Assembly: GCA_015227615.1 (NCBI GenBank)
Contig: JAALGZ010000010.1
Coordinates: 124,001 to 188,000, forward strand
Reading direction: 5' to 3'
Length of the DNA: 64,000 bases
DNA from: Labyrinthula sp. Ha
Taxonomy: Eukaryota > Sar > Bigyra > Labyrinthulida > Labyrinthulaceae
Shown piece after piece: positions 1-64,000 of the stretch. The stretch's first letter is position 1. The number at the start of each line of letters is the position of its first letter. The position numbers were made by a program, and so were the translations under genes. The notes beneath the pieces are model-generated. The model ran no database searches, was not told the origin of the DNA, and saw nothing but the letters and a program-made list of their open reading frames with translations.

Positions 1-2
1 TT

Positions 3-854
3 CTTTTCCTGGATAATTGTCGAGAAGAAACAAATATTATGACTTTGAAAGAATTTGAAGATAAATCTTATTCTTGTGGTTTTGACGATTGGGAAGTTGA
101 GAAAATGCTTCAAATATATTCAAAAGCTGGTTTAATTTGTTATTTTCCTTATTTAGCTTTGGAAGCAGATGAAAACTATATATTTTTTGCACCTTCTTAT
201 CTTGCTCAAGCTTTAGGTAAGTTTATAAGAGATCCAAATTTTCATGAACTTGCTTTTAGAATTCCAAGTAATAAATTTTCTTTATATAGAATTTATGTTG
301 ATAAAGGAAAACTAAATAAAGAACTTTTTAATATTTTATTAAAAGAATATTCTGATAAAGAAAAGAAATATATTTTAAGTTTGGCTTTGAATAGTTTGGT
401 TTTGATACCTGTAGAAAAAGAAAATGATGTTTTTATTCTTCCTGAATTACTTCCTGAACTAAAGAGAGGAAAAATAAAACCTTCTTTCAGAACTGATATT
501 CAATTTATTTTCGGAAGGTTTCTTCTTTTATCTACTTTTGTTATTCTTGTAAACTTGTTTAAATCACAAGAAGAAATTACTCAAAGTTTTGTGTATAAAG
601 GTTTTGCACGTATGATTTTTGGAACTGAATATGTTATTGATATTTTTATATCAAGTGAAAAATCTATAGCTTTCACTTTCGTTCAAAGTAATCATAAAGA
701 ATATTTGAATAACTTACTTGAAATTATAATACCAAAGTTTAGAAATAGAATCATTGAGGATTTCGAAGTTCTTGATGCAAACAGAGAAGTTATTCCTAAA
801 CCTACTAAAAAGAGAAATAACTTCTTTAAAAGTTTATTTAATAAGTTTCATTAG
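3..854 (+). CDS. Roco-family GTPase, COR-domain C-terminal part (copy A, cut by window edge)
   Basis: The reading frame is already open at the first bases and runs to TAG at 852-854, so this is the 3' end of a longer gene. Up to about position 495 the protein is nearly identical to the second half of the complete Roco gene at 35181-37769, where the same residues follow a Roc GTPase domain. It therefore covers the COR (C-terminal of Roc) dimerisation domain; the Roc domain lies outside the window. After about 495 the two proteins diverge sharply, and this copy ends in a basic tail (KPTKKRNNFFKS). There is no kinase domain after COR. An internal ATG at 39 is not the true start. The DNA downstream is also duplicated, so this is a paralogue from a segmental duplication, not an isolated fragment. 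Confidence 0.85.
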   Translation, partial: LFLDNCREETNIMTLKEFEDKSYSCGFDDWEVEKMLQIYSKAGLICYFPYLALEADENYIFFAPSYLAQALGKFIRDPNFHELAFRIPSNKFSLYRIYVDKGKLNKELFNILLKEYSDKEKKYILSLALNSLVLIPVEKENDVFILPELLPELKRGKIKPSFRTDIQFIFGRFLLLSTFVILVNLFKSQEEITQSFVYKGFARMIFGTEYVIDIFISSEKSIAFTFVQSNHKEYLNNLLEIIIPKFRNRIIEDFEVLDANREVIPKPTKKRNNFFKSLFNKFH

Positions 855-1489
855 TTCTTATTGCAAGAAAAATCTTTTGAGAGACTATCTAGTTTTGTAT
901 TGGAATAAATGTTGTTTATTTATTTTAACTTATGTTTTCTATCTTTTTAAATAAAGAAAACTTTGAAATTATATAACTTTATTCTGGAAAGTTTATTTTA
1001 TTCAGAGCATAAAAAATAATAGTTCAACTATATCTATTGTAAAACAAATATTTTTTTGGTTTAACTCACAGTTTCAATGAAAGTAAGAAAACCATTCAAG
1101 TTTTTCAAAGCAAAAAAACTTTCTTAAATAACCTGTTGGTATGTTTACACAAAAAACATATATTTCCTGAAGATAATGTGATTTAAAAGCTTGATAGAAA
1201 GTCTGATTCAATGAACAAAAACTAAGTATTCATGTTCAAATTTATTCAATATTTAAGTGTTTGCTTATGACAAGGCAAAGTATTACTTTATGTTAAAGAA
1301 GCAATTCCAAACAAAATATATTGTATGATCTACTATCTTTTTTAACTTTATCTTTATTAAACATATAGTTTAAAAAAATCTGTCTTGGATTATTCTGATC
1401 CATTTGTCACCATATAAATCTGAAATAAACCCAATAGACCTTTATAAATACAAAAGTTGCTGTAAACTTCAAAATAAACACTTAGTGTT

Positions 1490-2790
1490 TTTTCTATTTA
1501 GGAGGCTCAGAAAAAACACATTACGCGTTTCTATTGACCATATTTTATTCCTTACAGCTCCATCTTCCGAATATATCTCAACTCTCTCATTCTCGTTGAT
1601 ATTGTTTTAGCATCTTTAAATACATTTTACGATTATTATTGCGGTTCTTTAAATACAAAATAAAATATTCCTTAACAGATTTTTCTTTTGAAAAAAGTGG
1701 TTTATAATCCATAATGACTGTGTATAAATTATTATCTACTGTATACAAATTACTGCGAAGAGTTGGATATCCGTTTTTCTTATATCAAACTAATAGAAAT
1801 ACAAAACCCTTTTTGTTAATTTGTAAAAAGAACCTTTTCTAATTATTTGATAAAGAATTTATATACCTTGTTTTGTTCTTCTGAATCCATTTATTTTTGC
1901 TTGGAATTACTAATATATTTCTTAAGAGTTGGTTTCTAAATTTTTAGAATATCTTTGTTGATAAGTTAATTAAACTTCTGCAAAAGCTTAATTGGAGTTA
2001 ACTGATCCAATATCCTATTTAATCACAGAATGTTCTTGCTATAATTATCTGCATAAGTTTTTGTGCTTCTTTCACTGGAATTTATCTTAGTTCAACTAAG
2101 CCAAAATATTCTAACCATGATTTTCGTTTCAGTTATACTTCTTGACGATATGTGTTTATTCTTAAGTGCTCAGGATTCTGCCCATTTATATATTAACTAA
2201 AGAAACATAAAACAATTTTATAGATTTTTTTTCTATATTTTCAAAATGTACTGTGATTTTTCTGTGTTTCAAAGTTGCTTCATTAAGATAAAGATATATG
2301 CTTAATAGTTTTTCTTTATGTGTTTTACATTCTTTTCCTTACAGAAGCGTCCAATAAAATAAATAAAATCTTTAACTCGAACTGCATCACCAATATGATA
2401 ATAATTAATAACTTTAGTTTTATTTTTGCCTCTACTCAACAGAAAAGTTAAATAATTTTTTCTCCATGAGACAAAAGTTGTGTTTCAAAGAATTTATTAC
2501 TTGTCAACTTTACATACAGCAGACATAAGTCTCTCAGCTTCAAAACTTTAAGTTCATCAGTATCAGTTTTTAAATATATATGATTTTGTATTTTCTGTGA
2601 CCTTTTAGCTTCAATTTGAAAACTAGCTAAGAATCTAAGAACAACCTTTAATTTTGCTTTATTATAGAGTTTTTAACTAAAAGAATTTGTGCTGTGTTTT
2701 TAAGTCTACTAGAATAAGAATACATTCATCTGAAAGTCTATGAATATTAATGAATTTTGATATTTTGCAACTTGAATTCATGAATTTTAG
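1490..2790 (-). pseudogene. Decayed minus-strand gene downstream of Roco copy A
   Basis: Reading the minus strand gives stretches of protein-like sequence interrupted by stops and small indels. The same stretches occur at the matching place in copy B (38510-39870). Around 2340-2420 the frame reads IGDAVRVKDFIYFIGRFCKE, which looks like the start of a BAH-type chromatin domain (GDxVxV...IGRI); I treat that only as a resemblance. Near 1500-1600 both copies encode VEIYSEDGAVRNK. Several stops fall at the same positions in both copies, so the gene was probably already dead before the duplication. Function unknown. Confidence 0.4.
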
Positions 2791-3140
2791 AAACAGTTTA
2801 TAAAACTTTGTTCTTATTTTGTAAGGCTCTATTTTATTTGATTATTAAGATTGAAATATTTCATCTTAGAATAATATTTAAAGCGTCTTGAAAAATGAGT
2901 TTAGTTATGTTTAATTATATTCAAAGAGTTTTATGATAAATGAAAAAAAGAATTCTTATTTGGATATTTTTGTATTCAGTTCATTATTTTATTGGTTGTA
3001 ATATTTATAACGGATCAGTAAATTAATCGAAAACTTTATATTGTCCCGGTTTTTCTACTGGAATGAATCTAAAATTGAATATTTCAATTTGGAATTATAA
3101 ATGGTATAACGATGTGGATAAATTTTACAGAATCTTGGAT

Positions 3141-3600
3141 ACCTGCCTGAGAATAGTTTTGCTTTTGGTATATCCGTCAAGCAATAGAAGAAAAAGAAAG
3201 GAAAAAAATTAAACACCATATATTAAGAATCATATATTATGAAATAGAGCTGTTATTTTTCTATTCACAGATGTATAGTTCAATCTTATTAACACATAAA
3301 ACCCGCAATATCTAGCCATACTTTTTGATCAGTTTTTTAAGTTGATCTACAATAACACTGCCTATGCTTGAAGTATATAGTCTCTGTTGTAATATCCTCA
3401 GTGAGACGAAAGTTCCTTAATATTAAGTATTTAGTCATTTATGGAGGTGAGTTTTAAGTTTGGTAACAGTTTGTTTTTTTGTCCAGTGTAAATAAACAGC
3501 TGTGTTTGAGATTCACTTCCCGAGAAGGCTCCCTGTTCCATATCCTGGCTCGTGCTACCTGAACCCTTTCTAGCTTTCTAGGTTTCTAGTGGCCTTCAAA
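3141..3600. other. No gene seen
   Basis: AT-rich sequence just past the end of the Roco-linked duplication. I see no open frame, repeat or RNA signal here. Confidence 0.5.
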
Positions 3601-6480
3601 CCTTCCCATCATGCTTCTGTTTCCCATTGCCCCAGATAGATAACGTATAACAAATAATATGTTCATTAGGGTTAATCATATTACTGAAACTACAGCTCGT
3701 TAATACAAACAGTCTAGACAACTAAACAGTATTATTCAAAATATTTTTATAGGCTCATTAAAAAACAAATTTTTTCTCAGAGTACATTGCTATCACATTT
3801 ATCTCAATTGAAACCGTTAACAGCAATAAATACTTTATAACAGTGGAACTGGTGGCTAATGCTGATAATGAAATGCAGCTGAATCGACCCCAAACTCACT
3901 TATTTTAGAGCTTAACCTATATTTAAAAGTTTCTCTCCAAAAACTCCTAAATAAAAATCATATGAATTACTTAATCTAGAATTTAATTTTTTAAAACAAC
4001 AAATATTTACTCACAAGCGCAATAATATTACATAAACAAAATATAAAAGGGTATCTATCTCGGCCTAGACTTTTCTTGAAAAATCCTACCACATATTACT
4101 TGGAAGGTATTTAAAATTTTTGTTTTTCACCGTATAGAATATAAGATTGTTAACGTTAAACTTTGGGTCTACATACTTATAATACAAAACGTAAAGAAAA
4201 CAAAGAGTATTAAAATTAGATTCAGTGAGGTGTTCTTATCACCTACTACTTTTCTTATTTTAGAAAATAATAGAAAAACGTACTTTAATCATTTTTTAAC
4301 ATGTTGCAGTTCTTATCTTTACTTTTAGTAAGTTATGCTATGGTTAAAGTTTGCACCTATGTATTTATGAACGTCTGGTATTTTCAAATGAAGCTCTTGT
4401 TTCCTTTATATCTTACTAAACTCTGCTTTAAAGTGTTTTTTAGCCTACGAGGCTTATTCCATATATATTTTACATAATAGTTGAATCTAGTTTCTTTTCA
4501 ATTGAGCACTGAAAGATACATTTCTATTCTATTCTTTTGTGGTTAATCTGTATTTTGGGTGTAACCTCAAGTAACTGTAAGGATTATTTTCAGATAATTC
4601 TAAAGTGATTAAGACAAAACTTATTTTATTAGAGCTCTTCTAAGCCTCCATTCCATAAGAGACAATATACGACTTGGTATAGTTAGTTTTAAGTAGGGCG
4701 CAAATTGCAACCAAATGTAGCTCATTCATTGTATCTCGACAGGAAAACAGTAGAAAAGGTTACGTCATCTCTTTGAATTTTCAGATACAGTTGATATATT
4801 AACATTATTCCCTATATCCAGTAATGGGACTTCATTGTTTTGTTATTATGGGACAGTGAAAGTTCTATCAACGTTTTTCCAAAATGCAATTTAATGGCCA
4901 TATAATCAAAAATAACTTTTCAGTTCTTCTACAAAGCACAAAACATATTGAAAACTAAACTTAATTTTCTCTCGTATATTAATTCAAAGGCTTGAAAATA
5001 TATAATGTATCAATAACCATGATTACAGGAAATAACATATTTTGTATTTCTTAGTTCTTGTCAAGAAAATTCCCTCAAATACAATTTTAACAGCCACAAT
5101 GTACTTCACTTAGAAAAAAACTTTTCTAAACATATACTTTGTCAATTTATTTGATAAGGATATCCACTTTAAAGCCTACGAAATGCTGGTTTTAAAGCTT
5201 CTTTTCACTAAGATTTCAAATCTCTATAAAACCATACATTCAAGCGCAACATCACGAGGAACAGCTCCATAGATAGTCTCTTCTCTCCTAATCTATATAA
5301 ACAAATCATTTTTTACTTTTCAAACTATTTCCCAAGGTTTTTCGTTTTTGGTTAACTGAAATTGAGCTAAACTTAACTCAAAAAGTCAAATGTTGAAAAT
5401 CTGCACATCTGAAAATACGAAATCATTTAGTTTTGCTAGAATCCCCTAGATTTTGGAAACCAGGCTAACCATAACATCGAAAAAACAAGATCTGAAACAT
5501 TTAATCCTATTTTTTACGAACTTTTTAATGTATTTTCTAAGAAAAGTAAATATTCGGAGAAAATGTTATTTTTTGAAACTTAAATCCGTGCAATACTTCA
5601 AGAAATAATTGTCTAGAGATTAAGCAGATTTGAGCAGCTAAAAAAACAGGTAAATTTAGGTTTAGGAAAAAAATCTTCAAAATCAGAGTATTCTGTATGG
5701 ACTTTCTAGCAATGTATCCCATTTCCTAGATCTTAGAAACTCTGAAAAAGGTTAACCTTAAATTTCAATTTTTTTAAAATAGATGATATCTAGTAACGAA
5801 ACCCTCTTAATGATAGTTTTCACCTAAAGATATATAGAATTTTTTAATTCTCTGAGCTTAGTTCCAGAAAAATTAAAAAGCGCCCCTATTAATCTCAGAC
5901 ACAGTTATTTGGCTTAATATAACTTGGTTTCAGAATCAACTACAGAACATTCAAAACTAAGATTTCAATGAATCAACTAAGAAATGTGGATACTACCTTT
6001 ATATAAGAAAAATTTCCAGGATTTTAGAAAAGAAAAGGATTAATTTTAGGACCTTTCCTGATCTTAATTAAATAAAACTCTGTTATATTATTGATTATTT
6101 TCATATATAAATAAATGCTTTTCCTATTTCTACACTTGACAAAGTGTTAAAAAAATACATAAATTGCAGAAACAGGATGCTTCTTAATTGAACAAAAAAT
6201 GTACGTTTAATCTTGAAAAAGCTGTGTTATGGCTATTTATTTGATGTATTTTAGGCTGAAACTAATTTTTTTGGGAAAGTTAAGTATGTTAAACTTTGAT
6301 TCATTATACGTAATTAGTATCATTTTAAAGAGAAGTATGTGTTGCTCTTTATTTTCTTTTGGAAATAATGATGTGAGAGTGGTGAAAATGTTCTTATGTT
6401 TTATTTTGACTTTTTTTAATTCCTGTATCCTCGATATTACTTTTTCCTGAACCCAATAAAACCAAAAATCACTAATGTCT
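3600..6480. repeat. Duplicated non-coding block, copy 1 (partner 27966-30010)
   Basis: Several islands match 27966-30010 in the same order: the segment at 3790-3895 (also in the hAT element at 50870-50950), the stretch at 4490-4560, and 4720-5470. Copy 1 is longer and diverged. The match fades near 6480, where both copies have a sequence beginning ctgaacccaat. Short open frames at 5537-5722 (minus) and 6229-6450 are not conserved in the partner and are unlikely to be genes. Confidence 0.6.
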
Positions 6481-6687
6481 TAACAATATTCTGAAGAGGG
6501 TCGTCACTCCTTTTCCTTTAGCTGGTGAGACTCGGTGTGACTCACAATAATATATGTTCATATGTTTTATTTAATGAGAAAGACCCTTTATACGGATTAA
6601 GATCAATCTAACAAAAATTGATAAATTTCTAGAGTCATTTGATAAAAAAATACAACTGCAAAAGCTATGCTCAAGACTATAAAGCAG

Positions 6688-7302
6688 TAAAATTGGAAAC
6701 AATGCTTTTGTTTGATTTGGAGCGATGACAACGATACTAGATTACTTGCCCCTGATAACAAAACTATATTTTTCGGAGATTTGTATAACTATATCCGTTC
6801 GAGTGTTGATGATAAATAACAGGAGGGAAAACATTTAAAATATAAGAAAATTATGCGACATTTTGTCGAGAAAACTGGGAGATCTGAAGACATGGATGAG
6901 CATGGACAACAATACTCGGACTTCATGCTCAAAATAAGCACTGGAGTTGTCAACATGGTAGTAAATTACTTTCCTAAGTCCGGGTCAGTAATCAAACAGG
7001 CATGGATTTTCAAGATACATTTCCTCTTAGATTAGTGGTGAGATATTTGTGATTACCAAGAGAGTGATGAGTTAAACGATGTTATTGAAAAGGTGGCCCT
7101 AGAAATAGATAGTTTCATTTGTTTAGAAGGTGATACTCTAGTGACTAATATATTGAAGAAAACCAAACTGGGGATTAGATTTTTGCTTAAAGGTATAAAC
7201 AGTTTAATAGCAGCAATTAATATTAAGCCAAGCCGTGGAGAGTTATTGCGCTATTTGGATCTTGGCGCCATTGCAGGAAATACCGACATTCTTGCAGAGT
7301 GA
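6688..7302 (+). pseudogene. Decayed gene, unknown family
   Basis: One plus-strand frame reads protein-like sequence for about 200 codons, interrupted only by TAA near 6818, TAG at 7033-7035 and a TGA six bases later. The longest open parts are 6853-7035 and 7093-7302, which share the frame. The composition (mixed charged and hydrophobic residues, no long A/T-derived runs) looks like real coding sequence, unlike the flanks. I recognise no domain. No short GT...AG intron removes the stops, so I call it a pseudogene. Confidence 0.4.
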
Positions 7303-7754
7303 AGAATATGAAACCGATATCTCCAACTCTTGAAAGCGTCTCTAGGAAACTCTTAGCTATTCAAAAAGTTAGCCTCATATTGGAAAGAGTATTCTTCTCG
7401 GTCGATTTGAACTTCGAGGTAAGGAAAATATGACGAATCAAACTTTTATGAGGAGAATGAACGTGAGGGAGTTTATGACAATATAAGAATTTTTTAATCT
7501 CGGGTTCTTAAGATTATTTATTCTTTTAGCCCAAATCTTCTTCCTTTTTTAGCCATTAAAAATTATTTTTTCATAATTTTTACTTGTTTTCCAGTCAAAG
7601 ATAAGAATAATTATACTCCCTATAGAAAGTTTAACATGGAAAAATCTGAAATTATACTTAAGAACCATTACTCTAACGCCATTTTATTGCATATTTCAAG
7701 TTTTATTTTCTTTGGCCTAACCTTAGTACTTCTGCTAACAAACAAACGTATCTT

Positions 7755-8100
7755 AGACAGCTCAGCCACATAAAATCTCCATCAAGTAGAAGACAACTAG
7801 TTTTGAACATTCAGCGAACAAATTATTCTTTGTTCAGTTATGAAAGTGAATTCTCTTTCTATCGGTATCATCTTTTATGTTCATACAAGGATTTTTTCTT
7901 ACTTGTTTGGTTTTGATCTTTAGCAGGAAGAGAAAATTTGGTTTTTGTTGAATTTCCCAAAATATACCAGTACGTACCGTTACATATTGTGCTTACCGAA
8001 AACTCCAACATTTTCACGGATATACCGTTAAAGTTAAATCCTATATGATGCCTTGTGATATTAACGGTAAGAAGATTTGTTGGAAAGCCATCGTTAACTA
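7755..8100. repeat. Fragment of the hAT-type MITE family
   Basis: 7761-8010 aligns with 50969-51190, inside the complete MITE at 50413-51335. Both share a stretch reading atctccatcaagtagaagac and, near the end, cagtacgtaccgtta. Several accggta/taacggta-type motifs typical of the element ends follow to about 8090. This copy is clearly diverged and has no recognisable terminal duplication. Confidence 0.6.
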
Positions 8101-8672
8101 TCGATATATTTAATGCGACAAGAAATTCGAATTGTATGTTTTTCCACCTGAAATTTATGGGGAGTTGCTATTTGGAACTACTGTACCGGGATGTTCCATT
8201 ATAACAGCCTATACACGAAACTCAAGGATTATAGTTTAACAGAGTTATTTCCTTTGAAAGGGTTTTCCTTTATTTTATGAATAAAATCTCATCAGCTGCA
8301 AAGAAACGTATCATTGATACAATATGTATGTTTTCTAATCTTCTTTTAGTGTGAGCTTTTCAAAAAAAAAACTTGACTGAAGCTATGTAGCATTTATTCA
8401 TATGTTAATCTAGTATCAGACAAGATGAACAATTAAGTTTATTATTGCCCTGCAAAAAAGAAAAAATATTCTCCATGTTAAACTCTCTTAATATATCGAA
8501 GTGGTTTTGCTACTTGTTCAGTTTAGGTTATATCACAAATGATGACCCACTCATTTGTTATTCCTGAAAGTAGAGCATTTTAGAATTCAATTCTTATCTC
8601 TGATGTATTGAAATATTATCTACCTTTCCACCAACTTATTATCTGAATAAAGTTATGTTGACATAATATTTT
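8101..8672. other. No gene seen
   Basis: AT-rich spacer between the MITE fragment and the gene island. No supported frame on either strand. Confidence 0.5.
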
Positions 8673-8957
8673 TTAGTTTCCTATATAAACAATCTCATAT
8701 CCAACTTTAACTTTTTCTCCTAGATCAACAAACTGTTTACTATCCTTGTTTACTAGAATTGATTTATATGAAGTAATTCTTTCTGTTCCAATCCAGAAAT
8801 TAAGAACCTTTTCTTTAGGTCTAAGATATATTGAAACTCTGTTTATGGACAACTTAACCAGATGGTATTTTTCTTTGCACTGAAAACTCAATAAAATCTT
8901 TTCCATTACGTTTTGCACCAAATAAGTTTCAATTAATCTAATTTTGAAACTCTTCAT
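8673..8957 (-). CDS. Small hypothetical protein (94 aa)
   Basis: An uninterrupted minus-strand frame begins with ATG (8957-8955) and ends with TAA (8675-8673). The protein is basic and soluble-looking, with no signal peptide or membrane segment. Its residue composition is balanced, unlike chance frames in this AT-rich DNA. I recognise no family. It lies about 250 bp downstream of the interrupted minus-strand gene and follows the same strand as most of the gene island up to 21.1 kb. It could also be a last exon of a longer gene. Confidence 0.45.
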   Translation of the reverse strand: MKSFKIRLIETYLVQNVMEKILLSFQCKEKYHLVKLSINRVSIYLRPKEKVLNFWIGTERITSYKSILVNKDSKQFVDLGEKVKVGYEIVYIGN

Positions 8958-9211
8958 AAGTTTTTATTTAATAAGTAAACTTCTCCGAGTTTAAGTTACA
9001 CTGAACAATGATGATCAAATCTCACAACAACGTCTGGCGTTTTTTCTACTTGAAGCTCAAAGCTGTAATTCCCAGTTTTTCATGGTAAAAGAAAAACACT
9101 ATATATTAAGGATAAATTTTTAAAAAGCAACTTTATGCAACAGGAGTAAACTCGCCTAGTTTCAAAATGTTTTCCGGTACCCCCCCCCCCCGCAATATAA
9201 ATAGCTGTACA
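8958..9211. other. Spacer with a 12-base C run
   Basis: Intergenic DNA between two minus-strand reading frames. It contains an uninterrupted run of C at 9180-9191, striking in an AT-rich sequence. Confidence 0.6.
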
Positions 9212-9520
9212 TTAAATAGTAGGTTTTTCAAAGTTTCTGAGCAGATTATATTCAGTTAAGGGTTCTTTTTGGGACATTTTATACTCCGAGAGAAACAACT
9301 TAGAGCTATCTAAATCGTTACATGCTTCCTAAAATCTACTGAATCTTTTTTGATACATCAACTTTACTACCAAAGGTCTATCAAGAATAAATTTATTTTC
9401 TGTAGTAATGTTGAATAGAAGTACATTTACAGTTCCATCAATAGAAGACACCAACTTTGTCTGGAACTCAACATTACGTCGCAGGAGAGAAAAATAATAA
9501 GTAAAAAGGGCTTTCAAGTA
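9212..9520 (-). pseudogene. 3' half of an unknown gene split by the retrotransposon
   Basis: On the minus strand an open frame enters from the LTR border at 9520 and reads protein-like sequence (for example EFQTKLVSSIDGTVNVLL) to about 9331. Removing a 30-bp GT...TAG intron there keeps the frame open through LTEYNLLRNFEKPTI to a TAA at 9214-9212. The matching 5' half lies at 17308-17631, on the other side of the retrotransposon. The 6 bp next to each LTR (caagta and catgta) differ at one base and look like an imperfect target duplication. Joined across it, the frame stays open at the border. The protein family is unknown. Confidence 0.6.
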
Positions 9521-9687
9521 TGTCCACCCTATGTGGACTAGGCCGCAACGGTTCATTAATTATGATATATTAAGCAACAAGCCGTTTGACATATGTGTAA
9601 TATAACTAGCGGTTAAGACACCTAATTAAGATCTAAGTTTTGATATATAAAAGAAGACTTCAGATCAATCTACCTAGATATACGACA
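9521..9687 (+). repeat. 5' LTR
   Basis: It begins TGTCCACCCTATGTGGACTA and ends CGACA. The first bases contain the inverted repeat GTCCAC...GTGGAC, which can fold into a hairpin. Compared with the 3' LTR it differs at two adjacent bases in the middle, one in the TATA region and two near the end. Confidence 0.97.
9644..9653 (+). promoter_or_regulatory. Probable TATA box of the 5' LTR
   Basis: TATATAAAAG lies 35 bp before the LTR end. In the 3' LTR the same place reads TATACAAAAG. Transcription would start near the LTR end, leaving a very short R-U5. Confidence 0.5.
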
Positions 9688-9735
9688 TTATTCGAATAAC
9701 GTAAAAGTTATTTAGAGAGATACAAGATTACACTC

Positions 9736-9906
9736 ATGGCTCCTCCTACTAAACAGAAAAAAGACAAAGATCCTACCCAAGAAGCCAAAAAGCCTGATGA
9801 AAAAAGTGAAACGGCCGTTCAGGATGCCGTTACTCCGGACATGGATAAACCCGAGGAAGAGGATTTCATGGAGACACATAGCGATAAGGAAGAGAGTCTT
9901 AGGTAG
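9736..9906 (+). CDS. N-terminal Gag frame (56 aa)
   Basis: The first ATG of the element opens a 56-codon frame rich in Lys, Asp and Glu (starting MAPPTKQKKDKD) and stops at TAG 9904-9906. The next frame, one base back, is open from 9903 and continues into Gag with no ATG near its start. The two are therefore probably one Gag protein, joined by a -1 ribosomal shift near AGTCTTAGGTAG or separated by a single-base mutation in this copy. I see no classical slippery heptamer, so a mutation is at least as likely. Confidence 0.65.
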   Translation: MAPPTKQKKDKDPTQEAKKPDEKSETAVQDAVTPDMDKPEEEDFMETHSDKEESLR

Positions 9907-11414
9907 AGGAGGTTAAAACTTTTCTGGAGCAAGAGCACATTAAAGATATATCCTTGACTCCAGAATTACACTCATCAAACGCTTTGGCACTGGAACAAGA
10001 AGTTAGAAATCAGTTAGTGAATGTATTTAGCCCTACAGGCGCGGCTACTCAGTCCATAAAGACGCAACTTCGGTCTGTTTTAACAAGTGACGTTTTTATG
10101 GGAACGTTTGAGTCAAGAATGAAAAATATAGCAATAACTGTATACCAGGAACATGTGACCAAAAAGAACAATATTGGGGACGAAACATCTTTGACTTTAC
10201 CCGAAGTAACTGCAAAGAAAACAAAGAAGCCAAAAGCGCATAAGGAGAAAGCAAAGTCCAAAAAAACGACGCACGAAGTTGGAAGTATTCTCCACTCTGA
10301 TCAAAGTCACTCGACCATTGAAACTCCAAGTGATTCAGATACAGGAACATTATCCAGTGGGGTCACTAAGGCAAATCTTTCTGCCGTGGAATCAATTTCG
10401 AGACAATACGTTCCATTCGCCCAACCAGAGAAACTTAAAACTTTAGAAGGCACAAAAGTGGATGAATTTATGCATGAGTTTATGACTTTGAAGCAAAACG
10501 TAAAAGGAATCAAAATACAAACCTTCTTATCAAAAAAAGTTTATGATACACTCAGGGCAAAAGGAGTAAAAGTCCAAGCAACTAAGGCAGTTGAAGCGTA
10601 TTTGGAGAATAGAAGATCTAAGTTCAAAGTAAGGAACAAGAAAAATGCAATCAAGAGAATGAAAGATAACCTGAGATGGCCCAAGAATGTTATAAGAGGC
10701 GACGAACAGGTGGACAATTTCTTTGATGACGTTGATATGTTCTTATCGGATTTAACTCCAAAGGAAAAGAAGCTTCACTTTAAGAAGATTATCAAGATAA
10801 TGGTCAATGCTTTGCCTTCGTCTTTTGAGATATCTGCAGATGAAGTAAGTTACAACAAACAACTATGGTCTATGAAGGAATTCAAGGAGCTACTCTATTC
10901 AAGAAGTTTCGTGGCTGACAATCATAAACTTAAAGTTAGAGCCACTAAGCTAACAAGAATCGAGAAGCCTACGACCAGCAAGCCAAGTACTGATCTCAAG
11001 AAAATCAAGGTTATAAAGTTGAGGAGATTAGGTGATGAGGCACATAAGCTCCATCTCCATCTCAAGAACGTCAAGACAGCAGCTTTTGAAGCAGTAAATG
11101 GAATAGCGGATACAGGGTCGGATCGTAACATTGCGCCGTTATCCATCATTCCGAAGTACGCAAAGTCCGTGGAAGATCCGCAGTATGTATTCGAAATTGA
11201 ATTCCCTGACAAGACAAGATACCAGGTAAAAAAGGTGGTATTAGCAGACGCCATGTTGGTTCAAGGTGACTTACAGCTGTCAATGAACAAACAAAGGTTC
11301 TTTTGTGTTGATCATAGGAACTGGACAGAAATATTGATCGGTTTAAATACTCTGAACAAATTTGGATTAAGACTGGACCTTAAAAACGCACCAGAAGCCA
11401 AACCAAGAGCATAG
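9903..11414 (+). CDS. Gag with aspartic protease
   Basis: Open from 9903 to TAG at 11412-11414. The N-terminal two thirds are Gag-like: a Lys-rich stretch (KKTKKPKAHKEKAKSKK), a Ser/Thr-rich segment, then a helical basic region that includes TPKEKKLHFKKI. There is no CCHC knuckle. The C-terminal part is a retropepsin-type protease: ADTGSDRN with the catalytic Asp codon at 11109, and the closing motif ILIGLNTL about 75 residues later. The frame track starts at a TTG (9954), but no ATG lies near, so translation probably comes from the upstream ATG at 9736. The frame is the same as pol, separated only by one TAG codon. Confidence 0.88.
   Translation, partial: VEEVKTFLEQEHIKDISLTPELHSSNALALEQEVRNQLVNVFSPTGAATQSIKTQLRSVLTSDVFMGTFESRMKNIAITVYQEHVTKKNNIGDETSLTLPEVTAKKTKKPKAHKEKAKSKKTTHEVGSILHSDQSHSTIETPSDSDTGTLSSGVTKANLSAVESISRQYVPFAQPEKLKTLEGTKVDEFMHEFMTLKQNVKGIKIQTFLSKKVYDTLRAKGVKVQATKAVEAYLENRRSKFKVRNKKNAIKRMKDNLRWPKNVIRGDEQVDNFFDDVDMFLSDLTPKEKKLHFKKIIKIMVNALPSSFEISADEVSYNKQLWSMKEFKELLYSRSFVADNHKLKVRATKLTRIEKPTTSKPSTDLKKIKVIKLRRLGDEAHKLHLHLKNVKTAAFEAVNGIADTGSDRNIAPLSIIPKYAKSVEDPQYVFEIEFPDKTRYQVKKVVLADAMLVQGDLQLSMNKQRFFCVDHRNWTEILIGLNTLNKFGLRLDLKNAPEAKPRA
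11412..11414 (+). other. Single in-frame TAG between gag-protease and pol
   Basis: The gag-protease frame and the pol frame are the same frame. The TAG at 11412-11414 (context GCA TAG GAA) is the only stop between them, and the codons after it are open. This arrangement fits stop-codon readthrough as in some retroviruses, or one nonsense mutation in a formerly continuous polyprotein. No ATG for independent pol initiation is seen nearby. Confidence 0.7.
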
Positions 11415-14400
11415 GAAGTAGGCAAGAAGGAGCAACATATCACTTCTTTGGAGCCCAATCACTATATAAAACAAAGAGCTGTCCCAGGATTTGCGGAACA
11501 AAAGCCTATACTGAAGCTGGCCCAAGTTCTGGTGGTAAGTATCATTCGAAACGAAGTCTTGGATCTTGAAAGAATAAAGAAAAAGATGCTCGAGACAGAT
11601 TACACTCTCTTAGTTGTCCAAGTTTGCTATAAGAATATACTGGAAAGTAAAGATTTATTGGTGGAGAAAGGATACACGTTCATCGAGCAGCTTGTTATAT
11701 ATAGTCCGGGCCAAAAACCTACGGAAGGGTATTTTGTTGAGCACTTCGATACGAAATATTTAATTTACAGGAATAGCAAGACAAGTCAACATACTTTCAA
11801 GTTTCAAAAGGCTAAAGATGTTATTATTCAAGAATCTTTACTTAAGAAGGAAATATTTAACTTATGCAAAAAGATTCTCAATGTGCAGGATATAAAAATA
11901 GATATCTTAACTATACTCAATTCAGCAGTTAGGGCTCGCAAGCTAGAAATAACTCCTTTAAGCGAGATTGATACTGTTATAGCGGATGAACTAGCTGCTT
12001 TACTAGATAAACAGGAAGATATGAAGCCAATCCTTATAAAGAACATGCTGGACAGGATACCAGAAGAGTTCAATGAAAAAGGACTTGGAAAAGGAAACGT
12101 ATCTGAAGAACAAGAGAAACAGAATATTAACGATATGATTCAAAGGAAAGTTGAAGCCTGCGAAGCCGCCAAGGAAGAGAAGATTCTATTAGACAAAATA
12201 CTAAGATCTAATCTGGCTAGTTTTGGACTTGAACAAAGCAACGCGCGTATGTCATGCCTTACGCCCATAGAAGTCGACTTAATTCCAGGACACAAGGTTA
12301 TCAAATGCAGTGGATACCATTTTACTAACGAAGAGGAAGAATTTATTCAGAGAAAGTTCATTAGTCTTCAAAAAGCAGGAATAGCAGAACCGTCTAAGAA
12401 CCCTCTATGGGGATTCCCTATATTCGTAGTTCCAAAGAAAATAAAAACACCGAGTAATTGGGAGGATTGGAGCCCAGAAGAAAGGGGTAAATGGAACGAA
12501 GAGAATTTGTTAAATAGATATCGGATGGTAGCAAATATGGTTCGTCTAAACGATATAACCATACGAACCAGTCTTGATCTCCCGAACCTGGAAAGGCAAA
12601 TGACTTATCTTCGTGGAACAAAGTATTACCTTACCTTAGACATATTATCGGGATTTGATTTTTTAGCAACGAAACCTGAACACAGAAAGTATTTCACTCT
12701 TATTACCAGAAGGGGAGCATGGCAGCTTAACGGAGCCCCAATGGGCTGGGAAAATACGCCTGCACTCTTCTGCGAAAGGATAGTGAACGATATTATAGAT
12801 GATGAGAATGCAGGTACAAGGTTCTTCTGCAGACCCAAAACTGGATCTTTAGCTTGTCTGGACGACTTACTCCTTTATTCAGACACTTTTGAGGGGCTAA
12901 TGCACGTTTTGAAGGAAATGCTAGAGCGAGCTGCAAGAAGAAACATACGCTTTAATCTACGAAAATGCGAGTTTCTTGAAAAACCTATAGTATGGTGTGG
13001 ACGTGAAATAAGAAGCGGCTCATGGAATTTTGCTGAAAAATATTATGAAGCTATAATGAAGATGCCAAAGCCGGAATTCAAACATCAAGCAGCGCAACTT
13101 ATTTACTTATTAAATTGGCTTTCGCCAAATATACCGAAGTTTGCAGACCTCAGATTACCTTTTAGTGAGCAAGCAAATTTGCAAGGTAAGACTTTGAAGC
13201 AAGTGGGAAAAGAGCGCATAAGAATTGATTGGACTGATGAAATGGAAGAGGCCTATGCCGAAATAAAGATAGTGCTGACGCAATCAAGCAAACGTTTCTT
13301 ATCAAATTATGATGAAAAATCTCCTATCCTTTTATTTATAGACGCTTCGAAACACGTTTGGTCCTTGTCAGTATTCCAAGATGACCCGGATAACATTACA
13401 AACAACGTGCAGGAGTTAAAGCCAAGACCATTGTTATTTTTGAGTGGAAAGTTCAAGGTAAACGAGGCTAGATGGCACATAAGTACTAAAGAATTATATC
13501 CAGTGATCTACTCATTCGAAAGGATTGGTTTTATTCTGAAAACTCATCGAGCCGGAATATATTTGTATACCGACCACAAGGCTCTGCTGACTATCTTAAA
13601 GTCCCAGAAGAATGAAAAGAGAATTTATTGGGACCGCTTATACAGATGTAGTATCAAGTTACAGGAAGTTGAACTCACGGTTTTCCACTTGAGCTCCCGG
13701 GATAATTTTATAGCCGATATCTTGACTAGGTGGGCGCACGAAGCCTATGAAGATGAAGACGGCAAGCTCCTGGATCTCCGAAGGGTAAATCTCTGTATAA
13801 ATATAGAAGGGGGAGAGTTTAGGCTCGATCACGAGGAAACCACCAATACCCTGACACTGGATGAAGGAGATGTATCTTTGTTTAGTGGAGAACATTGGAC
13901 AGACGCTGAACGAGATATGCTCATTAAAGTAAGAGCAACAAGTAAACCAGAAGAGCATATAGACGCCTTTACGGCTAAAGAAACGGAGGTTCCCGAAGAA
14001 TTCCAAGGCCTTAGAGATGACTTGATAAGGCAACATGTGAGCTTCCTAAGCCCATATTTCGTGGATGATACGTGGAAACCTTTCACAGAAAAAGAATTAG
14101 TTGAAGCCCAAAAAACGCTGGGAGACGATAATAAATATATTGAAAAAGAAGGAATTTACTATATGAATCAGAAGAAAGTCATACCACCATCTTTAGTTAC
14201 CAGAGTTATTGTCGGATTACATATTTCAAGGGGACACACCTCCGAAAAAGAAGAACGATTATATCTTAAAGAATTTTATTTCGATGATTTAAAGAACTCA
14301 GATGTTGAACTCCTCCTTAGATCCTTTAGGCGAAGGTGCCTACACTGCTCTAGAACACCTAGGCTTATAAGAAGACCATACAATTTAACGCAACTTTCAA

Positions 14401-17129
14401 TGAATAGAAGGCAAATCCTCCATGCAGACTATTTGTATGTCAACACAGTTGGATACATATTAGTCGTATTGGATGGATGTACGAGGAAAACACAGTTAAC
14501 TTTTTCAGAAAACGCCTCATCGGAAGCAGTCGTGAACGCACTGTTGAAATGGAGGGGAGACTTTGGATTCAACCCATATTTTCTCCTCGTAACAGACAAC
14601 GCCTCACACTTTGCAAATGATCTAATGGAAAAACTTACTCGAAGCATCAGCTTCGAACAGTCCTTTAGTATAGCATATGCACCTTGGACTAACGGATCAA
14701 TAGAGACCACAAACTCAATTATTTTGAAGCATATGAGATCACTCATTTCACAATATTCTCTACACGAAACGCAATGGCCAAGCCTAATTCCTCTTTTAAA
14801 CCACATAATAAACAATAAACCCTCAGACAGAAGGGGAGGATATACGTCAAATGAACTTTTCTTATTCTATAAATTAGAAACGCCCTTATATCTCCAAGAT
14901 CCCAAACACTTCTCTTTAAAAATAGAAAAACAGCTGAAGGAACCAAAAGACATAAATAAGCTTATGCTGGAAGCCGAAAATATCATGAAAATACTTGATG
15001 AAAGATGTCGGAAAGCATATGAGCTCACAAGGATTGCCCGTTTAGCCGATAACAAGAGAAAGAGCAAGAACATTTCGAGAGTAATTCAGTTTTCCCCAGG
15101 AGACTATGTCCTGGTTAGCGAAAAAGGGACTATGGCAGCGCAAGAGAAAACTAGAATAACGTGGCATGGTCCATACCAAGTCACGGAAATTGTAAGCAGG
15201 GATATATATAAGGTGGAAAGTCTCATGGGAAAGGAAAAGATAGTTCACGCGACAAGAATGTGGTTCTATTCCACCAAGAAGCCGCTGGGAAATCATAAAC
15301 TCAGACAAGTTTTTATGCACAATTTTGATGCAGTTGAAGTGGATAGAATCCTAGACGTTAGACTAAGAGGAACTCAGAGGCCAAGGTTTGAAGCTAAAAT
15401 AAGATGGAGAGGCTTCGATAAAGAAGATGATGAATGGTTACCTTTAAAAAGTTTATACAACGATCTTCCTGAACTTGTTTTGAAGTATTTGGAAACAGCA
15501 AATATGCTTGAAGCAGAAAGAAGGGTTGTATATAATCGGATACTTAAATGGGAGCCAGGACCAAAGACAAAAAAGATGCGAAAAATAATTAAAGCAAATG
15601 AAGTAAAGATGAAGAACGACCAATCGGTGTATCCAAAATACACTTTGAGCTGGTATGTAGAAGAAAAGGAAGTCTTAGAAGCGCTGATTAAAAAGCCGGG
15701 ATGTGGAAACTATGATGCATATCTCAGGTCAGGAGCTTTATCTCGGCGTAACAAGCAACAATTATCTACACAAGTGCAAAAGATATTGAACGTGCAAGCA
15801 ATTGGACCTTTTCACGGTATGAACATAGATCCTAAGAAAGCCAGAAAGTTCCTCAGCGAAGAAATGGGAATACACAAGTTTACAAAAAGGCTGCCGGGAC
15901 AATTCATATCTAAACAGGGTCAAAAGGAGCTAATTGATGTGTTCAGAAGAGAACTTCACGAGCCAGATCTTCAGAAGACTACTATAATACCATATTTTAG
16001 AAGATTAGAAGATCCTACGCACTTGCGCATAGCTATCGATGAATGGGAAAAACCGGAATGCCGGGAGTTTTTCAAATCCAAGGGAATACGTTCAAAACAG
16101 GAGTTAAAAGAGATGCTGGCTAAATACGAAGTAATAGCCAATAAGCAGCTAAAAGATATAGAGCCCGAATTGGATCTTATCGCCAACTTGTATGGGGAAG
16201 ATGAGATTTTGTTCTATTCGCTTCATGCTCTGAAAACACTCTTGGATGATCGCTCAATGGTACCTAAGATTAACCTGGAACAGCAAAAGGTCAAACCTTG
16301 TTTTGCCACAGGAACTTTAGTCATATCATTTAGGATTCAGAGAAATATGCTAGAGGTTGAGGTACTAGAAGTTACTGAAAGCAAAAAGATTGTACTTTAT
16401 TATCTCGGGGGGAATGTGTTCAAGTTAGCAGGAACAGATCACCTTATTCATATGGATCCTCCAATGGCAAACCCTATTTTATGCAACGTCTTTGATTTGA
16501 CCTTTGATTCACCGAAAAAGAAGAAAAACAGATTTCATATAGTCTTAATGGATCCCCCTTGGGGCGTGGGAACCAAAGATCCGACACGTGGAGTTTCTTT
16601 AAAATATCCCACAATATCTTTAGAAAGATTCAATGCGTTGAAGTTTCCTCCTGATTTATTATTCCAACCGTCTTACTTATTTATCTGGGTTACAAACCAC
16701 AGTTACTTTAACACCATCACTTGGGCACAGAACAAGGGATATGCTTTGGTTGACGAAATAATATGGATCAAGAGACATAACTCTGGATCGCTAGCTGGAT
16801 CTTTAGGACGATATTTGCAGCATGCTCAAGAAACATGTTTAATCTTTATGTCTCGGTCTAAGTCAGGATACTTCCAAGATGTTTTTCAAGATATTAACCA
16901 ATTTCAAGGATCATCGCCAATAGTGACAAACCCGCAGTTGGAATCTTTCAAACCGCTCGAGCTTTATACGACGATAGAAGATACGTGGCCTCATATGAAT
17001 TACTTGGAATTATTTGGCACGCACAGGAATTTGAGACCTAAATGGACAACAGTTGGACTTACTTTGATTCCTCGTCTATCCTTAAACTATCTATTCTATA
17101 ACCATGAAGGCTGGGATACTCCTCTCTAA
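11415..17129 (+). CDS. Pol: RT, RNase H, integrase, chromodomain, MT-A70 methyltransferase
   Basis: Open for 1904 codons to TAA 17127-17129; residues below count from the TTG codon at 11448. Residues 22-110 resemble a degenerate MT-A70 half. Reverse transcriptase: LTLDILSGF (Asp 398) and CLDDLL (Asp 472-473; Cys replaces the usual Tyr). RNase H: Asp 632, Glu 682, TDHKAL Asp 709. Integrase: zinc finger His 925, His 930, Cys 964, Cys 967; catalytic Asp 994, Asp 1050, Glu 1086 (35 residues between the last two). Chromodomain 1294-1349 (KIRWRGF...EWLP). Unassigned 1350-1690. MT-A70 domain: DPPW 1702-1705, KGYALVDEIIWIK from 1763, HAQETCLIF 1792-1800, RNLRPKW 1860-1866. All catalytic residues seem intact. 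Family knowledge: MT-A70 enzymes methylate N6 of adenine in RNA or DNA. That it acts here on element RNA or target DNA is inference. Confidence 0.96.
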   Translation, partial: EVGKKEQHITSLEPNHYIKQRAVPGFAEQKPILKLAQVLVVSIIRNEVLDLERIKKKMLETDYTLLVVQVCYKNILESKDLLVEKGYTFIEQLVIYSPGQKPTEGYFVEHFDTKYLIYRNSKTSQHTFKFQKAKDVIIQESLLKKEIFNLCKKILNVQDIKIDILTILNSAVRARKLEITPLSEIDTVIADELAALLDKQEDMKPILIKNMLDRIPEEFNEKGLGKGNVSEEQEKQNINDMIQRKVEACEAAKEEKILLDKILRSNLASFGLEQSNARMSCLTPIEVDLIPGHKVIKCSGYHFTNEEEEFIQRKFISLQKAGIAEPSKNPLWGFPIFVVPKKIKTPSNWEDWSPEERGKWNEENLLNRYRMVANMVRLNDITIRTSLDLPNLERQMTYLRGTKYYLTLDILSGFDFLATKPEHRKYFTLITRRGAWQLNGAPMGWENTPALFCERIVNDIIDDENAGTRFFCRPKTGSLACLDDLLLYSDTFEGLMHVLKEMLERAARRNIRFNLRKCEFLEKPIVWCGREIRSGSWNFAEKYYEAIMKMPKPEFKHQAAQLIYLLNWLSPNIPKFADLRLPFSEQANLQGKTLKQVGKERIRIDWTDEMEEAYAEIKIVLTQSSKRFLSNYDEKSPILLFIDASKHVWSLSVFQDDPDNITNNVQELKPRPLLFLSGKFKVNEARWHISTKELYPVIYSFERIGFILKTHRAGIYLYTDHKALLTILKSQKNEKRIYWDRLYRCSIKLQEVELTVFHLSSRDNFIADILTRWAHEAYEDEDGKLLDLRRVNLCINIEGGEFRLDHEETTNTLTLDEGDVSLFSGEHWTDAERDMLIKVRATSKPEEHIDAFTAKETEVPEEFQGLRDDLIRQHVSFLSPYFVDDTWKPFTEKELVEAQKTLGDDNKYIEKEGIYYMNQKKVIPPSLVTRVIVGLHISRGHTSEKEERLYLKEFYFDDLKNSDVELLLRSFRRRCLHCSRTPRLIRRPYNLTQLSMNRRQILHADYLYVNTVGYILVVLDGCTRKTQLTFSENASSEAVVNALLKWRGDFGFNPYFLLVTDNASHFANDLMEKLTRSISFEQSFSIAYAPWTNGSIETTNSIILKHMRSLISQYSLHETQWPSLIPLLNHIINNKPSDRRGGYTSNELFLFYKLETPLYLQDPKHFSLKIEKQLKEPKDINKLMLEAENIMKILDERCRKAYELTRIARLADNKRKSKNISRVIQFSPGDYVLVSEKGTMAAQEKTRITWHGPYQVTEIVSRDIYKVESLMGKEKIVHATRMWFYSTKKPLGNHKLRQVFMHNFDAVEVDRILDVRLRGTQRPRFEAKIRWRGFDKEDDEWLPLKSLYNDLPELVLKYLETANMLEAERRVVYNRILKWEPGPKTKKMRKIIKANEVKMKNDQSVYPKYTLSWYVEEKEVLEALIKKPGCGNYDAYLRSGALSRRNKQQLSTQVQKILNVQAIGPFHGMNIDPKKARKFLSEEMGIHKFTKRLPGQFISKQGQKELIDVFRRELHEPDLQKTTIIPYFRRLEDPTHLRIAIDEWEKPECREFFKSKGIRSKQELKEMLAKYEVIANKQLKDIEPELDLIANLYGEDEILFYSLHALKTLLDDRSMVPKINLEQQKVKPCFATGTLVISFRIQRNMLEVEVLEVTESKKIVLYYLGGNVFKLAGTDHLIHMDPPMANPILCNVFDLTFDSPKKKKNRFHIVLMDPPWGVGTKDPTRGVSLKYPTISLERFNALKFPPDLLFQPSYLFIWVTNHSYFNTITWAQNKGYALVDEIIWIKRHNSGSLAGSLGRYLQHAQETCLIFMSRSKSGYFQDVFQDINQFQGSSPIVTNPQLESFKPLELYTTIEDTWPHMNYLELFGTHRNLRPKWTTVGLTLIPRLSLNYLFYNHEGWDTPL

Positions 17130-17140
17130 AAACAGGGGGA
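17128..17140 (+). promoter_or_regulatory. Polypurine tract
   Basis: AAAAACAGGGGGA directly precedes the 3' LTR and overlaps the pol stop codon. It holds a single pyrimidine and would prime plus-strand synthesis. Confidence 0.75.
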
Positions 17141-17307
17141 TGTCCACCCTATGTGGACTAGGCCGCAACGGTTCATTAATTATGATATATTAAGCAACAA
17201 GCCGTTTGACATATGTGTAATATAACTAGCGGTTAGTACACCTAATTAAGATCTAAGTTTTGATATACAAAAGAAGACTTCAGATCAATCTACCTAGATA
17301 CGCGACA
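17141..17307 (+). repeat. 3' LTR
   Basis: 167 bp, 162 identical to the 5' LTR. It ends CGCGACA, followed by catgta, the probable target duplication partner of caagta before the 5' LTR. Confidence 0.97.
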
Positions 17308-17631
17308 CATGTAGATATTTAAGATATTATTTGGTTTATAATATCTTTCTTATACATAAACTCTTATGAATGAAGAAACAAAACATAAGAACAACGCTTT
17401 GGATGAATTTACTAAACCTACGTAGATTACCTTCATCAAGTACAAGAGGAAGTTGTAATTCATAATACTCAAGTTGCACTTTAATTCTAACAGGAACAAA
17501 CCAACTAAAAATCAAGTAAATCTTGCTCTCTAACTAAAGGTCACATGAAGTTAACACATCTTCGGCATAAGTTTTTTTAATGCAGCTTTCCAAGCAATAG
17601 AAGCATTAGTATAATTAATAATGTTCGCCAT
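17308..17631 (-). pseudogene. 5' half of an unknown gene split by the retrotransposon
   Basis: On the minus strand an ATG at 17631-17629 starts a frame reading MANIINYTNASIAWKAALKK. Removing one GT...TAG intron of about 53 bp continues it with WFVPVRIKVQLEYYELQLPL and on to FSKFIQS. The last stretch before the LTR (YYKPNNILNIY) is open in the frame that continues at 9520, but the join between the two stretches is unclear, so a further intron or later decay must be assumed. The start lies only 70 bp from the stop of the next minus-strand gene. I recognise no domain. The gene is inactivated by the 7.8 kb insertion unless another copy exists. Confidence 0.55.
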
Positions 17632-17701
17632 TTGTAAGAATACATTTTTTCGCATTAACATTTTCAATACAAAAATCAAAATGCAATTATATTTGTTTTA
17701 C

Positions 17702-18058
17702 TTAGTAAAACACAGTTGCATTTTCTTCGTAGTAACCTTCGTAAAGCTCAATTTTATTCTCAGGCTCCACTAAATCATCAAACATAGTATGTCTGCAATC
17801 CTTTCCATAACTTTTTATAAATCTAACACCTGCTTCACATGTCAAATCTAGTTGACATCCCTTAAAACTCCAATCCATTTCTATACCTCCCTTGCAGCCT
17901 TTCTTACAATGTCGCTGAAAGTACTGTGCACCTTGGAAAACCCTCCTACAGCAACGAAAACAGTCATCTAAAAGATCTTCTTCTAAATCCACTCCTCTAA
18001 CAACCAAAAAACACATGCACAAGAAAATAAATCTCGAATTAATCTTTTCTCCTTTCAT
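17702..18058 (-). CDS. Secreted cysteine-rich protein (118 aa)
   Basis: Starts with ATG at 18058 and ends with TAA, without interruption. Residues 9-22 (RFIFLCMCFLVVRG) form a clear signal peptide. The mature part carries about ten cysteines, several in pairs or close groups (CFRCC, HCKKGCKGG), one NAT glycosylation site near the end, and many acidic residues. This is typical of a small disulphide-stabilised secreted or surface protein; no known family is recognised. The neighbour at 18194-18886 is also cysteine-rich and acidic, so the two may act together at the cell surface. Two TAACGG motifs lie within 55 bp upstream. Confidence 0.7.
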   Translation of the reverse strand: MKGEKINSRFIFLCMCFLVVRGVDLEEDLLDDCFRCCRRVFQGAQYFQRHCKKGCKGGIEMDWSFKGCQLDLTCEAGVRFIKSYGKDCRHTMFDDLVEPENKIELYEGYYEENATVFY

Positions 18059-18193
18059 TTGATTCTAACGGTTGAAAAAATATTTTCCCTCTGAAAAAAC
18101 GTTCACTAACGGCTATATTTTGAGGCTCTCAGATAAATGGACAAAACTTTACGTATTAATTGATACAAAAAATAGAATTAATACAAAATATAT

Positions 18194-18886
18194 TTAAATA
18201 CTTGGAAACACAGTATGATTATGTTGATTAAACGTAATATTATGTGTTGCATCTGGCAGTATAATTGAAGCTGGAGTTGAATTTGGTTTGGCAACGGTTC
18301 CCGGTTTTACTTTAAGTTTAACTTCATGCAGATCTTTTTTATCTTTTACTTTGTTTTTTATTATTTTTTTTTGTTTTCTTTTTGGTTCAACATGTAAATC
18401 CCAATAGTTTTGTATAGAATATAATTTCTCACTCTGTTCTTTTTTATACTTTTTAAAATGAATAAAACCAAGAAATAAAAAAGTTGTTGTTAATGAACAA
18501 AGAATAGCTATTGCCCATGGATTTCCAACAACTCTTGTTAAAAAGTCTTTTAAAGTACTTTCTTTCTTTCCATCAGAACCAGTTTCCGTATCTGATGCTC
18601 CATCTATTTCATACTCTGTTTCTGGACAAACCTCATTAAATAGAATTCCAGAAGAACTACAACAAAATGAGGAGTTTTCAAAAGAAAAAGTTTCACAGTT
18701 TATAAAACTAGATCCCATTTGACAAAGCAACTGTTGGTCTTCGTCGGAAAGTTCGGAACAGTTGGGTTCATGCAAACATCCGAGCTTACAGCTTTCAGAA
18801 GAAGAAGATATATCAGATAAGAATGATGAATAGCAACAGGATTCACAACACTCGATATCTGAACAGCTTTCGTTCATTTGTTTCAT
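18194..18886 (-). CDS. Cysteine-rich single-pass membrane protein
   Basis: The frame is open from 18955 and the first ATG gives 230 residues (MKQMNESCSDIECC). The first 100 residues hold many cysteines (for example CCESCCYSS) and Ser/Asp/Glu, as in an extracellular domain. One hydrophobic segment (AIAILCSLTTTFLFLGFIHF) is followed by a Lys-rich tail (KRKQKKIIKNKVKDKKD), so the protein should be single-pass with the tail in the cytoplasm. No signal peptide precedes it. A missing first exon is possible: a hydrophobic frame at 19158-18955 could be joined by a 23-bp GT...TAG intron, but it has no ATG. Family unknown. Confidence 0.65.
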   Translation of the reverse strand: MKQMNESCSDIECCESCCYSSFLSDISSSSESCKLGCLHEPNCSELSDEDQQLLCQMGSSFINCETFSFENSSFCCSSSGILFNEVCPETEYEIDGASDTETGSDGKKESTLKDFLTRVVGNPWAIAILCSLTTTFLFLGFIHFKKYKKEQSEKLYSIQNYWDLHVEPKRKQKKIIKNKVKDKKDLHEVKLKVKPGTVAKPNSTPASIILPDATHNITFNQHNHTVFPSI

Positions 18887-19150
18887 GTAGTTTTTTTGTT
18901 TCTGCTGTTTTTCGTTGTCCCTTTTTATAAGGTTCCGTTCCACTGTTTCTGTCTATTATATTCCGGTATCAAAACTATTTTAGTAGAACCTGATCTTCCG
19001 ATAAGATTTTTTTTCAAATTTTTTCGAATAATATTGAAATAACTAAAAAATGGTAGAGAATAGAAGAAGTAATAAAGAAATTTAAAGCACGCGTTGATAC
19101 AGCATATATAGATAAAAAGAAATGAAACAAAAAAAGCAAACAAAAAGAAG

Positions 19151-20017
19151 TTAAACAATACTGAATAAGGGTTCCTTTAAACTATCCAACTTTACACTAT
19201 CAGTTTTCCCTAACGACATATAAGCACAACTAAATAAACAGACCAACTTCAAGTACTCTCCCAGATAGAGTTCTTTTAACATCCAGCATATCTCACCTCT
19301 TATTCCGCAGAATTCCTTGAATACAAAGTAATTTGTCATAAACAAAAAGCACCGTAGAATTGTATAGTATGTTAATCCAAGTTCTCTCCAGCTAAGCTCT
19401 TTCTCTTCAACTTTCATCATCATCTTTTCATAGTTTCTCAACCAGTAAAGGATTGCCCAGATCTCGCAGATCACGTTAAACAAAGATTCCCACAAGATAA
19501 TTTGCCCAAAATTGTTTAGTCCCCAAATTTTATTTTTTCCAATTCCCGTATACTCCAAGTAAGTTGTTCTAGAAAAAACAAGGATGGTACCCATGGTGTA
19601 TGTCAAGCACAAACACAAACAAGCTTTATTCTTCCTACATTCTGCTTCAGTGAACACAGGATCATGCCTAATGGCCATGATTAGGGTATTTAGAACAAGC
19701 AGTAAGTTTGCAATGAATAAAAGGAAGAGCATCATTAGGATGAGAAAGTAAGCGCCACCAGAAATCATGAATAACTCTCTCAGAATTTCCTCTGTGGTAT
19801 TTGCCTCAACATCCCTTAGTCCATGCAAAAGAAAGTAGATCATTAAAACCATGGATCCAAAGCACTTTTCTGCAGAATCATCAAACTTGGAGTACTTTTT
19901 CTGAAAAGCAAGTTTCAATGCTGTCAAACATAACAAACAAACCCAGGTATCGTAACTTCTTTCCCCGTCACTATACAGGATGAAGAAAACCGCACATATC
20001 ACACTCCATTCAAACAT
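19151..20017 (-). CDS. Multi-pass membrane protein (288 aa)
   Basis: ATG at 20017, TAA at 19153-19151, no interruption. I count eight or nine hydrophobic segments, among them VICAVFFILY near the N-terminus, FLILMMLFLLFIANLLLVL in the middle and LKLVCLFSCAYMSLG near the end. The longest loops are a Cys/Lys loop (ECRKNKAC) and an acidic-basic loop (MMMKVEEKELS). No transporter or receptor signature is recognised. It is divergently arranged with the coiled-coil gene at 20113 across a 95-bp spacer, so the two may share a promoter. Confidence 0.7.
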   Translation of the reverse strand: MFEWSVICAVFFILYSDGERSYDTWVCLLCLTALKLAFQKKYSKFDDSAEKCFGSMVLMIYFLLHGLRDVEANTTEEILRELFMISGGAYFLILMMLFLLFIANLLLVLNTLIMAIRHDPVFTEAECRKNKACLCLCLTYTMGTILVFSRTTYLEYTGIGKNKIWGLNNFGQIILWESLFNVICEIWAILYWLRNYEKMMMKVEEKELSWRELGLTYYTILRCFLFMTNYFVFKEFCGIRGEICWMLKELYLGEYLKLVCLFSCAYMSLGKTDSVKLDSLKEPLFSIV

Positions 20018-20112
20018 CTTTTTTTTCTTTTCTTAACGGTCACCTTGTCGTTTTAGTTACCGTTGCATAAAAGATATAATTTTGGGCAATCTTAATTTTG
20101 GGCAATTTGAAA
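20018..20112. promoter_or_regulatory. Short divergent promoter region
   Basis: This 95-bp spacer separates two genes pointing away from each other. It holds TAACGG at 20034-20039 and a direct repeat of AATTTTGGGCAAT (about 20080-20106). TAACGG also occurs twice upstream of the gene ending at 17702. It resembles a Myb-type binding site; that reading is inference. Confidence 0.35.
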
Positions 20113-20418
20113 ATGAAGAAAAAGGAAGATGAAATAAAAGTATATGTTATTGAAAGTAAACTATAGGCATTTGAAGAGGAAATAGAGTTGCTTGATGTAA
20201 AGAATAAAGAGAATACATCTAGGACAGAAGTTTTAAATGAAGATACTGAGAACTTAGAAAAATATTCCGCTAGGTTTGTAAATTTACTGAAGAAGAGTGT
20301 TGGTGAGAAATCACAGGGAAAAAATGAGGAGAAAATAAATTACTTGAAAAAAGAAATTATGAACTCATTGACACAGAATAAAGAAGATGATCCAGATGAT
20401 TTTCTTCCAACGTTTTAG
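20113..20418 (+). CDS. Small spliced coiled-coil protein (92 aa)
   Basis: Exon 1 is 20113-20139 (MKKKEDEIK), the intron is 20140-20166 (27 bp, starts GTATAT, ends TATAG), and exon 2 is 20167-20418. Without splicing the frame would hit the TAG that ends the intron. The intron length and ends match the introns of the Roco gene in this window. The protein is highly charged, rich in Glu, Lys and Asn, and predicted to be helical or coiled-coil (LEKYSARFVNLLKKS; NYLKKEIMNSL), with an acidic end (DDPDDFLP). It has no membrane segment. Function unknown. Confidence 0.6.
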
Positions 20419-20427
20419 GTGTTAGTT

Positions 20428-21123
20428 TCACTTAGAAAAAATAGGGTTTTCGTACTTGATTCGTAATGCATCTGGAAGATCGACATTTTCTTGATCTTTT
20501 TCTTGCCAAAACATCTTCCATATTTTTGCTGAACCATATATTCTAAATTTGATTACTCGAAGAAATTCAGTTTTGAATGAAAGTTCAAATAAATTTTTTG
20601 TGTTGAAAAGTAATCTGTTCCATTCTGGTCTTAAAGCAATTGGAAAGCTGCAGATGTTCTCTTTAATTCTTACCTGTGTGTGATTTGTTTTTCCCTTTAA
20701 AATGTATTCTTTTCCATAAAATGTAATTAAATTCATGATTTACTTTTTTGTCAATTACCCAAAAGTCAATCGAGAAAAAACGATCCAGATTCCTTAAGTA
20801 GATTACAAGCTGAGAAAAATGAGATTCCATCTCAAATCCAATGCTCATCTTTCCACCCTGAATTTCTAGTACCTAAACAGAATTAATATCATTTGAATAC
20901 TTTTTCACCGATTGTCGAGTCGAAAGGGCATGAGATACTTTCTCTCTGTTCCAGATTATTTTTCAAGTTCTTAAAACATTAAAGAAAAAGAATTAAACTT
21001 TACATGACAATTGTTTTTCATTGATTCTGAAATAGGTTCATAATTTTCTAAATCTTGGTGATGAGATGGAGGTAAGATTATTAAGAAATGTCCATCTTCA
21101 TCACTTTCATTTCCGCTAAACAT
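20428..21123 (-). CDS. Spliced unknown protein, probably four exons
   Basis: Exon 1 runs from ATG at 21123 to 21004 (acidic start MFSGNESDEDGHF). A 34-bp intron (GTAAAG...TTTTAAG), a 23-codon exon (NLKNNLEQRES...), and a 28-bp intron (GTATTC...GTTTAG, ending at 20873) lead in phase to VLEIQGGKMSIGFEMESHF. The last coding part, ending SKstop at 20428, is in another frame (SFPIALRPEWNRLLFNTKNL...). A third intron near 20790-20690 must join them; a 64-bp one fits the phase but others are possible. No domain is recognised. It converges on the coiled-coil gene, with only 9 bp between the two stops. Confidence 0.5.
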
Positions 21124-22734
21124 TTATTTGTAGTTTATGAAAATTTCTTCGTTTATTGATTTAACTGTCCATATCTTTTCCAGAAAAAATTAATACTGGT
21201 AATTAAAGTCAAAGCGATGCTTATTAGCTTAGAGTAATCTTCAGAAACACTGTTTGAAGATGATCCGGAATTGTAATGCGGAACCAAATAGTTTCAAAGA
21301 ACATTTATTCTGGTATAATGTCTTTATCTACCACTTAGAGCTATTGTCATTCTTTTGAACGAATTGGCTCAAAATGGATTATGGATATTGGTAACAACTA
21401 GTAGAGAAAAACAATTATTATAAATTAGGCATTACTGTAACATATTATACTAGAATAGGTTCTTCATCTTTAGAATACAAAATTGTTCGGTTTATTCATT
21501 GAGATAGTTTTATGTAAAGAACAATGATATAATCATCGGTTGATATATATCGGTGGTTTATAAAAGTTATACAGGCAGTATTATTACTAGGTTGTATTTT
21601 CTTACCTAATCAAATGAACGGGTTTGTCTTGTTTGAGCTTGTTTTGGAAAACAGTTTGAGCTGAGATAGCATTGCATCAAGAAAATACAATTCAACCTTC
21701 ATTATTAGAAACATATATCAACTAGTTCTTAGTTTTTGTTTCAGAGTAGCGAAAGTATATGGATCTTGGTTTATCAGTAGTTACGAAAATGTCATGACGA
21801 TGCTTTCAAAGAAAATTTAATTTACTATATCAGAGTACCCATAAAACTAAGTGATCATTTACCAAAAATATGCAAGAATTTAGGTTATGCGATCAAATAT
21901 TGAGATTGAAAGATTGTAGCTATTTAGAAGCGACAACAGCAAAAATACTTAGATATTTTATTTTTGAGGAAAAGTGGTATCATTGTTTCTCTTATGCATT
22001 AAAGATGTTGATACTCCTTTAACTCACCACAGTTGTTTTAATTCTTTTTTGTTAATGTTAATCACCTCCAATACTTTGTCTCAGATCCAATATAAGAAAA
22101 GGAAATATTGATTTATTTTCTTTTTGGAATAGTTATAAATAGAATCTGTCTTATAGAATGCTCCTTTTCCACTAAAGAACAAAATATATATGTATAATCA
22201 GTTGAATGGTTTTCGCATCATCAAGGGAGACTTTAACTACTAAGAAATAATAAAAAAAATTTAACTTTAATCAGAAACATGCTTTTACTTTGAGCATTTT
22301 CTTCAATCCTCTTTGGTGAGTCATAGAATTTGCTAAATTAGTTTCTTATCCTTTTTTTCTTCAACCTCCTTTATTTCAATGGATTATTATCTAAATTCGA
22401 CTGTCAAATATGTTTCTGTTTTGCTTCAGTACTTACAAGAAACCAAAGAATTTTTAACAAAAGATTTTATCGTGTCTATTCTTTGCTAAGCAATATGAAG
22501 AGGGAATAAACACCTATGCATTTTTAAATATCTTACTGAAACGAGACTGTCTAAAAGATGCTCGGCAACCTTGGTCCAAATGGAGATAAGCTGAAAACAT
22601 TTCCCGATATCTTAAACGTTCGACTATAAAGTAAGAGAATAAAAATCTCCAACTCCAAGTTCCACAGTTTTGTCCATACCTTCTCGGAGGACTTAGAGCT
22701 TGAGAGCCTTAGAAGATAGTTGGTTTCTGTGCTA
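21124..22734. other. No gene seen
   Basis: AT-rich DNA beyond the gene island. No frame of convincing composition on either strand, and no repeat shared with the rest of the window that I could see. Confidence 0.45.
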
Positions 22735-22884
22735 TACATCAACGTTGGTGGCCTTGGTACTTACAAGCTCAAGCCTCTTCTAAAGAATATCATGGACGCA
22801 GACGTTATGATATTATCAGAACCGAGCGAACAGGGTTACAAAGGGCTAGAACAACATGTGAAGGTCATTCACAGAACAGGATGA
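22735..22884 (+). pseudogene. LINE endonuclease remnant
   Basis: A 49-codon stretch reads YINVGGLGTYKLKPLL and MDADVMILSEPSEQGY, ending at TGA. This matches the start of the APE-type endonuclease domain of non-LTR retrotransposons (N..GL...K...L....aDv..L.E....G). No longer open frame surrounds it. It may belong to the same decayed LINE as the reverse transcriptase remnant at 25554-26310. Confidence 0.6.
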
Positions 22885-25553
22885 TGGTTTCTATCAAAAC
22901 CACTTAACTGTTTTGAAGTCGTAGCAACTTTCCTATGCTAAGAGCTCTCTGAGAATGTTCTAAAGGTATATTCTCAAACTCAGAGAGCCTTTATAGTTTT
23001 CTTACGTCTGACTAGAAAATTTAAGATCATTTTAGTGAACATAGACACACATACTCTAAATATAACTTGGAAAATTATAATATCTTTTTTTAGCCTTATA
23101 CCAATGAGTCCTTGAATAAACAGTAGAAGATTTACAATCATAGGAGTTAATTTATAGACTCAAACTTGCACAAACTTAAAATATATTCATAATAAATATA
23201 ATTATGATAACAGATCAAAAAGACATGAAGAGATACCAGCATTATGGATAGCAAAACGTTGATATGTGGTTATAAAACTTAAGTTCAGCATTGGAGAAAC
23301 ATTAATTGAAAAGCTGATACATGCAACCAGAGAGTCAAAAGTGCAGTTAATTTTGAAATGGACTTCTTACTAAAAAAAGATAACTTTTGGTGAAATTCTT
23401 TAAATTTTTGAAGAAAATATCTGATAAACTTTTTAGAGAAGCAAGTTTAAATATTATCAAGTAAATGAGGAAAAGTAATTTTTTTCTATTGTGTACAAAA
23501 TATTTTCTTACCAGAACAAGTCAAATACTAGCCTGTGTGTCAAAGATCCAAACATGGTGCACTCTGTCAACAGCAAAATGGAACAATGAAATACTAATAT
23601 AACTGATAACCATGGTAACCAAATGGCTCTAGTTGTAATTGCAGCTAAAGTTCTGAAAGAAAACGCTCCGTCATCTAACCTGTAGATCTCTCAACAAAAA
23701 AAACTTGGAAGTTATCACAGCAGTGTTCAGCAGGGAGAGGGAGAATTGTGTATCTCCTAAGCATGCAAAACAGAAAGTCCTAGCAATAATATAAATTTGA
23801 TCATAGCAGGTGAACTGAGCATCTGGTGAAACAAAGTAGTAGACAAATACAGCAGTTTTTCAGTACCAGTACGGACATGGATCTGTACATGCTAATAAAC
23901 AGACCGAAACCCATTAGGAAACTACACGTTAAATTTACCGAATTCAGGGTTTGAAATAGGATCGACTTAGGAATTTGACTCGAAGCACTACAAGAATATA
24001 TGGAAAAGTAAAAGTGTGCAACTATGAAAACAAAACTTAAAAAAACTAAATACATTCTTACGACAACCCACTTCACCAACCCCCTTTCAACGAAATTATA
24101 GAAATATACTTCTCGTTACTAGAGAAAAATAAGAGAACCAACAAATCAACTCAGGGAAAGACATGTAAATGGAATATACAACATCCCAAATAAGCTCAAA
24201 GAAGCTCAAAAACAGTGAAAGAGATCATATTCAATAAAATATATAACATCTTCAGAAGTGAGTGCGTTGCAAAAAAGATATCTCAAAAACGATCTGCAAC
24301 GACAAAGTTATTCTTATCTATTCACACAAAAAAATGAAAATGACCTGGTTACTGTATATCCAAAGAATTATTGAACACAACGTTCAAGTTACTTCCCCAG
24401 ATACTCAGCAATAGAACATACGGTTTACGTTTTTTTTGAGTCCGGAGTCCGATAATCCTAAATCTCATTGGCCTAATTTTTTATTGCCCAATTTTTTTTT
24501 GAAAAAAATGAAACCAACAAAATGAAGATTAAAAATTACAAATCATGGCAATTGCATTATAAAACATAATACAGGACAAAGTAAGTACCCTGAAAATACA
24601 AAAATTTACAAGATTTAATAAGATTTAAAAATTTTACAAGATTTAAAAATATCGAACAAAATTTAGTGCAAGAAGAGATCCAGGAAAAGCAAAAGGTAAA
24701 TATTGAACAAGAATAAGTGCAAGAAAAAAACCAATAAAACTAAGATGTAAATATTGAATAAGATTTAGTACTGCTTAGAGGCTTGAAAATGCAGGATTTG
24801 TTCAAGAAAAAGCCAAGGTTCAGGATTATTGGAAAAAAGAGCTGAGGTTCAAAGATGTATATTTCGAGAAAAAAAGAAAACCAATTTTGATAAGAAAACT
24901 TGCACCTAGATTTGATTACAAATCCACTTAAGTTTTAAGTTCTAATTTTAAAGCGAATCTACATCTTCTAAATTTCACTATTCAAAATTATTTGTCTTAA
25001 ACTTCTAACTATATTACTTCATATATTTACTTATTAACATGAACACGCATTATTAAGTTTCTGTATTCAACCTATGGAAAAATATTTAAATTCATACTCA
25101 TTGAGGGCAGAGTGGGGAGGGAGGACCGAGTAATGGCGACCATTTTTAAATACACGGGGAGTATGGAAGGCTTTTCGCTATGCTAGGGTCGGGCAACTTC
25201 TCATTTTAATGTTTTTACTTATTAATATTCATTTAGTATCTTCTAGTACACTTCACTTTGTTACCAGCCACCCTCTCTCTTTTGTCTAAGTATTCGAAAT
25301 AATTGCTCTGTGCATCAATTTTTCAGATGAATCATAATGAAAAAGAGCTTGAGAAATTGATTTGACCAATGATATCCAGGGGAGTATTCCAATTCTAAGC
25401 AAAAAGACAGATCCCAGAATATACTATATATTAAAAAGACTTCTTTACTAAGAAGTAAGGTTTAGATACAAATTCATCAACTTGAACAAATAATGAGTAT
25501 TACATACCCTTTACAAGTACTGCCTTAACTACAACTAAAAGATCGAACAGTTA
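22885..25553. other. Decayed sequence between LINE remnants
   Basis: No intact frame. If the flanking endonuclease and reverse transcriptase belong to one LINE, this is its badly eroded middle, though at about 2.7 kb it is longer than usual and may contain later insertions. Confidence 0.35.
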
Positions 25554-26310
25554 TTTAGAGATCTAGAGAAGGTACTTAACTCTGTAAGGTATGTGTTTAT
25601 CCAAAATTCTCTGAAATAAAACCATGGCCCACTCAAACCGAAGAAAATAAAAAAATAGCTTTTACGACGCGGCAAAAGTAATGGTACTAGCAAGAAATGA
25701 GGTAAAAAGGATTGTAGCTTAAAGAAAAGGAGTTTTATAACGACTTCGCTATCACTAGCGAGCCTTATACTAAGTTTGAGCTCATTCCTGAAAAGGATAA
25801 AGCACCATTTCTTGGCGATGATATCAGTAGCTGACACCACATTTAATTTTATATACTTCGCAGATGATATAGTTACTGTTTGAAAAATTAATCAAACTGA
25901 TTTTAGTTTCTGCAATCAATATAAACTGTTTAACTCCTTTCAAGCCTATGGATTAACAAAACTAGAACCAAAATCCTGCTAACGGATGAATGATATAATA
26001 TGGGAAAATATATATCCTACGAAGATATAAATATGATTCTAGTGAAATTCCAAAGAAAAATTGTGATAGATTATTTGAAGCCAAAGCTAGTTATTACACA
26101 CACACTGTAGAAATAAATTTTGGGGACGATGCTCGCATATCAAGTCGCAAATTAAGATTCAAAATACGAAATGCTAAGGATCCATTTAAAACAAAACTAT
26201 CAACTGCTAGCTACTTCGGTCACAGTAAACGTCGAACTATCGAACCAGTAAAAACATATCAAGATGGGAATAAACTCCATTGGTATCAAGATAGATAGTA
26301 TCATTCAAAA
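25554..26310 (+). pseudogene. LINE reverse transcriptase remnant
   Basis: Fragments in shifting frames match non-LTR reverse transcriptase: FRDLEKVLNSV at 25554 (the conserved FxDLxKAFDSV block), IYFADDIVTV with the FADD catalytic motif at 25857-25868, and then SFQAYGLTKLEPKSC, the block following the catalytic motif. Stops and frameshifts occur throughout, so the copy is dead. Confidence 0.65.
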
Positions 26311-27965
26311 GAACTATAATTATTCAAAGTTAGACTGATCAATTATCACAATATCATTACAATAACAAAATTCTAGAAGGACACAAAATGAAACTTTGCA
26401 CAAACACTTGTTTCATTATCTGGTTTGTATTCTCTAGTCAAATAGCCTAAGGGTGATATAACAAATAAGAAACATTATTTATTCTGTAGAAACATAAAAC
26501 TATGACCAAGCAAACTAAACTCAAAGATACCAAACCGCAAAAGGGCAACTTGAAAGCTTTTGGGATCATCCAAGAGCACTAGAATATATACAGCACCACG
26601 GGAAAACTTCCCGTGACGCAATGGAATTCCCAGTAATAGTGTACCAGCTCTTTGTCGTGTAAAAGGAAGAGACTTCGATGATCGTACGCAAGCAAGAAGA
26701 TATTGTGATGTGAAGTTTCTAATGAAGATCATTGAGAAGTTAGCTGAGAAAAAATTGTCGGTTTACCTAAAGAATACTACCAAATATCTGTTAAACTTTG
26801 GAACTTTGTTGAAGAGCTCCAGTTGGATTTGAAGATAGTAACAGGGGAAAAGTAGAGTTGATGAGCTAAGTTGGCTGACAATTGTTCAGCAGATTTATAA
26901 AAAAATATCAGAAGTCATGAACACAAAGATCTAAAACTATTTCCATTTTTTTTTTCTCTTCTTTGTTTTTGAAGATCTTCATACTTATTGATTATAAAAT
27001 ATTTTCCTTTTCTCTGTTTCTAAATCCTTTAAGCATCTAGTTTTCCTTTGAATCGCATACATATAAAACATCTGTCAATTCAAAAGTAACCTTTCAGTCT
27101 TGGTTTTTTATAAGGTCTTTTTAGATCTGTTCCTTTCAGGTGCCAAGCAGTATAGAAGATCCCCCCCCCCACCATTTTTCTCTTTCCAAATCTTGTGTTG
27201 CTCAGTTTATTCAAACTGGTTTTTAGTTTGAAAAATACAGTCCACTAACATAATTTGTACAGTTTTGAAGATTTGATGCGGTTAGTTAACTAGTTTTAGG
27301 TACCATTGCACGGACTCTCTTGGCATAACGTTAGAGACGGAGTCGTGCAATCAGATATATCGATAAGTTGGATGGGGTCTGCTCTAGTTTAGGGACTTAT
27401 TACACCGACCAGTTTGTTTATCGAATTCTTATCAGCATCTTCCGCTGAAGTTTTATTGTCTTCCTCTGTTGTGTTTCTATCAGCTTCAGGTATAGCAATA
27501 TCATTAACTTGTGTCTAGCAAATAAGAATATGTTAATGGCTCCCGTTATCATCTTACTCGGATAGATGTGTGTTAGCTTCTGGTGTAAGTGCATTGTTCT
27601 CTTCTATATAGATTTATGTCCTTCCATTAACTCTGATGCGGTTGGATAATTTGTCCAGCAATATATCGTGACCTCTGAATAAGCCTCTGATTTGATATAA
27701 TGATAATTTATCAATAAGAAATTACCTCAAAATTTTCTTATTGATTGAATCTTATAATTCCTAAATCATTTTTACTCGTCATTAATAATCAATGATAAAT
27801 TGAGTCATATGACGAAAATCAATTGATTTATTTATGCGTTCGATTATTGATAAGTTTTTACAACTTAGTTATTACACCACTACCTAATGAAATTCTTTGA
27901 TAATTCTGTTAAGATCTTTGAAGCCTCATACTAAGGCACCACAAGAAAAGGAACACACCTAAGAA
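26311..27965. other. No gene seen
   Basis: AT-rich DNA with a run of ten C at 27161-27170 and a hairpin-like repeat near 27707-27745 (ATCAATAAGAAA and TTTCTTATTGAT). No supported gene. Confidence 0.45.
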
Positions 27966-30010
27966 AGGACTAGGGGTTAATAAAAATATTTTATTTCGCT
28001 TGGAAGATATTTTTTGCATATTAAAATTCAATAACATTTAATTTAATTTGAAACTGTTAAGAGTAATAAACAGTAATGCTTTAGCAACAGCAAAACGGAT
28101 GATGACTGCAGAGAATGAAATGTTAATAACTCGATTCCTAACATACTTCAATGAAAGTTATATATATATATATATATTATGAGAGCTGTTATACTGGACT
28201 TTAAAATAAATTTATAATTCTAACAGAAAATTAAATTAGCTTCCTTAAAACATAATATGTTTGCTCGCGTTAGCTAAAAGTTAGCATAATCTTCAGATTG
28301 AAATGCACCTATCTTCGCTCAAACTCTTCTTCATGAAATTTCATAATATACCATTGGAAATGTATTTTAATTTTCTAGCTAATATTAAGAGAGATGTTAG
28401 TATTTTGGAAGTTAACAATGAGTTATGTATCTTTCATTATCCCAATATCAAAACAAAATTTAGCATATTAACATATGCCAAAGAAACTTTAATTTTTCTT
28501 AGCCAATACTTTATTTTTTAACTCAAATAAAGCTAAAAGATTTTGAATAAAATTATCCAAGTGATTATTTCATTTCATTTTTCTTTTACTGAGATATACT
28601 AGGGTTAAACTACAAATTCTTATATTTTCTAACCACAGGCCATTCACAAGTCATATTTTTGTTATATTTGTATCCCGCTCAATTTTTGTATAAAATACTA
28701 TTGTAATCAGTTTCACTTATGATAAAAATAATTTATAACAGTTTTTTTGTATTTTTTATATTTGAGCACTGCAAGATATTTTTCTATTCTCTTTTTTTCA
28801 GCTCAACCTGTATTCCGGGGAAATTACTAAATAAATGCAGAGTGCCTTTCTCAGTACTCTGGGTTACGCAAAAAAAAACCTTTTGAAAAGGTCTTTTAAA
28901 TATAATTTTTGCTGTAATAGATTATATTGGATCTAAAATGATTAAATTCATGTACAACACCAAATACCAGAAGAGCAGGAGAAATCCATTTTATATCGAC
29001 CTGAATACAATGAAGAAAAATTTACATCATCTCTATAAACTGGCAAAGTTATCTCTTACATTTAAGTTAAGCTGAAACTATTAGCAAACAATAATGTTTT
29101 ATAGTTTCTGTTATTACGGGGTGTTGAAAACTTTATCCACGATTTTTTCAAAAATGCAGTATAATGGCCTTATAATGAACAATACCTTTTCAACTCTTCT
29201 ACAAAGGTTCAAACATGTTGAAAACTGAACCTACTACTTACTAACATATAAATTTAGAGGATTAAAATAATATAAAGTATAAAAAAACCACGATTACCGA
29301 AAATAATGCATATAGTATTTGCTAGTTTTTTTTCACGAAATCTTCTTCAAATACACTATTATCACCCACAATGTATTTCGTATTAAAAAATTCTTTCAAA
29401 CCGTGTACTTTGTCAAGTTATTTTATAAGGATGAGTACTTTAAACCCTAAGAAAGGCTAACTTTAAGGGTTATTTACACTTATTTTTCAGATCTCTAATA
29501 AAACATACATTCAAACGTAACATCATGAAAAACAACTCCATAGATAATCTGATTCTTCTCAGACTCTAAAAATTTGGTATACCTGACTTCTCAAACCATT
29601 TCTCAGGATTTTTCTTCACTGAATAACTTTAACTGAACTAAAATCCACTCAGAAAAGTCAGGTATTAAGAATAAACACATTTTGAAAATATGAAATCACT
29701 CGGTTTTGCTATAATCCTATAAACTTTATTCCAGATAGCCCCCAGTAACTAAAAAATAAGACATGTAACCACGAATTATGTTTTTTTCTCAAAGTTAAAT
29801 ATGTTTAAGCTTAGTACAGCAAACGTAGCTCATATAATTTAAAAGAAGATCAGAATCAACATTAGCAGTGGTATTTGTGTGTTTTAATTATGAGCTTAAC
29901 TTGTAAAAAAATGTTTCATATTTTTAAGTATCTTAATATTTCTCTATTTCTTCATTAAATTCAATATTACATTACTCTGAACCCAATGACATCAAAAGCC
30001 AAGAAACTAT
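27966..30010. repeat. Duplicated non-coding block, copy 2 (partner 3600-6480)
   Basis: Matches 3600-6480 in order, with its first 150 bp also matching 50820-50970 in the hAT MITE (shared stretch ggatgatgactgcaga). It carries a (TA)n tract at about 28158-28178. A 72-codon frame at 28303-28521 is not supported by the partner copy and is probably chance. Confidence 0.6.
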
Positions 30011-30212
30011 ATCTTTTAATAAATGGAGTTTTTCACCTACAGACACTTCAAATCTATATATAAAACGACATCTATGGAAATGTAAAAGGTTTAATAATAC
30101 AAAAATACTATCTTATGGTTTAAATAATAAGCTCATTTCTCTTTTTTTTCAATGTAGCTAAACGGCTATATTACACAATAACCAAGATTTGCTCTTATGA
30201 CAATTTGCCACT

Positions 30213-30446
30213 GTGATATTAACTATTCCAGAGTTATATTGCGAAATCCACCTGAAGACAATACAGTGGTTCCAGCTAAATACACAACTATATAAAAATT
30301 TCCATAAGCTAGCTAATACCACTGCTTTCAAGCAAGCAGAAAGGATAGTAGGAAAGAAGCGGAAACCTCAACGCCCCATTACCATGGAAGATGGAAAGTA
30401 CCTAAACGATAAAAAAACGAGTAAAAGTATTCCAAGAATATCTTGA
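30213..30446 (+). pseudogene. LINE frame upstream of reverse transcriptase
   Basis: Coding-like frame ending in KKRKPQRPITMEDGKY..., typical of the link before LINE reverse transcriptase. At a run of seven A (30411-30417) the coding sense moves to the frame of the next ORF, which is open from 30406 and reads VFQEYLEIIQRSREENI before its ATG at 30478. This is a one-base frameshift in this copy. Confidence 0.6.
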
Positions 30447-30477
30447 AATCATACAAAGAAGCAGAGAAGAAAACATC

Positions 30478-32286
30478 ATGGACACTGAGCTGGACATTTC
30501 TGAAGCCAAAGCTGAAGATACCAATATATCTCCTCCGACTATAGAAGAACTTGAGGAGACAGCGAAAACGCTAAAGAACTATAAAGTGCCTGGACCTGAT
30601 GGAATCAGAAACGAAATCCTAAAGAATAACAAAATAACACTGAAATACTTGCAGCAACTTGCAGAAGAACTATTTTTAGATCCAAGCGGCCTGAACAAAA
30701 GTGAACTTATATCTTTCTCTACTGGAAACATCATATTCCTATACAAAAAAGGAAACCATCAACTTCCTTCCAACTATAGGCCAATATCCTTGCTTAACAC
30801 TTCCTACAAACTAATCACTAAAATAATAAACAACAGACTAAAGAATACCCTGGAAAGAACAGTGGGAAACTACCAGTCTGGGTTTAGAGAAAATACAGGA
30901 ACTAGACAAAAAATTCAACTTCTCTTGAACCGCTGTAAACTCAGCCAGATGGAGAACTCGAAAACACTTTGTCTTTTCATAGACCTCAAAAAAGCTTTTG
31001 ACTCTTATAAACATCCTTTTCTTGAGCTAAACTTAAAAGAGAGAAAAGTTCCTGAAAGCTTTGTTAACATAATTCTTTACCTATATAAATATGCCGCAGT
31101 TCAAGTAAAGATAGGAAAACATATAAGTGACAGAGTAGAAATAAATAAAGGCGTGCTACAAGGTGACTCACTAAGTCCCATACTATTTGTACTTGCTCTG
31201 GACTCTCTGCTTCGAAGGATAATAAAGAAAATAAACTTAAACTTTCCAGAAGCAGAACTCTCCTTTCAAAACATTCTTGGATTTATTGACGACCTTTGTA
31301 TCCTGAGTAGAGATAGAAACATCTTGAAGCACTTTGTTCAATATGCAGAAGAACTCTCACAATTGTCTAGCCTAAAAATAAATACACAGAAAACTCAACT
31401 CATGGGAATAGTCAGGAGAAGAAAGCTCAAAGATAAGCTTTCGGACACTGCAATCCAACAACTGGTCAATAAATACACCTGCACTTCTTGTTCCAGAAAC
31501 TTCTCGTCAAAAGATGCCCTGGTAGGACATAAAGCTCAGTGTCTTGGACCGGGAACCGCGATAGTTCGCAGTAGAAAGGGCACTACAGCAGTTGCTGTAG
31601 CTGAACAAAACTTCCTCTATAACAATATCCCAATAGAAGGAGACATGGAAACCAACCTTGGAACCATCAAAGGAGTAAAAACCTTTAGATATCTTGGAGT
31701 GGATATAACAGCAACAGCTGAAACCCACGTTAATCCATTCGCTAGAATACGCGCTGCACAGAAAACTCTTCACAAACTGCAATCGATACTGAGAAATAAT
31801 ATGCTGACTGTCAGGAGGAAGAAGAACATAGTGAAAGCACTTGTGGTCTCAAAAATCCAATATGGCAGCGAGTTCTGGAACCTGGAAAACAAAGATACAT
31901 CTAAAGCCCTGAACAAACTCTCCAGAGATATAAAAAGAACTCTCCTTCAACCTAATCCAACACAACCACTTGAACATTCGAAGCAGACCAATATCCTCAA
32001 AGCCGGTGATATAAACATCCTAAAAATATTAAAAGAAAAACAAAAAAGGTGGCTGGAAACATGCACGACTGCAGAGATGGATATGGAACTAGCGGAATCT
32101 TCAAGGAAACTTGAAACATATCTTTTGCCACAAACTGCTACTCCAACTGAAAGCTTAAACATGCCTCTGGAACATATAAGTGAAGAGCTAGAGCACCATG
32201 AACCACGCCCTCCCCTTCACCCGCCACCACCAGGGGAGAACATGCTCGCCCACAGCATTTGGCACCACAAACAACACCTTAGCTGA
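30478..32286 (+). CDS. Non-LTR reverse transcriptase with C2HC zinc finger (602 aa)
   Basis: Intact frame of 602 residues. Reverse transcriptase blocks are in order: KVPGPDGIRNEILK, SNYRPISLLNTSYKL, LFIDLKKAFDS, GVLQGDSLSPILF, and the catalytic FIDD at residues 269-272 (codons 31282-31293), where Ile replaces the usual Ala. A Cys-x2-Cys-x12-His-x3-Cys finger follows at residues 335-355, inserted before a typical thumb block (FRYLGVDI). The end is Pro-rich (PPLHPPPPGEN). The true start is upstream and lost to a frameshift at 30411-30417. Enzyme core residues look intact, but without endonuclease this copy is not autonomous. Confidence 0.85.
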   Translation: MDTELDISEAKAEDTNISPPTIEELEETAKTLKNYKVPGPDGIRNEILKNNKITLKYLQQLAEELFLDPSGLNKSELISFSTGNIIFLYKKGNHQLPSNYRPISLLNTSYKLITKIINNRLKNTLERTVGNYQSGFRENTGTRQKIQLLLNRCKLSQMENSKTLCLFIDLKKAFDSYKHPFLELNLKERKVPESFVNIILYLYKYAAVQVKIGKHISDRVEINKGVLQGDSLSPILFVLALDSLLRRIIKKINLNFPEAELSFQNILGFIDDLCILSRDRNILKHFVQYAEELSQLSSLKINTQKTQLMGIVRRRKLKDKLSDTAIQQLVNKYTCTSCSRNFSSKDALVGHKAQCLGPGTAIVRSRKGTTAVAVAEQNFLYNNIPIEGDMETNLGTIKGVKTFRYLGVDITATAETHVNPFARIRAAQKTLHKLQSILRNNMLTVRRKKNIVKALVVSKIQYGSEFWNLENKDTSKALNKLSRDIKRTLLQPNPTQPLEHSKQTNILKAGDINILKILKEKQKRWLETCTTAEMDMELAESSRKLETYLLPQTATPTESLNMPLEHISEELEHHEPRPPLHPPPPGENMLAHSIWHHKQHLS

Positions 32287-32539
32287 CCACTTGATAGTAT
32301 TCCCATGTGCATTTCAGGTAGCTTCGGCCTTCGGTTGCCTCTTGAATGGATAACTGGAGCATACTTATCTGGATCTCTTCATAAACCACGATTATCTTGT
32401 AAAATAGAGCAATGAGCGACAGAAGAAGGAAAAAACTGTTGCAGGACATCTCGATATGATCAACGAAGGAACTTGAAACAATTTATTTGATATCAGAAAC
32501 TCCGGATATGAAACACGACGTTATCTCAATCTCTTCCAT

Positions 32540-32850
32540 GATTTCTTGCGTGATTTGTTATTTTCGATTTGGATTGGATACAAATTTTGGGAAATAGATA
32601 TTTGGGAAATCGATACCTAGGAAGATCATATACGATAAATGAGTACATCGGGAAAACTATCGTGATCACACCAACAGCGTCCCGAGGTCTCGAAAACCAA
32701 ATAATATAACGAATTTTCGCGTGATTTGCAGATAGTGATTCAGACTTATACAAATCACGGGAAATCACTACTCTCGAGAGATCAAACAAGATAAGTGAGT
32801 ACAACGGGAAAACTATCGAGATCATACCAGTAGTCCCGAAACCACGACAA
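32540..32850. repeat. Two imperfect 155-bp units in the LINE 3' region
   Basis: Both units start near a gcgtgattt motif and contain cgggaaaactatcg followed by gatca and, later, tcccga. The offset is about 156 bp (gagtac at 32641 and 32797). They are diverged, with indels. Confidence 0.55.
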
Positions 32851-32996
32851 CCAGTTTAGTCTAGTGACAGTAGGAGCACGGGACGGGAAGCTTCCCTAGT
32901 GAGCGGCGGACCGGCATCGGACCCTAAGATAAACGCATAGACGGATATGCAGATGTAGTGCCTTACTCCCACCTTTAACTATTAACTATTAACTAA

Positions 32997-33653
32997 AACC
33001 ACTATTTGTCTGTAAGGACATGCAGAATTAGCCTATACAAAGATGATGGATCACAAAAATTCAAACCATATTCCAACCTCATATATTGGAACTTGCCGAT
33101 ACAGAACTCCCTAAAATGAATGCTACACATTCGTAGTCTAAAATATAACAAAATAATACAATCATAAAATCATATGTGAAGAAAAAGGGGGGGGCAAAAA
33201 TTACAAGACTGCGAACTCTGTTTATCACAACACTGCAAACAAGAAGCGGTTACTCTTAGTTTTCCCAGAACATGAGAAGTCATAAAAACCTTGATATATC
33301 CCTCTTTGATTTATATTTGGCATAAGATCTTCAATTTTCACTTTTTTTTCATTGTTTTAAGCTCAACCGCAAAAATGCTTGACTAGTTGAGAAAATTCTT
33401 CTCTCTTAAACAACCAATGCAAATGGCGAGCTGAAGAGCAATCATCAACTGGGTTCTACAGATATAATTCATTATATTTTAGGTAAGAATAAGGAGTTGC
33501 TGGATGTCAATGTTAATGATACTTCTAGTGGAGAAGGTTAAGAGACATAGTTGCAGTGATGAAAGGCCTATTTATGAATGAGAAAAACATTCCAAAAGTC
33601 TGTTATGGTATCCCATACATGGGAAAGACATAAATTGTTAAAAAAATGAAAGG
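32997..33653. other. No gene seen
   Basis: AT-rich DNA after the LINE tail, with a run of eight G near 33187-33194. No supported frame. Confidence 0.45.
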
Positions 33654-34040
33654 AGAATGAGGTTGCTCTTGATGAAAAGAAAACTAGTCTCAGACTTGCT
33701 ACTAATATGTTAAAAACTGAAGGTGGAACAGTTCAAGGTACCATATTAAGACATCCAATAAAATATACCTTTGATGATCATAGCAAGAACAAAGGCGATG
33801 CTTCAAGGGATACTATAGTGAAGCGATTCTATGTTAAGTTGTCATATCATCTAATGCCGAAGAAGAACTGAGCTCTGTAAAAGGAAAAAAAAATAGAAAA
33901 GGCGCACCAAGCATTAGACTTCTTGCAGTACGAAACAAATGTATGTTTAAGATACTTCCTGTGAACCCTTTCGAACAATTAGGCATCAAACTCTGTAGGA
34001 AAAAGTTCAAGTGTTCTCTAACTTCATTATTTTAGAAAGA
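33654..34040 (+). pseudogene. Coding-like remnant, unknown family
   Basis: A frame open for about 70 codons (containing TSLRLATNMLKTEGGTVQGT and ending LSYHLMPKKN at TGA 33869-33871) is followed in another frame by KGAPSIRLLAVRNKCMFKIL up to about 34035. Composition is coding-like, but the two parts do not share a frame, the first lacks an early ATG, and I see no clean intron. Either a spliced gene I cannot resolve or a decayed one. Confidence 0.35.
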
Positions 34041-35180
34041 ATAAGATGAATATGAAGCAGATAATTTTTCTCGGTGAAAATAAGCGGTAATGGATATCAT
34101 TGAAAATGTTAGAAAAAAGAAAAAACATCTATAAGACAAGTTGTTATGACGATACGTGATGATCAAACTTTTGAAGGGTACGATAACATCACTTGATGCT
34201 TTGTTCAAAGCTGCATTACCCAAAGGAAACGGGGTTGGATGACAAAAACCATTGGGAACATCTACGGGTTTAGCCAAAAATTTATGATGCCAAAAAATTT
34301 ATTCACTTGAAGACTAGTTTCAGTTAGATCTTCAGCTGTGTGAGAACCTGAAGTAGATGGAAGGGAAAGATGATTAGAAAAAACCTTAAAATTTAAGAAA
34401 TGTATCTTTATTGAAGTCAAGTGGGGTTCTTTTCCATAAAATTAGCACCATTGTGTGTAAATCGTTTATTTTATGAATATAAACTAGTTTGGTTGGGTAT
34501 CTTGGTTTTAAAACTTACTCTGAAGGTGTGATATTTATGTGAAGATTCTTGTGGTTTTCATGCTAAAAATTTAGAAGTACCTGTTAAATTTACACAGTAA
34601 TTTCAAATTTGGAAAGTTACAGCTTAGTTTGCCTCAAATTGAGGTTTGAAAGCACTCTATATAGTAAAAACCGAACGTTATAGTTCCTGCAAGAGGGCTT
34701 CTTGTTGACTATTCTCATGTCTACGTCTCTCCCTCTTCTCACCCATCAACAGTAAGGGTCAATTTATAGCGACAAAGATTATGACAAACACGAAGAACGC
34801 AGTAAGAATGTTTTTCATTAGTTTTCTCCAGTTCTTTCTTTCTTTGAACACGTAAAACTTAAGGCTAAGTTCAAATCATAGTTGGGTTTTGAATTAAAAT
34901 GGATATTTGGGTCTTGGGCCATATGATCCAATTTATTATTCATAATCCATTGATATTCAAGCTTAAATCAGAATCATTTGATAAGAAACAAAATCAAAAT
35001 TCTTTTATTGATAATCAAAATCAAAATGATTATCAAATTATTATTGATAAATTTTATCAAATTCGAAATCAAAATTTGAATAAAAACATTTTTTAAACGG
35101 GATTCTCATTAATTCTCGATAAGAAAATATATTTCTCGAATTTCAAATAAAAAAACTAATTTAAACAAAAAACGTAAAAA
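34041..35180. other. Spacer upstream of the Roco gene
   Basis: No gene recognised. 34970-35095 is low-complexity and rich in the words atcaaaat and ttgataa; the frame across it (34899-35096) encodes an Asn/Gln/Ile-rich run and is probably chance. The Roco promoter should lie at the right end, but no distinct box is visible. Confidence 0.45.
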
Positions 35181-37769
35181 ATGTCATTTAAAGCCCCATC
35201 AATTAAACAACAATTTGAGAACAGAAATGAAAGCAGAGAGTTCAGGATTCAATGGTTAATTTATTTCCCCTTCTAATTCATAGGTCTTTTGATGTGAATA
35301 TGAACCCAACTGAAAGGGAAAGGTTTGGAAAAGAAGCAGAAGAGTTTGTTCAACAAATGAATGTGAACAAAGAGATTATATTTTTGATGTATTCATATAT
35401 TTTGTTTTATTCTTTAGTTTTTACTTCTGCCCTTTAGATTTTATTGGAAAAAACCTTTCTATTTGGTTTGAAAAGTTTCCAAAGGTTAAAATACTTCAGT
35501 TTTTTCTTGTTTTGTTTTTATTTTAGGTTTTTATATTGTCATTTAAACACCTTGAATTTTATTGGAATGGAAAAAATAAAACAAAAACTGAATATTCAGT
35601 CACTGGGGTATATTTTCTATTTTTTTATGTTTTAGCTTTAAATTGTGCAATGTTCCAGTAGACAATTCTCTTTCCCAGTTTTTAAAAGGACAAAACATAA
35701 AGGCAATAAAGTAAACTTCTTCTTATTTATGTTAAATATTAGTTTCATGAAAAATAATATCAAAGAAGAAACATTTGTTCAAATATTGGAAGAAGTTTCA
35801 AAAATGAATACTTTGATAAGTGTTTCGTATTCTCTTTTCTTTTCTTTATCTCTAGTATTCAAGAAGATGACTTGAGGATTGATAACGCAGAAATTACCGC
35901 TGTAACAAAAGGGTGTTTGGAAAATTTACCTTTTTTGTTGAAGTTTATGTTTATTTTTGTTTTGTTTTGACTTTTAGTTTGCGAGTTGGTGAAATAAATA
36001 TTGAAGAAAACAAAGATGAAGTTCAAGATTTACTTGATAATCATTCTTCTCTTTTATTATTTGAACTTGGAAAGAATATTTTCAATACTAAAAATTTAGA
36101 AGAAAGACTTAAACATTATGTTTCAACAGTGCTAAAAGATAAATACAATAGAACAACTCTTTTAAATGAATGTCAAGTTCTTTTTATGGGTGATGGAAGA
36201 GTTGGAAAAACTTCTACCATAAGAAGTTTATTTGACAAAAGTTTTTTACTTGATAATAATTCAACTTTAGTTTTGAATGATATTGATATATTTTCAATAA
36301 ACCCAGATAATTATAACTGGAACTCAATATCTAAATATAAACTAAGTGTTCAGAGAGTTAAAAATAGTCTTCCCCGTGTTGTTTATTATGATTTTGATCC
36401 TAATCAAGAAATTGAAACAAACTATAAACTTGATTTTGAAAAAGAACTTCTTTCAAGAACAGTTTCTGATGAAAAGTTTATTGAACATATGAAAACAAAT
36501 AATTTTGTTTTTGCTAAAAATGATATTTATTTTCGGGTTTATGATTTTGGTGGACAAGAAATATTTTCTTCTGTTCATCATATTTTTATGAACTCAAATT
36601 CTCTTTATTTTCTAGTTTTTAATATGACAAAAATATCTCAAAATGATTTATTTAGATTAAAATTTTGGTGTGAAAGTATTTTAAAAAATACAGAAAAAGC
36701 ACCAGTTATTTTTATTGGTACATATTTAAAAAGATATAAAAGAAAGAATATTAAAGATACAAATCTAGAAATAATACAAAATAAACTTCAAGACTTTGTT
36801 GAAAATCTTTCTTCTGAGTTAAATATATTGAAAAATGATATGAATATTTTCTTTCCTATTGAGAATTCAAAATTAGATTCTCAAGAGAAAAAAGATATAA
36901 AAGATAAAATAAAAAGTCTTGTTTCTGGAGCAGCTGGAATAAATAAAGAAAATTTTCTTAACTTTAGAATAGGAACTCCTTGGCTTCTTTTCCTTGATAA
37001 TTGTCGAGAACAAACAAATATTATGACTTTGAAAGAATTTGAAGATAAATCTTATCCTTGTGGTTTTGAAGATTGGGAAGTTGAAAGAATGCTTGAAATA
37101 TATTCAAAAGCTGGTTTAATTTGTTATTTTCCTTATTTAGATTTGGAAGCAGATGAAAACTTTATATTTTTTGCACCTTCTTATCTTGCTCAAGCTTTAG
37201 GTAAGTTTATCAGAGATCCAAATTTTCATGAACTTGCATTTAGAATTCCAAGTGATAAATTTTCTTTATATAGAATTTATGTTGATAAAGGAAAACTAAA
37301 TAAAGAACTTTTTAATATTTTATTAAAAGAATATTCTGATAAAGAAAAGAAATATATTTTAAGTTTGGCTTTGAAAAGTTTAGTTTTGATACCTGTAGAA
37401 AAAGAAAATGATGTTTTTATTCTTCCTGAATTACTTCCTGAACTAAAGAGAGCAAAAATAAAACCTTCTTTTAAAACTGATATTAAAATAGTTTTCAAAA
37501 GTCTTGTTCGTTTGGCTGTTTTTGTAAAAGTTGTCTTTTTATTTCTTAAGGATGAAGATATTCTTGAATCACTTTTATTCAAAGGATTTTCAAGAATTAT
37601 TTTCAAAAACAAAAGAATAGTTGATATTTTTTTAAACACTGAAACTGAACTTAGTTTTACTCTTGTTCAAGGAAATAATTTAGAATGGTTAAAACAAAAT
37701 GTTGAACTGATTTCAGAAGAACTACAAGAAGTTAAAGAAAATGAAGTAATATTTGAGAACAATAGCTAG
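35181..37769 (+). CDS. Roco-family GTPase with leucine-rich repeats (8 exons, 792 aa)
   Basis: Exons: 35181-35254, 35284-35388, 35418-35498, 35527-35607, 35636-35710, 35743-35826, 35856-35942, 35978-37769, giving 793 codons in one frame. All seven introns are 28-35 bp, GT...TAG, T-rich and phase 2. Exons 2-7 are all multiples of three and each encodes about one leucine-rich repeat (for example FVQILEEVSKMNTLISVS). Then comes a Roc GTPase domain: P-loop GDGRVGKTS at residues 267-275, switch II DFGGQE at 385-390, and a weak G4 (GTYLK instead of THLD). COR starts near residue 530. There is no kinase domain. Family knowledge: Roco proteins are dimeric GTPases acting in signalling. Stop is TAG. 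Confidence 0.92.
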
Positions 37770-38509
37770 AATTGGATTTGAATAGAATATTATCTAATAT
37801 ATGAGTCGAGTATTTGTGTATTTCTTTAACTCTTTTGATAGTAAAAGTGATTTATTGGACTGGAATAATCTGAAAATAATAATATTTATTTTTATTGCAT
37901 TCTTGCACTTATTAAAGAATTATCAATGATTTTGTAACTAGTTTTCCATCTATTTAAATAAAGAAAGCTTTGAAATTATAGAACTTTATTCTGGAAAGTT
38001 TATTTTACTCATAGCATAAAAAAGAATAGTTCAGCTATATCTATTTTAAAACAAATATATTCTTGGTTTAATTCATAGTACCAATGAAAGTAAGAGAACT
38101 ATTCAAGTTATTCATAGCAAGAATTCTTTCATAAATAACCTGTTGATGTATTTACACAAGAAATATATACTTCCTGGAGATAATGTGATTTCGTAGCTGG
38201 ACAGAAAGTTCGATTCAATGAACAAAAACTAAGTATCCATGTTCAAATTTATTCAATATGTAAGTGCTTTGCTTATGACAAGGCAAAGTATTACTTTATG
38301 TTAAAGAAACTATTATAAAGAGACAATTCCAACCAAAATATATTGTATGATCTACTAATATTTTTTTCACATTATGTAAATTAAACCACATGTTTAAAAA
38401 ACTTTCTTGGAATATTCTGATACATTTTGTCACCATATAAATCTGCAATAAATCCAATATACCTTTATAAATACAAACAGTTGCTGCAAACTTCAAAATA
38501 CACATTTAG

Positions 38510-39870
38510 TGTTTTTTCTGTTTAAGAGGCTCAGAAAAAACACATTACGCGTTTCTATTGACGATATTTTATTCCTTACAGCTCCATCTTCCGAATATAT
38601 CTCAACTTTCTCATTCTTGTTGATATTTTTAACATCTTTAAATACATACTATGATTAATATCACTGTTCGTTAAATACTAAATTAAATTTTCCTTAACAG
38701 ATTTTTCTTTACAAAAAGTGGTTATTAATTCTTATTCACTGTGTATCAAATATTATTTACTGTATAAGAAACATTACCAAGAATTGGATATCCGTATTTT
38801 TATATTAAACTAATAGAAATACAAAATCTTTTTTGTTTACTTGTAAAAAGAACCTTTTCCAATTATTTGATAAACAGTCCATATATATATTGTTTTGTTC
38901 ATCTGAATCCATTTATCTCTCTTTGGAATTAAGAATATATTTATTAAAACTTGGTTTCAATATTTTTTGAATACCTTTTTGATAAGTTAATTTAACTTCT
39001 GCAAAAGCTTAATTGGAGTTTACTAATTCAATACCCTATTTAATCACAGGATATTCTTCGTATAAATATTTCTGTATAACTTTTTCTGCTTCTTCCACTG
39101 GAATCTATCTTAGTTCAACTAAGCCAAAATATTCTAACCTTGATTTCAGTTTTATTAATACTTCTTGACTATATATGTTCATTTTTCAGTGTTCAGGATT
39201 CCGCCCATTTACATATCAACTCACGCAACCAAAAACAACCCTTTGCTTTCTTATCCAAATATTCAAAATCAACATAAAATTTTCTTTTTTTTACAGCTCA
39301 TTCAACAAGATAAAAATATCTGTTTAATAATTTTTCTTTATATGTTTTACATCTTCCTTGCACAAGCGTCCAATAGAATAAGCCAAAAATGTTTCTCCAA
39401 CTACATCATTAATATAATAAGAAATAACAACACTAACTTTACTTTTGTTTCTACTGAAAACAAAATTTGAAAAATTTTCTTCTCTATGAGATAGAGGTTA
39501 TGTTTTAAGTAATGTAATACTTGCCAATTTAAATTACAGCAGTTATAAGCTGATCTGCTTCAAAACTTCAAGTTTATCAGCACCAGCTTCTAAATATTAA
39601 TGAGTTCGTGTTTTTTCTGACGTTTTAGGTTCTGTATGAAAGAAAAGCAGCAGGAAAACTAGCTAAAACCCTAAAAGCAAATTTCAACTTCGCTTCATTA
39701 TAGAGTTTTTTCAACTAGAACAATTCGTGCTGTGCTTTAAAATCTGCCAGCATAGGAATAGCTTCATCTGAAAATGTGTGAAAACGAATAAATTTTGATA
39801 TTGTGCAACTTAAGTCCCTGAACTTTAGCAATAGTTTATAAAACTTTGTTCTAATTTTGTAAGGCTCTAT
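38510..39870 (-). pseudogene. Decayed minus-strand gene downstream of Roco copy B
   Basis: Partner of the remnant at 1490-2790. Minus-strand stretches include SDEAIPMLADFKAQHELF near 39770, INDVVGETFLAYSIGRLC near 39400, LKSRLEYFGLVELR near 39125 and VEIYSEDGAVRNK near 38595. Stops interrupt all of them, and several lie at the same place in copy A. Function unknown; a BAH-like start is suggested only by the copy A sequence. Confidence 0.4.
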
Positions 39871-40050
39871 TTTATTTGGTTATTGAGACTGAAATATTTC
39901 ATCTGAGAATAATATTTAAGGTGTCTTGAAAAATGAGTTTAGTTATGTTTAAAAATATCCAAAGAGTTTTATAATAAATGAAAAAAAAGAATTAACCAGA
40001 AACAGTATGACAAAATTATCCAAAATTGGTTTTTTGCATAACAGAAGGTC

Positions 40051-40144
40051 ATACGAATTCCGGTAATTCATAATTTTTTTTTCAAAATTTCGTGTTAGAA
40101 TTTCCCTAGGTAAGAATTAAGCCAGTTTTAGCCGGAATTCGTAT
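40051..40144. repeat. Inverted repeat inside the left end of the Crypton-like element
   Basis: ATACGAATTCCGG at 40051-40063 is repeated inverted, without mismatch, at 40132-40144, with a 68-bp loop. The position near the left end suggests a recombinase-binding site or a folded end; this is inference. Confidence 0.6.
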
Positions 40145-40596
40145 AACCGCTGTCATATTTTTTTAAAGAGCCAATGAACAGGCCTTCTACTTTTGCGAAC
40201 CTTTGCAGAAGAGATCACCGGGTAAAATCACAGTGGGGGATTACCATACAATTCTAATTTACTGAAAACAAATACAAATCAAACAAAGAGTGCTCAAAAA
40301 GAAAGAAATAGGTAAAAATCGGCAAATAATTTATCTTTTTTAACGATTTTTGGCTTGTTGGAAAGCTCTTTTAGAGCTACTTCTTCTTATTTATTTTACT
40401 TTGTGATATCTTCTGTATTTTTTGACGATATGCGATTTTACTATTTTCCTAAATTGCGAGCAAAAGAAGAGAAAACAATGGGTTAAACTTTGTTGCTTTC
40501 CTTGCTCATGTTAGGGAAAAGTAGTTTTATGTTTCACCTAACATCTAAATTGTTGCTAGAACCTGTTTCCTACTTAATTTTTTAGTTTGAAGAAAA

Positions 40597-42662
40597 ATGG
40601 ACGGTCGTTTGAATGAAGAGGATTGGGCAGAGATTTCACAACATGTTTCTGAAATCAGACCAAACACAATTGCCAAAAACTCTCAGAGCTCGTACGAGGG
40701 TTGTTACACCCGATTTCTAGCTTGGTGCTTAAGACAAACCCAATGTCTTTGCTGAAGATTTTCTTAACAAGTTGAAGGAAGGAAGTGATGCTGAAGTGCC
40801 AATGAGTTTAAAACTCATTAGGAAAACAATTTAAACCTTTCCGAATTTACCACCTTTGAAATTTGATGATCTTGATGTAGAAACCTTCATGTCGTGGATT
40901 TTAACTAAGAAAAGAAGTGATGGGAGCTTCTTCAGTTTTTCTAGTTAATCAACTCACCGTTCTGCTCTTTACAGTCTTTACCGTCAACACAAAGTTCATT
41001 TCAGTTCTGAGTTCGAGAACGAGTTAAAAAAATCGTTTTAGAGGGTTTAAAAGAAAAGTTGCTTCGGAAGAGCAAGCAGGTCAAAGTGTGATTGAACGTC
41101 GGAAAGATCCTCTTACAATTCCTTTGCTCAAGATCCTTAATTTAGCTATGTTGCACACTGAGAAAACAGATTTTGTATTCTTCAAGACATTTTTAACAAT
41201 CACTTGGAACTTAATGTGTAGAGCTGTTAGCACTTTTAGCATTCATTACAGGCATTTAACTTGGAAAGAAGATGCCCTTTGCATCATTTTCTGCCATCAG
41301 AAGAATGATCAAGCAGGTGAAAAAGCAAGAGATCCTAGACACGTTTACGTTAATCCGCTACAACCTGAAATTTGTCCAGTTTTTCCCTTGGCATGTACTG
41401 CTCAATCTTTGGATTTGGAGATGGCACCTCTCTTTTTGGTGGAAACAATCAGTACGACAGATTTAGAAAAGTTCAGAAAAGAATTTTTAGTCTTGATGAA
41501 GTTGAGAACGAGCTTAGGAGAAGAGGTTTGACTCCTGAGGAGTTTGGAACTCATTCCCTAAGAAAAGGTGCAGCAACTTTTTGTGCTTCAGGTCACACCA
41601 ATGCACCTCCAATTGCTGCAGTTCAGTTACGTGCTGGATGGTCAATGGGCACTGTTTTAAAAGTCTACCTTCGCTTTGAAGCTGCTGGAGATCAGTACGT
41701 GGGACGTACTGTAAGCGGTCTACCAATTAGTAGCTACAAGTTTTCTACATTACCACCAGGATTTAAGTTTGATGATAACCAGGTAGAAAGAGCTAAGCAG
41801 TTGATGTTTCCAAGCACTCCAAAACAAATCTCTTTGACTCTTGAGTTTTGTTTAGCATCAATGGTGTACCATGAGAATTTTTTAAGAAAAGAGCTACCAG
41901 AAAATCATCTTCTTTTTAACACCCCAATTTTTCAGGAGAAAGGCCTAATTCAAACTCTTAGAAAAAAAGTGATTTGCGGTGTTTCTAACTCTGATGGAAG
42001 TGGTCTCCAGGCGACAGGAATTCTCGCACACGTAGACATCTTAACAAAACTTCATCATGTAGGTAGAGTTGTAGATGAATTGGTTCACCGAAATGAAAGA
42101 TCTAGAATTGAGGACAGATCAATCATTTTTACCCGAATTAAAGATGTTTTAGAGGAATGTGATGTTGGATCTGGAGTAATCACACATGATGTACTAAAAA
42201 GATGTTAGATGAAGCATTTGCAAAGCATGAAACAGAGTTTCTCTTAGAAAGAATGAGAAACCTTACAGGCAATGATGGTAATGAAGAGGAAAGGGTTGAA
42301 AACATGATAAGCTCTACTCCTCCATCCGCCTTAAACCTTTGGCCAGATAATGTTCTAAGACGTGTTCGTGTACGGTTGTTATTTTCGAAGAGAAATGCGC
42401 GTTCTCTCTGGTTGATTTGCAACTGTGGCAATGTTGTAAAAAACCTACAACAGTTGAAAACTTCCACGCCAATCGACATGCCTAATCGTAATTGCCAAAA
42501 AAACTCAGTGTTTTTTAATTCTTGTTGAACTTACCTGAGAATGAAGAAAGCAGGAAAAACCTGTCTCCATCAATTAAAAGTCTTCGAGATGCTCAACTTT
42601 GGTTTGATGAATGTAAAAAGGTTCTTGTAGTAAAAAAAAGTTACCCCAATGAAGAGATCTAA
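40597..42662 (+). pseudogene. Tyrosine recombinase (Crypton-type), broken
   Basis: ATG at 40597 starts MDGRLNEEDWAEISQHVSEI, a core-binding-type N-terminal region. The coding sense then passes through several frameshifts and stops (TAA near 40833 and 40949, frameshifts near 40725, 41040, 41410 and 42195). The catalytic part is recognisable: Arg in LMCRAVSTFSIHYRH, Lys in CHQKNDQAGE, His-x2-Arg in THSLRKGAA, then RAGWSMGTVLKVYLRFE with the presumed catalytic Tyr, and GDQYVGRTVSGLP. The longest open piece is 41372-42208. The C-terminal part continues at 42202-42528 in a shifted frame and ends near 42662. The gene converges on the opposing gene, their ends overlapping by 4 bp. Confidence 0.85.
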
Positions 42663-43610
42663 AAGGACAAAGGAATAAAGCTGGTAAACGGTTGTAAAAT
42701 TAAAACGAAAAGAGTTGCAATTAACAAGAACGGAAAATTACAGACACTAAAATGAACACCTTTGGGTAAAGAATACACCTCAGCTGATTTCATGGTTTCA
42801 GAAGAAATTAGTTCAAGTTTAGCTAACAATGAACCAAACTTTTTATGTACAAATTCAAATTCATTTCTTTGCAAGTCAACTAGCGTTTTATCAGCTAAAC
42901 CAGAATTTTGTAACATTCTTGCATTTTGAATAATAAGGTCTGCTCTGTTCCCTCTTATCATTGAGTTAGCTCTATCTATACAGTTAAACAGATCTTTTCC
43001 CAAAGGCTTTCGAACAAAGTTAAATACATCAGAAGATAAACAGATTAATTGATAATCCTGGAATTTCATGCTTAGCAAATAGTTTTCAACTGTAGTTTAA
43101 ATTCTATCATTGTCCAGAAACGAACACTCTGCGCACCTGTGTATTTCACAAGTTGAACCTACATAAACAGATTCTGTTTCAAGTGGCTTTAAGTAAACAT
43201 GACAGCTGATATTTTCATCTGCATGTACTTCAGAAAATAGATTGCGATTCACGGAGCATGTATCGAAGTTGATAACCTGATCAAAATTAAAACCAATAGC
43301 TAGAAACCAGTCAAAGATAAACACTTGGTCAAGTTCGATTGATGTTTTCAGGAAGCCATTCTTATTCAGCAGACCATGATTTTCTTTATGCTTAAAGAAT
43401 TGAAATGTTTTACCAATTAGGAAGTGAAAAAGGTTTATGAAGGACTTTTGATCTTCTTCATTTTCCATATTCTTCTAAAATGTATAGAGAACATCAGCGG
43501 CAACTTGATCCTCTAGATCCAACTCAAGTTCAATCAGTGCATCAATTATGTGAATTAATATCTTGCCTCGAACGAAGCATCTATATCCAGTTCTCGGCTC
43601 CACTTGTCAT
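42659..43610 (-). pseudogene. Opposing gene in the Crypton-like element, unknown
   Basis: One minus-strand frame is protein-like from about 43610 to 42659, interrupted only by a TAG just before the ATG at 43468 and a TAA at 43099-43097. The parts read QVEPRTGYRCFVRGK..., MENEEDQKSFINLFHFLIGK... and MLSMKFQDYQLICLSSDVF.... A Cys/His group (STCEIHRCAEC) may bind a metal. It ends in a hydrophobic stretch. The opposite-strand frame at 43480-43728 is its shadow. It is convergent with the recombinase and inside the inserted DNA, so it is cargo or a second element gene. No family is recognised. Confidence 0.55.
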
Positions 43611-43990
43611 GTCGCAGAATATGATAGTTATTAGTTTCTACTGCAACCTCCAAAGTGCTCATTTCATTTTGAGTGTTACTTTTTTTTCACTTTCGGTTGA
43701 ATTCCTGTTTCTAGAGTTCAACCAATGAAATTGCGCTATTCGGTATTGGAAATCGCATGACAGCCAATCATTCTAATTCCGACCACAAGTAATTCTTATT
43801 TGGATATTCTTGTATTCAGTTTATTATTTTATTGGTTGTAATATTTATAACGGGTCGGGAAATTTATCGAGAGCTTAATATTGTCTCGATTTTTCAACTG
43901 GAATGAATCTAAAATAGAAGATTTCAATTTGGAATTATTAATGGTATAACGATAGGGATAAATCTTACAGAATCTTAGAAACTAGGGATA

Positions 43991-45841
43991 GGACTTTTTT
44001 AATCCACTTGAACCTGATTGATCACATTCTTATGAAGTTTATACTTCGTCTGGATTTTGAGTGTGTAGAATCCTAAATTTCATAGCGAAAATTTTTATGT
44101 CGCGGAATTAGAATTCGCCTAGGAAATTGAAGGGTACAAAAATTCACAATTTGAACCGAATGGATATAAACCCAAACCCAATTTAAAAAAAATTGCTAGG
44201 GAAAAAATCCTTATGAAAAAGAAACATAAAGAAGTTTAACACAAAGAGAAATGAGTTAAGACGGATGTTGGACCTTAAAGACCTCTAGCTCTGCAGTAAA
44301 AATGCTTGAAACACTTATGTACTGCGCTACAAGATACTTTAGAACTAGCAAAAGTCGGCAAGCCACTTTATGAAGTCAGAAACGTTGAAAAGGTTTGGAA
44401 TTGAAGTAGTTAAGTTAGGAAGTTGCAGAATTATTTGTATTAGTTCGAAGAATTTTACATATAAATATAGTCTTAAGTTTGATTTAAAGAGGAGCGTTTA
44501 CATCTTTTAGATAATTGGCTTAACAGAAGCTTGCCTAGAATGTTTACATATATTTGTTAGAGGTTAAACTTTAATGGATGCAGCAGAATCATCTTCTCCC
44601 AGAACAGTTCCAGGAATTATCTACAGAATCAAGTTTGAACATCAAATCACCAGTAAAGAGAAAAAGAATATATAAGGTTGGGGTTGAAAAAAAATTATGT
44701 GTGCATAAACTTGGGTTCAAAAAAATATTCAATACTTATTTTCCTTGAACTCATCACTTGAACTTTATTCCTGAACTGTTGACCATCCCTTTTCAGATTA
44801 AAATATTTTTTTCCAAACGCCCAACCTAAATCCCGTCCCTTTTCAAAATAAAATTTAATTAAGCAAACATCTTGAAAATGATTTACCTTTTTTTTTATTT
44901 TTTTTTGTAAAGCGTGTTGAGTTTCCTTTTTCTTTTCCAAATAAAAATTAAACGTTCGGTTATATAAACCGTCCTGGGTTTTCTTTTCTTTTCAAATATA
45001 AATTAAACTGAACTCCAACGTCTTATGCTTTCTTTTTCTTTCAAATTTAAATTAGACTTAAATAGAACTTCTTTAGCTTTCTTCTCTTCTTCTGTAAGAA
45101 CATCCAAGCTGAAAATATTTAGGTAACCTAAAAAAATAATATAATTTTTGTTTAAATACATGTAATAGTGAACATTAGTTAACTTGATCGAGTTTTCATT
45201 CTCATTTCATCTTTTCTTGTGGCTGAACATTGTGCTTTCACAATCTTGGTGCAGTTTTACTATTTTCTTGGCTTGAATATATATATTTTGAATTTTGGTT
45301 TTGGGGAATTTCCAATTCCGACGAATCGAAAAAATGGAGTGCAACACTCCGGAGTGGAAAAACAAACCCTGGAAACCAGTTTGATAATAATTTTGTGTAT
45401 ATCAGTCAAACAATAAAAGAGAAAGAAAGCAAAGAATAACCATAATGTATTACGAAGTGTATTTTATAAAATGGAGCTCTTACCTTTCTATCCACCAACG
45501 TGTAGTGTAATCTTACCAGCACGTAGAAGGCGGTAATTTAAATTCTTGAAAAGGAAAGTTTATTTTGACGATCTATCTAAAAAATGAAAGCAGAACTAAG
45601 CTAGATCATAACATAGAATTAATGTTTCTTAAGAGTTCAATTATTAATTTGATACCAATAAACAGGAAAGAACGAGTTAGAGCAGAAGAATAGGAAATCA
45701 ACGTTTAGTAAGGTAGAGAGAGATAAAGGATCAAAGTCAGAGGTAGCTAAAACGAGCATAATCATCAAGTTTTTTGAGGAAGATCTATTGAGAACTTACA
45801 GAAGTGTAACAGAACATGGCGGAAACTATGATGGATGATAA
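43991..45841. other. No gene seen; weak tandem repeats
   Basis: A 33-codon frame at about 44574 (MDAAESSSPRTVPGII) could be a small exon but has no visible partner. 44880-45080 holds three loose repeats of a unit of about 60 bp built of ctttttcttttc followed by aaattaaac-type sequence. Frames near 45219-45439 are chance-like. Confidence 0.4.
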
Positions 45842-48800
45842 TTGGAGAAAATAGGTATTTTTATTTACATTATGGCGAGCAGAATTATAAAGACCCATAC
45901 CTGGAAGGGTTTTAAAGTAATCAGTCCAGAAAGTTTTGTTTATGAAAATGGAGTAGTTGGTGATCTGGTGAGAAAATATTTCAAGTTGAGAGAAATATTG
46001 AGCTTAATGGTAATCAAAAGGTTGAGCTGTATTGGGAAGAAAGAAGATGACGAAAAGATATTAAAACCTGTGAAAAATAAGGTACAAGGAAGAGAAGAAC
46101 TGGAATGCATTCAGATTCAAGAAGTTAATAAAATATGCAACTTTTCATAAAGATGTATTGAAGGAAGATGTTGTAGATAGCTTATTTAAAGACGTTGAAA
46201 AAAGCTTTTTATTTCTACCAGAAGAAGCTGAAAAAAAGAAAGGTAATTTGGAAGGAAATATTAAAAAGTATATCTAAATTTTTATTTGTGAGAAATGATA
46301 ATTTAGCAATTGTTTTTGCTTGAAGAATGACGACTGTGTATATTTGAAAGAATATATCCTTAGCTGAATCCTTCCATTACAAGTGTGGGAGATGCTTAAA
46401 GCACTCAATTTCAGAAAGGAGATTACATTAAAAAAGAAAAGACCATTAAAGAAGAATATTTTGCTTTATAATGGGTGTGCAAATTGGAAATTAGAACAGT
46501 TGAAGTCAGGGGGGAAATCCAGGCAGTCTTTTATTGTGCACTCGTAATTGAAAATATGGAAACAGAAGTAGTGTGCTTCAAAGAAAAGATAACCGAAGAA
46601 AGGTGAAAACATCCAGAGTTGGAAGAGATTAAGATTCGATTGGATGAGTGCCTGAGAATGGCGAAGTACAATTCCCGTGATATAAAAGGAGAGGTGAATC
46701 AATCAATGAGGGAAAATAGATGGATAAGATGATTGAACAGGAGTTCGGCTGTACAGACAAGATTCCAAAAAGATTTTTAAAATCTAAGGAAGAAAAAATT
46801 CCAATGAAAAAGGAAAACTGAGAAATTTCACAATCAGAAGCGGGTGAGGTAATAACGAAACCATTTTCATACTTCTTTGCTAAATCAATAGCAGTGAACT
46901 GAAATATGAGTCTACGAGTCTTACCAATTTTTCAACACTGAATAATATATCAGAAGAAGTTGCAGAGTTGAAGAGAATCAGATACAATTCATTGGTCGAC
47001 TCGTGAGTATTTAAAAAGGCCATCAGTTGGGTACTCAAATCTAAATGTAATATAATAAAAAGACTAAAGAAGACCTAATGGGCATAAACGACCGAAGGTG
47101 ACATTAACCCAGTCTGGGAAGTAAACATTCTACATGAAGGTAGTTAGTTGGAAGAGCAAAACTTTATGGAAATTCTCCGTAATATGTAGCTCTTAATCTT
47201 TGAGGCTGATGAGTGGGTTGATTTTATTTTAGGTAGCGAGGTGTTGTGCGGGTATTTGATAGATCCTTTGATCATGTAGAAGAGATGACAAAAAGGTCAT
47301 GAAATCAGAATGTAGATGATAGGCTATAAAGCGGTTTGTTAATATAGTAGGAAGCGAAGATAAATATCTCATGGAAGTAGAAGACGGGCGCTATATGTAG
47401 CGGGATTCCTATTTACGATCGCGGTGAATGTAGTGCCGTTGGTATTTAGAACCAATGTTACTGAACAAGATGATTATATGAGTGCCTAGGATACCGACGT
47501 GGACATTTTCAAAGGGAGTGTTAGCTGGATTGGTTAGGGTATTAATATGACTGAGGAGAATAAAAACTAAGGCGGAGACTTCCTCTGGAGCTTTTTTACA
47601 TATTCGCCAAAATATAAGCAGAAATTTAGTAGTCTCTTCTTAGCTGAAATTTGAATATTTTGGATTTATAGAGTCTGCTACACTTATTTTTGAAATGATA
47701 ATTATAATGTTTGAACCTTTCTCTGAAGCTAGTTTGAGTATACAGCGACAGTTGCTACTTAGATAAAAACATGAAGATTTTTTTTCATTTACCAAACAGG
47801 TAGGTGAGACATGTGGGAGTGTTAACGTTATAGAATTTATCAACAGATTTTTTTCTAATGGTAGCTATAAAAGACCTGAATAAACTCATATTCAGGGCAA
47901 GTTCTTTTTTATCTCAGATACAGTCACCCAAATGATGAGTAATTATCTCTTGAGGATTTAAGTGTATTTGAATAAAGCTCACAGAAGTTAACGGTTTACC
48001 CACTTTCATCTTTACTCTGGGCACGATTATGTAACATTCGCATGCCTTGCTGGTGAACTTCTGATGCTTATTATACCTTGAAGAGTATCATATTTGTCTC
48101 CAGTTACTTCATAGGAATTGTATAATAAACCATCTTTTCTTAATGAGACAGATCTAGGAGGTGCTGATTCAGGTAGTCGTGCGACCTGGTATAGTTACTA
48201 AATAAATTGATTATTCAATCATCATGAACCCAAGATACCAGATCTTTACAAAAATCTAGAAAACCTTTTAAAGCAAATATTGAGGGAAATTTTGACACTT
48301 GACTCAGAGAAGTATGTGATAATCAACCAGATTATTACATTTTTAGAAATTTAATTTAATAAAGATCGTTGGAAGCTCGGTAATAAATATGTGATAATCT
48401 TTTAGGGAGGGTGAAATTGGTCCATCACCATGAATTAGCCCAGATAATATAAACGCTGAGCTATATCTCATCGATGTTTTGGGGATTTTTAAAAGTTAGA
48501 AAGTTTTTTTGGGTTTTCCTAAGGCTAACGAAGAACTAAAGCACTTGAGAAGAAAGAGGGTAAGAATACCCAGGGAAGAGGACAAACAAAAAATACTTCC
48601 AAGTACAAAAAACCATTAAAATCGGCTTGAAAACTTTTATTTGATGTTTTAACCCTGAAGAAAATATTTTATTTTATGATATTTGAGTGATATATTATAT
48701 TCTATTTTAATACCTTGAAGTACTAAGAACATTGACACCAGTAACCCTAAAATATCAAACTATAGAGAGATAATAGTGAAACCAAGTTTTTTTTTTCTAT

Positions 48801-48877
48801 ATTAACTAAGAAATAATATATCTCTTGTAGGAAAGCATTTCCTGTTATGGTAGTAATTAGAAAACATCAATTGGAAG

Positions 48878-48895
48878 ATATATATATATATATAT
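48878..48895. repeat. (AT)n microsatellite
   Basis: Uninterrupted TA dinucleotide tract of about 18 bp. Confidence 0.8.
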
Positions 48896-50412
48896 CAAAT
48901 GTTCCGGGGATAATTATATTTATAGATTGCCAAAACGTAATCAGGATTTTGAACCACAAATAGGTGAAATTTTTTATGAATGATTCTACATAAACTTTAT
49001 CGGCCATTGGTTTTATGGAGGTAAATATAGTATCCCTCCACCTCTTAGTTAGAAGAATATTCTTTGATATTGTTTGTCTAGATGTCTGGATTCAAACTAT
49101 AAATAGGGGATGGAATAAGTTATGTTGCAGAGAACAAAGCTCAATCTGGAGGACAGAGATTCTAAACTGGATTACGGGGGGATGTGTAACGAGCTATCTG
49201 CTTTATCCTATCACCCGGATAGTTATAATTTGGTGCCATAAGTTGGAGTGAGGTTGACGAGATGCTAGCTCTTTAATTAGAGAAGAGAGAGAGAGAAAAT
49301 ATGATGTTGCCTAAGATAAGTAGAGGAAATGATAAAATAAAGGTGACAAAAAGCTCTGTTCCTTTTGCTATCCTAAAAACAAATTTACAATATACACATA
49401 GAGCGAAGAAGAAAAGATACAATTCATTAAAGAACTTTTTTTAGAATTAAGGGAAGAACTTATTTAAGAAAGCAATGAAGAAGTGTCGTTGATATTGTTT
49501 TCATTAGTAGAGGCCCAGTTAAACGGTGGGTGGTTTAACGATTGCAGGGACATGGGGAAGCAATGCAAGGTTGATGGTCATGTCACAGTTTCTCTACGTT
49601 AATAGCAAAGGTTGAACCCTTATATTGGTGGATTTATTTGCTTTATCCACAATACTTAAATATTATACCGCACAAAAATGAACAAAAGCAGAAAACATGC
49701 CTCTTAGGCATACCGCAGGAAACCAAGATAGCTGAACTTACCTTGTTGAAAATGTCAAAGACCTTAGGGCAGTAATATATATGACATTCGTACTGGAAGT
49801 GGTCATGGAATATTGTTTTTTTATAAGTACCTTTAAACATAATAATTCCTTTATTTTTACTTTATATCACATTACTATATTCTAATCAAAATAAAAAAAT
49901 ATTGTACCAAGATGACAATAAGATACTTAGATTACATCCATCTACTCCATAAAAGAACTGGCTTATATGACTATAGATCGCCACGAGTAAGAAGTTCTTA
50001 ACTCCTTTGTATATAATGGCAACCAAAATTTGTGTAGCGGCCACAAGACGGTTATGAACGGAATAGAGATATCGATTGAGTTAGGAAGAGCTATCAAATG
50101 CGCTGCTCCATCTCTCTATACCAATAAACGATATGCTGGTGGCATCTTGGAAGTACTTTTGGTAAAATCACACACCTGAGGAAACCTAATTAATTCGCAA
50201 AATAAATAAATTATCACCATTTATGGTGCCTTCAACTTGCATTAGGAAAACTGAGGAGGATGAAGGAGCGAGCACCCAATGGCAACCCATAGTATGATTA
50301 AAACTGTGATAGATGTAGGCAAAGAATATCGATAACACTTCCTGAAGTAATGAATAACTTTTTAATATGCTTTTGCACACATGTATAAAAAAATCAATAA
50401 ACGTGCTACTAC

Positions 50413-51335
50413 CAGGGTTTCTTAACGGTGCAAACGGTAATACCGTTAACCGTTAAGACACCAATTTTGCTTACCGGTAATAACGGTAAAGATTTTGTTA
50501 ATTACCGTTTATTAGCGGTAAATTACCGGTAAGCTAACAAAATTTGTTAACTTTCGGGTTATATTAACCGTGCCATGGTACTACCGTAAGAAGTTACCTG
50601 GATTCCACTAGGCATCGAAGCCGCGATATATGGTTTATACCACGGATCTATCCCAGCTATCCCAACTATCTCAACCAGATAATATGCAATATTATAATTG
50701 TTACTAGTATCATCATTATGGACTGGCCAGTCGATTCCGGAGAACCCTTCTACAAGGGCAGACAAGATATTAAACACAACTAAGTAAAGACTAGAAGTTA
50801 CGAGACTTAGTTTATATCGTTCGAAAGCTCTCTTTTTGTAGATTACACTTATTTAACATTTAATTGAATTTGAGAATGTTAAGAATGATAAACAATAGTG
50901 CCTTAGCAACAACGAAACGGATGATGACTGCAGACAATGAAATCCCTCTAGCTCGGCTCCAAATTCGTTTCATCAAAATCTCCATCAAGTAGAAGACAGA
51001 TAGTTTTGAACCTTCGAGGAGCAAATTATCCTTCTTCTTGTTTAAAACCTGCTTTTACTTCTTTTTGCACTACCTTTTTTGTTCGGACAAGGGGTTTTTC
51101 TGGACTTGTTTGGTTTTGACTTTGAACAGAAAGAGAAGATTTGGTGTTTGCTGAATTTCCCAAAAATATGCCAGTACGTACCGTTACTTAGCAAAATTAT
51201 CAAAATTACCGTTAATTTTACGGTAATTTTGTTTACCGCCAAGACTTCAATTTTGCTTACCGGTAATAACGGTAAGCAGAGTTAACAAAATCCTTACCGT
51301 TAACTAACGGTCAACCGTTTTGTTAAGAAACCCTA
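50413..51335. mobile_element. Non-autonomous hAT-type transposon (MITE)
   Basis: The left end is CAGGGTTTCTTAAC and the right end, read inward, is TAGGGTTTCTTAAC. Both are flanked by the identical 8-bp GCTACTAC (50405-50412 and 51336-51343). Eight-bp target duplications and ends beginning C/TAGGG are the hallmark of hAT transposons. The 923-bp element has sub-terminal arrays of accggtaataacggtaa-type repeats, probable transposase-binding sites, and no transposase. Related fragments occur at 7755-8100, 27966-28150 and 3790-3895. A 72-codon minus frame at 50559-50777 has no known match and is doubtful. Confidence 0.88.
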
Positions 51336-54300
51336 GCTACTACCCAAGACCGTAGTACCAATAATAGAAATGCCAATTAAATTCCACCCGCTATGAAATC
51401 TAGGATCACAAAAGAAAATATGTGTCTGGGTTAAATTAGAGAGTTTTATAAGGAAGATGGCATTAATGAAAATCCGTAACCGATATATGGTTTATTGGTC
51501 GTGTGGTACCAAAAAAGGATAATCAGGGGAAAATTAGTCCCAGTTTTAGTTGAAGTGAATAGGTTATTTTATAAGAAGCCAATATGTCTAGGATTAATAA
51601 ATACAGTCCGAGAATAATTCTCGGGCATTTATACAGGGACTTAGAGTTTGATAGCACACTTGGTTAATTGGTTATCTCAGAGGGCACGATATTCACAATG
51701 TTATTATGGGTTATTGAACTACACAAAAACAATATACCTTAATGACTTACCATAATAGACCGATCTTCTTCAATAACCTTATAGTTTTCAATATTACATA
51801 TATTTGCAATGATACAAAGAGAATGAAACAATGCAATGGATTCAATAAGTACTAATATATATAATCAGGTTCGAACGTTGATACAAATTGAAAAAACACC
51901 ACGGCATTTTGTGTTAATGGTAAGAAAGGCAACTCATACTGATTTAACACTACCTACGTAAAGTAAAGAGTACTGTAGATACATGTTGGAATATGAAAGT
52001 TAGATCTCTTCTAAGAAATATTATGAGAAGATTCACCCCTAAAAGTACAGAATATATAAACTTCAGTTAGCAGAAACTTTACTTGTAGGATAGTCGTCGA
52101 CGGCGGGTGTTTCCGAAATGAAGAAAGAATGGGATAAGATAATTCTGTCTACTCTGAAATCATCGGTAGGAAAAGAAATTACTAAGAGAAAATTGGGTTG
52201 AATGTGGATAAAGGAGAGAGAGAGAACTTTAAGAGTATTGGAACTGTCTTGGCTGGTGGCAAAAAACAGATACAAAACACAACTGCAGTAAAACAATTCT
52301 AAGCCTTGTTACGGTTAATTCTAATAAATATTATAACCTCCTATTTTTCTTGAGGATAAACATGAAGAGAGGCTTAAGTACTTTCTTAAGAAAATCCTGT
52401 ATTAAATGATGTTTTTAACGATGAATTTGAAACTAAATACTTGGGATGGAGTACTTGAACTATATTTTTTTTAACCTATAATCATTGAGCTCAAGAAAAT
52501 TTCCTTCACATCTACATTTTAATCAAAGGTAATTTAATTTTGAATTGGTCACATTAACATAAAGATAAGATTGTAGTTTAAAGGGTTAAAGATAATTTTT
52601 TGGACATCTGGACTTCATACAAAGATAGGCTGCAGTTCTGAAACATGTGATGTTAGCTATCCATTACTTTGACGGCAAAGAAATATTATATCTGAGATAT
52701 TCGCTCCATGGTGACATTAGAAAAGCTAAATAAGAACCACTTATATGAATAATGAACATAACGGGGGCAGAATACAAGTGATATTGAAGAAATCCACTGG
52801 GGTGGTGCTAGTCAAAAACGAAGAAAAGACGCATTTACATGGAAAAGGGGGTCAATGATGGGTAAGGATAACTGAGATTACAAAATAAAATATGATGTTG
52901 ATTCCCTAGAGATGTACCATAATGACCAACCAAGACAAGAAAGAATAAAATAAAAGAAGTTAAATGAAGACACTGGATACACTGTGACATCATTAATAGT
53001 ACAAGAAAACTTTAGCTAGAAAAATTACTGAAAAGACTCAGGAGCTAATAAAACAGGGAGACTTAATAAAAAAAGAAGAACATTAGATAAATTCTGAATG
53101 TATAACTGATGGATTCGGAATCATAGAAGTGTTGATAGTTAGTCTTTTGAAGTATGGGCCGGCATTAACGTCATATAGCTCTCAGACCCTAAAGGGTGTG
53201 AAAATGATACAAAAAATACATAACACCAAACAAAGTGGGGGTGAAGACCTGAAATGGATTAATAAACCTTTTCATCAATGCGTCATATATAGGGCCTAAG
53301 AATATTCAGAAATGTTTATATTCGGCACTAGAAACTTTTGAAATTTGTAGGATGTGTTCAGCGGATCTCTAATTGGAGATAGATGTATCAATCTTAGGAA
53401 AGTAGAGACAATGTATTTGGGAAAGGGGAAAATGATGCCTCATTGGAAAAGCATGAAACATAAATACGGATATTTTATGACACCTCATGCTTCGAAGACA
53501 TACCAACTCGTTTGCATCTACTTAGAAAAAACCTGGTTTGCCCAAGACCGATATCAATAAGCCAGGAAAACTTAAGTGATTATTTTCTAACAATATTCAG
53601 TATAGAAGGAAATATCATGGCCATTTGAAAAAAGAGTGTCATTGCTGCAATTATTGCGAGATTGTTTTATGCATTGTATATTATTTTTGAAGATGATAAG
53701 TTTGATTAATATACGCTTAATAAAAGTATATCGACATTGTAAAGCACTAGAGATTGGTTTTCTTTACGTAAGCCCTTTAAGTACATCCTGACTGTGATTA
53801 AGCTAGGTTTAACATAGGTAACACATCAAGGCTGTAGTACAATAGCTAGGTTGATTAATGGCTCACTGCATGTTGCCAAAGAAATTCACTATAGCTACCA
53901 ACCCAGGAAGGTATTACGTAATCAGGTAATGATGTAATTGGTGGGAAGGACGACATTTACAGAAAATGGCATCAGCCGCTGCTCTATATGTACTAAAGGT
54001 AAGGTCGAAATTGTAACAAAAACTAAAATTATTCTTTACAAAGAGCTTAGTCAGAGAATTCTGGTTTAATTGATGAAAATGATCAAAGTTTATAGAAGAG
54101 ATTAACAGCATAATGAACGACCTGTCACTATCTTCACATATGGTAAGGGGAAAATTGGCACCATGAATATTTGACTTATTCATTTTTTTAGTGGTCGGTT
54201 TGATGTTGGATGATCTTTGTTCTTACAAAGAGTATACAACAGACCCAAAGTTCTTTTTTATTATTGTTTGAACTATTCTTGCGCATGAATCTATAAAGGC

Positions 54301-56470
54301 GTCAGATCGAACCTGCAGTTTTGTCACCAAAAGTGGAACATATATGAGGAGGAAACATGGTACTAATAGTCGTAGATGATGGTATTGTTTACAAAGTACC
54401 TAAGAAATTCTAGAAGAGAATTAATATGTACAGATAGATAGTCTATAATTAGGCCGAGCTACAACATATAGGGGATATTAACTTAAGAGGATGTGTTGTG
54501 GATTTACTCGTCATATAATATGGTCTGGGCAATTAATATTTGGCATCATTCAAAGCAATGACAATGGACTTTGGCCAATTGACACTATAGTACTTTGGGC
54601 CAGTGTATGTGATGGAGCTACTTTCACGCAATATTTGTAATACCAATAGCTGCAAATAAACAAAAAGGGGTTTATTGGAGCAGAGTTTACTTCTATGAGA
54701 CCAGTTATTTATTTAACGCAAAGTATTAAGCAAGGGACATCGTTATAATATGAAAAACGTGAAAATGGCAAAATTCGACAACGTCAAATTTGATCCAGCG
54801 ATAGCAGAAAACTGGACCGGATTAAGATTGTGTGTATTTGTTCCAGGTAATAATACTTAGGAACTAAATTACAAAATCTTCCAGGATTTAAGAACGATTG
54901 TACTTGAACATTAGCAACGCTGAGTGAACCACAAAAAATAAATAAAGAATTGTAAAATTGCTTATAAGGCAGTGCTATAGTTTGATAAAATGTTTAATAA
55001 GACTGTAACAAGGGTTCCTGCATTCAGAACCCGATAGATTTACCTGGCACAGGTAGAGGGACAGCAGCCTGAGATGGTTGCAGCAGCAATACATGTTTCC
55101 TGCTGGAATAGAGAGATGGAAGTAATGTATGAACTAATGCTCACATTCGGTATGGAAGTTTTACAGAATATATTAAAGAACTACCAAATAAGTGCAAATT
55201 ATGATATATCCATACAGCTAGTGACAGCCAGTTATAACTGATCTTCAATATATAAGGGGGTAAAAATCGTACAATGAGAAGACTCTTATTACCTCTATAA
55301 GGGCAATACAGTTGAAATTTGTATGTGTTCGACACTTTGCAGATTGTGAGCAAGCACTGTTGGTGGTAATTGATGAAGTAATAGAGGAATTAGCGAAGGA
55401 ATATGGAGAGCAACCGTGCTCCTATCGAGGCTAAATGATAAACTCTATCCTAACCGTGACCAAGATGTGAAAGATGATTGAAGAGTATTCAAACCTAGTA
55501 AGAGCTATGGTGAAATTGCATGAAGCCAACCTACAAAGGGAATCATAATTTGATGGCCTCGGCATATGATTGGAGAGGCAAACTGAGGAACGCTGGATTC
55601 GCGCAAAACCAACACAAGCCCAAGACGGCTTTTCAAAAAGCGCTGTATCACGCTACATGGTCTCAAGCCAGGAAAGCTAGAGCAACTAATAATTCAGAAG
55701 ATTGGAGATAATTTCGAGGTTGTGGTCACAGAAAATGAAGTAATATAGCATAAATTTGTTGCACTAGCTGACAAGGTGTGGTATAAGTTAGGTATATACT
55801 CTGGGCAGTGGTGCTCCATGATTAATTAGCGAAACGAGAATTATTTCCTGTTATCAGATATGTTATGGATGATAGTTGCAGTCGATACCGTGTGGAATGT
55901 TATCACATGCTATGATAAAGGACGTAATGGAATGGTAACCAAACTTAGAAGTACGGAGCTTCAGCCTCAGTTTGGGATATATGAAAAATTTAAAGGTACT
56001 ATAAGCGCAGTAGGGATCGCCTGTGAGAAGCAGGATATAAGTAATTCCATGTATAGTTGCGTAAAAAAATATACAAAAAGAAAGCTTGTGCTGAGGAGTA
56101 GGCCGCTTGCTACAAAACTCTCATGAAGATATGTACATTCTGAAATTGAGAAATGTAATGGGCACTATTATGGCACTTAGCGTGCTTTGGCAGAGTAGTA
56201 TACTATTTGCATAACGACTGAGGAAAAGAATGGAGTAAGCACGTTTGGATACCTTGATAAAACAAGATATTTGTAATACATCAGTATTAACACAGATTTG
56301 GGCTATAATGTGTGATCTACACAAAGGTTAGATACAAATGGGAGACCAGGCTGAATTCGCCGAAGCAAGACGAGTTTGGAGTACAGTTTACGATGAGACA
56401 TAACGGAGGGTTTTCTCTGTTTGAACACGGGAAGCGCCATACAAAAGTGTTCCTTTGCATTTGAAAGTAC

Positions 56471-57809
56471 ACAAGGTCTTGGATTAATGAGATTGAGTAA
56501 TAAATAACAGAAATAACATATTGGTATAAACCAAAAGTAAGAACCCAACGAAACAATCAATAAAAAAGAAAAAGAGAACTGATACTAGCCTCAACGAGAT
56601 AACTAGATACATCAAAGTAGGCTTACAAAGATATAGAATACATAATTTGATCACTTCGCCATGTCTATAGTTTACACCCTCTTGTTGCAGAACATTTCTT
56701 AAAACGAACGAACATTTCATATACATGAGCACCAAAAAATTCTGATGGTATTATAGCAGAATAAAATTAAAACTTATTTTTATTCTCTTATATTTTGTTT
56801 AATTTTGCGAAGAAAAGCTTAAACCATTGTCCGAAGGTTAATGAAAACACTATGAAATCTCCTCGGTAAAATGTTCCAAGTAATAATTCCTTTTCTCAAA
56901 GCATGTTATGAAATATGGTGCAGCAAAGCTGAGGCAATTACATTGAAATTAAATTCTGCATGTAAACAAGTTGAAAGAATGATCATGCTGATTTTCAATA
57001 ACCTCTTTCATTTCTCTTAGATATCGAAATATGGAGATCCTGCCTTAGAAAGGATATGCAGATCCTATAAGGAAAGTAACCTACTAAATATAATGAAAAT
57101 AAAATACAAAATCCCTTTTGCAACAACTAGCTCTAAAAATATTGAGCTAATCAACCTATCTCCATATCATATACGAATCATATTTCTTCTTGATGGCTCA
57201 CACTATTGTTGCACTGCGCAAAAATGGAAAAGAACATTTTGTTTGATATACATCAACAAAGAACTAGGTACTTATTAGGTAAAATCCATAGATGGAAAGT
57301 TAATAATTAATATAAGTCTTCGAAGCACCACCATGTGTTTGTATGGTTACAAATTATTTAACTTCTGATCCGAAACCAAATCTCAAGTGCTAAATCCCCA
57401 AACAGTGAACTCTTATCTATAGAAAACAATTACTAGCATCTAAACATAAATATTTAAATTTTCTTTTATCTTTTTGTTTTTTATTTGTTATTTTTCTTTT
57501 TTTAATAGATGTCTTTTTTTTTATGTGAACTAAGCTGTATTTATAGGAGATTATCTACAAGGGTCGTTCAAGGTTTGTTCCCAAATGTCCTACAAAAACC
57601 TCAATTTCCCATTTCTTCATGACTCAAATATCTTTATTGAGCCATAATTTATACCGAAAATAAGGCATATGTTTTCACTCGGCTCATATTTTGACTCTTT
57701 TGTGTTTGTCCCTTTTTTCCGTTAGAAAAATTAATCAATTCATAAATTTAAATAGACAAAACAAACAGAAGTTAAATAAGATTATTCACTTCAGGAACAA
57801 CAGAAAGAT
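56471..57809. other. No gene seen; upstream region of the nucleoside-hydrolase gene
   Basis: AT-rich DNA with T runs at 57470-57520. The short frames here lack coding composition. The promoter of the gene at 57810 should lie at the right end. Confidence 0.45.
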
Positions 57810-59279
57810 ATGTCACATACGCTTAAGCGGGCTCGTACAAGGCCTCTTACTCGATGCCGCGTAAATTCTCTCAAGGAAAAAAGTAGAATGCAAGGGAATT
57901 GCTCATCTTCTGTGCCAAACTTGCACAATTTTTTGGGTTATGATCAAGCGTTGACAAAAAAACAGAAAACACCTGTTTTATTGATTACAGATATTGGTGC
58001 AGATATTGATGATACTCTTGCTTTACTTACTTTACTTAGTTGTGATCTATTAGAGATTAAAGCTATTGTTACTTCAGTCGGTAATGGAGAAGAACGCGGG
58101 AGATTAACAAGAGGATGGTTAAGAAAACTTCGTTTACCAGATAGTTTACCGATATTTCCTTATTCAGATCATTTAGAAGCTGCTTGTTCTGTACCTGAAA
58201 ATTTTCCTTCAATTGAAGAGTCAAATTTAGGTAATGTTGAAGAAACTCCACAAAATATATTAAACCTATGCAGGGAAATAAAAAGAGAATATGGAAAGAA
58301 GCTTGTTGTTATTGGAATTGCTGCATTAACTCCATTATGGAAAGCAATTAAGTTAGATGCGCAAAATATTATTCTAGGCACAGTGAGAAAACTGTACCTG
58401 CAAGGAAATTATCGACTGACAAAGGGTAGGTTAAAGCCTTCTGATAAAGCGTATAATTTTAAAAATGATATGAAAGCAGCAGAAGGAGTAACAAATTTTT
58501 TTCAAGATACGACTCCAATAACTTTTCTTGGTAAGAACGCAGCGTATAAAATAAACATTAGAAAAGAGAATTTTAAGTTTTGGCACAATGTTCTTTATGC
58601 TTCTGATTTAAAAAGACATAAAACAACTGAATATGATGATGTTGGAAAAGTTGATTTGCTTGATATGGCTTATAAACAAATGAATGGTTTTCGATTGGGA
58701 AATCCAACATATTTTGCTGAAATTTATCCAGATTCAAAAAAATATTTTGATGATAATAGTTTATTGTTTTTCTTTCAAATGCCTGATTCTGGTATTTTGA
58801 GTCACCCATATGATCCACTTGTTGCTTTGGCATGTATTGAAGATCTAGAAACCGAAAAGCGTCAAAGGGAATTAAGCTTTCCATTATTAAGAAGGGCTAG
58901 AAGTGACATTCCCTTTAGTAATTCAACAAACAAGAATATTTCAACTGCACTTCGAAGCATACGGCGAAGTTCTCAACATCTTAGAAAGCAAAAAAATCTA
59001 GAAAGTCGTTTTGGCGAAGAAGCTAATGCTTTAAAAGGCAGGTTGTCTAGAGAAAATAAATTTTATGCCATAGTCCCACGGGAGGATATGGTTTTGTTTG
59101 ATAGAAAGAATATACAGGTGAGTGGAGTTAGGCACGAAGGAATCGGAAATGATGGAGTACATCCAGAAGGGGTTAGTAATGTTAATTTAACACATGCGAG
59201 GTTAATTGAGGCTGTTGCGGTTGGGCTACAGTTGAATTCTAAAGCGCAAAAAGATTTGGGTTGGATGAAGTTTTGTTGA
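57810..59279 (+). CDS. Nucleoside-hydrolase-family protein (489 aa)
   Basis: Single intact exon from ATG to TGA. Residues 55-68 read VLLITDIGADIDDT, the calcium-binding DxxxDxDD signature of inosine/uridine-preferring nucleoside hydrolases, which split ribonucleosides into base and ribose. The region NFKNDMKAAEGV (about 217-228) matches the family's substrate-loop block, and PYDPLVAL (Asp 335) the C-terminal metal-binding block, where the usual His before Asp is Tyr 334. Residues 1-50 are a basic extension (KRARTRPLTRCRVN) that is not part of the fold and might be a targeting signal. The C-terminus, from about 345, is longer than in bacterial enzymes. It is the only intact host-like gene in the right third of the window. 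Substrate unknown. Confidence 0.88.
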   Translation: MSHTLKRARTRPLTRCRVNSLKEKSRMQGNCSSSVPNLHNFLGYDQALTKKQKTPVLLITDIGADIDDTLALLTLLSCDLLEIKAIVTSVGNGEERGRLTRGWLRKLRLPDSLPIFPYSDHLEAACSVPENFPSIEESNLGNVEETPQNILNLCREIKREYGKKLVVIGIAALTPLWKAIKLDAQNIILGTVRKLYLQGNYRLTKGRLKPSDKAYNFKNDMKAAEGVTNFFQDTTPITFLGKNAAYKINIRKENFKFWHNVLYASDLKRHKTTEYDDVGKVDLLDMAYKQMNGFRLGNPTYFAEIYPDSKKYFDDNSLLFFFQMPDSGILSHPYDPLVALACIEDLETEKRQRELSFPLLRRARSDIPFSNSTNKNISTALRSIRRSSQHLRKQKNLESRFGEEANALKGRLSRENKFYAIVPREDMVLFDRKNIQVSGVRHEGIGNDGVHPEGVSNVNLTHARLIEAVAVGLQLNSKAQKDLGWMKFC

Positions 59280-60120
59280 TAGGGTATATTGTAGTCAGCG
59301 TGATGTATTATGTGTGTTTTGCGTGGGCAAGTCTTAGGTATAACTTATTCAACTTCTAATCAAAAAATTCGGGTATGTTCAAGGGAAAAATTGCCGCATC
59401 TATAAGAGCCAAAAAGCAATATTGTTGTCAAGAGCACAATGGCTCAGTGTTTTTATGCAAGAAATATTCTTTTGGGTTTCGTAATGTTCAATACTAAAGA
59501 AACTCTACTCAATGTATACCGTCAACTCGCGCTTTGGCAATGATGTTCCAACTTATTCCCGGAAGCTTATTTAGTACATCAAACTAAGAGAAAAAGTGTA
59601 CTGAATTAACAAATTTGATGTTTACTCATTCACAATATACACAAATTAGTTAAATTATTCCTCATACACTACTTTCTTTGGTAAAGCTTAAAGGAAGTGC
59701 TTAATAGCAAAGAAAAGGATCTAGTATATAGGGTTTAATTATTTCTGAGTTTGGTGGCTAATACCTCATGAGAGATGTAACAAATATCACGTCAAATAGT
59801 AGTGAATAGATTGATACCGAAACTAGATTTTCATTGCCTGACTTGATGAGCTTATATATTCGCACATGACTATAGCAAGGAAACTTTTTCGTCAAAGAAA
59901 TTAAAGCCTAGATATACGAGCAACAAGTACCTCTTGTTATGATATAGATGGAATAGATTAGCGACAAAGCAAAGAACAAATTCTTCTAGATGTAGAAAAG
60001 CATTAGATACTACACTCAAACAAGTTGGGGAGAGCATGAGAGATAGAACAAAGTAACTCCTATCCAAGGATTCACGTATGAGCTAATATTACCTTAAGGT
60101 ATGTATATTTCATTACTTAG
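59280..60120. other. No gene seen
   Basis: AT-rich DNA after the nucleoside-hydrolase gene; no supported frame. Confidence 0.45.
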
Positions 60121-60515
60121 GTGGGAACTAACTGCGGCGCTCTAGTCACTGTTAGGAAAACACTTGTTAATCATCAATTGGTAATGAATCAACTGCATGA
60201 GTTGATTACTACATTCTGTTTCAGCACGTGAACACATTCACACACCCTGACATTGCTGCTAATGTCAAATCTATGTTTGGAGGTTATCAATTGGATGCTG
60301 TTCCTGTGAATGGGGGTAATCGGTGGACGTGAAGGATGAGCCTTAGTTTTCTTGTTGCCCACTCCTTACATTACTTAGGCAACTACAGTAATGTGAAGAT
60401 CTATATCATCACTAACCTAAAGAAATTAAACATTATTTTATATTCATTGTCAATAGTTAGATATGGGAAACGTCTTAGAGGTTTTCTTCGCTTTCCTCTA
60501 AGTATCGTTATATGA
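60121..60515 (+). pseudogene. Coding remnant, unknown family
   Basis: VGTNCGALVTVRKTLVNHQL is read from 60121 in one frame. From 60219 another frame reads HVNTFTHPDIAANVKSMFGG to a TGA at 60330, after which the same frame stays open to about 60512. TTTCAG before 60225 could be a 3' splice site joining the two. The composition is clearly coding-like, but I recognise no family. Confidence 0.4.
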
Positions 60516-62579
60516 ATAGAAGTCACAGAGTCGATACATATTGTATTGTTTACCCAAGGGAGGCAAAGCTACCTTAAGTTTAAACAACTTAAGAACCTAT
60601 GCTTTTCTTCAAAACCAAATATTAAAGGAGATTCTTCGGCACTTGTTTTGCGTTTATTGTTTATTACATTGTTGACGTTCTTTTTTGTTAATATTGACTG
60701 GAAGTTAAAACTATTACATTTTGCTCATGGTTGCTTAAACTGCAACCTCTCTGTATGAAATCATTGATCATTTCTAACCAAGAAAATCATTGTGTTAATA
60801 TTAGACAACTATTTTTCCAACGCGGATAAATTGTAGTACTTGGTATATTGGAAATAATTGAAAGGGTAATATCCTCATCTTTGAAATAAAGTAACCGGTT
60901 TCATAATTGTACTCATAATTACAGAGGCCATGGAGGTTTCATGTTGAACCATTTTTACCTCAGCAGTAGAGAATAATAAGATCTTTGCCTGAAAACCGAT
61001 TCATCATGGTAATATAAAGTGGCTTAGTTCAGTGCTCACAAAAAGGCAACATAGAAAAAGTAAAGTCTGGATATCATAGTAGAGGTACGCTCATGAAAGA
61101 TAATAGGCCGCGGTTGAACAATAGTTTGTTAATAGATTCTAAAAGTTGTAGAAGAATAATGAACTAATTAAGATAGACAAAGTAACATTGATCTTTTTAT
61201 GAGTGCTGTTTTCGCAACACTTCATAACCTGTACAAATAAACCTTTTCTTATTTGGAAAAAATTCTTTACAAAATCCTAACTTATCTCTATAATTTCTTA
61301 GCATTGGTAAACTTTGATTAACGCACATTGAAGTTAAATTCCTCGCCCACACTCCTTAACAAATTCTAAGACTCATCCAAATTTTTATGAAGCCCTTTAA
61401 TCTCAAATATGACGTCATCACATCTATTTACCGTACTCTAAATTGGATGACCATCCCTTATTGATTTCAATTTTGCTGGATATTTATTCACTCTAAAATG
61501 GAGCGTTTTTGACTTCTGTGTAAGCTATCTGGGTTGGTTCGTTAATTCTTCTTCTTGAAAATAAATAGTAGCTATGATATAAATGCTAGTTTTTTCTTGC
61601 TCTTAAAAGGGATATAAGGTCCTTCTCTTATTACTTCTAATGCATATCATAGATACCCTACATGCAGATATTTCTTCTTAATGTTAGCACATATAGTCCC
61701 AGCTTATTTTGATATTATGTTGAGATTGCAAATCATTTAAAAAGCTATACCTAGCTTTATCCCCATTTGAAGTATTAAAATATAAAAAGTAACCTTCAGA
61801 CATTAGGCATATATACTTGACCGCTGCATGCCAAAATCAGAATTAGTTTGGCTATATTTTAAGAATTAATACATGGGAAAACAAGAAAAGACAAAAGCTA
61901 AGAGTAGAATATGAATAAATGGTATAATTTTAGAAGCATTGTCCATTATGGTTTTCTCTAGAGATGTCAATTTTTGCCTTTGGTGGAATGAAAACATTAC
62001 AGGTAATTTGTCTATCTCAGAGAAAAAAATGAATTGGCCTTAATTCCTAATTAAGTTTTAAAATATGATATTGAAGATTCACAAGGAGTCCATAATATCC
62101 TATGCTAAAGTTTTCGCAGGGCGAATCTTCGTCAAGTATAAAATAACAAATATTTTTTATATTTTTCGCCTCAGCCTTCATTAAGACTGCAACAGGAGTG
62201 CTGTGTTATATGGTTGGTATTGTCACTTAATAAACTCTTTCAAGGAGTTAATTTGACCCTTGCTCTAACCCTCATGCGCACGTAAGAGTTACTACTATAC
62301 TTTATTTAACTATTTTTTTAACTATTTCTGTAATAATACCTTTGTCATATGGATCTTGTCTTTACTTACATGCTGGTACTCGCTTTTTAGCCTTTCCTGT
62401 CGGTTCCTTTTACACGCTGTCTTATTCATTTTGTCTTGAACTTACCTCTTTGATCTATACCAATGGCATTAACTGTAGAATCCTTGTGATGCTAGAATGT
62501 CTGATGTCAAAGCTCAATTTGTGAATTCACGCAAGAATTTGCTTATTTGTACTTTGCTAGTAATAAACAAAATAAAGAT
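60516..62579. other. No gene seen
   Basis: AT-rich DNA. Frames at 60546-60758 and 62342-62524 have chance-like composition. Confidence 0.4.
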
Positions 62580-63390
62580 TCGGCAAAAAGATAAATCAGT
62601 CTTTCGGTATATCCAGATGAGGGGCCATGGGCTTTCTTATAATTCAGGTAGTTTCGATGTGACCGAAGCAGATTCCAGATAAGATATATATACCAAGTTC
62701 ATACTACGTTCGAACACGGCGTTGATCCTGTGGTAATTAACTGGGTTATTGGTGATCGTGGCGTGAGGATCGGGTACAGTTTTGTAGGATAGTTTCAGGT
62801 ATTTCCAAGCTATGAATCTAAAGGTTCACTAAATTATCCAGTTGTTTGAAGTTGTTTTCTTGCTCTTGAGAGGGGAGGGGTTCAGCTATGATGATTTTTT
62901 TTCAAGAAGTCAGTCACTGATGGACATGTGCTGTCAATTTAAGGAGAGGTTCTATATTTTCTGAACGTTCCCTGCTAGCTTCTGATATATTTCGCTACCA
63001 CAGGTGCTATACTTTTTTCTCTTAGGTGTCTTGGACTCTCTTGTTATCTGAAAGGTGGGTTTGGATATACTCTGGTGGATGCATGCTGGTTGTTCTGTGG
63101 CGACTATATCACCTTGTTGCTCGAGAGACTGCTATTGAAGATATCTTGTTTCGGTTAACGATGGTTATTCTTATTGTTGCTTGTATCCAGGTGTATTGTC
63201 GGCTGTTGCACTTCTTAGCACAGAATTCAGTGGCGGTTTACTAGGTGGAGTGGTTGCAGGTTTAAATCAACTTGTGCGTCAAGGTAGGATTTCTTGTTTC
63301 TTCTTCGATTGGGATGTTATTGGTGATATTCGAAATCCTGAGGCGTGGTATCTTCTCATCATGCAGTGTTTTCTAGCTTGTCGAAGTTAG
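62580..63390 (+). pseudogene. Coding remnants, unknown family
   Basis: Plus-strand stretches of protein-like composition in changing frames: FRYIQMRGHGLSYNSGSFDV near 62610-62670, FEHGVDPVVINWVIGDRGVR from 62709 to a TAG at 62790, and VLSAVALLSTEFSGGLLGGV followed by GRISCFFFDWDVIGDIRNPE up to 63390. They may be parts of the same lost gene as 60121-60515. No domain is recognised. Confidence 0.35.
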
Positions 63391-63859
63391 AGGAACATCA
63401 TATTAGTTCCTTCTTCTGACTTTACGCAGTTCCATTTTTAACGCTACTATTCACCGAGACACCAGAGGGGGTTAAAGACCATCTACAGATATCCATATGC
63501 TTTCATTGGTTTGATGGTTTCGATGTTTACCACGACTGAATTAGCAACTAGCTGCATTTTTGCTTCTTGTGATTTCTTAGCGAGACGTGTTGCTAAAGTA
63601 CTTTTACCACTCTAGTAACGAGTGCCGTCGCAGAATCTATATCTACAGTATGTGTCGCAACTAACATTGGCTTCAAAGAATCTGCCTCAACGTTCGTAGT
63701 GCATCTTTGCTAGAATTATTTTTATATATACATCACGTACATCTTCTATATTATAGCGTTCGTCTGTTGGAAATATTTTGGTTTAAGCTATGTTGGTCTT
63801 TTGGCTTGAAATGAATTTAAGATTTTAAATTTGTTTCACAAAAAAATATATGTTGATCA

Positions 63860-64000
63860 ATTTTCCAAGCTTTAACTATGTCATCAGCGAAAGCCAGATG
63901 ATTGAATGGAGCTCCAGCTATTGATATATTAGTCAAGGCATGGTGCATGATTTCTTTATGACTGAATTTATCTAGCCCCTCTATTGGAAGTTAATTCGGC
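63860..64000 (-). pseudogene. LINE reverse transcriptase remnant at the right edge
   Basis: The minus strand reads ISIAGAPFNHLAFADDIVKA, with the FADD catalytic motif encoded at 63880-63891 and the hydrophobic block that precedes it in non-LTR reverse transcriptases. Stops follow downstream (lower coordinates). The rest would lie beyond the window edge. Orientation is opposite to the other two LINEs. Confidence 0.7.

Follow-up and report, generated by a model that had tools for sequence, protein, structure and literature searches.

AMT1/MTA1-like MT-A70 and p1-like Myb domains fused in the pol frames of Labyrinthula chromoviruses: relatives of two parts of a DNA-6mA methyltransferase in one polyprotein

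The locus analysed here raises the question of why the pol frame of a Ty3/gypsy retrotransposon should end in an MT-A70 domain, and whether such a domain would act on RNA or on DNA. It lies in a stretch of 64 kb of the Labyrinthula sp. Ha genome (C2:124001-188000 of a 50.8-Mb assembly), which is referred to as the window and supplies all coordinates given without a contig name. The initial annotation had described a pol reading without a stop into a complete MT-A70 domain, and this is borne out by the open frame from 11415 to 17129 and by the match to PF05063 with 76 bits (cut-off 23.9, E 4.5e-21), which covers model positions 1-171 of 172 and is therefore near full-length. The motifs listed there (DPPW, KGYALVDEIIWIK, HAQETCLIF, and RNLRPKW) are present in that order, and the position of DPPW at residue 1702 agrees if counting starts from the TTG at 11448, where an ORF of 1893 aa begins within the 1904 codons following the TAG. 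The LTR pair, the DTG motif, the p1-like Myb domain, and the repetition of the whole arrangement throughout the genome had been absent from that description. The element is composed of the following features.

9521..9687, + strand: 5' LTR, 167 bp, TG...CA
9688..9699, + strand: 12-bp perfect palindrome at the primer-binding position, directly after the 5' LTR
9954..11414, + strand: gag-like ORF of 486 aa, ending in the TAG at 11412-11414
11415..17129, + strand: stop-free pol open frame, in frame with gag beyond one TAG
12570..13004, + strand: reverse transcriptase (RT; RVT_1, Pfam 49.2 bits), active-site motif CLDD
13314..13667, + strand: RNase H (PF17917, RT_RNaseH, Pfam 53.5 bits)
14412..14684, + strand: integrase core (rve), 27.7 bits, below the curated cut-off of 32.6
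15336..15494, + strand: chromodomain (Chromo, PF00385), 29.6 bits, cut-off 25.1
15636..15836, + strand: p1-like Myb domain between chromodomain and MT-A70, profile match
16533..17060, + strand: putative AMT1/MTA1-like MT-A70 domain, DPPW at 16551-16562
17130..17140, + strand: polypurine-rich stretch before the 3' LTR, a polypurine tract by position
17141..17307, + strand: 3' LTR, 167 bp, 97% identical to the 5' LTR

As judged from the LTR pairs, the family of this element occupies three full-length places in the genome, the other two being the following.

C2:367679-375457: copy L017, with a broken pol
C78:185292-193081: copy L047, with an open frame of 1904 aa and an MT domain 97.5% identical to that of the window

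The order of RT, RNase H, integrase, and chromodomain within one frame is that of chromoviruses, the integrase core being a match below its cut-off. Scanned in pieces against Pfam, the pol also matches Integrase_p58_C below the cut-off (23.6 bits, cut-off 27), the gag-like ORF has no match, and none of the window ORFs matches a cytosine-5 DNMT family at E ≤ 0.001. An aspartic protease motif, DTG, is located near the end of the gag-like ORF (11109-11117). The flanks of the element, CAAGTA and CATGTA, agree in 5/6 letters, a perfect 5-bp repeat being absent. LTRs and domain order are thus common to the window family and the chromoviruses, whereas the Myb and MT-A70 domains after the chromodomain and the palindrome at the primer position are additions of the former.

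Some further features of these elements may be recorded here. Compared by eye with the EukProt P0006 model, the gag start of the window copy (around 9900) looks interrupted, and a short inverted repeat is visible just inside the TG at the LTR start in the window (9521-9540), L010, L012, and L025. A perfect palindrome of 12-18 bp follows the 5' LTR immediately in 15/16 elements examined, including the window and excepting L016, in a count that leaves out L017 and L023; its letters differ between lineages, and a palindrome of at least 10 bp occurs at 144/5000 random window positions. In our reading, the palindrome at 9688-9699 replaces a recognisable tRNA-type primer site, and an involvement in RNA dimerisation or in priming is no more than a guess. 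In the window (11412-11414), L010, L011, L015, L025, and L026, which represent four lineages, one TAG followed by GA interrupts an otherwise common frame of gag and pol, and this border looks like a case of stop-codon readthrough; L019-L024, L027, and L028 have a single long frame instead. Elsewhere in the window, ORFs encode a second reverse transcriptase (30478-32286, RVT_1 118.8 bits), a Roc/Ras-type GTPase (35913-37769), and a weak match to nucleoside hydrolases (57810-59279).

The catalytic residues were compared in 44 rows at sites numbered as in METTL3. They are mostly intact, with D395 kept in 42/44, P396 in 44/44, W398 in 41/44, Y406 in 42/44, E481 in 43/44, K513 in 44/44, and N539 in 43/44 rows. 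R536, a SAM contact of METTL3, is kept in 38/44 rows and replaced by T in six, among them the window and L047. Conservation is poor at the H538, N549, and Q550 sites, the first of which contains N in all 15 AMT1 and in 20/44 rows. DPPW is varied to DPAW in seven, to DPPY in three, and to NPPW in one of 43 rows; the L001-L007 family has DPAW. Estimates after Nei-Gojobori place the MT-A70 domain under purifying selection, with dN/dS values of 0.036-0.268 in all 12 computable of 18 pairs (six having saturated dS), of which four are rough because of dS values above 1.4 and four use the short rows L030-L038. The window differs from L047 by 34.5 synonymous and 6.5 non-synonymous changes (dN/dS 0.043), the value for the pair with L017 is 0.111, and the RT yields 0.05-0.16 in three computable of eight pairs.

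These values bear on a non-catalytic use of the module, in which the Myb-MT part would tether Pol to chromatin bearing 6mA or bound by AMT1, or would compete with the host complex. Chromodomains are targeting modules, and the position of Myb-MT behind one of them, the altered motifs of some families, and the T at R536 in the window family would all fit such a use, but the retention of D395, K513, and N539 would be needless for a pure binding role, and we regard this explanation as unlikely.

The kinship of the MT-A70 domain bears on the nature of the substrate. Compared with PDB sequences, the domain of the window is nearest to ciliate MTA1/AMT1 (117 bits), ahead of METTL3 (67 bits) and METTL14 (34 bits), the corresponding values for the L001 family being 136, 109, and 40 bits. 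A P[TVI]RG block follows the catalytic motif in 42/43 genomic or EukProt rows; the AMT1 rows shown contain PTRG or PSRG, and the block is absent from the METTL3 and METTL14 rows. A tree was calculated from 60 rows, comprising METTL3, METTL14, 15 AMT1, and 43 genomic or EukProt rows, nine of which (L030-L038) derive from 0.8-kb stretches with the element context outside them. METTL3 and METTL14 split off together (support 95/93), and the window falls into a clade of 17 rows (98/90). The deep branches are weak, with 84/90 for the cellular AMT1 and 66/48 for the branch of all 43 rows, and the tree leaves out AMT2/5, AMT6/7, and METTL4, so the assignment as AMT1/MTA1-like should be regarded as the best reading of the sequences rather than a settled placement. 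A structural model of the last 504 residues (pLDDT 68.9) matches MTA1 and METTL3 about equally and is therefore silent on the choice between DNA and RNA, and its residues 1-80 reach pLDDT values of 30-54, which leaves the Myb part outside the structural assessment.

The segment preceding the MT-A70 domain was analysed with a profile built from nine element segments between chromodomain and MT-A70. Its top match in the PDB, with 67.7 bits and an E value of 5.4e-18, is the Myb-like MTA1c subunit p1; among other Myb proteins, c-Myb follows with 32 bits. The linker of L001 alone has p1 as its sole significant match (143 residues, E 3.9e-17), and p1 is also the best match of the window linker alone (26 bits, E 5.3e-5). 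All 24 element rows are matched by the profile, 15 of them having been outside it, while it matches none of 272 controls (0/120 cellular AMT1 proteins and 0/152 other window ORFs). The general Myb model of Pfam exceeds its cut-off in L019 only (28 bits; L001, 19.5 bits), and among six segments of 70-72 aa compared with Pfam, three lack any match, two show Myb matches below cut-off, and that of the window shows only an unrelated one, also below cut-off. A strict motif search for the Myb block, which recognised 10/24 rows and missed the window, was superseded by the profile search. In the genome, 150 of the 234 candidates for the L001 p1-like query were scored, which gave at least 134 matches at E ≤ 0.001. 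Of these, 88 are located 0.74-1.5 kb upstream of a listed MT-A70 match that shares their strand, whereas the opposite strand has no such case; five of the other 46 have an MT-A70 in the sequence retrieved. The window copy itself is unlisted with this query at E ≤ 0.001, and its relatives L017 and the copy on C78 are listed. As a separate observation, L019 (RVP, 20.1 bits, cut-off 20.7) and L001 (17.3 bits) match a retroviral-type aspartic protease in the segment between Myb and MT-A70 and not before the RT, a domain order which would be unusual for this clade, if real.

The main result is that a single chromovirus pol combines in cis the relatives of two parts of one DNA-6mA methyltransferase, its MT-A70 domain being closest to MTA1/AMT1 and its Myb domain to p1. 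For the cellular system, p1 and p2 are described as needed for AMT1 function (PMC12695648). The initial annotation had correctly recognised that one Ty3/gypsy polyprotein unites a chromatin reader with an adenine-methyl writer domain and had left the choice between RNA and DNA open; the architecture stands, and the choice now leans towards DNA on account of these two relationships. An RNA m6A writer, which would methylate the genomic RNA of the element and thereby affect its packaging, its stability, or its evasion of RNA sensing, seems improbable to us: the MT-A70 domain is nearer to MTA1/AMT1 than to METTL3 in both families tested, its fused neighbour is p1-like, and a METTL3-type RNA-binding part is not named among the PDB matches listed for the pieces searched.

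Other copies with an MT-A70 domain, for which the initial annotation had suggested a search, are abundant. At least 150 matches were found in the same genome (150 of 354 candidates scored), all above the family cut-off, and one of those scored (L008) represents the host AMT1. Of 20 loci retrieved around such matches and chosen partly for long frames, 17 have paired LTRs that are 94-100% identical, and in 14 the MT-A70 forms part of an open frame of 1756-2660 aa. Eight other elements analysed with Pfam in pieces contain MT-A70 in 8/8 cases, RT in all seven whose N-terminal half was scanned, rve in 8/8 at E ≤ 0.01 (six over cut-off), and a chromodomain in 7/8 (six over cut-off), L019 being without one. 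Starting from the RT, 150 of 562 candidates were scored; 68 of these matches are followed, at a distance of 3.4-4.8 kb downstream, by a listed MT-A70 match on their own strand, and none has one on the other strand. Fifteen of the other 82 copies were retrieved, and 15/15 contain MT-A70 sequence, which is partial or broken in three (L049, L055, and L061); since the selection was mainly for long frames or for copies close to the window, this is not a rate for decayed copies. Similar MT-A70 matches also occur paired about 7 kb apart on one strand (C132:835172/842412, C1:1636119/1643108, and C62:563456/570271), perhaps as tandem element copies.

Protein searches with the window MT-A70 matched six EukProt gene models with MAKER-type scaffold names, which probably stem from the source species, because the names resemble that of a model identical to the host AMT1. 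One scan of viral_contigs found no relative. Neither result indicates absence from other eukaryotes. The distances in the RT and MT trees are correlated (Spearman 0.756 for 20 copies and 0.712 for 14 lineages, 0/2000 permutations each), with an RT tree consisting of copies of this genome only, and the RT of distant lineages is 30-37% identical to that of the window. It thus seems that RT and module have long been retained and passed on together. As to one or several acquisitions, the all-element branch is weakly supported (66/48), and the correlation favours old co-inheritance.

The host possesses AMT1 and p1-like genes separate from the elements. The stand-alone AMT1 (L008) scores 249.6 bits against MTA1 and is single-copy among 122 scored matches, the next best of which reaches 160 bits, with identities of 29-41%; at these low identities, the element domains are not recent copies of the host gene. 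The nearest named relatives of the host AMT1 come from Mucochytrium and Hondaea, both labyrinthulomycetes, with 65% identity across 62-63% of the query and a tree support of 81/84. For two p1-like genes, L064 (43% identity, 130 aa) and L066 (46% identity, 112 aa), the 1.5-1.7 kb retrieved downstream contains no MT-A70 match. A unique capture event involving a host METTL gene, or an artefact of assembly, in whose favour nothing was found, is refuted by the copy counts and can be practically dismissed, given the at least 150 scored MT-A70 matches, the domain in 15/15 Ty3/gypsy copies retrieved (three partial), a EukProt gene model of 1817 aa that shares the Pfam set of the window pol and 98% identity across the query region, and a single-copy host AMT1 at most 41% identical to the other scored matches. 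The absence of other copies together with a close host METTL match, named in the initial annotation as the outcome that would contradict it, was accordingly not found.

We regard it as nearly certain from the sequences that these elements represent a chromovirus radiation with a p1-like Myb and an AMT1/MTA1-like MT-A70 domain. That the module has DNA adenine methyltransferase activity is likely, and the DNA-writer reading as a whole may be called reasonably probable; the T at R536, the poorly kept H538, N549, and Q550 sites, the DPAW and DPPY families, the weak deep branches, the undiscriminating structure, and the seemingly interrupted gag start of the window copy count against it. According to the proposed mechanism, Gag-Pol would deliver the Chromo-Myb-MT module to cDNA of the element or to the new provirus, where adenines would be methylated, probably at ApT, and permissive 6mA would make the new copy resemble an active gene and help it to evade silencing. 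This resemblance is proposed because AMT1-type 6mA goes along with transcribed, H3K4me3-linked permissive chromatin in other eukaryotes (PMC12695648). In Trichomonas, 6mA is reported not to be enriched in transposons (PMC12695648), which counts against self-marking. A self-marking that favours the element may be entertained as a tentative suggestion, falling slightly short of an even balance. Similarly, it is conceivable, with confidence somewhat below the midpoint, that the radiated chromovirus clade encodes a self-contained MTA1c-like 6mA writer, composed of a chromodomain as reader, a p1-type binder, and an AMT1-type catalyst, and stamps its own copies with the permissive mark as an anti-silencing device.

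The capture of DNA methyltransferases by retrotransposons is known, whereas the literature searches yielded no description of chromoviruses with an AMT1-type MT-A70 and a p1-like domain. KnitGypsy-Dnmt3 and the Symbiodinium elements SymbioLINE-Dnmt and SymbioDIRS-Dnmt3 are retrotransposons with a captured DNA methyltransferase; DNMTs of retrotransposons are capable of de novo CG methylation, and retrotranscribed DNA may be among their substrates (PMC5890265). As in the window family, where the activity is predicted, captured DNA methyltransferases, many copies, purifying selection, and a proposed self-methylation come together in these elements, and KnitGypsy likewise contains the methyltransferase within the Pol frame of an LTR Gypsy element (PMC5890265). 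However, the KnitGypsy and Symbiodinium enzymes are cytosine-5 DNMTs, whereas the window family has an MT-A70 near to AMT1, accompanied by a p1 relative and preceded by a chromodomain. DIRS retrotransposons with a Dam-like enzyme share with the window family the presence of an adenine-methyltransferase domain (PMC5890265), but they contain a tyrosine recombinase and a bacterial Dam-like enzyme instead of an MT-A70. With MTA1c (MTA1, MTA9, p1, and p2; PDB 7f4l, 7yi8, and 8xyl), the window pol shares matches to MTA1 and p1, the two subunits to which the comparison is limited, and differs by the fusion of these parts in a viral-type polyprotein behind integrase and chromodomain. Literature searches, with preprints and subscription papers mostly outside their scope, found no earlier description of MT-A70 in an LTR element, nor do the parts of PMC13297926, PMC11258239, and PMC11441545 available contain one.

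In a survey published in 2025 on 231 genomes and transcriptomes of eukaryotes, the MT-A70 families are described as relatively static and the AMT1 pathway as targeting endogenous genes (PMC12695648). A chromovirus lineage with relatives of the catalytic subunit and of p1 under purifying selection would be an exception to this view, and the previously described retrotransposon DNA methyltransferases found are cytosine DNMTs and the Dam-like enzymes of DIRS (PMC5890265). The elements offer natural fusions of two MTA1c parts for enzymology, and they pose the new and testable question of whether adenine methylation shields a selfish element from silencing. If the proposal is true, the elements may be a major source of 6mA in the host, given their copy number, and 6mA, which has been thought of as gene-directed and evolutionarily static, would become a tool of selfish DNA.
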